From: an uncultured archaeon
GTDB taxonomy: Archaea; Thermoproteota; Bathyarchaeia; Bathyarchaeales; DTEX01
NCBI GenBank assembly: GCA_938091805.1
Contig: CALKGV010000037.1
Coordinates: 1-44,138 of the forward strand
Direction: 5' to 3'
DNA length: 44,138 bases
In this document: one piece after another, positions 1 to 44,138 of the stretch
Position numbering within the stretch: the first letter of the stretch is position 1
Layout: each line of letters opens with the position of its first letter
Translations under genes and position numbers: made by a program
Notes under the pieces: model-generated
Told to the model about the DNA's origin: nothing
The model's input: the letters and a program-made list of their open reading frames with translations, nothing else
Database searches by the model: none

Positions 1-207
1 AACATACCCGTGAACCCAAGGAATGGTAGGAAGCCCATACAATATAGCATCGAAACCTATAGGAGAATGAGGTCTGCAGTTGAGAGGTTCTATGGATGGC
101 TCAAAAGCTTCAGAAGAATAATCGTAAGGTATGAGAGGCTGACGGCAACATACAAAACCCTAATAACCATAGCATGCATAACAATACACTTAAGATATGG
201 AATTTAG
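1..207 (+). CDS. IS transposase (DDE, IS5/IS4-like), C-terminal fragment
   Basis: This frame is open from the left edge and ends in TAG at 205-207, so the gene begins outside the window. The visible 68 residues include RSAVERFYGWLKSFRRI and a hydrophobic tail ending in TIHLRYGI. That pattern, in which the catalytic Glu in VERFYGWLK is followed by an Arg-rich stretch, is typical of the C-terminus of IS5/IS4-type DDE transposases. The Glu would be the last acidic residue of the DDE triad. I cannot see the N-terminal part, so I cannot say whether the copy is intact. No terminal inverted repeat can be paired, because the left end is missing. Confidence 0.75.
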   Translation, partial: NIPVNPRNGRKPIQYSIETYRRMRSAVERFYGWLKSFRRIIVRYERLTATYKTLITIACITIHLRYGI

Positions 208-216
208 AGATGAGTT

Positions 217-227
217 CTTATAAATAA
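217..227 (+). promoter_or_regulatory. TATA-box candidate for the GH106-like gene
   Basis: The AT-rich motif CTTATAAATAA lies 55-65 bases before the TTG start at 283, directly after the transposase stop. It matches the archaeal TATA consensus and is the only good candidate in the 75-base gap. The 5' leader would be about 30 bases. Confidence 0.45.
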
Positions 228-282
228 ATGGAGTTAAATTTAAATGTAGTTTAGTTTTACATACTTTCTAGGGTGTGAATAT

Positions 283-3276
283 TTGATTAAAAAAGATGTT
301 TTCAAGAACCCTCCCTCAGAGTTTAAAGGTATACCATTCTGGTCGATAAATGATAGGCTTGATCCGGAAGAAATTGTGCGTCAAATTGCCTTACTGAATA
401 GGGGTGGATATGGCGGAGCGTTCTTTCATGCTAGAGAAGGCTTAGCTACATCATTTCTCGGCGAGGAATGGTTTAAGTCGTTTGAGGCCGCTGTGAATGA
501 GGCGGAAAAACTCGACATGTATATATGGATATACGATGAACTTTGCTGGCCCTCAGGTTTCGCTGGGGGGATAGTTCCGGCTCTTAGTGCAAAGTATAGA
601 GCTAAGGCTTTAATTATGATACCCGGTGAAAGGGCTTATGGCGGTGAAGAAGTCCTAGCTAACTTTAAGTGCAAGTTAAATAGTAAGGGGCTTCCGGCAA
701 ACTATGAACCTGCTGAACCTGAAGAGAAGGTAGAAGGTTACTTATATCTATCCTTCATCGTTTTTACGGCTCCTCCTGGAGAGACCTGGTTTAACGGCTT
801 AAGCTATGTTGATCTGCTCGATCAAAATGTGGTTAAAAAATTCTTAGAAGTGGCTTACGCACCATATTTAGACCGCTTTAGTAATAATGTTGGCAAAACG
901 ATACCTGGGGTATTTACCGATGAACCTAACATTTCAAGTAGTAGACCTAAAGCTCCATTAATTATTCCACCTAGGGGCCCAAGAATGGCGCCCTTCGCAG
1001 TGCCCTGGACCGACAGATTAATGGAGCGTTTCAAAGAATTGAACGGTTACAGCATCATAGAGAAGCTTCCTGAAATTTTCTTTGAGGTCGGGAATTATAT
1101 GAAGACGCGCTACGACTTCTGGAGAACTATAACTATGCTATTTTTAGAGGCATTTTCTAAGCAGATATATGAATGGTGCGATAAGCATGGATTGAAATTC
1201 ACTGGACACTACTTAGCTGAAGACGATCTTCTAGGCCAATTAGTATGTGCTGGAGCAGTTATGCCCCACTATGAGTATCAACATATTCCAGGAATAGATC
1301 ACCTAGGTATGCATGTTTGGGGCAGCCTGCTTACGGCTAAGCAAGCATCAAGCGTTGCTAATCAGCTTGGAAAAGAAAGAGTTCTATGTGAAACCTATGG
1401 GTGCACTGGCAACTATCCATCGTTTGCTGACAGAAAATGGATTGGCGATTGGCTTTACGTGATGGGCGTTAACCTGCTAAATCATCATCTGGTTCCGTAC
1501 TCTTTGCGCGGCAGAAGAAAGAGAGATTACGGGCTAAATTTCCATTGGAGCCAACCTTGGTGGAAATATAACATAATCCTAGAAGAGTACTTTGCAAGGC
1601 TAAGCTACATGCTATCTAGAGGTAAACGTGTAGTTAACGTGCTTGTCATTCATCCTATAGGTACCGCGTGGGCTCTATACTCGCCATTAAACATATCTAA
1701 GGTTGCAGAAATAAATGACTATTTTTCGAGTTCATTACGATCGCTGCTTTCCGCCCACATAGATTTCGACCTAGGGGATGAGATGTTGATGGAGAAATAT
1801 GGCGAAGTTGATGGTGAAAAATTACGCATAGGTAATATCCTATACGATGCTATTATAATACCTCCAAGTATAACTTTATCGAGCAAAACTGTAAAAATTT
1901 TGAGGAATTTTGCATCTTTAGGCGGTAAGCTAATAGCTATAGCCCCTACGCCACACTTAGTGGATGGTGAACCCAATGAAGAGATCAAGGATCTGTTGAG
2001 CGAATCTGAAATCCTCGAAACGATCGGAAAGGATGTATTAGCAGCCGCACTTGAAGATATTCCTAAATCAATAACAATAGAAGGCGATGAAGATGGCGAC
2101 GTGCTCTACCATTTAAGGGAGGACGAAGATGGGCGCATCCTATTTATAGTCAACACTAACAGAGAAAAACATCATAATTTAAGATTATCCGCAAATGGAG
2201 AATTTGATGTTGAGATATGGGATCCGATAAGCGGAGAACAGAATTTTGAAAAATTCGAAATCAGAGATGGAAAAACCTTCTGGAGCGTAAGGTTGGAGCC
2301 TATAGGATCAAAAATGTTCGTTTTAAGACGGAATTCACCTGAAGCTTTCAAAATTAAGCATTCACAAGTATCTGATGAAAAAAGAAGTAAGATCTGCGAA
2401 GTAACCCTAAATGGTCCATGGAGAATTAAGAGACTTAACCTAAACATTCTTGTCCTAGATTATTGTAGGTACAGGAGTAATGGAGCATGGAGCGATCTTG
2501 TACCGGTATGGAAAGCCCATGAGGCTATAGTTCGAAGGGGACTGGGCACCGAGTTCCAGCTTAGATTTGAATTTGAATCTGACATAGAATTCAAGAATAG
2601 AAGAGCATATCTAGTGATAGAGAAACCGGAGCATTTCAAGATACGTGTCAATGGCGTTGATATCGAGCCTAAGATAGAAGATTTTTGGTTAGACTGGAAT
2701 TTCCCAAGGATAGATGTTTCTAATCTTCTGGGTAAAGGATTAAATACCATAGAGATCAAAGGCATTGTGGATTTAGAGCCAGAGTTGGAAAATATATACC
2801 TGCTGGGCGACTTCGCGGTTAAGGTTGGAGCCAAAGGAGGTTCAAGGCTGATAGAGGAAGTAAAAGAGGCGGAAATTAGAGACCTATGCGAAGCGGGATA
2901 CCCATTTTACGCAGGCGAATTTGAGCTCGAGAAAGACGTAGATTTTAAAATTCCAGAAAACGCTAGAGTTTTCTTGCATTTTGAGGAATTTAACGCTGCA
3001 TCAGCCACAATTTATGTGAATGAAAAAGAGTCCGGGAAAGTTATACTGCCGCCTTACGAGGTCGAGATAACAGATGCTTTAAAGCAGGGAGAGAACAAAA
3101 TAAAAGTAGTGTTAGCTGGAACTTTAAGGAATACTCTAGGGCCGTTACATTATAAAGGCGGTGATCCGTCTTTTATAGGTCCAGAAACCTTCAGAGATGC
3201 ATCAAATTGGACTGACGATTATGTGCTTAGACAATTTGGTGCAAAAAATGTTAAAATGCTTGTATTCGCACGATAA
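283..3276 (+). CDS. GH106-like glycoside hydrolase (alpha-L-rhamnosidase-related)
   Basis: This 997-residue cytosolic protein has no signal peptide. The first ~430 residues resemble the TIM-barrel part of GH106-type enzymes. They include an FKNPPSEFKGIPFWSINDRL opening, YDELCWPSGFAGG around residues 84-96, VFTDEPN with Glu214, and VLCETYGCTGNYPSF with Glu370; acidic residues in these last two motifs are candidates for the active site. The rest (about 620-997) looks like beta-sandwich and sugar-binding modules, with a galactose-binding-like stretch (VRLEPIGSKMFVL, VFLHFEEFNAASATIYVNEK). The start is TTG, preceded by GGGTG. The family suggests release of rhamnose or a related sugar from glycans, but the substrate cannot be read from sequence. 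With no export signal it probably acts on imported oligosaccharides. It stands alone between an IS fragment and a convergent gene. Confidence 0.75.
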   Translation: MIKKDVFKNPPSEFKGIPFWSINDRLDPEEIVRQIALLNRGGYGGAFFHAREGLATSFLGEEWFKSFEAAVNEAEKLDMYIWIYDELCWPSGFAGGIVPALSAKYRAKALIMIPGERAYGGEEVLANFKCKLNSKGLPANYEPAEPEEKVEGYLYLSFIVFTAPPGETWFNGLSYVDLLDQNVVKKFLEVAYAPYLDRFSNNVGKTIPGVFTDEPNISSSRPKAPLIIPPRGPRMAPFAVPWTDRLMERFKELNGYSIIEKLPEIFFEVGNYMKTRYDFWRTITMLFLEAFSKQIYEWCDKHGLKFTGHYLAEDDLLGQLVCAGAVMPHYEYQHIPGIDHLGMHVWGSLLTAKQASSVANQLGKERVLCETYGCTGNYPSFADRKWIGDWLYVMGVNLLNHHLVPYSLRGRRKRDYGLNFHWSQPWWKYNIILEEYFARLSYMLSRGKRVVNVLVIHPIGTAWALYSPLNISKVAEINDYFSSSLRSLLSAHIDFDLGDEMLMEKYGEVDGEKLRIGNILYDAIIIPPSITLSSKTVKILRNFASLGGKLIAIAPTPHLVDGEPNEEIKDLLSESEILETIGKDVLAAALEDIPKSITIEGDEDGDVLYHLREDEDGRILFIVNTNREKHHNLRLSANGEFDVEIWDPISGEQNFEKFEIRDGKTFWSVRLEPIGSKMFVLRRNSPEAFKIKHSQVSDEKRSKICEVTLNGPWRIKRLNLNILVLDYCRYRSNGAWSDLVPVWKAHEAIVRRGLGTEFQLRFEFESDIEFKNRRAYLVIEKPEHFKIRVNGVDIEPKIEDFWLDWNFPRIDVSNLLGKGLNTIEIKGIVDLEPELENIYLLGDFAVKVGAKGGSRLIEEVKEAEIRDLCEAGYPFYAGEFELEKDVDFKIPENARVFLHFEEFNAASATIYVNEKESGKVILPPYEVEITDALKQGENKIKVVLAGTLRNTLGPLHYKGGDPSFIGPETFRDASNWTDDYVLRQFGAKNVKMLVFAR

Positions 3277-3373
3277 GGGTTGAGAGAAACTAACGTAGTA
3301 ATCAATAAAGGCAAAAGGGAAAGATGAAGATGTTGTAAATATTAGTCAATGTGAATTCTTACTCTAAAAGAAT

Positions 3374-4624
3374 TTAGCATTCGCCTTCATATTCACTTAA
3401 ATCTTCAAACAAATCCTCAGCTAAGCTAGGTAAGTCTGGGGATGCTAACTTAATCAAGTCCTCCCTTCCCTCAGAATAGCCTGACGCTATCAGTATATCG
3501 CCAATTTCAATCCTCGTATCGAGTTTAGGCCTAATACATCGATCTTTTCTTCGGATAGCAAGTATTCTCATTCCTGTTTCTTCCGGCAGATGGATTTCCC
3601 TCAAAGTCTTATTCACGAGTGGAGATTTATCACTTACCCTAGCATACGCTATGGTCTCCTCCGCATCCATTATTGTCATCTTTAAAACTGGGTGAGGCTC
3701 AATCCCCCTAAGGATCACCTCCGCTATTTCGGCAGCTGCATCTGCAATTTTTTCAGCCGCAACCCCTAATCTTATTAATCCAAGAAGACCTTTAGCCTCT
3801 TCTTTACTAAATTCGCTTAGTAAAACAAGCAGCTCAAAATTTGTATGCAACTTATCAACATACTCTTCGAGGCTGTTTACTTCCTCAGCTAGATCTTTAC
3901 TATTTAACAGAAGCGCAGAGTAGGCCAAACTTATCATTAGCTCAGATGTGTCCTTAAGCTCAATAAACTGCTTTGCCATATCTCTGAAACGCTCCGTTTC
4001 ATTTTTTAGGGTTTTTAGACGTTCTTCTACTCTGAAAGGCCCTGCTTCAGCTTTCTCTCTAAACTCTTTTATACCTTCTTGAGCACCACGCACAATGAAA
4101 ATATCATTACTCTTAACCTGCTCTTCATTTCCCGGATTTATTATCCAGTCCCTATTCCTACGAATGGCTATAACGTCTATTCCCATGCTAGTTAAATCTA
4201 AATCGTTTATTTGTTTGCCGACTATAGGCGAGTTTTCGGAGACTTTAATTCTTGCTAAATGCTCCTCAACTCTCTCAAATATTTCTGCTACGATTGGGTG
4301 CACGCCAATGTCTTGGAGAACTATGGCGGCTATGTCACCAGCTGCATCTGAAATTTTATCAGCTGCTGAGGCAACCTTGGCAACGCCCGATAGGGCTTTA
4401 GCTTCATCAGCATCTCTTGCAGCCATCATTATTTCCATGTCTAAGAGATAGGTGAGCGTGTCCACGCGATCCTCAAGATCTATAACGTCCTCCGCGAGAT
4501 CCCTATCGTTAAATAATGCGGCTGAATAGGCTAAATCGATCATTAACTCAGAAAGATTCTTCATTTCTAAAAGCAATTCTCTGACAGATATGGGCTTATA
4601 CTTTACCTTTTCTTTTTTACGCAT
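3374..4624 (-). CDS. Tandem PhoU-TrkA_C regulatory protein (COG3273-like, duplicated)
   Basis: This 416-residue soluble protein is built from two homologous halves. Each half starts with a PhoU-like helical bundle (SELMIDLAYSAALFNDRDLAEDV near residue 20; SELMISLAYSALLLNSKDLAEEV near residue 230). Each then has a TrkA_C (RCK_C) beta-rich domain (GIDVIAIRRNRDWIINPG; GMRILAIRRKDRCIRP). TrkA_C domains bind ligands or ions at channels and transporters, and PhoU-type bundles bind metal clusters. Proteins with this architecture in archaea are associated with MgtE/SLC41-type transporters, and here the partner gene lies upstream on the same strand. It probably forms the cytosolic gate or sensor of that transporter. 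GGAGGG stands about 15 bases before the ATG, which is long spacing. Confidence 0.8.
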   Translation of the reverse strand: MRKKEKVKYKPISVRELLLEMKNLSELMIDLAYSAALFNDRDLAEDVIDLEDRVDTLTYLLDMEIMMAARDADEAKALSGVAKVASAADKISDAAGDIAAIVLQDIGVHPIVAEIFERVEEHLARIKVSENSPIVGKQINDLDLTSMGIDVIAIRRNRDWIINPGNEEQVKSNDIFIVRGAQEGIKEFREKAEAGPFRVEERLKTLKNETERFRDMAKQFIELKDTSELMISLAYSALLLNSKDLAEEVNSLEEYVDKLHTNFELLVLLSEFSKEEAKGLLGLIRLGVAAEKIADAAAEIAEVILRGIEPHPVLKMTIMDAEETIAYARVSDKSPLVNKTLREIHLPEETGMRILAIRRKDRCIRPKLDTRIEIGDILIASGYSEGREDLIKLASPDLPSLAEDLFEDLSEYEGEC

Positions 4625-4706
4625 TTTATCCGGTTCGCTCCCTCCAAGAATATTTTCGCCTAAGTTATTTTAAAACTTAACTCTTTTCTATAATAATTAT
4701 GCTGAA

Positions 4707-4998
4707 GCGCGGGGATGTGGCAACTTAAGGTTAGGGCTTTGACTAGTCAAATGGGTTTTAAGGTCCTTAGCCTAGTAATACCTGAGAAATTCGTTTTCCA
4801 GCAGCCCTAAAATCCTCTATCATCGCAGACATGGCAACTTAAGGTTTCTATAGTGGGGGATGGATGGTTTTCAGTCTATTGAGAGAACGGGTGTTTTCAG
4901 ATGTTTTAGGCATCGTTCAGTCCTTTATCGGTGAAATGAGAAGCTTAAAACCCGTTGACTAGTCAAAAGACAGACCTTAAGTTGCCACGTCTAAGCGC
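4707..4998. repeat. Inverted-repeat element, about 290 bp with ~56 bp arms (MITE-like)
   Basis: The left arm (4707-4762) and right arm (4943-4998) are reverse complements over about 56 bases with few mismatches. Both contain GTGGCAACTTAAGGT, then the perfect 12-base palindrome TTGACTAGTCAA, then GGGTTTTAAG. A third partial copy of the end motif (GGCAACTTAAGG) sits inside at 4832-4843 in the left-arm orientation. The interior has only short reading frames, for example 32 codons at 4864-4962 on the plus strand. Terminal repeats this long around a gene-less core suggest a non-autonomous transposable element or an IS remnant. I see no clear target duplication. It fills most of the 415-base gap between the MgtE-type gene and its PhoU-TrkA_C partner, and would fold into a very long hairpin if transcribed. 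Confidence 0.7.
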
Positions 4999-5039
4999 AG
5001 GATAAATATCTTGGAAATTCTGAAGAAGAGGCGAACAAT

Positions 5040-6263
5040 CTAATATAATAGGATGAACAGAATTGCTATACATGTGGTTAGCATTGCATCTGTCACGGAA
5101 GTTTCTATCGGTATTACAAAATTATCTGGATCTAAACCGTTCTTGAAGGTTAGAATCGCTACTGAATAGGCTAATAAAAATATTATTGGAGAAAGTAAGA
5201 TAAAGGATATTACCGCTATAAAAAAGGATTTTAGGTTTCTATCAATTAGATACGCTATTGACCCGTAAATCGCATAATAAATAAGCCCCGAACACCATAT
5301 TTGAGCTAAGTCGTGAAACTGCATCCTAACATCACTTATTTTGGCTTTAACTAAACCTAAGTGAAGCCTTGTTGTAGTAATTGAACCGAAGGAAGCTGCC
5401 ACATCGCCAAGCGAATCTATGAGAGCTGGATAAATTACGAGAATCTCTTGCGCCTCCTCAAGTTGTTTTTCGATTTGAAGTAAGAAAAACCCAGATATCA
5501 TCGCTATTAACGTGGCTAACACGGTGGCCAAGAAAGATTCCCTTAAAGTTTTCCAATACTCGCTTTCATTTCTAAATCTGTAAGTGACGATGCAGAATAA
5601 AAAAATTGCCATTAAACCTATCATGTGAATTATAATCGCGCCTGCAGCGTTAAGCCAAAAAGCGATCATTAACGAAATCACATAAGATATTGTTGACAGT
5701 ATATCTGCTATTGATGAGCTGAATGGATATAGGATTATGTCCGGGTCTAAACCTCTCTTATAAGCAATGAACGCTACAATCGCTGTTGCAGGGTTAATTA
5801 ACCCTAGAGAAATTGCTTGAACCGCCAAACTTGTAAAAAGTATTAAATTAAGTTCCTCTAACGGGGCATTAGTGATCAGAAGAGCTATGAAACTTGTAAG
5901 CAGACCTATAAGCAAAGATAGGGCTAATTGCGAGCTTAAAATAACATGATAATACCTTGTATTTTTTGTTAGACTTGGTTTTATCAGCCCTACATGAAGT
6001 CCAGTGCTGAGCCTCCCGGCTAGAATTCCATTTATAGCCCCCTTGCTTGTTAGAACGGTGGGATATATCGCTATGGACCAGCTTCTGAACCTTATGAGGT
6101 TAGTGTAGAACATGGCGAATATTATTCCAGCAACAAGACCGAGAGGCGTATTAGAGAGTGAAAACATTGATTCCCAAAAAATTTTAAACCTTCTTCTAGC
6201 TTTTCCCCTCACGTTCGATGTTTCTTTGCTTATTGCTCCGCCATCAGCCTCCATTGCCCTCAC
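5040..6263 (-). CDS. MgtE/SLC41-type divalent cation (Mg2+) transporter, two membrane domains
   Basis: This 407-residue polytopic membrane protein has about ten hydrophobic segments and no CBS or N domain. It is an internal duplication. YPTVLTSKGAINGILAGRLS (67-86) matches YPALIDSLGDVAASFGSI (278-295). GLDPD..LYP...SIAD (171-187) matches GLDPD..VIP...SVTD (376-392). The GxDPx(5-6)Px(3-4)D pattern is the signature of the MgtE integral membrane domain, whose Asp residues line the Mg2+ site. The two fused domains resemble the eukaryotic SLC41 layout. The start may be GTG 6263 or the in-frame ATG at 6254 (MEADGG). No TATA box is visible in the 65 bases back to the small ORF upstream, so the two are probably co-transcribed. 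The ion is inferred from the family. Confidence 0.8.
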   Translation of the reverse strand: MRAMEADGGAISKETSNVRGKARRRFKIFWESMFSLSNTPLGLVAGIIFAMFYTNLIRFRSWSIAIYPTVLTSKGAINGILAGRLSTGLHVGLIKPSLTKNTRYYHVILSSQLALSLLIGLLTSFIALLITNAPLEELNLILFTSLAVQAISLGLINPATAIVAFIAYKRGLDPDIILYPFSSSIADILSTISYVISLMIAFWLNAAGAIIIHMIGLMAIFLFCIVTYRFRNESEYWKTLRESFLATVLATLIAMISGFFLLQIEKQLEEAQEILVIYPALIDSLGDVAASFGSITTTRLHLGLVKAKISDVRMQFHDLAQIWCSGLIYYAIYGSIAYLIDRNLKSFFIAVISFILLSPIIFLLAYSVAILTFKNGLDPDNFVIPIETSVTDAMLTTCIAILFILLY

Positions 6264-6328
6264 TCATCACTTAATTTTCTGGGAAAACTCTGCTTATGGA
6301 TCTGAGCTCTCTCAAAAACGATGATTGA

Positions 6329-6424
6329 TTAGGCAATAAATCTTCTTGATGATTTACGCTTGCCAGAAACAGACTGCTGGTCAGATTCATCTTCTTCACC
6401 ATCTGATATATCCCCGTTATCCAT
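6329..6424 (-). CDS. Small ORF (31 aa), acidic N-terminus and basic C-terminus, upstream of the MgtE-type gene
   Basis: An ATG at 6424-6422 follows AAGGGAGG (6435-6428). The frame runs 31 codons to TAA at 6331-6329. The peptide begins MDNGDISDGEEDESDQQ, with 8 acidic residues in its first 15, and ends GKRKSSRRFIA. A TATA-like TTTTTAAG lies at about 6475-6468, placing transcription start some 20 bases before the ATG. It is 65 bases ahead of the MgtE-type gene on the same strand, with no promoter between them. I recognise no family. It could be a real small protein or a translated leader peptide that senses magnesium, as MgtL does in enterobacteria. The ribosome binding site and composition argue for translation; the function is inference. 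Confidence 0.5.
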   Translation of the reverse strand: MDNGDISDGEEDESDQQSVSGKRKSSRRFIA

Positions 6425-6486
6425 ATGCCTCCCTTGTCAGCGTATCCTCAGTAAAGGACTTTAATGACTTAAAAATTAGAATCTAC

Positions 6487-6499
6487 TTTATAAATAAAT
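6487..6499 (+). promoter_or_regulatory. TATA box of the DUF998-like gene
   Basis: CTTTATAAATAAA lies about 40 bases before the TTG at 6535 and fits an archaeal TATA element. With the GAGGAGG ribosome binding site just before 6535, it shows that the gene starts there and not at an upstream in-frame ATG (6346). That earlier start would run antisense through the small ORF at 6329-6424. Confidence 0.55.
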
Positions 6500-6534
6500 T
6501 TTTGTATTTATTATGCGATGAGGAGGAAGAATAT

Positions 6535-7137
6535 TTGTCGATTGTAAAGGATAGAGTCGTCCATCTGCTTGGACTTATAGGTTCCTTAATCGCTTATATA
6601 GCCATAGGTTTATCAATTTATCTGTCACCCTGGTTTAAGTGGGAAAGTAATGCGCTGAGCGATCTTGGCCATGCGCAAAGAAGCGAGGTTGCGCCCATAT
6701 TTAATTTCGGCTTATTAGTCTCCGGCTTCATAATAGCTATTTATTCAGTTAAATCTCTAAGTAAATACGCCAAATACACAAGTATATCACTAACGTTCTC
6801 AGCTCTAATGCTACAGACGGTAGCAACATTCGATGAAATATATAGCAATCTCCATTTTCTAGTATCCGTATTATTTTTTGTTTCCATAGGTTTCTCCTGC
6901 ATTATATACTCTATAGAGAAGAAATCTATTTTGGCGGCTCTAGCCTTTACAGTAGGGTTATTATCCTGGATGCTATATTGGGCTGGTTTATATAAGGCTG
7001 GTGTTGCTGTACCTGAAGTAATATCGGCGGTGGCGGCCACTTTATGTATTATTCAATCAACGTTAAAAATTCTAAACATTTATGGAAACAAATCTGCTAA
7101 CATGCGCGATCATACAGGGTCTGCTTCGCATCAGTAA
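6535..7137 (+). CDS. DUF998-like integral membrane protein
   Basis: This protein of about 200 residues has six hydrophobic segments. After the first one it carries WESNALSDLGHAQRSEVAPIFN, the loop typical of DUF998 membrane proteins (N-x-LSDLG followed by an asparagine-containing IFN motif). The biochemical role of the family is unknown. I place the start at TTG 6535, which has GAGGAGG at about 6518-6525 with normal spacing and a TATA box 40 bases upstream. A longer in-frame reading from 6346 adds 63 residues without membrane character. The gene is divergent from the magnesium-type module and is followed by a separately promoted sugar kinase. Confidence 0.65.
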   Translation: MSIVKDRVVHLLGLIGSLIAYIAIGLSIYLSPWFKWESNALSDLGHAQRSEVAPIFNFGLLVSGFIIAIYSVKSLSKYAKYTSISLTFSALMLQTVATFDEIYSNLHFLVSVLFFVSIGFSCIIYSIEKKSILAALAFTVGLLSWMLYWAGLYKAGVAVPEVISAVAATLCIIQSTLKILNIYGNKSANMRDHTGSASHQ

Positions 7138-7213
7138 CATAAGCGGCCCTTGTATATATGTCAAAAATTTTTAAGTTCTCCACACGTCTAATTATATTGG
7201 GCAGGGTTTAAAA

Positions 7214-8155
7214 ATGATTGATGTAGCTAGCTTCGGCGAGCCGATGGTTGAATTCTGCGCTACGGATGTTGGCAGGATTAAGGATGTTTACATATTCAGA
7301 AGGGGCTGGGGCGGCGACACCTCAAACTTCATAATTGCAGTTGCTAGGCTAGGTGCGAAAGCTGGCTATATTTGTCGAGTTGGAAACGATGAGTTCGGAA
7401 AATCATTTTTAGAACTATGGCATAGCGAGGGCATAGACACATCCCAAGTAATTGTTGAGGAGGGAGGGTTCACAGCTGTATACTTCATATCCCTCTTACC
7501 AGGCGGCGGGCATGACTTCACTTATTACCGGAAAGATTCTGCTGCAAGCCATTTCTCCCCATCAGAGTTGAACCCAGATTATTTAAGCAGAGTAAAGGTT
7601 TTTCACTCAAGCGGCATATCAATGGCCATAAGCGAGAGCTGTAAAGAAACTGTTTTTAAAGCCGTTGAGATAGTTAAGGCTAATGGTGGAATATTTAGTT
7701 TTGATGTTAATTTCAGACCGAAACTTTGGTCCCCTCAAACAGCTAAGCCTTATATTGAAAAGATCATGGTTAAAGCCGATCTGATCTTCATAAGTAGAGA
7801 GGATGCAATCTTACTTTACGGTGAAACGGAAACAGAGAAGATTATTAAGAGGGTATATTCATTCGCTAAACCTAAGGCTATTGTCATAAAGATGGGTGGA
7901 GATGGCTGCTTAATATCAGATGGCAAGGAAAAAATTAATGTTCCAGGCTTTAAAGTCAATGTTGTTGACACGACGGGAGCAGGCGATGCTTTCGATGGAG
8001 CTTTTATCGTGGGGATGCTTGAAGGCAAGACTTTAGAGGAAATTGGAATATTTGCAAATGCTGTCGGCGCCTTGACTACGACAGGTTTCGGGGCTGTTGC
8101 ACCTATACCTAGAAGAAGAGACGTTGAAGATTTTCTACGCGAGTCTAAACCCTAA
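7214..8155 (+). CDS. kdgK: PfkB-family sugar kinase, probably 2-keto-3-deoxygluconate kinase
   Basis: This 313-residue ribokinase-fold enzyme has both PfkB signatures. The first is GGDTSNFIIAVARLGAKAGY with RVGNDEFG. The second is DTTGAGDAFDGAF, with catalytic base Asp258 and the anion hole formed by GAGD. The overall sequence and length resemble archaeal 2-keto-3-deoxygluconate (KDG) kinases, which make KDPG from ATP and KDG in the semiphosphorylative Entner-Doudoroff route. Other PfkB sugars cannot be excluded. The ATG start follows GCAGGG, and AATTTTTAAG at 7166-7175 is a likely TATA box. Its 3' end overlaps the convergent RraA-like gene by 11 bases. Confidence 0.75.
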   Translation: MIDVASFGEPMVEFCATDVGRIKDVYIFRRGWGGDTSNFIIAVARLGAKAGYICRVGNDEFGKSFLELWHSEGIDTSQVIVEEGGFTAVYFISLLPGGGHDFTYYRKDSAASHFSPSELNPDYLSRVKVFHSSGISMAISESCKETVFKAVEIVKANGGIFSFDVNFRPKLWSPQTAKPYIEKIMVKADLIFISREDAILLYGETETEKIIKRVYSFAKPKAIVIKMGGDGCLISDGKEKINVPGFKVNVVDTTGAGDAFDGAFIVGMLEGKTLEEIGIFANAVGALTTTGFGAVAPIPRRRDVEDFLRESKP

Positions 8156-8795
8156 GATATTCTTTTACAACTTGTAAGAATGGCTTGCCTTTCCTTATTT
8201 CTTCAGATTCTCTTTTTTCTAGATCATCGATCCTCTTAGCCCTCTCCAGGACCTCTGAAACTTTATCCCTTGGTATCACAACTATTCCATCCTCATCTCC
8301 GACAATTATGTCGCCGGGATTTATAATTACACCACCATACTTTATTGGGACATTAGTGGCTTTAACTTCTGTTCTTCCAACTGATGTATTAGGTGACAGA
8401 AACCGGTAAAAGACCTGAAAACCCATCTCTTTAATCTCCCTAAAATCTCTAATCGCACCACATATAACGGCGCCCTCTAACCCTCTAACCTTAGATGCAA
8501 GGGCCATCAGCCCGCCGAAAAGAGCTATATCGCATGCTTCACTACCATCTAGAGCCCTAACTAAAACGGAGCCTTTTTCAGCATTATCTATCGTCTCCAT
8601 AGCCTCAAATGGAACAACTCTTCTACTGGAATAACAATCCTGAATTGTAACTGCCGGACCGGCGATTCTGATGCCCTCTAAAACGTGGTTAAAGTGCATG
8701 TTTAACGTGCCGTCTAAACCAATCTGGTTTAAAGCGTCGGATAATGATGCGGTGGGAATTTTTTTAAGTTCACTAATATATTCTTCAACGAGCAT
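8145..8795 (-). CDS. RraA-like protein (HMG/CHA aldolase superfamily)
   Basis: The protein is 216 residues from ATG 8795, which has GGTGA five bases upstream; in-frame GTG 8804 and TTG 8807 are alternatives. It carries the RraA fold pattern: TASLSDALNQIGLDG near the N-terminus, GGLMALASKVRGLEGAVICGAIRDFREIKE in the middle, and PGDIIVGDEDGIVVIP near the end. Members of this fold include the RNase E inhibitor RraA and divalent-metal aldolases or decarboxylases (4-hydroxy-4-methyl-2-oxoglutarate aldolase, oxaloacetate decarboxylase). The GAIRD segment holds the Arg-Asp pair used by the enzymes, so an aldolase role is more likely than RNase control. The neighbouring KDG-type kinase hints at sugar-acid breakdown. 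Confidence 0.65.
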   Translation of the reverse strand: MLVEEYISELKKIPTASLSDALNQIGLDGTLNMHFNHVLEGIRIAGPAVTIQDCYSSRRVVPFEAMETIDNAEKGSVLVRALDGSEACDIALFGGLMALASKVRGLEGAVICGAIRDFREIKEMGFQVFYRFLSPNTSVGRTEVKATNVPIKYGGVIINPGDIIVGDEDGIVVIPRDKVSEVLERAKRIDDLEKRESEEIRKGKPFLQVVKEYLRV

Positions 8796-8832
8796 ATATG
8801 TCACCAATGGTCTTTTATGTATGTTAAAGATG

Positions 8833-8844
8833 ATTCTTAAGAAT
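8833..8844. promoter_or_regulatory. 12-bp palindrome upstream of the RraA-like gene
   Basis: ATTCTTAAGAAT is a perfect palindrome 38 bases before ATG 8795, in the 222-base gap between the RraA-like gene and tldE. It sits where a TATA element or operator of the minus-strand gene would be. The rest of the gap holds a tandem pair of CTCACCGTAA at about 8987-9006 and no convincing gene. Confidence 0.3.
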
Positions 8845-9029
8845 TTTGGTTATTCCAGAATCCTAAAAAATATTGCGTCTCATGTTTCATAAGAAACTTT
8901 AAGATCGGTGGATGATGAAGTAAACCTGGATTTTATAAATTATCGCAGCGAGAAATGAGAAAAATACCTTAAGTGGGTTTATCCGCCTCACCGTAACTCA
9001 CCGTAATATTAGGACGGTTAGAAGCATGT

Positions 9030-10373
9030 CTATTTGCCTGACAATTTAACCTGCCTGATTTTTACTGATGGGAAGAAGAATCCCTTCCCAAACCTTCGCC
9101 CCTCCTTTGAGATTGATTCAATATTTCCGTAAAGATCTATTATGTGCCCTCCAGCCATTAGATTTTTAACAGAATGCTTTTTCTCGCCATCCTCTATCAG
9201 GAAGCCTTCATCGATCGTTGTTGAAAACTCTCCTGAAACCATATTAGGCAGGAATGATGCGTTTATAACCAGGATACCCCTCTTAGTTTCAGCAATCATT
9301 TCTTCTAAGGAACTATCCCCTGGCTTAACTTTAATATTGCTTGGACCAGCACCAACTTGTCCTCTATAACCGCTTCTAATGGCGTGTCCGGTTGATTCGA
9401 TATTCATTATGCCTGCGGAATAGGAATTGTGGAGGAAAGTTATAACTCTGCCCCGACTTATAACATTTAATGGCCTTCTAGGTACACCCTCACCGTCATA
9501 TGTACTGCTTGCAATTGCTCCCGGAATAGTTCCATCATCTTCTATTTCAAGAGTTTCTGGAGCTATTTGCTTACCTAAGAGTCCAGACGCGAATGTTCTT
9601 CCTTTAACCGCTGACTCGCCAGATAATGCGGACAATAAAGCTGAGAATAATGAGCTGGACGATTCAGGCGATAGGATCAAAGGTAGAGAGCCGCTCTCCA
9701 CCCTTCTTGAACCAAACTGCTCTACGGCTTTTTCAGCCGCTTTTTTACCGATCTTATAGAAATCTATCTCCGATAATGATATAGCGAAGTCAAATTCATA
9801 GGAACTTCCAACATCATCGCCTTCCCTATATACAGGCTGTAGATGGGCTGAGGCAGATGTTTTCTCATATTCAATAAAAACCCCAGTAGAGGTCATTAAG
9901 CACCACCTAGAGCAGTTTGCTCCAAACCCTCCCCAATACATTGCACCGCTGCGAACGCTTTCAGCAGCATCGATCATGCTTTTAGGTATTCTGCCAGCAT
10001 CCTCCAACGTGAGGTTAACTATTTCATCATCACATAAGTCAGGAACTTCGGGAGATTTTGAAGGACCGGGTATGCTCTTAAAGTATGGATCGGGCTGCGA
10101 GACTTTTGCGAAGCTCACTGCTCGATTAACTATCGCCTCCACATCTGCATCTTCCAAACTTTGAGAGTAAGCTACGCCCATACCTTTATTTTTGAAAACC
10201 CTAACGCCTATTCCAACATCTATCTGCGCTGAGGCTTCTTTTACACCTTTGCCCATAATGTTCACACTTAAAGATCTAGAGTACGAAGCAACTACATCAT
10301 AAAAGTCAACATCTAGCCTAGAAAGGATTCGCATCGCCTTCTCAACCGACGTAACTAAGTCTATTCTCTCCAT
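9030..10373 (-). CDS. tldE: TldE/PmbA-family protein, partner of TldD
   Basis: This 447-residue protein belongs to the PmbA/TldD superfamily. It has the two-domain layout, with SLSVNIMGKGVKEASAQIDVGIGVRVF near the N-terminus and GHAIRSGYRG, NTY-like and GGHIIDLYGNIESIS segments toward the end. It lacks the HExxxH metal site, as expected for the non-catalytic TldE half. In bacteria TldD and TldE form a heterodimeric metalloprotease that degrades unstructured peptides. It lies 8 bases downstream of tldD on the same strand, so the two are co-transcribed and probably translationally linked. The archaeal substrate is unknown. Confidence 0.85.
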   Translation of the reverse strand: MERIDLVTSVEKAMRILSRLDVDFYDVVASYSRSLSVNIMGKGVKEASAQIDVGIGVRVFKNKGMGVAYSQSLEDADVEAIVNRAVSFAKVSQPDPYFKSIPGPSKSPEVPDLCDDEIVNLTLEDAGRIPKSMIDAAESVRSGAMYWGGFGANCSRWCLMTSTGVFIEYEKTSASAHLQPVYREGDDVGSSYEFDFAISLSEIDFYKIGKKAAEKAVEQFGSRRVESGSLPLILSPESSSSLFSALLSALSGESAVKGRTFASGLLGKQIAPETLEIEDDGTIPGAIASSTYDGEGVPRRPLNVISRGRVITFLHNSYSAGIMNIESTGHAIRSGYRGQVGAGPSNIKVKPGDSSLEEMIAETKRGILVINASFLPNMVSGEFSTTIDEGFLIEDGEKKHSVKNLMAGGHIIDLYGNIESISKEGRRFGKGFFFPSVKIRQVKLSGK

Positions 10374-10381
10374 TTCTCAGA

Positions 10382-11782
10382 TCACCTCCTCCCCCCAACA
10401 ACTATTCCGTCAATTCTAAAATGCGGCGCCCCAGCATCCACATACATGCTTTGACCGGACTTACCGCACATCCCAGGCATATCCATCCTGAAATCCTTGC
10501 CAACTGCCTTCACATTTTTAAGGGCCTCAAGCGTTAAGCCACTTATGGCCACATCTCTTAAATGCTCAGTTAACTCGCCCTTTTCTATTAACCATGCCTC
10601 CTCAACCTTACATGTAAACTGTCCCTTTTGAGATTCAACGTAACCATATTGGGAACCACTCAAATACACGCCGTAATCTATATCTTCAAGTATCTCTTCA
10701 AGGGTTAAATCTCCGGGCGCGAGATAGGTGTTAGACATACGTACTATGGGCGGATGATGATGCGACTGAGCTCTGGCGCTCCCCTCCGGTTTGCCCCCGA
10801 TCTTTGCGACTGATTCTAGCGAATGCAAAAATCCTACAAGAACGCCGTTCTTTACAAGTACATGAGGGCTCGCCTTTGTCCCTTCATGGTCATATACGAA
10901 GTGTCCAAAGCACTGTCTTGTAGGATCATCAATTATTGTAACAAGATCGCTTGCTATCTTTTGCCATAGCTTATTAGCTATTATTGATTGCCCGCTGAAG
11001 ACTACGTCGCCTTCACTGTTATGCCCAAAGGCTTCATGAATAAATAGGCCGCCGACCTTGGGATCAACAACTATAGGGAACGTGCCTCTAGGCGGCGGAT
11101 GAGCGCTGAGGAGGCTGACAGCCCTCTTTGCGGCCTTTAAAGAGAATTTTTCCACCTCAATATTTTCAATAATCTCATAGCCAGCAACGCTTCCAATGCC
11201 CTCAAAACCATCCTGCATGTTATCGCCTTCTTTAGCTATGACTCTGCAGAATACACGTGTTCTTGGCGTAATCTCCTCAATCAACGTTCCAAATGAGTTG
11301 CAGACGATGACTCTTGTTACGACATCTCCGTAATAAACAAAAGTATCCTTAATTTTATCGCCGAGGTTTCTGGCGGCTCCCTCTATCTCAAGCATTCTCT
11401 TAACCTTCTCCTCTGGGCTCACATCCTCAAGCTTAATCTTTACATCATGTATAATCGTATCAACTGAGGGTTTAATCTCAACTATCTTCGCGTCCTCACC
11501 CATCTGAGCAGTTATCGACTTTGCGCCGCCGATGGCGTCCCGCAAGGTTTTTTCAACATTCTGTCTCGTAGGTATATTTGTTGATGCAAAACCCCATCGG
11601 CCATTAACTATGACCCTTATTCCAATACCCCTTAAAATTCCCGAGGAGAGAGCTCTCGCAATACCATTTTCAATGCTTATACTGTTGCTCCTTTCTTCAA
11701 AGAATCTTGCCTCGCAGAAACTTGCACCCTCATTAAGCGCCTTTTGGACGATTGATTCTAAAAGATCTTTCAAAATTAGCAC
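10382..11782 (-). CDS. tldD: TldD-family zinc metalloprotease subunit
   Basis: This protein of 463-466 residues has the catalytic motif HEAFGHNSEGD: His249, Glu250 and His254 form the HExxxH zinc site. A late Cys-containing segment, GMCGKSGQSMYVDAGAPHFR, is the likely site of the third ligand. GTG 11782 is a possible start, but it overlaps an AGGTG ribosome binding site that is well placed for TTG 11773, so the shorter form is likely. It is the first gene of a tldD-tldE operon. In known systems the active site is in TldD and narrow access limits cleavage to unfolded or small peptides. The downstream partner and the intact zinc site support an active protease. Confidence 0.87.
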   Translation of the reverse strand: MLILKDLLESIVQKALNEGASFCEARFFEERSNSISIENGIARALSSGILRGIGIRVIVNGRWGFASTNIPTRQNVEKTLRDAIGGAKSITAQMGEDAKIVEIKPSVDTIIHDVKIKLEDVSPEEKVKRMLEIEGAARNLGDKIKDTFVYYGDVVTRVIVCNSFGTLIEEITPRTRVFCRVIAKEGDNMQDGFEGIGSVAGYEIIENIEVEKFSLKAAKRAVSLLSAHPPPRGTFPIVVDPKVGGLFIHEAFGHNSEGDVVFSGQSIIANKLWQKIASDLVTIIDDPTRQCFGHFVYDHEGTKASPHVLVKNGVLVGFLHSLESVAKIGGKPEGSARAQSHHHPPIVRMSNTYLAPGDLTLEEILEDIDYGVYLSGSQYGYVESQKGQFTCKVEEAWLIEKGELTEHLRDVAISGLTLEALKNVKAVGKDFRMDMPGMCGKSGQSMYVDAGAPHFRIDGIVVGGRR

Positions 11783-11815
11783 CTGCCAAGATACTAAAGG
11801 AATAAGGGATAACGT

Positions 11816-11831
11816 GAATATATAAATATTT
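11816..11831 (-). promoter_or_regulatory. TATA-box candidate for the tldD-tldE operon
   Basis: The minus strand reads ATAAATATTTATATAT 35-50 bases before the tldD start. It is by far the most AT-rich stretch in the 85-base gap after the UPF0282 gene. Confidence 0.45.
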
Positions 11832-11867
11832 ATGGCAAAGTATTATTGAAATGTAAACCTATGCTTT

Positions 11868-12854
11868 TTAAATTGGCGGAGGGATAAGTTTCCTTTGGCT
11901 TACAGGAATTTTCGACCACTTGATAAATTCCATACTTGGGGGCTTATTAACATAGAGGCTTCTTCTCATAGCCTCTAAAAGGCTGTCTTCATCTCCTAAG
12001 AACTCCGCTGCTGTAAAAATTTCATGGTTTACGCTTAGCGCTGTAGCGATTATCGGCTTAACGAATGATTCCCATTTTTCATCCCGAAGCACATGATGAT
12101 CTAAAATGATGGTTGGAACCCGCTTGGCAAGAGCCGTTAGATTATCCATCGCCAAATCTATGCTTTTCCGATCCATTCTGAAGTCAGCAAGGTATATTGG
12201 TGGACCGCCTATAATGAGCATTTGAGGTTTTTCATTAAGAATTATATTTAGAGTTTCCTGCGATATTGGCCCCTGAACATCCGGTGCGAAGAGAAAACAC
12301 TCATCTCCGTGCCTAATTGTCGCCATTAAAACCCATCCTAGATCTGAACCTTCTGGACCATGAAAGACCGGTTTGGAAAAGGATATTAACGTGTCTCCGA
12401 ATACGAAAGTTTTTCCATCGGCCACCTCAAGTCTCTCAGCGTGTTTTCCACCAGTCTTAGCGAATAGCCATCCGCGACGTCTCTGACTAAAGTTGGTGTA
12501 AGATTTGTAATTTTTTGCCAAAACTATTTTTCCGCCATAAATTTTCTCAGATATTTCAGCCGAGCACCAATTATATGCCCAGTCGGTATATGAAGGCGTA
12601 TGATGATCAAAATGGTAGTGACTGACGGTTACAACGTCAGCTTTTTCAGCAAATTTAAGAATCATCTCCCTCCTATTCTTAAGCGCCATATATTCTCGGG
12701 GATGAGGGGTGAAACCATATCGGTTTGGTCCAAGTGAGACTCCCGCGTCTAGGAGGACTCTTATGTTTGGCGTTTCAACATAGGTGCACATAGATCTGAC
12801 GCCTAAGCTTTCAAAGGCTATTGGCAGAACCATTATTTTATTAAGCGTATTCAT
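11868..12854 (-). CDS. UPF0282-type metallo-beta-lactamase-fold hydrolase (COG2248)
   Basis: This 328-residue protein has the MBL-fold metal motif SHYHFDHH (the HxHxDH class) near residue 98. A further His is in PVFHGPEGSDLGW, an Asp in LFAPDVQGP, and a C-terminal His pair in TIILDHHVLRD. The whole pattern matches the archaeal UPF0282/COG2248 family, which is widely conserved and has no established substrate. A long Arg-rich insert (FSQRRRGWLFAKTGGKH) could bind a phosphate-rich ligand. The ATG start follows GGTGTT. The gene is on the same strand as tldD-tldE but has its own upstream region. Confidence 0.8.
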   Translation of the reverse strand: MNTLNKIMVLPIAFESLGVRSMCTYVETPNIRVLLDAGVSLGPNRYGFTPHPREYMALKNRREMILKFAEKADVVTVSHYHFDHHTPSYTDWAYNWCSAEISEKIYGGKIVLAKNYKSYTNFSQRRRGWLFAKTGGKHAERLEVADGKTFVFGDTLISFSKPVFHGPEGSDLGWVLMATIRHGDECFLFAPDVQGPISQETLNIILNEKPQMLIIGGPPIYLADFRMDRKSIDLAMDNLTALAKRVPTIILDHHVLRDEKWESFVKPIIATALSVNHEIFTAAEFLGDEDSLLEAMRRSLYVNKPPSMEFIKWSKIPVSQRKLIPPPI

Positions 12855-12932
12855 CTAAACACCATGTTGCATTCAGTCAGCAATTCCTCAACAAGTATTC
12901 TTTATTGAAATAATTGAATATAGGTCTAATGG

Positions 12933-13015
12933 ATTTTAGTGGGCTCCAAACTCAAGATCTACATCACGGATAGGATGGTTTCAGAAGGGTCAGATCTGTC
13001 ATCGCCCACTAAAAT
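12933..13015. repeat. Short inverted-repeat element between divergent genes
   Basis: ATTTTAGTGGGC (12933-12944) is repeated exactly inverted at 13004-13015. AGATCT recurs at the inner ends of both arms (12955-12960 and 12992-12997), giving arms of 24-28 bases around a ~31-base loop. Outside it, AAGTATTCTTT at about 12891-12901 and AAAGAATATTT at 13028-13038 form a weaker outer pair. It lies in the 291-base space between the divergent UPF0282 and SpoIIM-like genes. The rest of that space holds only AT-rich promoter-like sequence, including a TATA candidate near 13071-13082. It may be a tiny MITE or a shared regulatory hairpin. Confidence 0.55.
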
Positions 13016-13145
13016 ATTTCTGAGAAGAAAGAATATTTAAGCGAATCTGTCCTCAAAAGGCGTTTAAGTAAATTTATAATTTTTAATGAGAAAGATTTTT
13101 AAGGGTTGCATTAATAATTAGGCATGTATTTAAATTGGTGAGTAA

Positions 13146-13781
13146 ATGTCTCATTGTCCAAAATGCGGCATTAGGTTGCCTGAGGATGAGGATGCCAGGT
13201 TCTGCCCAAGCTGCGGCGCACCTATATCTCGCATTATAAAATCTAGAGCGGCAAAGATTCATTGGACCGGTAGTTTAAAAAGCAGAGTGCTGGTCTTTCT
13301 GATCATACTTGTTCTTTGCATTAGTATAACGCTTATTAGCGCATTAACAGGAATTGAACGCTCTGAGGCAAATGAAATAATGCAGGAGATGAGTAAAATG
13401 GAAGATGTTATAAAGTCGGCTGGTGTCCAGATAATTTTTGGCAATAATCTCATTCACACATTAATAATGTTTATTCCCTTAGCTGGGCCCTGCTGGGGCA
13501 CCTACGTTCTTTATAATACTGGAAGGGTCTTTGCCGCATATAGCATCCTTTATGATGTGGATCCGGCAACTCTCTTTTCAATGATCCTCATTCATCCGTT
13601 TGCATGGATGGAATATTTATCCTATGCCTTAGCAATATCTGAAAGTTTATGGATGATATATGCTGTAATAAAACGTAATTTTAGAAACGAAATAATCGTG
13701 GCATCCGTTACCATTGTCGTATGCAACGTAATTCTCCTTCTAGCCGCCTTGGTGGAAGTCGCTATGACGATTTCTCTCTAG
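13146..13781 (+). CDS. Zinc-ribbon SpoIIM/DUF95-like membrane protein
   Basis: This 211-residue protein begins with a zinc ribbon: CPKCG at residues 5-9 and CPSCG at 26-30. Four or five membrane segments follow. The core NLIHTLIMFIPLAGPCWGTY with LIHPFAWMEYLSYALAISES resembles the stage II sporulation protein M (DUF95) family. In these proteins a conserved N-x-x-x-T/A stretch and an LPHG-like or LIHP loop precede the last helices. Archaeal members have no role in sporulation and their function is unknown. The ATG start has GGTGA four bases upstream. The N-terminal zinc ribbon may mediate protein contacts in the cytosol. Confidence 0.7.
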   Translation: MSHCPKCGIRLPEDEDARFCPSCGAPISRIIKSRAAKIHWTGSLKSRVLVFLIILVLCISITLISALTGIERSEANEIMQEMSKMEDVIKSAGVQIIFGNNLIHTLIMFIPLAGPCWGTYVLYNTGRVFAAYSILYDVDPATLFSMILIHPFAWMEYLSYALAISESLWMIYAVIKRNFRNEIIVASVTIVVCNVILLLAALVEVAMTISL

Positions 13782-13916
13782 GCAATAGAATTTTGCTGAA
13801 ACACAATGAAAATTAAAAGCATATTCGTTTCAGTTTAGCATGTTAAGGGATACACTGCTTTTTATATTTCTTAAACATAATTATTTTAGCGGAACAAGCA
13901 GTTTAAGGTGTCCGGT

Positions 13917-14888
13917 TTGAGCTATGAAATGTGGACTGAGAAATACCGACCACGTACATTAGACGAAATAGTTAATCAGGAAGAGATAGTCAGCAGGCTA
14001 AAAAGTTTCGTTAAGACTAAAAATGTTCCACACTGCATATTCGCCGGGCCGCCAGGAACCGGAAAAACTACAGCGGCCCTCTGCTTGGCGCATGATCTTT
14101 ATGGTGAAAACTACCGCGAATACATAATGGAGCTTAATGCTAGTGATGAGAGGGGCATAAATGTTGTTAGGGAAACCGTTAAAACCTTTGCTAGAACAAA
14201 GCCTATGGGTGAAGTGACATTTAAGATACTTATTTTAGATGAGGCGGATAACATGACGGAGGATGCCCAGCAAGCTTTAAGGCGCACTATGGAGCGCTAC
14301 AGTGAAACTGCGCGTTTCATACTGATAGCCAATTACAGTGGTAAAATAATTGAGCCTATACAATCGCGCTGCGCTCCCTTCAGATTCACTTACTTACCTC
14401 GTGAAGAGGTTATAGAAAGAATTAGGTATATCTGTGAGAGGGAAAACGTTAAGATCCTAGATGATGGTATAGAAGCCATTTTGGAGATCAGCGAAGGCGA
14501 CCTCAGGAAGACCGTGAATATTCTTCAGACCGCTGCCTCGCTTGGTAAGCCTATAGATGATGATGTAGTTTACTCGGTTGTTGGCAGAGCTAACCCATAT
14601 GATGTTAGAGAAATGATGTTGATGGCTCTGAATGGTGACTTTATAGCGGCGAGAAGTAAGCTAAAGGAGCTGACCCAAAAGTATGGTTTATCGGGAATAG
14701 ACATAATAAGGCAGATTCATAATGAGGTTTTCAAACTTAATGTGCCTGATAAATGGAAGGTTAAATTGGCTGACATAGCTGGCGAAGTAGACTATAGGCT
14801 GATTCAGGGGGCTACTGATGAGGTTCAGCTTAGCGCCATGTTAGCCAAGCTTGTTGAGGCCGGTTATGAAATAAAGAGAGGTCTGTAA
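13917..14888 (+). CDS. rfcS: Replication factor C small subunit
   Basis: This 323-residue AAA+ clamp-loader subunit has the RFC box WTEKYRPRTLDEIV at the N-terminus. Walker A is GPPGTGKT (44-51), Walker B is LILDEAD, the SRC motif with its arginine finger is SRCAPF, and the C-terminal collar is helical. Four copies plus one RfcL load the PCNA ring at primer ends. I place the start at TTG 13917, because the in-frame GTG at 13908 is part of an AAGGTG ribosome binding site. A TATA box (TTTTTATATTT) lies at 13859-13869. rfcL follows 25 bases downstream. Confidence 0.95.
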   Translation: MSYEMWTEKYRPRTLDEIVNQEEIVSRLKSFVKTKNVPHCIFAGPPGTGKTTAALCLAHDLYGENYREYIMELNASDERGINVVRETVKTFARTKPMGEVTFKILILDEADNMTEDAQQALRRTMERYSETARFILIANYSGKIIEPIQSRCAPFRFTYLPREEVIERIRYICERENVKILDDGIEAILEISEGDLRKTVNILQTAASLGKPIDDDVVYSVVGRANPYDVREMMLMALNGDFIAARSKLKELTQKYGLSGIDIIRQIHNEVFKLNVPDKWKVKLADIAGEVDYRLIQGATDEVQLSAMLAKLVEAGYEIKRGL

Positions 14889-14913
14889 GTGATAAGATAA
14901 CCTAGGTGATTTC

Positions 14914-16152
14914 ATGCCATCACGAACCGCTTTTATCCCATGGATCCGGAAGTATAAGCCTAAATCGCTGTCTGAAGTCGTAGGCAATGAGGAAGCTAAA
15001 AGAAAAATACTTGAGTGGATACGCTCTTGGGAAAAGGGCGCTCCCGAGAAAAGAGCTATCTTTATTTATGGTCCACCGGGCGTGGGTAAAACCGCCGCTG
15101 TTGAAGCTTTAGCAAATGATTTAAACATGGAGGTAATTGAAAGTGATGCTAGCACGTATAGGACTGAGGAAGCCGTTAAGCGCTTCGCTGGCAGAGCCTC
15201 GCAGTACGGCTCGCTCTTTGGGATGAAAAAGCTCATAGTTTTCGATGAGCTGGACGGTATAACCGGATCGGCGGATCATGGCGGTCTTAGGGAAATAACT
15301 GAGATCGTGAAGAACAGTAGGGTTCCAGTGATACTTATAGCTAATGATGCATATGACCCTAGATTCACAGTTTTGAGGAACCATTGTCTATTAATTGAAT
15401 TTAAGAAGGTGTCTAAAAGTGAGGTTATGAGGCACTTGGCAAAAATATGCGCTAAAGAAGGAATAAATGCAGATGAGGCTGCATTAAAATTTATAGCGGA
15501 GAGAAGTGGTGGAGATGTTAGATCAGCCGTAATGGATCTTCAAGCTTTAGCCCAGGACAAGGCTAGATTGACATATGAAGATGTCGCCTGGCTTGCCCCA
15601 AGGGATCGGAAGGAGGAAATATTCAACGTTTTAAGAATGATCTTTTATGCGAAAGATGCCTCAAACGCAAAAACAGCCATCAACATGGCTGATGTTGATT
15701 TAGATATGCTTTTCGAATGGATATATGAAAATATACCCTATCACATAAGGAACCCTCATGAGCTGGCAAACGCAATGGACATGCTAGCTAAAGCTGATAT
15801 CTATCGTAGAAGGGTTAAGGAGACTCAGGATTGGACTTTTCTTAGGTATGTCATAGATTTAATGACGGCTGGTGTTGCTTTATCATGGAGTAGAAAAAGC
15901 GCTGGGTGGACACCGTTTAGGTTTCCTGAACGCATAAAAAAAGCGTCAATCTCAAAAGAAGAGAGAGCGCTCCTCTCTGAAATAAGCAGAAGAATTGGTA
16001 GGAAATGTCATTTATCATCTTCACGCGCAGTAAGGGAGGTTCTGCCATATCTACGTGTAATATTTCAGAGCAACCAAAAGATGACTAGAGGAATAGCGCG
16101 ATGGTTAGACCTAACTGACGAAATGGTTGCATATATCTCTGAGGAGCAGTAA
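14914..16152 (+). CDS. rfcL: Replication factor C large subunit
   Basis: This 412-residue subunit begins with an RFC box (PWIRKYKPKSLSEVVGNEEAK). Walker A is GPPGVGKT (53-60) and Walker B DELD (111-114). The SRC motif is replaced by NHC (RNHCLLIEF), as expected for the large subunit, which does not supply an arginine finger to a neighbour. The C-terminal part is short and lacks the long charged, PIP-box-bearing tail seen in many RfcL proteins. It ends near MTRGIARWLDLTDEMVAYIS. The ATG follows GGTGAT. It is in an operon with rfcS and ends one base before the convergent moaB. Confidence 0.93.
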   Translation: MPSRTAFIPWIRKYKPKSLSEVVGNEEAKRKILEWIRSWEKGAPEKRAIFIYGPPGVGKTAAVEALANDLNMEVIESDASTYRTEEAVKRFAGRASQYGSLFGMKKLIVFDELDGITGSADHGGLREITEIVKNSRVPVILIANDAYDPRFTVLRNHCLLIEFKKVSKSEVMRHLAKICAKEGINADEAALKFIAERSGGDVRSAVMDLQALAQDKARLTYEDVAWLAPRDRKEEIFNVLRMIFYAKDASNAKTAINMADVDLDMLFEWIYENIPYHIRNPHELANAMDMLAKADIYRRRVKETQDWTFLRYVIDLMTAGVALSWSRKSAGWTPFRFPERIKKASISKEERALLSEISRRIGRKCHLSSSRAVREVLPYLRVIFQSNQKMTRGIARWLDLTDEMVAYISEEQ

Positions 16153-16153
16153 C

Positions 16154-16684
16154 CTATTCACGTGCATGTCTTACTATATGTCCAGCCTCTGGGAAAATTA
16201 TTTCTTTAAGTGCTATAGATATGCTGTGCGGTGAGCCGGGTAGGCAGAATATTGCTTTTCCCCCAATTACGCCAGCTATCGAACGCGTCAGAACTGCCGC
16301 TGAACCTATTTCCCGGTAGCTTAACGCTCTGAATATTTCACCGAAGCCCGGCAGTTCCTTCTCAAGCAGTGGTTTAACAGCCTCTACTGTTACATCCCTC
16401 GGGCTTATACCTGTTCCACCCGACGTTATTATGACATCTACTTTGCGGGACTTTATTGCTTTTATCACCGCCTTCTGGATTTCCGCCTTATCATCGGTGA
16501 CTATTTTTCGCATGGTCACCCTATGCCCATTCTCTCTAAGCATCTTAACTATTAAATCGCCTGATGGATCATTCAATTTTCCTTTTTCAACGTACTCTTT
16601 ATATCGGGATGTACTGCATGTTATAATCGCGAAGTTCAGGCTTTTTGGTGCATCAGCCTTATGTTTAACCGCCGTCTCGCTCAA
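16154..16684 (-). CDS. moaB: Molybdopterin adenylyltransferase MoaB
   Basis: This 176-residue protein of the MoaB/Mog fold has the molybdopterin-binding signature TSGGTGISPRDVT (GGTG at 89-92) and the LPGSP loop (148-152). In archaea MoaB transfers AMP to molybdopterin (or tungstopterin) before metal insertion. The start is TTG 16684 with GGTGA nine bases upstream. The first 20 bases overlap the end of moaC, so the two genes are translationally coupled. Downstream it meets rfcL tail to tail. Confidence 0.9.
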   Translation of the reverse strand: MSETAVKHKADAPKSLNFAIITCSTSRYKEYVEKGKLNDPSGDLIVKMLRENGHRVTMRKIVTDDKAEIQKAVIKAIKSRKVDVIITSGGTGISPRDVTVEAVKPLLEKELPGFGEIFRALSYREIGSAAVLTRSIAGVIGGKAIFCLPGSPHSISIALKEIIFPEAGHIVRHARE

Positions 16685-17120
16685 ACTCGTTCTTCACCTT
16701 TTTGATTACTCTTATATTTTGAATTAACGTGTAGGGATATTGTCCTTCAGCATTCTTCTCATATTGCTTAACCATGTCCCAAATCGTGAGCAGCGCTGTT
16801 GCTGTAGCCACCAGTGCCTCCATTTCAACGCCAGTTTTAGCTTTAGTCTTTATTGTTGATTCAACTTCAACGATGCTCTCATCCACAATCTTGGCTTCAA
16901 TATTTATGTAAGTTATAGGTATTGGATGACATAATGGTATAAGCATCGATGTGTTTTTTGCGGCTAGGATCCCAGCTATCTTAGCTGTATAGAATGGATC
17001 CCCCTTTTCCACCCTTCTTTCTTTAATTAACCTAACTGTTTCGGGTCTAAGCCTTATCTGCCCCTTTGCTCTTGCCTCGCGGTGAATTTCGGGCTTAGGT
17101 GTTACGTCAACCATGGACAT
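16665..17120 (-). CDS. moaC: Cyclic pyranopterin monophosphate synthase MoaC
   Basis: This 151-residue protein is the usual MoaC length. It shows LCHPIPIT (63-70), KTGVEMEALVA (95-105) and WDMVK (114-118). Asp115 and Lys118 match the conserved DMxK pair, and Lys55 in AAKNT the second catalytic lysine. MoaC turns the MoaA product into cyclic pyranopterin monophosphate. moaA is not in the window. The gene follows a coiled-coil gene by about 35 bases and precedes moaB with an overlap, forming a three-gene transcription unit. Confidence 0.93.
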   Translation of the reverse strand: MSMVDVTPKPEIHREARAKGQIRLRPETVRLIKERRVEKGDPFYTAKIAGILAAKNTSMLIPLCHPIPITYINIEAKIVDESIVEVESTIKTKAKTGVEMEALVATATALLTIWDMVKQYEKNAEGQYPYTLIQNIRVIKKVKNEFERDGG

Positions 17121-17154
17121 TTTACTGCACGCTCATCGTTGCAAATTAGTCGTC

Positions 17155-17787
17155 TTACTGGGCTAGGTCAGTTTCTTGCTTCTCTTGCTGGAAAACTGAG
17201 GCCTCCTCCTGAAATCTATCCATCTGTTTCAGCAAATCCTTAATTGCTTGATCGAGAATCGATATGCGGAATCTTAATGTTTCCATGCTCCTTTTTAGAT
17301 GTTCAAGTTTTACATAGACCGTCTCAGGAACTGAAACCCTAGATATGTACTCTTTTGCTTCATATACTTCTCTAAGTTTTAAAAGTTCAAGAACTCCATC
17401 AGAGGGTTTTTCCAAGATATCTTTCGCCATCTCGATGAACTCCTGACTTTCGGTGACGGCCATTCTAAGATGCTCTAACGCTTCTTTAGAAGCTCTATAT
17501 GGGTCGGATGGCTTCTGCAGGGTTCCCTTGAAATTATTTAACGGTTGAAGGAAAGACCTAAATTTTCGTCTTATTGATGGAGCCCTTTCCGGCCTAAGGA
17601 GCAACATCCTATCTCTAATTTCCTCAGCCAAATTTCCTACTGCGCTTACAAGCCCCTCAGACTTTGTCCACAATTCTGCAGGTGGAAGTTTCTCGTAGGT
17701 AACATTTGCCAAAATCTCGCTTGAAATCTTCTGAATTAGATCCTCAAGATGAACAATTTTTGATTCTAAATCTTTGATCATTAACAT
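17155..17787 (-). CDS. Coiled-coil protein of unknown function
   Basis: This hydrophilic protein of about 210 residues is mostly alpha-helical, with heptad-like stretches near both ends (KIVHLEDLIQKISSEIL; LEHLKRSMETLRFRISILDQ). The middle is basic (RPERAPSIRRKFRSFLQP). There are no cysteines in the core, no membrane segments and no motif I recognise. The start may be ATG 17787 or the in-frame ATG at 17805; the former has GTGGTAG just upstream. It is the first gene of a unit with moaC and moaB and is divergent from the thermosome. That suggests housekeeping but not a specific role. Confidence 0.6.
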   Translation of the reverse strand: MLMIKDLESKIVHLEDLIQKISSEILANVTYEKLPPAELWTKSEGLVSAVGNLAEEIRDRMLLLRPERAPSIRRKFRSFLQPLNNFKGTLQKPSDPYRASKEALEHLRMAVTESQEFIEMAKDILEKPSDGVLELLKLREVYEAKEYISRVSVPETVYVKLEHLKRSMETLRFRISILDQAIKDLLKQMDRFQEEASVFQQEKQETDLAQ

Positions 17788-17848
17788 ACTACCACTACAA
17801 AACAATGATTAGTTTATTTAAATAAAAATTTTTTTGGAATTCTAAAAA

Positions 17849-17863
17849 GCCCATATATTGGGC
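17849..17863. promoter_or_regulatory. Dyad symmetry upstream of the thermosome promoter
   Basis: GCCCATATATTGGGC has 5-base arms (GCCCA/TGGGC) around TATAT. It sits about 16 bases upstream of the thermosome TATA box and in the space shared with the divergent coiled-coil gene. It could be an operator for a heat-shock regulator; no binding protein can be named. Confidence 0.35.
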
Positions 17864-17878
17864 AATAATTAAACGAAA

Positions 17879-17890
17879 AGTATATAAAAG
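17879..17890 (+). promoter_or_regulatory. Thermosome TATA box
   Basis: AGTATATAAAAG preceded by CGAAA (a BRE-like element) is a strong archaeal promoter. It is 55 bases before ATG 17946, which gives a leader of about 30 bases. Confidence 0.65.
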
Positions 17891-17945
17891 GTGTCTGTCT
17901 GAGTATTATGGTGCATTTAATACTAACTGTGGAAAGGTGATATTG

Positions 17946-19589
17946 ATGGCTGCTAGTGCATCTGCAGGTGGGATTCCTGTATTAATATTGAAAGAAGGCT
18001 CAACAAGATCCAGAGGCAGGGATGCTCAGCACAATAATATCATGGCTGCTAGAATTATCGCTGAGGCGGTCAGATCCTCGCTTGGTCCCAAAGGTATGGA
18101 CAAGATGCTTGTTGACAGCCTTGGTGATGTGACGATTACGAATGATGGGAAGACAATCTTAGATGAGATGGAGGTTGAGCATCCTGCTGCTAAGATGATG
18201 GTTGAGGTTGCTAAGGCGCAAGATAAGGAGGTTGGTGATGGAACCACAAGCGTCGTTGTTGTTGCTGGTGAACTGCTGAATAAGGCTGAGGAGCTACTTA
18301 ACAAGAACGTTCATCCAACGGTCATAATTGAGGGGTACAGAAGAGCGGCTGAAAAAGCTCTTGAAACCTTAGAAAATATTGCAATAAAAGTTGATCCGGC
18401 CGATAAGGAGTTTCTTGAGAAGGTTGCTATGACATCCATGGCAAGTAAAATCGTCTCAGAAAACCGTGAGCATCTTGCTGAAATATCCGTTAACGCAATA
18501 CTTCAAGTTGCCCAGAAAGTAGGCGACCAATATAAGGCTGATTTGGACGATATTCTAGTACAGAAGAAACACGGCGAATCTGTAAGCGACACAAGGCTAA
18601 TTAACGGCTTAGTCATAGACAAGGAAGTTGTTCATCCCGGAATGCCCAAACGTGTTGAAAAGGCTAAAATTGCGCTTTTAGACTGCCCGCTGGAAATCGA
18701 AAAAACAGAGTTTGACGCTAAGATAAATATTGAAAGTCCAGAGCAGATGGAGGCTTTTCTACGCGAAGAAGAAAGCATGCTTCGTAGCATGGTTGATAAA
18801 ATTGCCGCAACAGGCGCAAACGTTGTTATCTGTCAGAAAGGTATTGATGACATGGCGCAGCATTTCTTGGCCAGAAGGGGAATTCTGGCTGTCAGGCGCG
18901 CTAAGAAGTCCGATATGGAGAAGCTTGCTAAAGCCACTGGCGGAAGAGTTGTGACGAATCTCGAAGACCTATCTGAGAAGGATCTTGGCTATGCTGATCT
19001 TGTTGAGGAGCGAAAGATAGGCGACGATAAAATGGTTTTCATTGAGGGCTGCAGGAATCCGCACGCAGTAGCTATATTGATCCGTGGAGGAGCTGAGCGT
19101 ATTGTTGATGAAGCTGAAAGATCTATTCACGATGCGCTTTGCGTTGTCAGAGATGTTGTCCAGGAGCCTAAGATTCTGGCTGGCGGAGGGGCGCCAGAAG
19201 TAGAAGTTGCCAATGTTCTTAGGGAATATGCCCAATCATTACCGGGTAAGGAGCAACTGGCTGTTCAAAGCTTCGCAGAGGCTATAGAAGCCATTCCAAC
19301 GGCTTTAGCTGAGAACGCTGGTCTGGATCCGATTGATATACTGTCTGAGCTTAGGGCAAAGCATGAAAAGGGTGAGATCTGGGCTGGTGTTGATGTTTTC
19401 TCTGGTAAAGTTAAGGATATGCGTGAACTGGATGTCTATGAACCGTTGGCTGTTAAGAAGCAAATAATTAAGTCAGCTACAGAGGCCGCAACCATGATAC
19501 TAAAAATAGACGATGTTATTGCGGCAGGCAAGATGAAGGCTCCTAAGACGCCTAAGGGTCCAGAGGGCTACGGTGGGGAGTTCGAGTAA
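17946..19589 (+). CDS. thsA: Thermosome subunit (group II chaperonin)
   Basis: This 547-residue chaperonin has the usual signatures: [23 protein letters not shown], the nucleotide-binding GDGTTS (residues 97-102) and [10 protein letters not shown] in the C-terminal equatorial domain. Subunits assemble into two stacked rings that fold proteins using ATP and a built-in lid. I start at ATG 17946; an in-frame GTG at 17937 is part of the AAAGGTGA ribosome binding site. The C-terminus lacks the GGM-rich tail common in thermosomes and ends [10 protein letters not shown]. Only one subunit is encoded here, and others may lie elsewhere. It has a strong promoter of its own. Confidence 0.95.
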
Positions 19590-19657
19590 AAACCCATTCA
19601 ACAGCCCATTTTATTTATCAAATTTTCCGCCCACATTATATTTTTATTTGATGATTT

Positions 19658-20668
19658 ATGGTTAGGGAGATCTTTGAGGTTTCTGAATCTATTCCGCTTT
19701 TGGGCTGTATTGCCTTTGGTTTAATCGATAGAGGTACAAATATTATTCAAATTCGTCCAATCACAACTTGCCCACTTTCATGTATATTCTGCTCGACCGA
19801 TGCTGGGCCAAAGTCTAGATGCAGACGAACTGAATATATTGTTCCCTTAGATTATCTAATCGACTGGTTTAAGAGCGCTGTCGCCTTCAAGGGTGAACGT
19901 GGCATAGAAGCCCATGTTGATACCGTTGGTGATCCAATAACATATCCAAAAATAATCGATATGGTTTCTTCCCTAAGTCAAGTTAAAGGTGTTGAAATTG
20001 TTTCAATGCAGACTCATGGTCCAACATTGACTGAAAGGCTTCTCGATGAGTTGTCTGAGGCTGGACTAACGAGGATTAATCTCTCGATTGACGCCCTAGA
20101 TCAAGACTTAGCTAGGAGACTTTCCGGAACAGAATGGTACGACCCCTCTAGGATTGTTGATTTAATGCATTATATAGTTTTCAACACGAAGATTGATTTG
20201 TTAATTGCGCCAGTCTGGATTCGGAGCTTAAACGATCCTGAAATACCGAAGATAATTAAACTCGCTAAAGATTTAGGCGCTGGAAAAAAGTTTCCACCAA
20301 TAGGTATTCAAAAGTATATAGTTCATAAGCATGGAAGAAAAGTAAAGAATGCTAAGCCGATTCCATGGAGGAAGTTCTACGATCAGCTTCGGCTTTGGGA
20401 AAGCAATTTCAACGTCAAACTTGTTCTAAGCCCAAGCGACTTCGGCATACATAAGCGCCCAGCCATCCCGATTCCATATAGACGTTCCGAAATTATACGG
20501 GTTGAAGTGGTAGGTCCAGGGTGGCTTAGGGGTGAATCGCTAGCTATAACTGAGAGGCGTGATAGAAGCGTAACGCTTGTGAACGCTGAGAAAATTCCGA
20601 TCGGAACTAGACTTAAAGCGCAAATAATATCTAACAAAGACAATATTTTTGTTGCCAAGCCTATCTAA
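19658..20668 (+). CDS. Radical SAM protein (COG2100-like) with C-terminal TRAM-like domain
   Basis: This 336-residue protein has the radical SAM cluster motif CPLSCIFC (Cys38, Cys42, Cys45) after ITT. Barrel segments follow, including HVDTVGDP, the GGE-equivalent glycine region, and a late DLGAGKKF stretch. The last ~65 residues (EVVGPGWLRGESLAIT ... IPIGTRLKAQII) look like a small beta-barrel similar to TRAM, an RNA-binding fold. The closest match I can name is the predicted archaeal Fe-S oxidoreductase group COG2100, of unknown reaction. The TRAM-like end suggests an RNA substrate, perhaps tRNA modification, but that is inference. The ATG start follows a TATA candidate at about 19636-19647. 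Confidence 0.7.
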   Translation: MVREIFEVSESIPLLGCIAFGLIDRGTNIIQIRPITTCPLSCIFCSTDAGPKSRCRRTEYIVPLDYLIDWFKSAVAFKGERGIEAHVDTVGDPITYPKIIDMVSSLSQVKGVEIVSMQTHGPTLTERLLDELSEAGLTRINLSIDALDQDLARRLSGTEWYDPSRIVDLMHYIVFNTKIDLLIAPVWIRSLNDPEIPKIIKLAKDLGAGKKFPPIGIQKYIVHKHGRKVKNAKPIPWRKFYDQLRLWESNFNVKLVLSPSDFGIHKRPAIPIPYRRSEIIRVEVVGPGWLRGESLAITERRDRSVTLVNAEKIPIGTRLKAQIISNKDNIFVAKPI

Positions 20669-20866
20669 ACGTTTGGGATATTTAAAGACTGTAATATTAA
20701 ATCTAGCATGGATATAATAGTGGCTTCCTCCTGATTCTGTGAGATTTGTAAGATTTTTAATGATGGCTTCTTTAATATGTTGGTTTATGAGAAGATTCAT
20801 TCAACCCCATTCTTCTAAATCCTTCTAAATCTTGCCAATTTTTATAATCTTGGCGATAGGGAAGAC

Positions 20867-20930
20867 ACTGTCAAGTTAAGATGCTGTATTTATAAAGAAG
20901 CACTTAAATAGATGGGCTTAACTTGACAGT
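20867..20930. repeat. Perfect 14-bp inverted repeat (hairpin or MITE end pair)
   Basis: ACTGTCAAGTTAAG (20867-20880) is exactly inverted at 20917-20930 around a 36-base AT-rich core. The end sequence TGTCAAGTTAAG differs at only two of 12 positions from TGGCAACTTAAG, the end motif of the 4707-4998 element. It lies in the 510-base gap after the radical SAM gene. It could be the collapsed remnant of a related mobile element or a terminator-like hairpin. The 200 bases before it (20669-20866) hold two tandem CTTCTAAATC-like units near 20813-20832 and no gene that I can support. Confidence 0.6.
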
Positions 20931-20983
20931 ATCAATAGGGAAACTCGAAACAGATAAATGGCCCTTGGGACATCTTATAGTTT

Positions 20984-21090
20984 GGGATGATGCGAGGCGA
21001 CGGCGCGGAGCCCACTTTATGGGCTGTGACCGCTTATTAAACGACTAACCTCCGCTGACCAGAAATTGAAAAACGGGTTCTCATCATCCT
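20984..21090 (+). ncRNA. Candidate structured small RNA with a K-turn hairpin
   Basis: An outer stem pairs GGATGATG (20985-20992) with CATCATCC (21082-21089). An inner stem pairs GCGAGG (20992-20997) with CCTCCGC (21049-21055). The central hairpin pairs GCCCA (21010-21014) with TGGGC (21020-21024). Next to it are a 3-base TGT bulge and facing GA/GA dinucleotides (21008-21009 and 21028-21029), the layout of a kink-turn bound by L7Ae. A GC-rich base closes it. ATGATGC near the 5' end and CTGA at 21055-21058 also resemble C and D boxes of a 77-base sRNA. The stretch is much more GC-rich than its flanks, and a T-run follows at 21114-21118. It could be an H/ACA-like or C/D-like guide RNA, or a leader of the dehydrogenase gene downstream. 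Confidence 0.45.
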
Positions 21091-21178
21091 GTGGATGCTA
21101 AATCTTTTTAGGCTGAGTACATCTCTTAATTTTATCTATTGATTGATTAAATGATATAAATGCGCCGGAGGTTTAGAG

Positions 21179-22171
21179 TTGAAGCCTAAAGTTATTGTTT
21201 CATCCGGCATAAGAACTGATAATCCAGGGCTCTTTGAAGAGGAACTGAGCAGTGTAGCAAATGTTTTCTTCAGCACATTTGGGAGGGATGAGGCTCCCCC
21301 TGAAGAGATTAGGGATGCTGACGCAATGATACTGTCCTTAGAGCTAGTTGATGAGCGTACGCTCAAGTATTTTCCGAAATTGAGGATTATTGCGAGATAT
21401 GGGGTTGGCTATGATACAGTTGATGTTGAGGCTTGTACGAGAAGAGGAATATATGTGACCTATACGCCTGGAATTCTATCCCATGCAGTGGCTGAGCTAA
21501 CTATGGGATTGATGCTTTGTCTTTCCAGAAGGCTAATTCAAGCGGATAATTACGTGAGGACGGAGTGGGCTAAGCCTAAAAAGTCGATTTTTCCCATCGG
21601 CATAGACCTATGTGGTAAAACATTAGGGATAGTTGGGCTTGGACGCATAGGGTACGAAGTTGCCGTCAGAGCTAAGGCTTTCAACATGAAAATAATATAT
21701 AACGATGTAGAACGAAAATATGAAGCAGAGAAGGTTCTAGAAGCCCAATATGCGGATTTGGAAACCCTTCTAAGGGGTTCAGACTTCGTATCAATACATG
21801 TTCCGTTAACTCCTCAGACAAGGGGGCTCATAGGCGAAAGGGAACTTAGGCTAATGAAGCGAACAGCCTACATAATAAACACTTCAAGGGGGCCAGTTAT
21901 AGATGAGGACGCCTTATGCAGAGCCTTAAGGGAGGGTTGGATAGCGGGGGCCGGTTTAGATGTATTTAGCAGAGAGCCTCTTCCATCGAACAGTCCGCTT
22001 ATTGGCATGGAGAACATTGTGCTAGCACCTCATATAGGGACGTATACTGGGGAAACGCGGAGGGCTATGGCGTTAATGTGCATAGAGAATGTTCGATCGG
22101 CGCTGAGCGGAGAGATTCCGCCGAACTTGGTGCCGGAGCAGAAAGGGAAAATATTTGAAAGGAGACTTTAA
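21179..22171 (+). CDS. D-2-hydroxyacid dehydrogenase (phosphoglycerate dehydrogenase-like)
   Basis: This 330-residue NAD-dependent enzyme carries the Rossmann motif GLGRIG (153-158). The catalytic set is Arg237 (NTSRGPVID), Glu266 (DVFSREP) and His285 (APHIGTYT). It is shorter than SerA, lacking the C-terminal ACT or intervening domains, so it may reduce glyoxylate, hydroxypyruvate or another 2-keto acid and not act in serine synthesis. The start is TTG with GGAGGT upstream. A TATA candidate (ATGATATAAATG) lies at about 21149-21160, after the RNA candidate. No operon partner is evident. Confidence 0.85.
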   Translation: MKPKVIVSSGIRTDNPGLFEEELSSVANVFFSTFGRDEAPPEEIRDADAMILSLELVDERTLKYFPKLRIIARYGVGYDTVDVEACTRRGIYVTYTPGILSHAVAELTMGLMLCLSRRLIQADNYVRTEWAKPKKSIFPIGIDLCGKTLGIVGLGRIGYEVAVRAKAFNMKIIYNDVERKYEAEKVLEAQYADLETLLRGSDFVSIHVPLTPQTRGLIGERELRLMKRTAYIINTSRGPVIDEDALCRALREGWIAGAGLDVFSREPLPSNSPLIGMENIVLAPHIGTYTGETRRAMALMCIENVRSALSGEIPPNLVPEQKGKIFERRL

Positions 22172-22244
22172 TTAAGTTAACTCTCATTTTAGGAACAAAA
22201 TGTTGAAAAGTTCGATTTAGTTAAATTTTCTTGAGGTAACCATA

Positions 22245-22772
22245 ATGGTTATGGAAGACTTCAATTTGCTCATCTCAACCTCTAGGGGAAACGAGAACAA
22301 CGCTTGTTCAGAAATATGGTTCCTTCTAGGAGAACTCGGCGATAGAGAAGCAATCGTTGATAGAACAGAAATTTCGGGGTTGGTGGTTGCAAAAACAAAC
22401 CTGGACCCATTTAAGGCGATAGAGGGTTTAAGGGGCATACTTAAGGAGAGGCCTTGGGAGTTTCGGTATGTCCTCAAGGTTGTGCCAATAGAGTCCGTCG
22501 TTAGAACGAGAATAGAGGAGATAAAGGTGGCTGCTGCGAGATTGCATTATAAAGTACTTGAGAACGAAACATTCAGAGTGACTGTTGAAAAGAGGCATAC
22601 AGAACTTTCAACAAGAGATATTATTGAAGCGGCGGTTGAAAACCTGAACCGTAAGGTGGATCTCACTAACCCGAACAAAATCATATTGATTGAGGTCCTC
22701 GGTAGGTTGACTGGCATATCGGTGGTTAAACCGCAAGATATATTATCAGTTACAAAAGAGAGGGAATCTTGA
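22245..22772 (+). CDS. THUMP-domain RNA-binding protein (COG1818/Tan1-like)
   Basis: This 175-residue protein has a ferredoxin-like N-terminal half (FNLLISTSRGNENNACSEIWFLL) and a THUMP domain in the second half (FRVTVEKRHTELSTRDIIEAA, then ILIEVLGRLTGISVVKP). Tan1 of eukaryotes has this design and helps acetylate cytidine 12 of tRNA. Archaeal members are stand-alone THUMP proteins thought to present tRNA to a modifying partner. The ATG follows GAGGT. It converges with the KEOPS subunit gene, another tRNA-modification gene, with a 39-base gap. Confidence 0.8.
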   Translation: MVMEDFNLLISTSRGNENNACSEIWFLLGELGDREAIVDRTEISGLVVAKTNLDPFKAIEGLRGILKERPWEFRYVLKVVPIESVVRTRIEEIKVAAARLHYKVLENETFRVTVEKRHTELSTRDIIEAAVENLNRKVDLTNPNKIILIEVLGRLTGISVVKPQDILSVTKERES

Positions 22773-22811
22773 CGACAATCTTCTAAAATGAGAAGAAAGA
22801 TAGAAATGGAC

Positions 22812-23369
22812 TTAGCGCTCTGTGACTAGGAGGGCCGCCCGCTCAATAAGGATATTCTTCACTGCATCTTTCAACGAAGCCCTTACTGAAGCCTCTATCT
22901 CTAGTTTTGATATTTTAAATGTTTCTATTACGCCGGAAACTTTTTCATCAGTCAATTCAATAACGCATTGATCTCTTTCACCGCCCAAAATATTTGAAAT
23001 GTGATTAAGCGTGGCAATAGCCTCAGCGCGATCATCAGCGATAATGATTAGGGCTGCGCTAGAGGAGTAGGGTTTAATGCCTAAAATCTCAATGGCCTTT
23101 TTAATTTGGTTCTGGCCGGAGGCGAACAAGAGAACCTCAAACTCTAGGCTCCTAGATATGTTTATGCCGGTTTTGAAGGATTTTAGCGCGTTTAGAACAG
23201 CAAAGTATATGTGTTCGAAGCCAGCTACTAAGGCAGCGTCTAAAATTTGAACATGACAGTTTCTGGAAATGCCTTTAATAAAGCTAAATAACGAGTCTAT
23301 GTTGTCAATTTTTATGTTTTTGAATCCCTCGACTATCAGATGTTTATCTAAAACTCTAGCTTCTATCAT
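22812..23369 (-). CDS. cgi121: KEOPS complex subunit Cgi121
   Basis: This 185-residue protein matches Cgi121. The core VAGFEHIYFAVLNALKSFKTG, then ISRSLEFEVLLFASGQNQIKKAIEILGI, is the family signature for the tRNA 3'-end-binding subunit. In KEOPS, Cgi121 contacts the kinase Bud32 and recruits tRNA for t6A37 synthesis by Kae1. Its ATG overlaps the stop of the upstream phosphoribosyltransferase (ATGA) and has GGTGA upstream, so the pair is co-translated. No other KEOPS gene is in the window. Confidence 0.88.
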   Translation of the reverse strand: MIEARVLDKHLIVEGFKNIKIDNIDSLFSFIKGISRNCHVQILDAALVAGFEHIYFAVLNALKSFKTGINISRSLEFEVLLFASGQNQIKKAIEILGIKPYSSSAALIIIADDRAEAIATLNHISNILGGERDQCVIELTDEKVSGVIETFKISKLEIEASVRASLKDAVKNILIERAALLVTER

Positions 23370-23983
23370 TCGATTTCACCTAAAACTTCGCTTATGAATC
23401 GGTTCACTAAATGTTCATCCATTCCGCCCTCGATAAGCTTCTTCTTCGCTATCTCTATTGGCGTATCGCTCCGAATACATCTTTCAATGAGATTCCTAAC
23501 GGTCTCTTTCCTCTCCCATGGGAAGATGATCCAGCGCCTAGTAACCCTGATGTAGTAGTCCGGCTTAATTATGCTCCATGGCTTATAATAGATAGTTGCA
23601 ATCTTAACTTCGCCTGCCTTATGTTCTAAAACATGACTTCTAACCAGCTCAAGGCTTCTACCAGTATCGGCAACATCGTCCATTATTAAGACCCTCTTAC
23701 CCTCAACAGGCATGGAGAGAGGCTGAGTTATAATCGGTTTATTTTCAGTTTCAGCGATTCCACGATAGAATTCAACTCTGACATTAGCCAGCTCAACGTT
23801 ACCGAGAAGATCGGACATAACTCTAGCCGGAGGCCAGCCGCCCCGCGAAACGCCAACTATCACGTTTGGCGAGAAATCGTTACGCCTAATCATGTCGGCT
23901 AGGGCGAGAAGCATATCGTAGATTTCGTCCCATGAGGGAGCCTCAAACTCCACGTTTAAACCCAATATGCTGTCACAAAGCAA
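23366..23983 (-). CDS. Phosphoribosyltransferase (COG2236, hypoxanthine/xanthine PRT-like)
   Basis: This 205-residue type I PRT has the PRPP loop VLIMDDVADTGRS (Asp102, Asp103) and a VGVSRGGWPPARVMSDLLG phosphate loop. A Trp-rich hood (IIFPWERKETVRNL) is typical of COG2236. It probably salvages a purine base, though the base cannot be read from sequence. TTG 23983 opens the frame; a GTG at 23953 would start closer to the usual family start (VEFEAPSWDEI). Upstream, ATTTTTATATTT at about 23998-24010 is a likely TATA box. It forms a two-gene unit with cgi121. Confidence 0.8.
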   Translation of the reverse strand: MLCDSILGLNVEFEAPSWDEIYDMLLALADMIRRNDFSPNVIVGVSRGGWPPARVMSDLLGNVELANVRVEFYRGIAETENKPIITQPLSMPVEGKRVLIMDDVADTGRSLELVRSHVLEHKAGEVKIATIYYKPWSIIKPDYYIRVTRRWIIFPWERKETVRNLIERCIRSDTPIEIAKKKLIEGGMDEHLVNRFISEVLGEIE

Positions 23984-24182
23984 AAATAGGTAAGATGTAA
24001 ATATAAAAATTTAAGTTGAATCTAGGCGAAATATGCATCTGCCTATTGAGTTTACGCCGTATTAACTATGAAATCTCCACCTGAAGAAGCCTCTTGCCCC
24101 CGACGGGAAAAAGTGCCGGTTTCCTCTCAATTATTAATTAAGTAAAAGTAAAAATAAGTAAAATTATTAGGAGATTTCGATT

Positions 24183-25151
24183 TTATGCAATTTCTTGAAG
24201 AGCTCTCAGCCTTTTAACAATGTTTGGATGTGTTGAGAAGAGTTCAGTTATCTGCTCTATCAAAGTGACTTTGCGCCTTAAATATTCAGCAACAAGCTCG
24301 CTGTCGCCTCTTACCATGCCGCTTCTGGAGAGCACAAGGGAGTCTTTCTCAGCACTGTCAGGATCCGATATAAAGAGCGCTTTGAAGGAGCTTAGTCCAC
24401 CCATGTTGCCGTATCTTCTACTTATCCTGGTAGTTGAGCGGACAATTTTAACTAATCCTTCTGAAAGTTTCCTTGCGCCATCGTTTACAACCGTTGCGCT
24501 ATGCCTATCAGCGTAATATTCCCTCAGCCTACTTAAATAGAGTGTGAATAGCGTTAATACCCAATAGAAGGCAATGCTGGCAACGCCTATAAGCGCCATC
24601 AAACTGCCGTTTCTACGCTCATCCCTTCTGGTATACATCGATGACCACATTAATGAGTAACCAACATAATAGAATATTGCTGGCAATAAGGAGACAAACA
24701 TCATTATTTGAACATCGCGATGCTTTAAGTGCCCAATCTCATGTCCAATCACAGCTTCAACTTCCTCCATGTCAAGCGTGTTAAGTAAGCCTGTTGTGAC
24801 AGCGACTCTGTTGCCAGTTAGGGGTGAACCGTATGCGAAGGCATTAGGTATTGGAATATTGGCTATCTTTATTTGAGGGGTCTTTACGCCGCTTGCTGCG
24901 CTTATCCTCTCCACGATATCATATAATTCTGGTTCTTCAGCCCTTGAAACATTTCTAACACGGTATATCGCCTCAATAATATATGGCGCAATAAGCCACT
25001 GTATAAAATTAAATGAGAAAACGAGGATGCCTAGGGCTGTTATGCTAAATGCGTCGATCAACGCCAGTATTACCGTGAAGAAGAGTGTGGATAATCCTAT
25101 TATGGCAGCTAGTGTTGCAAGCATTGTAAACCTCAGCTTTAAAGCGCTCAT
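24183..25151 (-). CDS. htpX: HtpX membrane zinc metalloprotease
   Basis: This 322-residue M48-family protease has two N-terminal membrane segments (about 8-57). The zinc site is GHEIGHLKHRD (His137, Glu138, His141), followed by two further hydrophobic segments. The EYYADRHSA motif supplies the third ligand (Glu). HtpX degrades misfolded membrane proteins with the active site on the cytosolic side. The ATG follows GGTGAT. It is downstream of FAU-1 on the same strand but separated by 238 bases that include an inverted repeat. Confidence 0.9.
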   Translation of the reverse strand: MSALKLRFTMLATLAAIIGLSTLFFTVILALIDAFSITALGILVFSFNFIQWLIAPYIIEAIYRVRNVSRAEEPELYDIVERISAASGVKTPQIKIANIPIPNAFAYGSPLTGNRVAVTTGLLNTLDMEEVEAVIGHEIGHLKHRDVQIMMFVSLLPAIFYYVGYSLMWSSMYTRRDERRNGSLMALIGVASIAFYWVLTLFTLYLSRLREYYADRHSATVVNDGARKLSEGLVKIVRSTTRISRRYGNMGGLSSFKALFISDPDSAEKDSLVLSRSGMVRGDSELVAEYLRRKVTLIEQITELFSTHPNIVKRLRALQEIA

Positions 25152-25225
25152 CCGTTATCACCTATAAAATAAGAGAAGGATCAGCCTAGATATATACTTT
25201 ATTCCGAATCTTTTTCAAAATTAAT

Positions 25226-25384
25226 GCTTTGTGGATTAATTCCTGAAATTGGCTGAATTCGCCTTCTTTTTCTGTTTTCAGAATTATTTAAAGAAGAAGA
25301 GTGAAGTTTAGAGCCTCTTTCAACAATTCAAGGCCAAAAAAAGGGAGAATCCGGCATCCCGCTAGCATAATTAGTCCACAAAGC
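25226..25384. repeat. Imperfect 16-bp inverted repeat framing 159 bp
   Basis: GCTTTGTGGATTAATT (25226-25241) recurs inverted at 25369-25384 with one mismatch. ATTAAT also lies at the outer side of both arms. The enclosed 127 bases hold only a 26-codon minus-strand frame (25288-25368) without a ribosome binding site. The right arm ends five bases before the FAU-1 stop codon, so a FAU-1 transcript would carry the hairpin just past its end. It may be a small mobile-element remnant or a 3' RNA structure. Confidence 0.45.
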
Positions 25385-25389
25385 AAAAA

Positions 25390-26481
25390 TTAATCGTTTG
25401 TGTAAAAGGATTCTTTCTCTAAACCCAGGCTTAAGGAATTAAGCATCTCTTCAATTTTTTTGGAAACCATCTCTCTAAGCCTTTCTGAAACGCAGCCTTC
25501 CTGCACTTTTGCATTAAGCCTTTCTAGATCTATTTGCTGAATTTTCCCATCAGGCCACATGCAAATGTCAGCCTCTAGGTCAACGTAACGTATCCTGTTT
25601 GGGTAGACCTCTAAGGGCGTATTTATGTTAATGTAGGTACCCTTATACACCCCGTCGCTTGAGAAGTAGGATGTTTTAAAGCTCCATTCACCGATCCTCA
25701 TGCTTGTAACGGCGTAGTCTCCAGGTTCCTTCCGAACCTTGAGTCCATCATACATTCCGGGCGTGGAAAAAACTCTTAGGAGCTTTATTCGCTGTTCTTG
25801 CTCATTAAATGCTATTATACGAGCCTCTCCGAGATTGAAAACTCTTCCATCAATCTTCACATGTTCTATGCCTATTCTAGAACCCTCATGCGGATACTCG
25901 CGTCGAATTGTCTCTTTAAAAAGGGCTTCAACGTCCCTTAATGAACCGCCCCTTTCCAGGAGCTTCTCAGCCATTTCAAGCATGTAAGCTATTTTGCCGC
26001 CGCAAGCCTTGTAATAATGGTGTCCACTTATAGTTGGCACAACAACGCTTCTAATCTCGTCAAGCTTCCTTTTTGAGCAAGATGGAAATTCAACATCAGT
26101 ACGTATCCTCTTTTGAGAATCTGAAGCCCCGGCTTCCCCTAAGGCTTCATTTATGGTGGCCACCAGATTCGCATCTAGTTGCCCTTCTATAATTAGGGAT
26201 GCTGAAGCTGAAATTCTATGCCTAACAATAACGTCATCAAATATGTTAAACAATATTGATGTGAATTTCTTCACTGAAATGGAGTTGCCAATTACATTTA
26301 CACCTTGCTTATCGAAGCGGTCATTTATGTCCAGATCCGGCTGGCAATTATTCTCATGCGTAATTGGCAAATTGAATCTTTCTTTTATTGCAGCTGAAGG
26401 TTGAACTATTCTGAAGCCGTTGTCTAATAGTAGGCGTGTCAGCGCCGTTGAATATATGCCTCTTACTCTGGCTTTAAGCAT
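25390..26481 (-). CDS. FAU-1-like RNA-binding ribonuclease (RNase E/G-like + DUF402)
   Basis: This 363-residue protein has an N-terminal RNase E/G-like region with an S1-like start (VRGIYSTALTRLLLDNGFRIVQPS). The C-terminal DUF402 domain carries PGDYAVTSMRIGEWSFKTSYFSSDG, then YVDLEADICMWPDGKIQQIDLERL, with the acidic metal-site residues. Pyrococcus FAU-1 binds AU-rich RNA and cuts 5S rRNA precursors. This copy appears about 100 residues shorter, mostly in the middle. The ATG has GGTGT upstream. It follows rtcA by 13 bases and is probably co-transcribed with it, pairing two RNA-processing enzymes. Confidence 0.8.
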   Translation of the reverse strand: MLKARVRGIYSTALTRLLLDNGFRIVQPSAAIKERFNLPITHENNCQPDLDINDRFDKQGVNVIGNSISVKKFTSILFNIFDDVIVRHRISASASLIIEGQLDANLVATINEALGEAGASDSQKRIRTDVEFPSCSKRKLDEIRSVVVPTISGHHYYKACGGKIAYMLEMAEKLLERGGSLRDVEALFKETIRREYPHEGSRIGIEHVKIDGRVFNLGEARIIAFNEQEQRIKLLRVFSTPGMYDGLKVRKEPGDYAVTSMRIGEWSFKTSYFSSDGVYKGTYININTPLEVYPNRIRYVDLEADICMWPDGKIQQIDLERLNAKVQEGCVSERLREMVSKKIEEMLNSLSLGLEKESFYTND

Positions 26482-26494
26482 ATCTACACCGGCC

Positions 26495-27529
26495 CTATCT
26501 CTTTATGACCTTATAGAGACCATCAATTTTTTCGACGTGAAATTCCACACCAAGAATTTCGTTTGCAAGCCATATATTTGATTCTAGATGATCTGAGATT
26601 GCACGCGTCAAATATACAGATTCGCCTTTCGCCAGAGCCAAGTATGGAATGAGCATATCTGCCATATGCACATCGACCGTTGCTTCAGCATCTATCTCCT
26701 CGATAAGCTGCTTAACGGCTTCTTGAGCTACAGTCTCGCTGGTTTTACCCAGTTCACCTATAGAGTCGCTTCCTAGAAGGGCGCCTGTATCAGTCTCAGC
26801 CCATAAAACCAGAGAACTGCCCTTCTGCAGCGGATTTGAGAAATCATTTATAATGCGGATTTCAGGATTGAAGCCTCTTGCTTGAAGGAGCCTTTCAGCC
26901 TCCCTAGCCTGCCTCTCAGCAACCCTTCTATCGGCTAGGAATGTGCAGACTGAAACTCCTCTAATAGTTTTCAACCTACCGAACTCCTCAAGTTTTATCG
27001 GTAGAAAAACCCTGCAAGGTTTAACTTTTAATACTACTTCTCCCATGCCCTTCGGGTAATAACCGTATTTTATAACTTCAATTTGAACCGTTAACCCCAT
27101 GCGCTCAAGAAACTTGAGAAAAACATTTATGAGATAGTTTATTGTTGGCGAGTGTCTAACATCGGTTCCACCCCTAGAAATTCTAAGCGTAACGGGCTTT
27201 TCGGCGAAAGCGCATATTGGTAGGACTGTCATTATCAGCATCGGTATGCTGCCAGCCGTTCCTATCTCGGCAGATATTTCTCCGCCTTCTATTCCCCCAG
27301 GCTCAAACCATATTTCCTGCGACCCTACGTAGGCTCCCTTTACATTGGCGTTGCAAATCTTAGCTGCTGTCAAAACTGATTCTAAATGTTGCGGTCTTAA
27401 GCCTGGCTCACTACGCTTCTTGCGTATATTATAGATGTGAAGAGACTCGCCGATTATGCTGGCTAAGGCAATTGATAGTCTAAGTATGGTTCCGCTTCCG
27501 CTTTTTTGACCTCCATCTATCTCAAGCAT
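26495..27529 (-). CDS. rtcA: RNA 3'-terminal phosphate cyclase
   Basis: This 344-residue enzyme begins LEIDGGQKSGSGTILRLSIAL, the RtcA opening. It continues with RKKRSEPGLRPQHLESVLTAA and the late DVHMADMLIPYLALAKG segment, whose His is in the position of the adenylylated histidine of the HLADQ motif. Here the motif is HMADM, with Met for Gln. RtcA makes 2',3'-cyclic phosphate ends on RNA using ATP. I start at ATG 27529, which has GAGGAAG upstream; the frame is open to 27556. The gene precedes FAU-1. Confidence 0.9.
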   Translation of the reverse strand: MLEIDGGQKSGSGTILRLSIALASIIGESLHIYNIRKKRSEPGLRPQHLESVLTAAKICNANVKGAYVGSQEIWFEPGGIEGGEISAEIGTAGSIPMLIMTVLPICAFAEKPVTLRISRGGTDVRHSPTINYLINVFLKFLERMGLTVQIEVIKYGYYPKGMGEVVLKVKPCRVFLPIKLEEFGRLKTIRGVSVCTFLADRRVAERQAREAERLLQARGFNPEIRIINDFSNPLQKGSSLVLWAETDTGALLGSDSIGELGKTSETVAQEAVKQLIEEIDAEATVDVHMADMLIPYLALAKGESVYLTRAISDHLESNIWLANEILGVEFHVEKIDGLYKVIKR

Positions 27530-27759
27530 CGCAGCTTCCTCTTCAAGCAATAGCACTAAATAAAAAAATGTGGAGGGAGAAAAATAAGTTTACTTCGCGG
27601 AATTAATTGTTTCGCCTGCTTACGCATCAATGAAGCTGAAACATCTTTAATACTCTCGGCGTTACATAAGAAAGGTTGGCTTCTCTCTTAATTTACGTTA
27701 GTCTCCTTAAGCGGCAATTTAGGTTTAGGTTGAAAGGGATTGTGAAGAAGCCGAACAGA

Positions 27760-30288
27760 TCAATTGTTAAATAGCAATTCAATCTTTAAATTTGTTTGCT
27801 CAGCGTTTAAAGCTGAAGCCACTAAGGTTAACTCTTTCGCCTCGACGTTTTTCACCTTGATTTTCACATTTTTCATCTCGCCTGGCAGCAGGTCGAAGTA
27901 GTTGTCGTTTGCAATGGCAATATAGTTTTCCTTCACATCGACATTTACAAGCCTTGCATATCTGTCGGATCTAACCTTAACATTTAATGCTAATCCATCT
28001 CCCTCCTTTTTAATCTCAGAAACTTCTAAGCTGAGAAGAGCCTTTGGAAATTGGAGTTTCCTATGCTTGGTTAACAGCAGAACATTTCTATGCGTTTTAC
28101 CATCAGATTCAATGTCAAATACCGTTAGGAACTTAGAGATGTCGGTTATATTAAGGTCGGCCAGGGCATGTTTGATTACTAAGGATGATGAGTTAGCAGG
28201 GATTACATGATCACTCACTAGAGTTTTTGATGATTCCATATCTGCCAAATTGATGATGGTGATCTTAAGTCTACATTTAACATCGCTAAGCGTATCATTC
28301 ACTACCCATACTTCAATCATTCCATTCTTATAGAGCGGGGATACAATAACTGGCTCAAATGCCCTTTTAGCGAAGTAAAAGCCCATTTTAGGCAGCCCAT
28401 AATAGTCAACGGTTTCCCAGCACATATTAGGCCAAGGCGCATTGAAACTCCAGTATAATACACCGCCGCACCTGAATTTTCTCCGTCTGCAATGTTCTAT
28501 GGCTGTTTTAAGGGCCTCGGATTGAATAAGCATTGAAAGGGAAACATATTCATGGAGGTACCTAGGCTCGCCGTAATCCTCCATGTAAGATATAACCTTT
28601 TCAGGCACATGGTAGTGATACAGCCAATGTTCGTTTATTGGCCATAGGTTGTTAGGCGGAAGGAATTTTAACATGGCTTTAATATGTGGCGCTGCTTGCA
28701 TTCCAAACTCGCTTAGAAATCTGGCTTCATCCTTCAAGTAATCACTTATTGGAGCCATCCCATGGTAGACTTCCCAATTATGGCGGTCTCCCTCCATCAT
28801 ATCGTTAGGGTTATCTCCACCCCATGGGCTTGAAGGCCAGTATGGTCTTGAAGGATCAGTCTTTGACACAACGCTTGGCAGAACTTCAAAATCTATTTTT
28901 GGCCTTGTAAGTCCGTAGCCGCTAGCGAAGTCGAACATTTCATTTTCATTATTGCCGCACCAAAGAACTATTGAGGGATGATTCCTTAACCTACGTATTG
29001 TCGCTTCAGCCTCTTTTCTGACGAGATTTAGAAACTTTTCATCTTCTGGGTAATGTCCGCATGCGAAGTTAAAATCGTGCCATAGCATTATGCCGAGTTC
29101 ATCGCATATATCGTAGAATTCATCATATTCCACAAGTCCCCCTCCCCAAACCCTAAGCATATTATGGTTTCCCTCAGATGCTAAACGCAGTATGCTTTCG
29201 TATCGGTTCCTGTTTAGCCTAGATATCAATAAATCAGCTGGTATCCAATTTGCTCCCTTACAGAAGATTTTAACACCATTAATTTTAAAGTAGAAGACTT
29301 TACCATTTTCGGTCTCGCTGGATTCGGTGACGAGTTCAACCGTTCTTATTCCGAAACGCGTATTATATTCATCTTCAATCTTGCCTCCGATAATGAGCTC
29401 TATGTGAAGATTATAGAGGCTGGGTTTTCCACATCCTAAGGGCCACCAGAGCCTTGGCTTCTCAACTTTTACAGCAAAATTGTGAATTACACATTCTTTT
29501 CTGAGGGTCAATGGAGCCTCAGCATGGAACTTTAAGTCCTCACATTCACCGATTATTTTAATTGTAGCATCAGCGTCAACCCTTGAGTCGATTTCCACTG
29601 TAATCTCTACTTCGGTTCTCTCTTCATTTATGCTTAAGGTTTTCACGTATACATCGCTGATCGCAGCCGCATCGTAGGCGACTAGTTTAACGCTTCTCCA
29701 TATGCCGGCTGTTAAGAGTTTAATAGCCCAATCCCACCCATATTGATACTGTGCTTTCCTAGCGTATAGGCGGGCGTAGCTTCCGTTCCATAGCAAGTTT
29801 CTTTCGCTGAAATCTCCAGCGCGCCTAAGCGTTTCATACCATGGTGCGCCCAGCCTCACGGCTAAAACATTATGGTTTCCATACCTGAGTTTTTCTGAAA
29901 CATCTGTTGAGACAGGGGTAAACATGTCTTCATTGTCAGCTACACGTTTTCCATTAAGCCACACTGTTGCGAAGGTGTCCAGCCCCTCAAAGACTAATAT
30001 CACCTTTTTGCCCCTAAGATCTTCTGGAACATGAAATCCATATCGATACCACCAGTCAACCTTTTCAACCCACTCCCTCTTATCGCAGTTTTTTCCATAA
30101 AAAGGTTCTTCTATTAGGCCGTAGTTAAGCAACGTTTCATGAACTTCGCCGGGAACCTTTGCGTCAAGCCACCATGAGTCATCGTAGTCCTCCCTAAATT
30201 GCCCCATGCTGACGCCGAAATCAAAATGTTGCATCTTCCAAACACCGTCTAGGCTAATAACTCTCTTCAAGGCGTATCCCACAGTCAA
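27760..30288 (-). CDS. Beta-mannosidase, glycoside hydrolase family 2
   Basis: This 842-residue enzyme has the GH2 layout: a jelly-roll N-terminus (SLDGVWKMQHFDFG, VFEGLDTFATVWLNGK), an Ig-like domain and a TIM barrel. WCGNNENE holds the acid/base Glu448 and FLSEFGMQ the nucleophile Glu527. Two or more beta-sandwich domains follow. RVWGGGLVEYDEFYDICDELGIM and the LWHDFNFACGHYP loop are typical of beta-mannosidases. There is no signal peptide, so it probably cleaves imported mannosides. TTG 30288 or GTG 30282 starts it. A TATA box and a strong dyad lie directly upstream, which suggests sugar-responsive control. Confidence 0.88.
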   Translation of the reverse strand: MTVGYALKRVISLDGVWKMQHFDFGVSMGQFREDYDDSWWLDAKVPGEVHETLLNYGLIEEPFYGKNCDKREWVEKVDWWYRYGFHVPEDLRGKKVILVFEGLDTFATVWLNGKRVADNEDMFTPVSTDVSEKLRYGNHNVLAVRLGAPWYETLRRAGDFSERNLLWNGSYARLYARKAQYQYGWDWAIKLLTAGIWRSVKLVAYDAAAISDVYVKTLSINEERTEVEITVEIDSRVDADATIKIIGECEDLKFHAEAPLTLRKECVIHNFAVKVEKPRLWWPLGCGKPSLYNLHIELIIGGKIEDEYNTRFGIRTVELVTESSETENGKVFYFKINGVKIFCKGANWIPADLLISRLNRNRYESILRLASEGNHNMLRVWGGGLVEYDEFYDICDELGIMLWHDFNFACGHYPEDEKFLNLVRKEAEATIRRLRNHPSIVLWCGNNENEMFDFASGYGLTRPKIDFEVLPSVVSKTDPSRPYWPSSPWGGDNPNDMMEGDRHNWEVYHGMAPISDYLKDEARFLSEFGMQAAPHIKAMLKFLPPNNLWPINEHWLYHYHVPEKVISYMEDYGEPRYLHEYVSLSMLIQSEALKTAIEHCRRRKFRCGGVLYWSFNAPWPNMCWETVDYYGLPKMGFYFAKRAFEPVIVSPLYKNGMIEVWVVNDTLSDVKCRLKITIINLADMESSKTLVSDHVIPANSSSLVIKHALADLNITDISKFLTVFDIESDGKTHRNVLLLTKHRKLQFPKALLSLEVSEIKKEGDGLALNVKVRSDRYARLVNVDVKENYIAIANDNYFDLLPGEMKNVKIKVKNVEAKELTLVASALNAEQTNLKIELLFNN

Positions 30289-30318
30289 TAATTGTCCATT
30301 TGAATATTTAATTGAGTA

Positions 30319-30353
30319 GCGTAAATATAAACAATATTTGGCGTAAATATTGT
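30319..30353 (-). promoter_or_regulatory. Beta-mannosidase promoter with dyad operator
   Basis: ACAATATTT (30331-30339) and AAATATTGT (30345-30353) form a perfect 9-base inverted repeat with a 5-base spacer. On the minus strand it abuts the TATA box (GTTTATATTTACGC, about 30332-30319), located 32-44 bases before the start. GCGTAAATAT also occurs twice here (30320-30329 and 30342-30351 of the plus strand). A repressor bound at the dyad would block TBP/TFB; an activator is also possible. No copy is seen upstream of the GH106-like or kinase genes. Confidence 0.5.
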
Positions 30354-30442
30354 GATTTCAGCTAAAATTAGTAAGTTTGTAAATGCGCTGCTGGTCGGCA
30401 TGAGTGGTGGCAAGTTTAGGAAAAATCCCAAAAAGGTCTAAC

Positions 30443-31309
30443 CTAAATAGCGTTATTCATCTCAGGAGCTTTCGGATAAGAGCCTAATATTTTAACAAAA
30501 AGGGCACTAGCTCTTAGCCCCTCCAGCGCCTCAGCGCATCTGTCCTCAGATCTATGCCCCTCAAAATCCAAGTAAAAATTGTATTCCCATGGTCTCTGCT
30601 TAGTTGGCCTCGATTCGATCTTTGTAAGATTTATACCCCTAGATGCGAATTCTCCCAAGGCTTTGTAAAGCGCTCCGGGAACGTGTTTCGTTGAGAAAAT
30701 TATAGATGTCTTATCGTTCCCAGTTGGTGGAGAATCGGATTTAGATAGGACAAAGAAGCGTGTATAGTTGTTTGGGTTATCAGCTACGTCCTTGATGAGA
30801 ATTTCCATGTCATAGATTCTCGCAGCCCTTTCACTTGCAATCGCAGCTGCATCAGCCATGTTTCTCTCCTTAATCATTTTGACGCTTCCAGCAGTATCAT
30901 ATGTGGATATTAACTCGCATTTTAGGCGCTCCAGAAAATTCCTGCATTGCCCTAAAGCCTGGGGATGCGAGAAGATAACTTTTATTGAGTCGAGCTTGAC
31001 GCCCGGGTTAGCTATTAAACAATGAACTATTTTCAGAACGATCTCGCCGCAGACTTTTAAATCGTATTCTAGAAATAGATCGTAAACCTGCGTTACGCTC
31101 CCCTCAATAGAGTTCTCTATTGGGACAACGCCGAAATCAGTTTCGCCATTTTCGACGCTTCTAAATACGTCTGAGAAACGCTTACATGGAACTGGTTGAG
31201 CTATTTGGCCAAAAAACTCATAGATGGCGCTCTCGCTATATGCGCCCATCTCCCCTTGAAAGGCGACCTTAATGGATTTTTTAGGCGTGCTCATTCCCTC
31301 GATGCTCAT
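30443..31309 (-). CDS. pheA: Prephenate dehydratase
   Basis: This 288-residue enzyme has the two-lobed dehydratase domain: VAFQGEMGAYSESAIYEFFG, VPIENSIEGSVTQVYDLF and NYTRFFVLSK, in which Thr-Arg-Phe is the catalytic motif. A C-terminal ACT domain follows (GALYKALGEFASRGINLTKIESRPTKQ, WEYNFYLDFEGH) with the ESRP element that binds phenylalanine. It makes phenylpyruvate and is inhibited by phenylalanine in known members. ATG 31309 and an ATG six codons later are both possible starts. CTTTTAAATAG about 40 bases upstream is a TATA candidate. Confidence 0.93.
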   Translation of the reverse strand: MSIEGMSTPKKSIKVAFQGEMGAYSESAIYEFFGQIAQPVPCKRFSDVFRSVENGETDFGVVPIENSIEGSVTQVYDLFLEYDLKVCGEIVLKIVHCLIANPGVKLDSIKVIFSHPQALGQCRNFLERLKCELISTYDTAGSVKMIKERNMADAAAIASERAARIYDMEILIKDVADNPNNYTRFFVLSKSDSPPTGNDKTSIIFSTKHVPGALYKALGEFASRGINLTKIESRPTKQRPWEYNFYLDFEGHRSEDRCAEALEGLRASALFVKILGSYPKAPEMNNAI

Positions 31310-31475
31310 GTTAATTTCTCTCTTATGAGTTGAGCTCTATTTAAAAGATTCATCCAGCAAATAAGTTTAACTCCCTCATATTAATGGTTTGCTCTTATAT
31401 CTTACTTTCTAGATGCAAAAAGGTTAAATCTAGCCCAGTTATTAGCATAGCCATAAAATAGAGGTGTCTCTTCAG

Positions 31476-31979
31476 TTGGCATACAAATATATGTCGAAAG
31501 CATGGAGAAATCCGGGTGAAAGCTACGTTGAGGATCTGATGCGTGAAAGGGCTGTGCTTTGGCGTAGAGAGCCGACCGTGGTTAGAATTGATAAACCAAC
31601 GCGCATCGACAGGGCTAGGAGATTAGGGTATAAGGATAAATCTGGCTATGTGGTTGTGCGCGTCAAGGTGAGGAGAGGCGGATTAAGGAAACCTAGGCCT
31701 AGGTCTGGGAGGAGGCAGAAGCGCATGGGCGTCGCGAAATTTAAACCGGCGAAGAGCTTAAAACTGATAGCTGAGGAGAGGGCTGCAAGAAAATTCCCAA
31801 ACCTGGAGGTTCTCAACTCCTATTGGGTTTGGGAGGATGGGCGCTATAAGTGGTTTGAAGTTATAATGGTTGATAGAGTTCTTTTGCCAGATTTAAATCT
31901 TGGAAAGGGGAGAGGGAGAGTATTTAGAGGGTTAACAAGCGCTGGGAGAAAGGTTCGGGGATTAATGGCGAAAAGTTAG
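31476..31979 (+). CDS. rpl15e: 50S ribosomal protein L15e
   Basis: This 167-residue basic protein matches eukaryotic/archaeal L15e: [60 protein letters not shown] and [21 protein letters not shown] start at TTG 31476, which gives the usual N-terminus. An in-frame GTG at 31464 is part of its GAGGTG ribosome binding site. In archaea L15e is often next to RNase P and exosome-linked genes, and here that block follows after PvlArgDC and L13e. Confidence 0.95.
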
Positions 31980-32001
31980 TAAACGTTGATCGAAAAGAAG
32001 T

Positions 32002-32550
32002 TTATAATAGGAAGACCGCCGCGGCTATAACTGTTGTCCATAGACCGTTTTTATCTCCCCTAGCTGATTGACATACATTAGTTGTTTTAAAAATTTTTCC
32101 ACTGGCCTTATACACTTTTTTCCTTTCATCCCAAGCGGTTTCTGGGTTAAACTCTATTCCCAGCGTCATAGCCAGCATGGTTGCAGCGAGATCTTCAGCG
32201 TAATCGCCAGCCCTCTTCGCGGTCTCCCCGAAAGAGTGATGCTCAGAGAGATAACCGTATCCATCATTATTTTTCGGGAGGGCTAAGCCGACGGCTGCTG
32301 ATATTAAGCGATTAGGCTCATTAGTTTCATTTCGAGCCATAACGACGTAAGTTATTTGCCCTGGTTTTAGAAGTTTAAGTCCCTCCTCCCTCGAGATTAT
32401 TTTGCAGCCTGGTGGAAAAATGCTTGACATGCATACCAGATTGCATTTTTCAATGCCGGCTTTTCTTAAGGCGAGTTCGAAAGAGGCAAGCTTGTCCTTA
32501 TGTGCTCCCACGCCTTTGGTGAAGAACATCTTTTTTGGAATCATGTCCAT
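32002..32550 (-). CDS. pdaD: Pyruvoyl-dependent arginine decarboxylase
   Basis: This 182-residue proenzyme is self-cleaved between Ser42 and Ser43 in CMSSIFPPG, and Ser43 becomes the pyruvoyl group. Other conserved parts are [16 protein letters not shown] and [14 protein letters not shown], which includes the active-site Glu. It makes agmatine from arginine, the first step of archaeal polyamine synthesis, which also feeds agmatidine in tRNA-Ile. It is convergent with L15e (22-base gap). The ATG may be 32550 or 32544. Confidence 0.93.
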
Positions 32551-32732
32551 AAAATTATGGAGTATAGCGGTTTTTTAAAAATCTTTCTATTAAAAACCTT
32601 TTATAAATGAGCTATGTAAATTAAAAAACTAATAAAAATAATTTTTGGATTAAAGAGGTGAAAATTGAAGTCCATTTTAAGAAATAATTTAAATATTTGA
32701 GCTTGCCGTATTTTTAAGGAAGGTTGGTAGTG

Positions 32733-32939
32733 ATGATTAGGGCAATTGTGTATGGAAAGAGGGGAAGGCGTTACGGCAAAGGCTTCAGCGGGGAAGAGTT
32801 TAAGGCCGTTGGCTTAAGCGTTAAGGAGGCATTATCCCTAAAAATTCCAGTTGACATTAGGAGAAAAACTAGGCATGATGAAAATATCGAGACTTTGAGG
32901 CGTCACCTTAATTTAGCATCAGAGAATCTTAAAGCTTAA
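32733..32939 (+). CDS. rpl13e: 50S ribosomal protein L13e
   Basis: The 68-residue product has the L13e pattern: GRRYGKGFSGEEFKAVGLSVKEAL, then IPVDIRRKTRHDENIETLRRHL. L13e is found in Thermoproteota/TACK archaea and eukaryotes and is absent from most euryarchaea. It is the strongest single taxonomic hint in the window. I choose ATG 32733, nine bases after AAGGAAGG; TTG 32724 and GTG 32730 are alternatives. It leads the RNA-processing cluster that follows on the same strand. Confidence 0.85.
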   Translation: MIRAIVYGKRGRRYGKGFSGEEFKAVGLSVKEALSLKIPVDIRRKTRHDENIETLRRHLNLASENLKA

Positions 32940-32980
32940 GAGAAACGGTCGAGTTAATGATTGTCAATAAGTGATTGCTG

Positions 32981-33421
32981 ATGAAGAAGAAAATATCCTA
33001 TGTGGATCTAAGCTTCTTTGCGCATGCAACTGAGGATTCGGATAAGGTTCTCACCGCAGCTAAAAATATACTTCCATCAAATTACGTTGAGAAAGTATCT
33101 TTCAGCAAGAGTATTTTAAAAGGCGAGTATGGAAACCCAATAATATTATTTAGGTCGCAGATAAGAGAGCCGGAAGTTGCAGAGTCGCTGCTACTCAATA
33201 TTTCATTAAATCTGCCGTTAATCGATAAGGAGGAGTTAAACCAGTGCCTAAACCTTCACGTGGATGGAGGAAGCCTATACATTAGGCTAAATAAGCAAGA
33301 GGCTTTCAGAGGCAGATTCAAATTCTCCCAAGCTGATCCTATACGTATTCGCATAAAGTTTAAGGCATCAAAAATTGAGGAAATTAGGGAAATATGCCGA
33401 ACAATCGGGTTATTACCATGA
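32981..33421 (+). CDS. Predicted RNA-binding/exosome-associated protein (COG1325)
   Basis: This 146-residue protein matches the archaeal COG1325/DUF54 RNA-binding family, long predicted to work with the exosome. It has ISYVDLSFFAHATEDSDKVLTAAKNILP, LKGEYGNPIILFRSQI and LHVDGGSLYIRLNKQEAFRG. I place the start at ATG 32981; TTG 32975 also opens the frame. Its stop overlaps the start of the Rpp30 gene (ATGA), so the genes are coupled. Nearby L15e and RNase P genes are its usual archaeal neighbours. Confidence 0.8.
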   Translation: MKKKISYVDLSFFAHATEDSDKVLTAAKNILPSNYVEKVSFSKSILKGEYGNPIILFRSQIREPEVAESLLLNISLNLPLIDKEELNQCLNLHVDGGSLYIRLNKQEAFRGRFKFSQADPIRIRIKFKASKIEEIREICRTIGLLP

Positions 33422-34161
33422 AGAGTAGATTTGTAGATCTGCATCTCCGTCCGCCTATAGATCAAACTGATAGTGTTCGAATGCTAATTGAAAGGTCTGC
33501 TGAGCTAGGATATGGAATGGTGGGCGTAGCATTCCCCGCCGATGTGAAAAGGGAGCATATTGAGCATGTTCGGAAGACTTGTATAGATGTAGGCTTAGAC
33601 TTTACCACTAGGGTGAATTTAACGCCTAAAAATGGCGGGGAGCTCCTAAACGCTCTAAAAAAGGTTCGGGGAAAATTCGAGGTTGTGGCGGTAAGTTGCC
33701 GAACTAAAGAGGTCTACATACAGGCTGCTAAAGATAGAAGAGTTGATTTAATTTCCTCAGTTTTAGGAGAGTATGGAAGGGTCTTCTTCAGCGTTTCAGA
33801 GGCTAGGTTAGCTTCTGAGAAAAGTGCCGCCTTGGAGATTAGTTTGACGCCGCTACTTTCTCTTGAGGGGTTTCGCAGAATTCAATTCATGAGCGTTCTC
33901 AGAAGGGAAATTTTAGTCGCTGGTAAATTCAATGTGCCTATAGTTTTATCGAGTGGAGCTGATAATCCACGCTTACTTAGGAAACCTGATGACTATGCTT
34001 TTCTCGCATATCTCATAGGTCTTGATCCACGTACTGCTAAGTTAGCTCTCTCCACTAATCCAAGGAGCATAGTTGAGCGGAACAGAAGTAAAATGGATCC
34101 TAAATACGTATGTCCCGGTGCCTATTTACTCAAGAGGGGTGAGGATTGCTGGAAAAGATGA
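33418..34161 (+). CDS. rnp3: RNase P protein component 3 (Rpp30)
   Basis: This 247-residue TIM-barrel protein matches Rpp30: RFVDLHLRPPI, YGMVGVAFP, TTRVNLTP, VVAVSCRTKEVYIQAAKDRRVDLIS and VPIVLSSGADNPRLLRKPDDYAFL. With Pop5 it binds the catalytic domain of RNase P RNA and helps tRNA 5' processing. I start at ATG 33418, which overlaps the previous stop, rather than the upstream in-frame start at 33394. The gene overlaps the next one, rnp2. Confidence 0.93.
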   Translation: MKSRFVDLHLRPPIDQTDSVRMLIERSAELGYGMVGVAFPADVKREHIEHVRKTCIDVGLDFTTRVNLTPKNGGELLNALKKVRGKFEVVAVSCRTKEVYIQAAKDRRVDLISSVLGEYGRVFFSVSEARLASEKSAALEISLTPLLSLEGFRRIQFMSVLRREILVAGKFNVPIVLSSGADNPRLLRKPDDYAFLAYLIGLDPRTAKLALSTNPRSIVERNRSKMDPKYVCPGAYLLKRGEDCWKR

Positions 34162-34487
34162 GGCGGCGCTACATGCTGGTTAAAATTGACAGTGAAAAGG
34201 GGATTGACAAAAGAGATTTTCAAAGTGCTCTATGGTCCAGTATTATTCGCCTCTTCGGTGAGTATGGGGCCAGCCAGGTGGAGGCAACCTTAATTGAATA
34301 TGATGAAGAGAAAGGAATAGCAATATTACGTTGTTCACATAGGGCGTTAAACATCGTTAGGGCGGCGATGGCGGCTGTAACGAGGATTAATAATGTTGAG
34401 GCTTCCATACATGTGCTTCTAGCATCGGGAACATTAAGGGCCCTTAGGAAAAAATCTGGGGAAATGTTTATGCGTAAAAAGGGCTAA
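34146..34487 (+). CDS. rnp2: RNase P protein component 2 (Pop5)
   Basis: This protein of 109-113 residues matches Pop5: RRRYMLVKID, DFQSALWSSIIRLFGEYGASQVE and IAILRCSHRALNIVRAAMAAV. It forms a dimer of dimers with Rpp30 on RNase P RNA. ATG 34158 overlaps the previous stop (ATGA). TTG 34146 is also open and closer to the GGGGTGAGG upstream. In either case it is coupled to rnp3. Confidence 0.92.
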   Translation: MLEKMRRRYMLVKIDSEKGIDKRDFQSALWSSIIRLFGEYGASQVEATLIEYDEEKGIAILRCSHRALNIVRAAMAAVTRINNVEASIHVLLASGTLRALRKKSGEMFMRKKG

Positions 34488-34544
34488 AAGCAATATGCTG
34501 AAAACAATCATGGAACATTATGATTAAAGCGTGGGTGGGAAACG

Positions 34545-35237
34545 TTGAATCCCGCGGTTACGGAGAGCGGAATTGCGAAGGATTTCTTTATTCTATATAG
34601 GCTTGCTGAGATGGGAGCCTGCAATAAAACAGTAAAGATTTCAACAAGCGCATTGGCAAAAATATTGGGATTATCTCAGCAAAGCGTATCTAGGCGCTTA
34701 ATTGAGATGGAGCAAAGGGGTTTAATACAGCGAACAGCGACCAGTGGAGGAAGCCTAATTAGAATCTCCGAGGTTGGGGAGGGTTATCTTAGGGGGATTT
34801 ATCTTGGCTTAAGCGCGATCTTCGAGGGAAAGCCTCAATCCGTAACCGTTGAGGGCAAGGTTTTCAGCGGGCTTGGAGAAGGTGCCTATTATGTTTCTAA
34901 AGAAATGTATAGGAAGCAGTTTATTGAGAAGCTGGGTTTTGAACCCTATCCAGGAACTTTAAACCTTAAAATATCAAGCGAACAGAATGCGAAGTTAAGG
35001 GCTAAGCTTGATGTCTTTCCGGGTATAGAAATCGAAGGCTTTAAGAATAAGGATAGAACTTATGGGTCGGTTAAGTGTTTCCGGGCTGTAATAGAGGGTA
35101 AAGAGCAAGGCGCAGTGGTTTTAGCCCTCAGAAGCCACTATGGCAAAGATGTTATAGAGATTATAGCGCCGGAATATTTGCGTGGTCGCCTAGGTCTCAG
35201 GGATGGGGATAAAGTTAGGGTGGAGATATTTATTTAA
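34545..35237 (+). CDS. ribK: CTP-dependent riboflavin kinase with N-terminal HTH
   Basis: This 230-residue protein has a winged-helix domain (residues ~10-90; STSALAKILGLSQQSVSRRLIEMEQRGLIQR). The archaeal RibK barrel follows (~95-230; FSGLGEGAYYVSKEMYRKQF, GFEPYPGTLNLKI, HYGKDVIEIIAP). Known RibK enzymes make FMN from riboflavin with CTP. The fused regulator-like domain also occurs in other archaea (RbkR type), where it controls riboflavin genes, so this may be both enzyme and transcription factor. The start is TTG after GGTGGG. Confidence 0.92.
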   Translation: MNPAVTESGIAKDFFILYRLAEMGACNKTVKISTSALAKILGLSQQSVSRRLIEMEQRGLIQRTATSGGSLIRISEVGEGYLRGIYLGLSAIFEGKPQSVTVEGKVFSGLGEGAYYVSKEMYRKQFIEKLGFEPYPGTLNLKISSEQNAKLRAKLDVFPGIEIEGFKNKDRTYGSVKCFRAVIEGKEQGAVVLALRSHYGKDVIEIIAPEYLRGRLGLRDGDKVRVEIFI

Positions 35238-35241
35238 AGGG

Positions 35242-35511
35242 TTATTTAATATCACTCCTTTTGATTAATTGAATAAGTCTTCTGCCCTTCGTGAGAGATG
35301 AAACTGATATCAGTCCAGTTATCTCCATCCTCATCAAGGTTTTATTCAGATCATTAACGCTTAAGTCTTTATAGACGGATTTCAGCGCCTCAAGTAGCTC
35401 AGCATCTGTAAGAGAGCCTTTTTTCTCCAAAATTTCGATGATAACCGTGTGAAGCGGCTGAATTCTCCAAGTTTTAATTGAAGATTGCACTTTAACTCCC
35501 CCTTTATTCAT
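35242..35511 (-). CDS. Small winged-helix protein downstream of cdc48
   Basis: This 89-residue protein is a compact winged helix: PLHTVIIEILEKKGSLTDAELLEAL is helix-turn-helix-like, and SVNDLNKTLMRMEITGLI with SVSSLTKGRRLIQLI forms the recognition helix and wing. It begins nine bases after the cdc48 stop on the same strand, so both sit on one transcript. Such a small protein may regulate the operon or be a chromatin-like factor. I do not recognise a named family. The ATG follows TAAATC and has no strong ribosome binding site, which suggests translational coupling. Confidence 0.65.
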   Translation of the reverse strand: MNKGGVKVQSSIKTWRIQPLHTVIIEILEKKGSLTDAELLEALKSVYKDLSVNDLNKTLMRMEITGLISVSSLTKGRRLIQLIKRSDIK

Positions 35512-35520
35512 GATTTATGT

Positions 35521-37698
35521 TTAAGTGATCAGCGGCGGGGTAACCCTCTGTATCTTCCTGTACTGTTGCCCAAAACCCTTATACCAATTCTCCATGTCCG
35601 GCGTTATGCTGGGGCCTATTTTCCTCATGGCTTCCTGGAAGTCCGCCATAGATACTTCCTTTGCGTTCATGTCGCGGCGTAGGGCTATTAAGGCTGCTTC
35701 TCTGCATAGGGCTTCTATATCCGCGCCGGAATAACCCTTAGTCATGCTTGCTAACATCTTCAGATCTACATTATTAGCTAGTGGCATATCCCTCGCATGT
35801 ATCTTGAATATTGCTAATCTACCATCCTCATTTGGCTCCGGAACATATATTAAACGGTCAAATCTGCCAGGCCTTAGGATCGCTGGGTCAAGCAGATCCG
35901 GTCTATTCGTAGCTGCTAGAACGACAACATCCTCAAGGGTTGTTATCCCATCGATTTCAGTCAGCAACTGGCTGATGACGCGTTCGGTTACTCCGCTATC
36001 GCCGTATCCTATTCCTCTTCTAGGGACAAGCGCGTCAATCTCATCGAAGAATATTACTGCTGGAGCCGCCATCCTAGCTTTTCTAAAAACTTCTCTAACA
36101 GCTTTCTCGGATTCGCCAACCCACTTAGATAGAACTTCCGGACCCTTTATTGATATGAAGTTTGCCTCGCTCTCTGTGGCGACGGCCTTAGCCAGCAATG
36201 TTTTGCCGCAGCCAGGAGGACCGTAAAGAAGTATGCCTTTAGGCGGTTTAATGCCCATCTTCCTAAAGATCTCGGGGTTCTTTATCGGCCATTCAACAGC
36301 CTCTCTGAGCTCCTGCTTAACCTCCTCAAGATCCCCTACATCATCCCAATGGACTGTTGGTACCTCTATGGCTACTTCCCTCATTGCTGTTGGTGTAATC
36401 TCTCTGAAGGCATTTAAGAAATCTTCCATTCGAATCTCCATCTTCTCGAGAACTTCTGGCGGGATCCTTTCTTGCTCCAGATCTATTTCGGGCAGATATC
36501 TGCGAAGAGCCTTCATGGCCGTTTCGCGGCATAAAGCTGCTAGATCAGCTCCGGTGAAGCCGTGGGTCATTTCAGCCAGTTTCTTCAGATCTACATCGTT
36601 TGCCAATGGCATTCCACGCGTGTGGATCAGAAGTATCTCGTATCGCCCCTGCTTGTCCGGTATGCCTATCTCTATTTCCCGGTCGAATCTGCCGGGTCTT
36701 CTAAGCGCCGGATCCAGCGCGTTAGGCCTGTTCGTTGCGCCTATAACTATAACGTTTCCCCTCTCTCTTAGTCCGTCCATTAACGCAAGAAGCTGAGCGA
36801 CAACCCTACGCTCAACCTCACCGGTGACTTCCTCCCTCTTCGGCGCTATGGCGTCTAATTCATCTATGAATATTATGCTAGGGGCATTCTGCTGAGCCTG
36901 TTGGAATATTTCACGGAGCCTAGCCTCAGATTCTCCGTAGAATTTGTTCATTATCTCCGGGCCATTTATTGAGAAGAAGCTTGCATCAGATTCGTTGGCG
37001 ACGGCCTTAGCCAGCAATGTTTTGCCGCAGCCAGGAGGACCGTGGAGAAGTACGCCTCTGGGCGGATCTATTCCGAGCCTCTGGAATATTTCAGGATGCC
37101 TTAAGGGCAGTTCAACCATCTCCCTTAGCCTCTGGATCTCCTCTTTTAATCCGCCTATATCCTCATAGGTTATCCGCGGTAAGCCCTTGCCTTCAGGAGC
37201 TGGCTCTGGGAGTATTTGGAGGTTTGTGTCGTATGTTAACCTAACAATGCCGTGGGGTCTGGTCTTCATAACAATGAATTGGACTGGATGCCCGAGCATC
37301 ATAACGAGTGTTGTGTCACCTTCAACAAAGGTTCTTTCAAGAAGCCTATTTTTCACGAAGTTTGTGAAGTCTTCATCAATGTTAAGCCGCATGTCAACCG
37401 GTGCCAGAACAATGCTAGATGCATCTATAACCTCAGCTCTACGGATAAGAACGTACTCATTTATTGAAACTCCAGCATTCTTTCGTGTTATCCCATCTAT
37501 TCTAATGATGCTTTTACCTTGATCTTCAGCATAAGCTGGCCAAGCTATTGCCGCCGTTCTTCTTTTGCCCACAATCTCTATGACGTCCCCCGCTGAAACC
37601 CCTATTTTCTCCATTGTTTTCTGATCAATTCTAGCAATGCCTCTATAAACATCCCGCTGTTTAGCGTCGCCCACTCTTAGTTGAACCTCATTAGCCAT
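35521..37698 (-). CDS. cdc48: CDC48/VAT AAA+ ATPase
   Basis: This 725-residue double-AAA protein has an N domain (double-psi barrel plus four-stranded part, residues 1-~180). D1 has Walker A GPPGCGKT (220-227) and Walker B FIDELD (277-282). D2 has Walker A GPPGCGKT (493-500) and Walker B FDEIDA (551-556). GRFDR follows in each. It unfolds proteins by pulling them through its hexameric pore and can feed the proteasome, but the C-terminus (TPPLIT) lacks an HbYX proteasome-docking motif. The ATG follows GGGGGAAG. A TATA element inside a CCAAAT-N4-ATTTGG dyad lies 56-71 bases upstream. Confidence 0.95.
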
Positions 37699-37753
37699 TC
37701 AGTATCTTCCCCCGCATTAAATCAGATTTCATCTATTTCATTAATGCTAAGTC

Positions 37754-37769
37754 CCAAATATAAATTTGG
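37754..37769 (-). promoter_or_regulatory. cdc48 TATA element inside a perfect dyad
   Basis: CCAAAT and ATTTGG form a 6-base inverted repeat around ATAA, and the AT-rich centre serves as the likely TATA box of cdc48. A factor that recognises the dyad would compete directly with TBP. Confidence 0.45.
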
Positions 37770-37783
37770 TGTAAAATAAATGT

Positions 37784-38053
37784 TTAGGCTCTCCTAATCA
37801 TTATTGTTTGTATGTCGCTTACTTCGCTTACGTTTTTAATTCTTGTTTCAACCTCATCTAATCCGCCAGCCTGATTTTCAGGGAATATGATGTGGGCTAT
37901 GAGCGCCACTAAGCCGAAAGCTATCGGTTCCTCCTCAAACTTGTAAACTGAAGCGTAGCTGGGTAAGGAGTTCTTAATCTTTTCTTTGAGGGTTTCAAGG
38001 TTAATGTCTATGTCCGCTGGGAATATCTTCAGGGAGAGCACGATTCTAGCCAA
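37784..38053 (-). CDS. ef1b: Translation elongation factor 1-beta (aEF-1beta)
   Basis: This 89-residue protein matches the archaeal nucleotide exchange factor: ARIVLSLKIFPADIDINLETLKEKI, YKFEEEPIAFGLVALIAHIIFPEN and DEVETRIKNVSEVSDIQTIMI. It reloads aEF-1alpha with GTP. TTG 38053 has GGAGG seven bases upstream and gives the usual N-terminus; an in-frame ATG at 38083 would add ten atypical residues. TTTAAAATATAC at 38098-38109 is its TATA candidate. The zinc-ribbon gene that often accompanies it in archaea is here 1.5 kb away on the other strand. Confidence 0.9.
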   Translation of the reverse strand: MARIVLSLKIFPADIDINLETLKEKIKNSLPSYASVYKFEEEPIAFGLVALIAHIIFPENQAGGLDEVETRIKNVSEVSDIQTIMIRRA

Positions 38054-38179
38054 GCATAACCCTCCAATTAAGCGAATGCTCAATAGAATGGAAATACGTA
38101 TATTTTAAAGTTATGTTTTAGGGCCTAACTTATCTATAAGATCGCCCTGCAATTTGGCTTCAGAGAATCTTTCGCACAT

Positions 38180-38192
38180 AAATTTTATATTT
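38180..38192 (+). promoter_or_regulatory. TATA-box candidate for geranylgeranyl reductase
   Basis: AATTTTATATTTA lies about 40-50 bases before ATG 38231 in the 177-base divergent space shared with aEF-1beta. Confidence 0.45.
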
Positions 38193-38230
38193 AGCGCGCA
38201 CGTTACTCCTCTTATATATTTGGAAAAAGA

Positions 38231-39436
38231 ATGGTCATGTGTATTGAAGAATCTGAGATAGCGGTTATTGGAGCTGGATCGGCGGGATTAATTGCGGCTA
38301 GGGAAGCATCTCTAAGAGGGGCTGAAGTCTTTATTTTTGAGGAGCATAATGAGATCGGTTTGCCTTGTCACTGCGCCGGGCTTCTTAGCGTAAAGGGATT
38401 ACATGATATTGGCGTACCGCCCCACGGAGCCTACGTGCAGAATAAAATCAGAGGCGCATGCTTCTATTCGCCCTCAAATCTCTCATTTACCATTGAGGGA
38501 AGAGATTATATTGCCTATGTTATTAACCGCCACATGCTGGATCGTTTTCTTGCGGAGCAAGCTTTGAAGAGCGGTTCACGTATAAAATTAAATTCACGGG
38601 TTCAATCCGTAAAGCGCGATGGGGATTGGGTTTTAAATATTAATGGGCGTGATTATTTTAAGGCTAAACTTTTGATAGATGCTGAGGGGGCATTGCCTAG
38701 AGTTTTAAAAACATCTGGCCTAAACCTAAGGATCTTGGACAAAAATGATTTTCTTAATGGTTTGCAGGTTGACATATCTGGGGTTAAAGTTGACCCTGAA
38801 CATGTTGAAGTTCACCTGGGCAGTGGGGTTGCGCCGGGTTTCTTCGCGTGGGTTATGCCGTTAAATGATGGGGAAGCCAGGGTTGGCTTAGCGTGTAAGA
38901 ACTCGAATCTGAAAGATCTTCTGTTCAGTTTCATAAGGAAAAGGTTCGGGGGCTTTGAGGGAATAAATATGCGCTCATTCTACTCCGGGTTCATTATTAC
39001 ATGCGGTCCCGTTGAAAAAACCTACTCTGATGGGCTTATGGTTGTTGGGGATGCAGCCGGTCAAGTCAAGCCTATCTCCGGCGGCGGGGTTGTTTTTGGC
39101 GGCATATGCGCCTCAATAGCTGGAAGGGTGGCCTCGGAAGCCATAAAACGTAACAGTTTAGAGGAGAAATTTTTGAAAACCTATCAGGATGAATGGAAGG
39201 CAAGACTTGGGAGAGAATTTAAGATCGCCCTTCTTGCGAGAAAGATTTTAAATCGTCTTTCAGATCGGGAAATTGACAGGATTTTTTCAATAGTCATCGA
39301 GGAGGGGATTCATAATGAGATTTCAGCGGGGGGAGATATGGATTTTCAGGGCACATCGATCCTGAAAATTATGGGAAAAAGAAGGATTCTGAAATTTTTG
39401 CCAACGCTTCTTAAGGCTGCATTAATCTTTAGGTGA
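38231..39436 (+). CDS. Geranylgeranyl reductase family FAD-dependent oxidoreductase
   Basis: This 401-residue flavoprotein has the dinucleotide motif VIGAGSAGLIAAREASLRGA, then the EIGLPCHCAGLLS segment and the late GDAAGQVKPISGGGVVFGG motif. These are the signatures of archaeal geranylgeranyl (digeranylgeranylglycerophospholipid) reductases. They saturate the isoprenoid chains of membrane lipids. CHCAGL contains the cysteine commonly seen near the active site. The last ~60 residues are helical and basic. The family includes other substrates, so the lipid role is probable and not certain. It runs into a convergent small ORF at its 3' end. Confidence 0.85.
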   Translation: MVMCIEESEIAVIGAGSAGLIAAREASLRGAEVFIFEEHNEIGLPCHCAGLLSVKGLHDIGVPPHGAYVQNKIRGACFYSPSNLSFTIEGRDYIAYVINRHMLDRFLAEQALKSGSRIKLNSRVQSVKRDGDWVLNINGRDYFKAKLLIDAEGALPRVLKTSGLNLRILDKNDFLNGLQVDISGVKVDPEHVEVHLGSGVAPGFFAWVMPLNDGEARVGLACKNSNLKDLLFSFIRKRFGGFEGINMRSFYSGFIITCGPVEKTYSDGLMVVGDAAGQVKPISGGGVVFGGICASIAGRVASEAIKRNSLEEKFLKTYQDEWKARLGREFKIALLARKILNRLSDREIDRIFSIVIEEGIHNEISAGGDMDFQGTSILKIMGKRRILKFLPTLLKAALIFR

Positions 39437-39521
39437 TGCGTTCAGAGAGAAGCGGACTTACACGTTTTGGGCGCAACCACTGGTCCAAGCGGCTCGCTGC
39501 TTCTGCCAAATTCTTGCTCAT
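39429..39521 (-). CDS. Small ORF (30 aa) convergent with geranylgeranyl reductase
   Basis: ATG 39521-39519 follows GGGAGG with four bases between. The frame has 30 codons and ends in TAA at 39431-39429, overlapping the reductase stop by eight bases. The peptide begins MSKNLAEAASRLDQWLRPKR and ends SPLLSERIT. It is amphipathic, with a basic centre. TTATAAT on the minus strand at about 39577-39571 could be a TATA box 50 bases upstream. I recognise no family. A ribosome binding site, a promoter candidate and natural codon use argue for a real small gene, but length makes chance possible. Confidence 0.4.
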   Translation of the reverse strand: MSKNLAEAASRLDQWLRPKRVSPLLSERIT

Positions 39522-39622
39522 TCATCCTCCCTAACCGAAGTATGGTTTTCTGGGCATCAATACGTAAACAATTATAAGGAAGAGTGAAATTTATTATAAA
39601 ATCCAAATTTAAAAGGGTGTAT

Positions 39623-39808
39623 ATGGCTGTGAGCAAAAGCATATCAATGCCAATCTGCACATCATGCAATAGAATAATATCTCCTGGAGCAAACGCTACA
39701 TCTTTTCTATGCCCAAACTGCGGTGAAATTATTATTTGGCGTTGCTCTAAATGCCGGAAATTCAGGCGGCAATATAAGTGTCCAAAATGCGGCTTTCAGG
39801 GACCTTAG
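39623..39808 (+). CDS. Zinc-ribbon RNA-binding protein (COG2888/HVO_2753-like)
   Basis: This 61-residue protein has four CxxC pairs (Cys12/15, Cys30/33, Cys41/44, Cys53/56), forming two zinc ribbons. The line [30 protein letters not shown], ending [10 protein letters not shown], is nearly diagnostic of the archaeal COG2888 family, predicted to act in translation. I start at ATG 39623, which has AAGGGTG four bases upstream; a frame open to 39584 lacks such a site. TTATTATAAAAT at about 39591-39602 is a TATA candidate. Usually it is beside aEF-1beta; here the reductase gene separates them. Confidence 0.9.
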
Positions 39809-39826
39809 GCGCATTTAGGGGACCTC

Positions 39827-40497
39827 TCACTTCCTCTTCCTATAAATCTTGACACCGTCGCGTTCTGTGACGTATTCAAACACAGCCTTTAACAATTCCT
39901 CATCCTCCTCCAGCATTCTTGAAGTCTTCACATAGTAGTTGTCACCCTCAAAGCTTACCAGCTGCGTGTAGATGAGAGTGGTCTTGATGTCCCGGTGTCC
40001 AAGCAATTCCATAACGTGTAGGATATCCTTAGTCCGGTAATACTCCATAGCGGCTTTCCAGTGCCTGAAAGTGTGGAAGGTGATCTGGTTAAGCCTTGGG
40101 TTCCCGTGTTTCTGGGCCATCCGATTCCGGTATCTTCTGAAGACATGAAGGTCTCCTGGGAAAACGCGATCAGATTCTCTTGGTAGGCTGCTGAGCATAG
40201 CCATGTGGGTTGAACTGATCTTTAGCATCCTCGGTTTTCCATGTTTCTCACGTCTGTTCAATAAGAGGGTTCCAGCCTCAAAATCTATGTCCGTCCATTT
40301 CAGACGCCACGCTTCTCCGCTCCTCAGCCCGGTCTCCTTGAGCAGTTGAAGGAAAGCAGCGAGTTTCCTACAGGCGCCTCTCTGAGAATCTGTATCCGCA
40401 TCAACGGCACAACCAACGCTGAACTATGGGTCCATTTGCTAGCTGGCGCATTCCATCCTTATAGAGTTTCATTGAGCCGCATTGTGATTCTCCCAGC
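39827..40497 (-). pseudogene. Broken tyrosine recombinase/integrase
   Basis: The longest intact part (TTG 40261 to 39827, 144 codons) has the HxxR box HTFRHWKA, then MELLGHRDIKTTLIYTQ with the His and the Tyr nucleophile. The frame is open back to 40423 and adds KLAAFLQLLKETGLRSGEAW, with the first catalytic Arg. Before that it breaks at TAG 40426-40424. A second frame (40401-40497) adds SMKLYKDGMRQLANGP and QRWLCR, which look like part of an N-terminal core-binding domain and end at TGA 40403-40401. The N-terminus is thus frameshifted or partly deleted. Nothing else recognisable lies between here and the ATPase. It marks an old integration. Confidence 0.7.
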
Positions 40498-40714
40498 AGC
40501 TAAACGAAATGAAACTCCTATAACCATGATAGCTTATTCCTAGATGCTGGCACAGGAGAAGCCGCCATGAGAAACCAAAATCATAGTTTTTACATAACTC
40601 TTGAATTTAAATTCTTTTGTTGTTTCAGCCATAGGATTTGTGGAAAGATTTTTATGAATTGGTATGTTTGTAAGAAGGAAGAGCCCAGCCTCGGAGTTGC
40701 CCGGCTAGAAATGG

Positions 40715-43700
40715 ATGGTGGGGATGGTGGTAATTCAGAATTTAGAATGGTCAAGTGGTGGCGAAGTTTTAGGCTGGGCTCTGCCGAGCGCTGAAGAAGT
40801 TTTAACTTTGCCAGTTGAGGATCTTCTTCCGCGTTTAAAGTCTTCAATAAATGGGCTTTCCTCTGAGGAGGTGGAAAGGCGTCTTGAAGTTTTCGGCTAT
40901 AACGAGATTGCTAAAAGAAAGAAACGGGCAGCCGTCATTAATTTTCTCTCTCATTTCAAAAGTCCTTTGATAATAATTCTTCTTATCGCCGGGCTGATTT
41001 CAGGCTTCTTTGGAGAAGTTGCGAACACAGCCATCATATTTGTTATAGTGACGCTCAGCGTAGTTTTAGACTTTTATCAAGAATCTAAGGCTGAAAGGGC
41101 GGCTGAAATGTTGAAGCAGAGGGTGGCGACAACAGCCACCGTTTTGAGGGATGGCACAAGAAGAGAGGTTAGGCTTGTAGAGGTTGTCCCCGGAGACATC
41201 ATATTCCTTTCAGCAGGCGACATTGTGCCTGCGGACGCCCGAGTTATAAGTGCAAAAGACTTGTTCGTGAACCAGTCTGCGTTGACTGGTGAATCTTTTC
41301 CCGTTGAGAAGACTGGCTTGCCGCTGAACTCTTATGACCCGTCGATAACGGAGTGGAGCAATTATCTTTTTATGGGCACTTCTGTTGTGAGCGGGACAGC
41401 AACCGCTGTTGTCGTGAAAACTGGTAGCCTAACAGAGTATGGGAAAATTGCGGGGAGGCTTGTGGAAGGAGAGGTTGAAACCGAGTTCCAGAGGGGTATT
41501 AGAAGTTTTGGTTACATGATAATGCAGGTAACTTTTCTGCTTGTCATATTTGTGTTCTTCATTAATGCCCTTTATATGCGAAGCGTGCTCGATTCGCTTC
41601 TCTTCGCTGTGGCTTTGGCTGTAGGCTTAACGCCGGAGCTTCTACCAATGATAATTTCAGTAAACCTCTCTAAGGGGGCGGTGGCGATGGCTAAGAAGGG
41701 CGTCATCATGAAACGCTTGGCAGCAATACAGAATTTCGGAAGTATGGATGTTCTATGCACGGACAAAACTGGAACTTTGACGGAAAACCGGATAAAGCTT
41801 GTTCTACACGTGGACCTTAACGGCGATGAAAACGATAAGGTTCTGCTTTACTCCTACCTCAACAGTCACTACCAAACTGGAATTAAAAGCCCCTTGGACG
41901 AGGCTATACTGAGATTTAGAGAGGTGGATGTTAAAGATTATGAGAAGATTGATGAGGTGCCCTTTGATTTTGTTCGTAGAAGGCTTTCCATAGTTGTTGA
42001 GTATCAGAATCAACGGTTCATGATCACGAAGGGGGCTCCAGAAGAGATTGCCAAGATTTGCTCCTTCTATGAGGTTGGAGAGGTTATAGCTGACATAACG
42101 GATGAGGTGCGCAGAAAAATTGAGCAGAAATATGTTGAGCTTAGTGCTGAAGGTTATAGGGTTTTAGCCGTAGCCTACAAGCGTTTAAGAGAGGACAAGC
42201 CGACATACACGGCGAATGATGAGAAAGAAATGGTGTTTTTGGGATTCGTAGCTTTTCTTGACCCTCCTAAAGAAACGGCGAGGGAAGCCTTGCAGCTTCT
42301 GAAAAATGCTGGCGTAGAGCTGAAAATTCTTACAGGCGACAACGAGCTGGTAACAAGGAAGGTTTGCGAAAACCTCGGCTTCGATATTAAAGGAATAGTC
42401 GCTGGAAGCGAGATTGCCCAAATGCATGATGACGCCCTTGCAAGGGTTGTCGAAGAGGCAAATGCGTTCTGCAGGGTTACACCAGCCCAGAAGGACAGAA
42501 TAATAAACGCCTTAAAAGGTAATGGACACGTTGTTGGGTTTCTAGGGGATGGGATTAATGATGCGCCATCCCTAAAAAGCGCGGACGTTGGCATATCTGT
42601 GGAAAACGCCGTTGACGTTGCAAAGGAATCCGCTGACATAATTCTTCTGCAGAATGATTTAACAGTGCTTCATGACGGTGTTTTGGAGGGTAGGAAAACA
42701 TTCGGCAACACTATGAAGTATATCATGATGGGTGTGAGCTCAAACTTTGGGAACATGTTCAGCGTTGCTGGCGCATCATTGTTTCTGCCCTTCCTGCCCA
42801 TGCTACCCATACAGATACTGCTCAACAATCTGCTCTATGACTTCTCACAGTCGACAATACCCACAGACGAGGTTGACCAAGAATACATTGAAAAGCCTAA
42901 AAGGTGGGACATACACTTCATTAGGCGGTTCATGCTATGCCTCGGGCCAGTCAGCTCCATCTTCGACTTTCTAACATTCTTTATAATGCTTTTCATCTTT
43001 AACGCTTCTGAGCCTTTGTTCCAAACCGCTTGGTTCATCGAATCACTAACTTCACAGACCCTTGTAATCTTTGCCATTAGAACAAAAAGGTCGCCCTTCT
43101 GGAAAAGCAAGCCAAGCCGACTTTTGCTCCTCAGCAGCCTAGCAATAATAACATTCGCGCTGATACTCCCTTACACGCCATTAGGAGAAATTTTCAGATT
43201 TGTAAAGCCTCCATCAACCTTCTACATAGCATTAGCTGCAATTCTCGGCGCCTATGTGGCATTAGCTGAAATTATTAAAAGTTGGTTTTACAGGAGATAT
43301 GGCTACCGCCTAGAACAAACCCTCATCCCGCCCAAAAAGATTGGGATATACCTCACCAAGACTGCGAAGCTCATTCAAAATATCATAGCCACCATATGTC
43401 TACACCCAGAAGACGAAATAACGGTTGACTCCCTCCTAAAAGACCTAGAAAAAATTATGGAATACCCACTTGATTACGATCAAATAGGCCACACAATTGT
43501 ATACCTGAAACGCGCAAGACTCATAAGCTTCGAGTGGCACCAAAGAACAATAAAACGAGAAAAATCACTAAAAGAATACGTGACAAAACAGCTAATGACC
43601 AGCGAGCTATGGCCAAAAATAGCCCAAGACTGGCATAAAATCAGCAGAACCATCAAAGAAAAATACGGAAAAGTAAACCCGGAATACCAAGAACTCCTAC

Positions 43701-43723
43701 TTCGAAAAAGCCCCCAGGAATAG
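40715..43723 (+). CDS. mgtA: P-type ATPase, MgtA-like (P3B), with C-terminal extension
   Basis: This 1002-residue pump has the actuator loop TGES (191-194), AVGLTPELLPMI (302-313) in the fourth membrane helix, phosphorylation site DKTGTLT (Asp350), KGAP and GDGIND (611-616). VGLTPELLP with KGAVAMAKKGVIMKRLAAIQNFG is close to Mg2+-importing MgtA/MgtB ATPases. The usual protein ends around residue 862; here about 140 more residues follow, with DYDQIGHTIVYLKRARLI resembling a winged helix. The last third of the gene uses more A and C in the sense strand than the first. The start among ATG/GTG codons at 40715-40727 is uncertain. Mg2+ is inferred from the family. Confidence 0.85.
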   Translation: MVGMVVIQNLEWSSGGEVLGWALPSAEEVLTLPVEDLLPRLKSSINGLSSEEVERRLEVFGYNEIAKRKKRAAVINFLSHFKSPLIIILLIAGLISGFFGEVANTAIIFVIVTLSVVLDFYQESKAERAAEMLKQRVATTATVLRDGTRREVRLVEVVPGDIIFLSAGDIVPADARVISAKDLFVNQSALTGESFPVEKTGLPLNSYDPSITEWSNYLFMGTSVVSGTATAVVVKTGSLTEYGKIAGRLVEGEVETEFQRGIRSFGYMIMQVTFLLVIFVFFINALYMRSVLDSLLFAVALAVGLTPELLPMIISVNLSKGAVAMAKKGVIMKRLAAIQNFGSMDVLCTDKTGTLTENRIKLVLHVDLNGDENDKVLLYSYLNSHYQTGIKSPLDEAILRFREVDVKDYEKIDEVPFDFVRRRLSIVVEYQNQRFMITKGAPEEIAKICSFYEVGEVIADITDEVRRKIEQKYVELSAEGYRVLAVAYKRLREDKPTYTANDEKEMVFLGFVAFLDPPKETAREALQLLKNAGVELKILTGDNELVTRKVCENLGFDIKGIVAGSEIAQMHDDALARVVEEANAFCRVTPAQKDRIINALKGNGHVVGFLGDGINDAPSLKSADVGISVENAVDVAKESADIILLQNDLTVLHDGVLEGRKTFGNTMKYIMMGVSSNFGNMFSVAGASLFLPFLPMLPIQILLNNLLYDFSQSTIPTDEVDQEYIEKPKRWDIHFIRRFMLCLGPVSSIFDFLTFFIMLFIFNASEPLFQTAWFIESLTSQTLVIFAIRTKRSPFWKSKPSRLLLLSSLAIITFALILPYTPLGEIFRFVKPPSTFYIALAAILGAYVALAEIIKSWFYRRYGYRLEQTLIPPKKIGIYLTKTAKLIQNIIATICLHPEDEITVDSLLKDLEKIMEYPLDYDQIGHTIVYLKRARLISFEWHQRTIKREKSLKEYVTKQLMTSELWPKIAQDWHKISRTIKEKYGKVNPEYQELLLRKSPQE

Positions 43724-43865
43724 CCTCCTAAAACGTGCAAACTTCATTCTTTTAGTCATCGTTAACGGAATAAAGCAAAAATAACCTATACAGACTCAAG
43801 AAAATTATATAAAGCGTTAGAACAGCATAAAGTATTCTAGAGATAAAAAGTTTCATTATCTATAT

Positions 43866-43985
43866 TTATGTGATGACACTTTTTATGCGGCACTTGCACG
43901 CCCAACATCGCAGGCACAAGTTCTCTTGCTGGGATCTCATATCATTTGCCATCCTTGCCTCATGCTCCTGCCAGAAAACAACCAT
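43866..43985 (-). CDS. Possible small cysteine-rich ORF in the right-hand gap
   Basis: This 39-codon frame from ATG 43985 ends at TAA 43868-43866. It is open upstream to 44042, where preceding codons would complete a hydrophobic stretch (IIFVLLIAMVVFW). It then reads QEHEARMAND and ends with the cluster CLRCWACKCR before RIKSVIT. A membrane helix followed by a metal-binding cysteine cluster would be sensible, but no ribosome binding site or start lies before the hydrophobic part. It may be the truncated 3' end of a gene. I see nothing else coding in the final 415 bases (43724-44138). Confidence 0.3.
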   Translation of the reverse strand: MVVFWQEHEARMANDMRSQQENLCLRCWACKCRIKSVIT

Positions 43986-44138
43986 TGCAATAAGAAGCAC
44001 GAAAATAATTTCAAAATCAAACCTAGATGTAAACCTAACAGGTTAAGCAGTTCATGTTCTTGGGTTAAATGTGAGATGTTATGCTATATTTTCGAAGTTT
44101 GCGTCACCTTTTAGGAAAATTAACACTTATATCATATC

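Follow-up and report, generated by a model that had tools for sequence, protein, structure and literature searches.

What is a very short and strongly acidic reading frame doing immediately upstream of an archaeal gene for a magnesium transporter? The question arises from a stretch of 44,138 nucleotides (the window), part of a 1.71 Mb Bathyarchaeota MAG whose nearest named relative is JZ-2_2_bin_4.3.1 (G003). The original prediction was that the small ORF may be a leader peptide comparable to enterobacterial MgtL, acidic at its start and basic at its end, on which ribosomes would become unstable when Mg2+ is low, thereby turning on the transporter.

Two overlapping frames ahead of mgtE

The transporter gene is read from the minus strand. 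Its product matches PF01769 twice in a domain search (3e-27), and transport of Mg2+ is predicted from this family. In the direction of transcription, the region comprises the following features:

6468..6497, minus strand: TATA-like boxes TTATTTA (6497-6491) and TTTAAG (6473-6468), upstream of ORF1
6428..6435, minus strand: Shine-Dalgarno sequence of ORF1, AAGGGAGG, 3 bases 5' of the ATG, a short spacing
6329..6424, minus strand: ORF1, the acidic leader ORF, 31 codons, MDNGDISDGEEDESDQQSVSGKRKSSRRFIA
6381..6406, minus strand: predicted hairpin UCAGAU/AUCUGA of 6 bp (in both the MFE and centroid folds), with the Shine-Dalgarno sequence and AUG of ORF2 in its loop
6383..6403, minus strand: codons 8-14 of ORF1 (DGEEDES), the same bases as the Shine-Dalgarno sequence and ATG of ORF2
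6271..6390, minus strand: ORF2, a second leader ORF, 39 codons in the +1 frame of ORF1, MNLTSSLFLASVNHQEDLLPNQSSFLRELRSISRVFPEN
5040..6263, minus strand: mgtE, two MgtE domains, SLC41-type, starting at GTG 6263 or ATG 6254

ORF1 is as the original prediction described it, a 31-codon frame with its own ribosome site, on the strand of the two-domain gene and 65 bases from its GTG at 6263. Eight of its first 15 residues are Asp or Glu, and it is proline-free. The claim that no promoter separates it from mgtE agrees with inspection by eye, which found no TATA-like box in this interval of the window. Such boxes lie on the other side: TTTAAG is 49 bases from the ATG of ORF1, and in 38 of 67 relatives a TATA-like box is found 25-75 bases 5' of ORF1, mostly at 49-52. 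With such a box some 50 bases 5' of it, ORF1 is probably the first ORF of the transcript. What the earlier reading overlooked is ORF2, which begins inside the acidic stretch (Shine-Dalgarno GGTGA at 6400-6396, spacing 5, ATG at 6390-6388) and whose stop precedes the GTG of mgtE by 7 bases.

The neighbourhood deserves a brief description. A divergent DUF998 gene begins near 6535. Downstream of mgtE and on the same strand, positions 3374-4624 (minus) encode a two-repeat PhoU and TrkA_C protein, possibly a functional partner of mgtE, and a MITE-like element lies between the two genes (4707-4998), with 52-nt inverted ends that are 77% complementary and an inner copy of the repeat. The MgtE protein of the window is closer to that of family f4 genomes (54% identity) than to that of its own genus (38%), so that the locus was either transferred or is an old paralogue.

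A search with the 31-residue peptide itself matched the nearest relative only, because the peptide is poorly conserved, and an alignment of upstream DNA was therefore needed. In G003, where MgtE is 89% identical to that of the window, the promoter region, the Shine-Dalgarno sequence, the start and the first 12-13 codons of ORF1 are kept, while a deletion of about 100 bases reduces ORF1 to MDNGDTSDGEEDDFPKN, now ending against the mgtE start; the basic tail is thus not conserved. The leader product of family f4 is MEGGNDESSQQYTSGKPKLRRGESRKQN. Over a 13-codon core shared with the window, the ORF1 frame preserves D-E-S-x-Q-Q-x-x-S-G-K-x-K, with 9 residue matches of 13 by hand count against 4-5 in the other frame, and serine codons switch between the two leaders (TCT/AGT and TCT/AGC).

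A leader plan across the order

The comparison was extended to the upstream DNA of mgtE in the order, 115 genes in all. Most of these leaders carry a small acidic ORF preceded by a Shine-Dalgarno sequence of its own, and a plan recurs: at the acidic motif of ORF1 stands an inner start, led by GGTGA at a spacing of 5-6, which either belongs to MgtE itself or opens an ORF2 that runs as far as the mgtE start. Wherever ORF1 was curated and the inner start identified, this start is in the +1 frame relative to ORF1. It belongs to MgtE, as an N-terminal extension, in families f4, f6 and f2, part of f1 and some of f8; in most f8 leaders, as in the window, it opens an ORF2 (38-71 codons in f8 and the window). 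ORF1 also varies. In most f8 leaders it starts with a GTG 15 bases past a conserved GGAG, with 50-60 codons as a rule (e.g. VELEGSLRKALLKRCLWMGESEGGSEGGQDEISQ); in f6 it reaches 70-90 codons and may overlap mgtE. Ca. Bathyarchaeum tardum M17C-73-01 has the leader too (L158 = G041; ORF1 MEKSDLLKEELQVESEPDESSQHL). ORF1 is missing from some leaders, namely those of g21, g17 and several g1 members.

All 28 leaders tested, that of the window among them, have the ORF2 stop between -20 and +25 bases relative to the start of mgtE; the number expected from dinucleotide-shuffled spacers is 3.8. An upstream ORF that stops at, or over, the next start is the mark of a translationally coupled leader cistron, and this is what is observed here. 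The curated ORF1 set was picked partly by eye, and the unbiased set is that of a mechanical rule, which asks for a Shine-Dalgarno-led ORF1 with at least 3 acidic residues and an inner +1 start, with its own Shine-Dalgarno sequence, that is the gene's or opens an ORF stopping at it. This rule is satisfied by 51 of the 115 mgtE leaders, by 5 of 78 control genes (genes with a Shine-Dalgarno start, taken from the window and from the retrieved loci) and by 94 of 970 shuffled leaders (Fisher p 2e-9, uncorrected for phylogeny). With at least 4 acidic residues required, the counts are 43 of 115 against 2 of 78. At least one strict case is found in 30 of 51 genera and a curated ORF1 in 38 of 51, again uncorrected for phylogeny.

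Several properties of ORF1 point to translation. Before the inner start, its frame contains a stop in none of 21 f8A leaders, against 20 of 21 in each of the other frames; in f6 the figures are 0 of 10 against 9 and 10 of 10. Gaps within ORF1 in the alignments are multiples of three. The synonymous bias that was predicted is seen in part: in several f8 pairs, pN is well below pS in the ORF1 frame and in no other (0.07/0.23, 0.06/0.32, 0.09/0.40 and 0.11/0.46), but pN/pS is near one in f6 and others, and over all pairs it is 0.55 for ORF1, the other two frames giving 0.65 and 0.87. With a total of only 0.55, the peptide is weakly constrained in many lineages; the pattern suits a leader that depends less on its full sequence than on being read, on its position and on a few residues. 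The small ORF ahead of mgtE is conserved and very probably translated.

Acidic codons occupy fixed sites (E-x-E-x-D-E) and are kept early in the ORF among relatives, as in acidic Mg2+ leaders. The basic end was not kept: on average Lys and Arg are in mild to moderate excess after the motif, and acidic-then-basic is consequently a tendency, not a rule. Part of the acidity comes from the overlap of these codons with the purine-rich ribosome site of the inner start, which ORF1 reads in another frame. Still, Asp and Glu make up 50% of ORF1 codons -4 to +1, as against 18% when 80 other genes have their ribosome sites read in that frame.

Genus g21 offers a natural comparison, being devoid of ORF1. 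There, all 12 ORF2s, of 34-51 codons and unlike in sequence, have their stop within or immediately at the Shine-Dalgarno sequence of mgtE, mostly TAGGAGG. In 10 of the 12, mgtE starts with AUA, AUU or AUC, aligned to the AUG of sister genes, behind an AGGAGG that holds the ORF2 stop (L086, L094, L098, L103, L105, L108 and L111-L114); such starts make it plausible that MgtE synthesis depends on coupling in this genus. Around the inner start (codons -4 to +1), Asp and Glu reach 25% in g21 against 49% in f8, where ORF1 is present (p 5e-4, uncorrected for kinship), and an acidic codon 0, present in 72% of ORF1s, is absent from all 12 g21 leaders.

Three other explanations of ORF1 were discarded. 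The controls of the mechanical rule, the ORF2-mgtE junction and the counts of open frames and acidic codons rule out a chance ORF. An ordinary conserved small protein would hardly fit the weak pN/pS, and no Pfam or NCBIfam family matched. Finally, an effect of antisense or divergent genes is countered by the fact that ORF1 conservation follows mgtE into genomes with other upstream sequences.

Outside the order, the same plan was found in 5 of 20 leaders from other orders of the class and in 4 of 20 from other classes of the phylum. The latter all belong to family f32 (MDENEETEGATDETHQHSAK / MRPTNIP), which has the DET-QH / MRPTNI core in common and is a good homologue. It also occurs in three MAGs known by the labels of their record titles: one labelled Thorarchaeota (MTGSDDDDGGPDWH / MMMTAGPT), which may be a case of transfer or convergence, one labelled Thermoprotei (ELSGEEGSEDDESNYIRQ, with ORF2 overlapping the mgtE AUG) and one labelled as an unassigned archaeon (MAGSDDDDHPAHARET / MTMTTQPT).

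Two further observations were made on distant leaders. In 13 of 40 leaders outside the order, and in none of the 115 inside it, a tiny ORF, AUGGGGCAA.., often M-G-Q-[QMH]-stop, immediately precedes or overlaps the start of mgtE (shuffle rate 0.15%). It lies within about 65 bases 5' of the MgtE N-terminal anchor (query residue 30) in L186-L189, L192-L194, L212, L215, L216 and L219-L221; in f25 and f27 its stop overlaps the GTG of mgtE. It is either a minimal uORF or an RNA motif. In L199 and L200 (G251 and G256), the mgtE frame has no ATG, GTG or TTG ahead of the conserved N-terminus, and an overlapping ORF (MTCSDEDRDKEQ and MTCNDEDGDKRQ, respectively) reads through the region of the mgtE N-terminus.

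How the leader might control mgtE

The comparison of leaders establishes an order that runs from putative promoter to ORF1, overlapping start and mgtE, with a fixed frame, a constant ORF2-mgtE junction and a definite placing of acidic codons. We are confident that translated, coupled leader ORFs set the translation of mgtE. As to how, we lean slightly towards a translational attenuator at the head of the mRNA, in which translation of ORF1 covers the downstream start and drop-off frees it. ORF1 would be translated first, and it extends over the site where the next ORF begins, Shine-Dalgarno sequence and start codon included. A ribosome that finishes ORF1 would block the inner start and keep MgtE low; one that pauses or drops off at the acidic codons, as happens on bacterial MgtL and MgtQ when Mg2+ is low, would leave this start free, or restart there, and MgtE would rise. 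Where ORF2 ends at the mgtE start, ribosomes would be handed on to the gene. The leader-peptide reading thus survives in its outline, a conserved small ORF with early acidic codons, first on its transcript; it changes in that the acidic stretch doubles as the next ribosome site and start, and control would act on translation initiation and coupling. Whether acid-dependent drop-off is the sensing step we consider an even question. That Mg2+ would be the signal is suggested by the family of the transporter.

The most serious competitor, which we find somewhat doubtful, holds that the overlapping ORFs provide constitutive or general translation control only (damping, coupling or stress-linked initiation) and that ORF1, its acidity being mostly the inner ribosome site, senses nothing. 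Indeed, GGTGA-N5-ATG read in the ORF1 frame yields E-G-E-x-D-E, and the high pN/pS of ORF1 in many pairs is what such control would allow. The 18% of acidic codons at control sites speaks against it, as do their lower share in g21, which retains the inner start, and runs of Asp such as SDDDD, present where they force odd MMMT or MTMT starts on MgtE.

Could the leader work mainly as a structured RNA switch, possibly for metal sensing, with ORFs of secondary importance? We think this unlikely. In a stem of f8B and g21, UUUGGC-AGC-CCGCA...UGUGG-ANN-GCCAAA, 87% of cells are paired, as against 29-41% when slid, and folding of the alignments outdoes column shuffles (z -6 and -8); the covariation of the stem, by contrast, does not exceed that of shuffles (131/500). 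The UGUGGAC strand has a second possible partner in g21, GUCCACA at the start of ORF2, and would form two mutually exclusive folds. Other lineages are less structured, f6 giving no signal (z -1.2 and +1.0) and f8A a modest one (z -2.2). The hairpin of the window does enclose the ORF2 ribosome site, but it is missing in its closest relative, G003. Known riboswitches, for Mg2+ or otherwise, and all other Rfam families were rejected, no covariance model matching at gathering score in 20 sources, window included. We tentatively take RNA structure to be a lineage-specific addition.

Finally, a programmed +1 frameshift fusing ORF1 to MgtE as an acidic N-terminal extension would account for the constant +1 phase of the inner start, and for two class-level mgtE genes that lack a usual in-frame start codon, but it is very improbable, with no conserved slip site seen in the leaders, a Shine-Dalgarno sequence belonging to the inner start itself and, in f8, a +1 frame that terminates at mgtE instead of entering it.

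Returning to the attenuator, we would tentatively propose, somewhat short of even confidence, that archaea sense Mg2+ by intrinsic destabilisation of ribosomes on an acidic leader ORF whose acidic codons lie exactly on the next start, where a ribosome that aborts would free the transporter frame or start on it anew, in a family comprising Bathyarchaeia, f32 (from another class of Thermoproteota) and Asgard MAGs.

Known magnesium leaders

Leader-peptide control is hardly known in archaea, and we know of no demonstration there of acid-induced ribosome drop-off. A survey of the open-access literature, most subscription journals being outside its scope, found no archaeal leader-peptide case for mgtE. 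Annotations of these genes are also likely to be wrong, ORF1 and ORF2 being missed and MgtE starts misplaced where the codon is AUA or AUU.

Control of mgtE genes by their leaders is familiar in bacteria, where the M-box (ykoK) Mg2+ riboswitch precedes mgtE. The archaeal leader has this target in common with the M-box, but is ORF-based and without Rfam match. In E. coli, acidic repeats early in an ORF, adjacent or one residue apart and within about 30 residues, pause ribosomes (PMC11282234), and the spacing of acidic codons in the archaeal ORF1 is that of these repeats. In corL-corA of E. coli and Salmonella, translation of a uORF is likewise inverse to that of a Mg2+ transporter (PMC11552253); corL, however, is bacterial, has few acidic codons and acts through Rho termination. 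The mgtL-mgtA leader of the same species begins, like ours, with an ORF that has acidic codons among its first residues and a Mg2+ transporter downstream. MgtL differs by its EPDP motif and Rho-dependent transcription termination: ORF1 of the window is proline-free, no EPDP motif is found in it or in the curated ORF1s, nor is any proline conserved among ORF1s, no Rho is invoked, and there is no homology. Also close in design is Salmonella mgtQ-mgtB, in which a short, Shine-Dalgarno-led acidic ORF precedes a Mg2+ transporter gene, its acidic codons are needed, the next ribosome site is freed for initiation and alternative stem-loops are formed (PMC8092293). Yet mgtQ has 8 codons, is intergenic in a bacterial operon, does not overlap the next start and is unrelated in sequence; MgtB is a P-type ATPase, not an MgtE, and the archaeal leader adds a coupled ORF2. 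The archaeal leader resembles Salmonella mgtQ and mgtL in its working plan and is not homologous to them. If the proposal is true, acid-dependent ribosome drop-off would serve as a Mg2+ gauge in two domains of life, through unrelated peptides.
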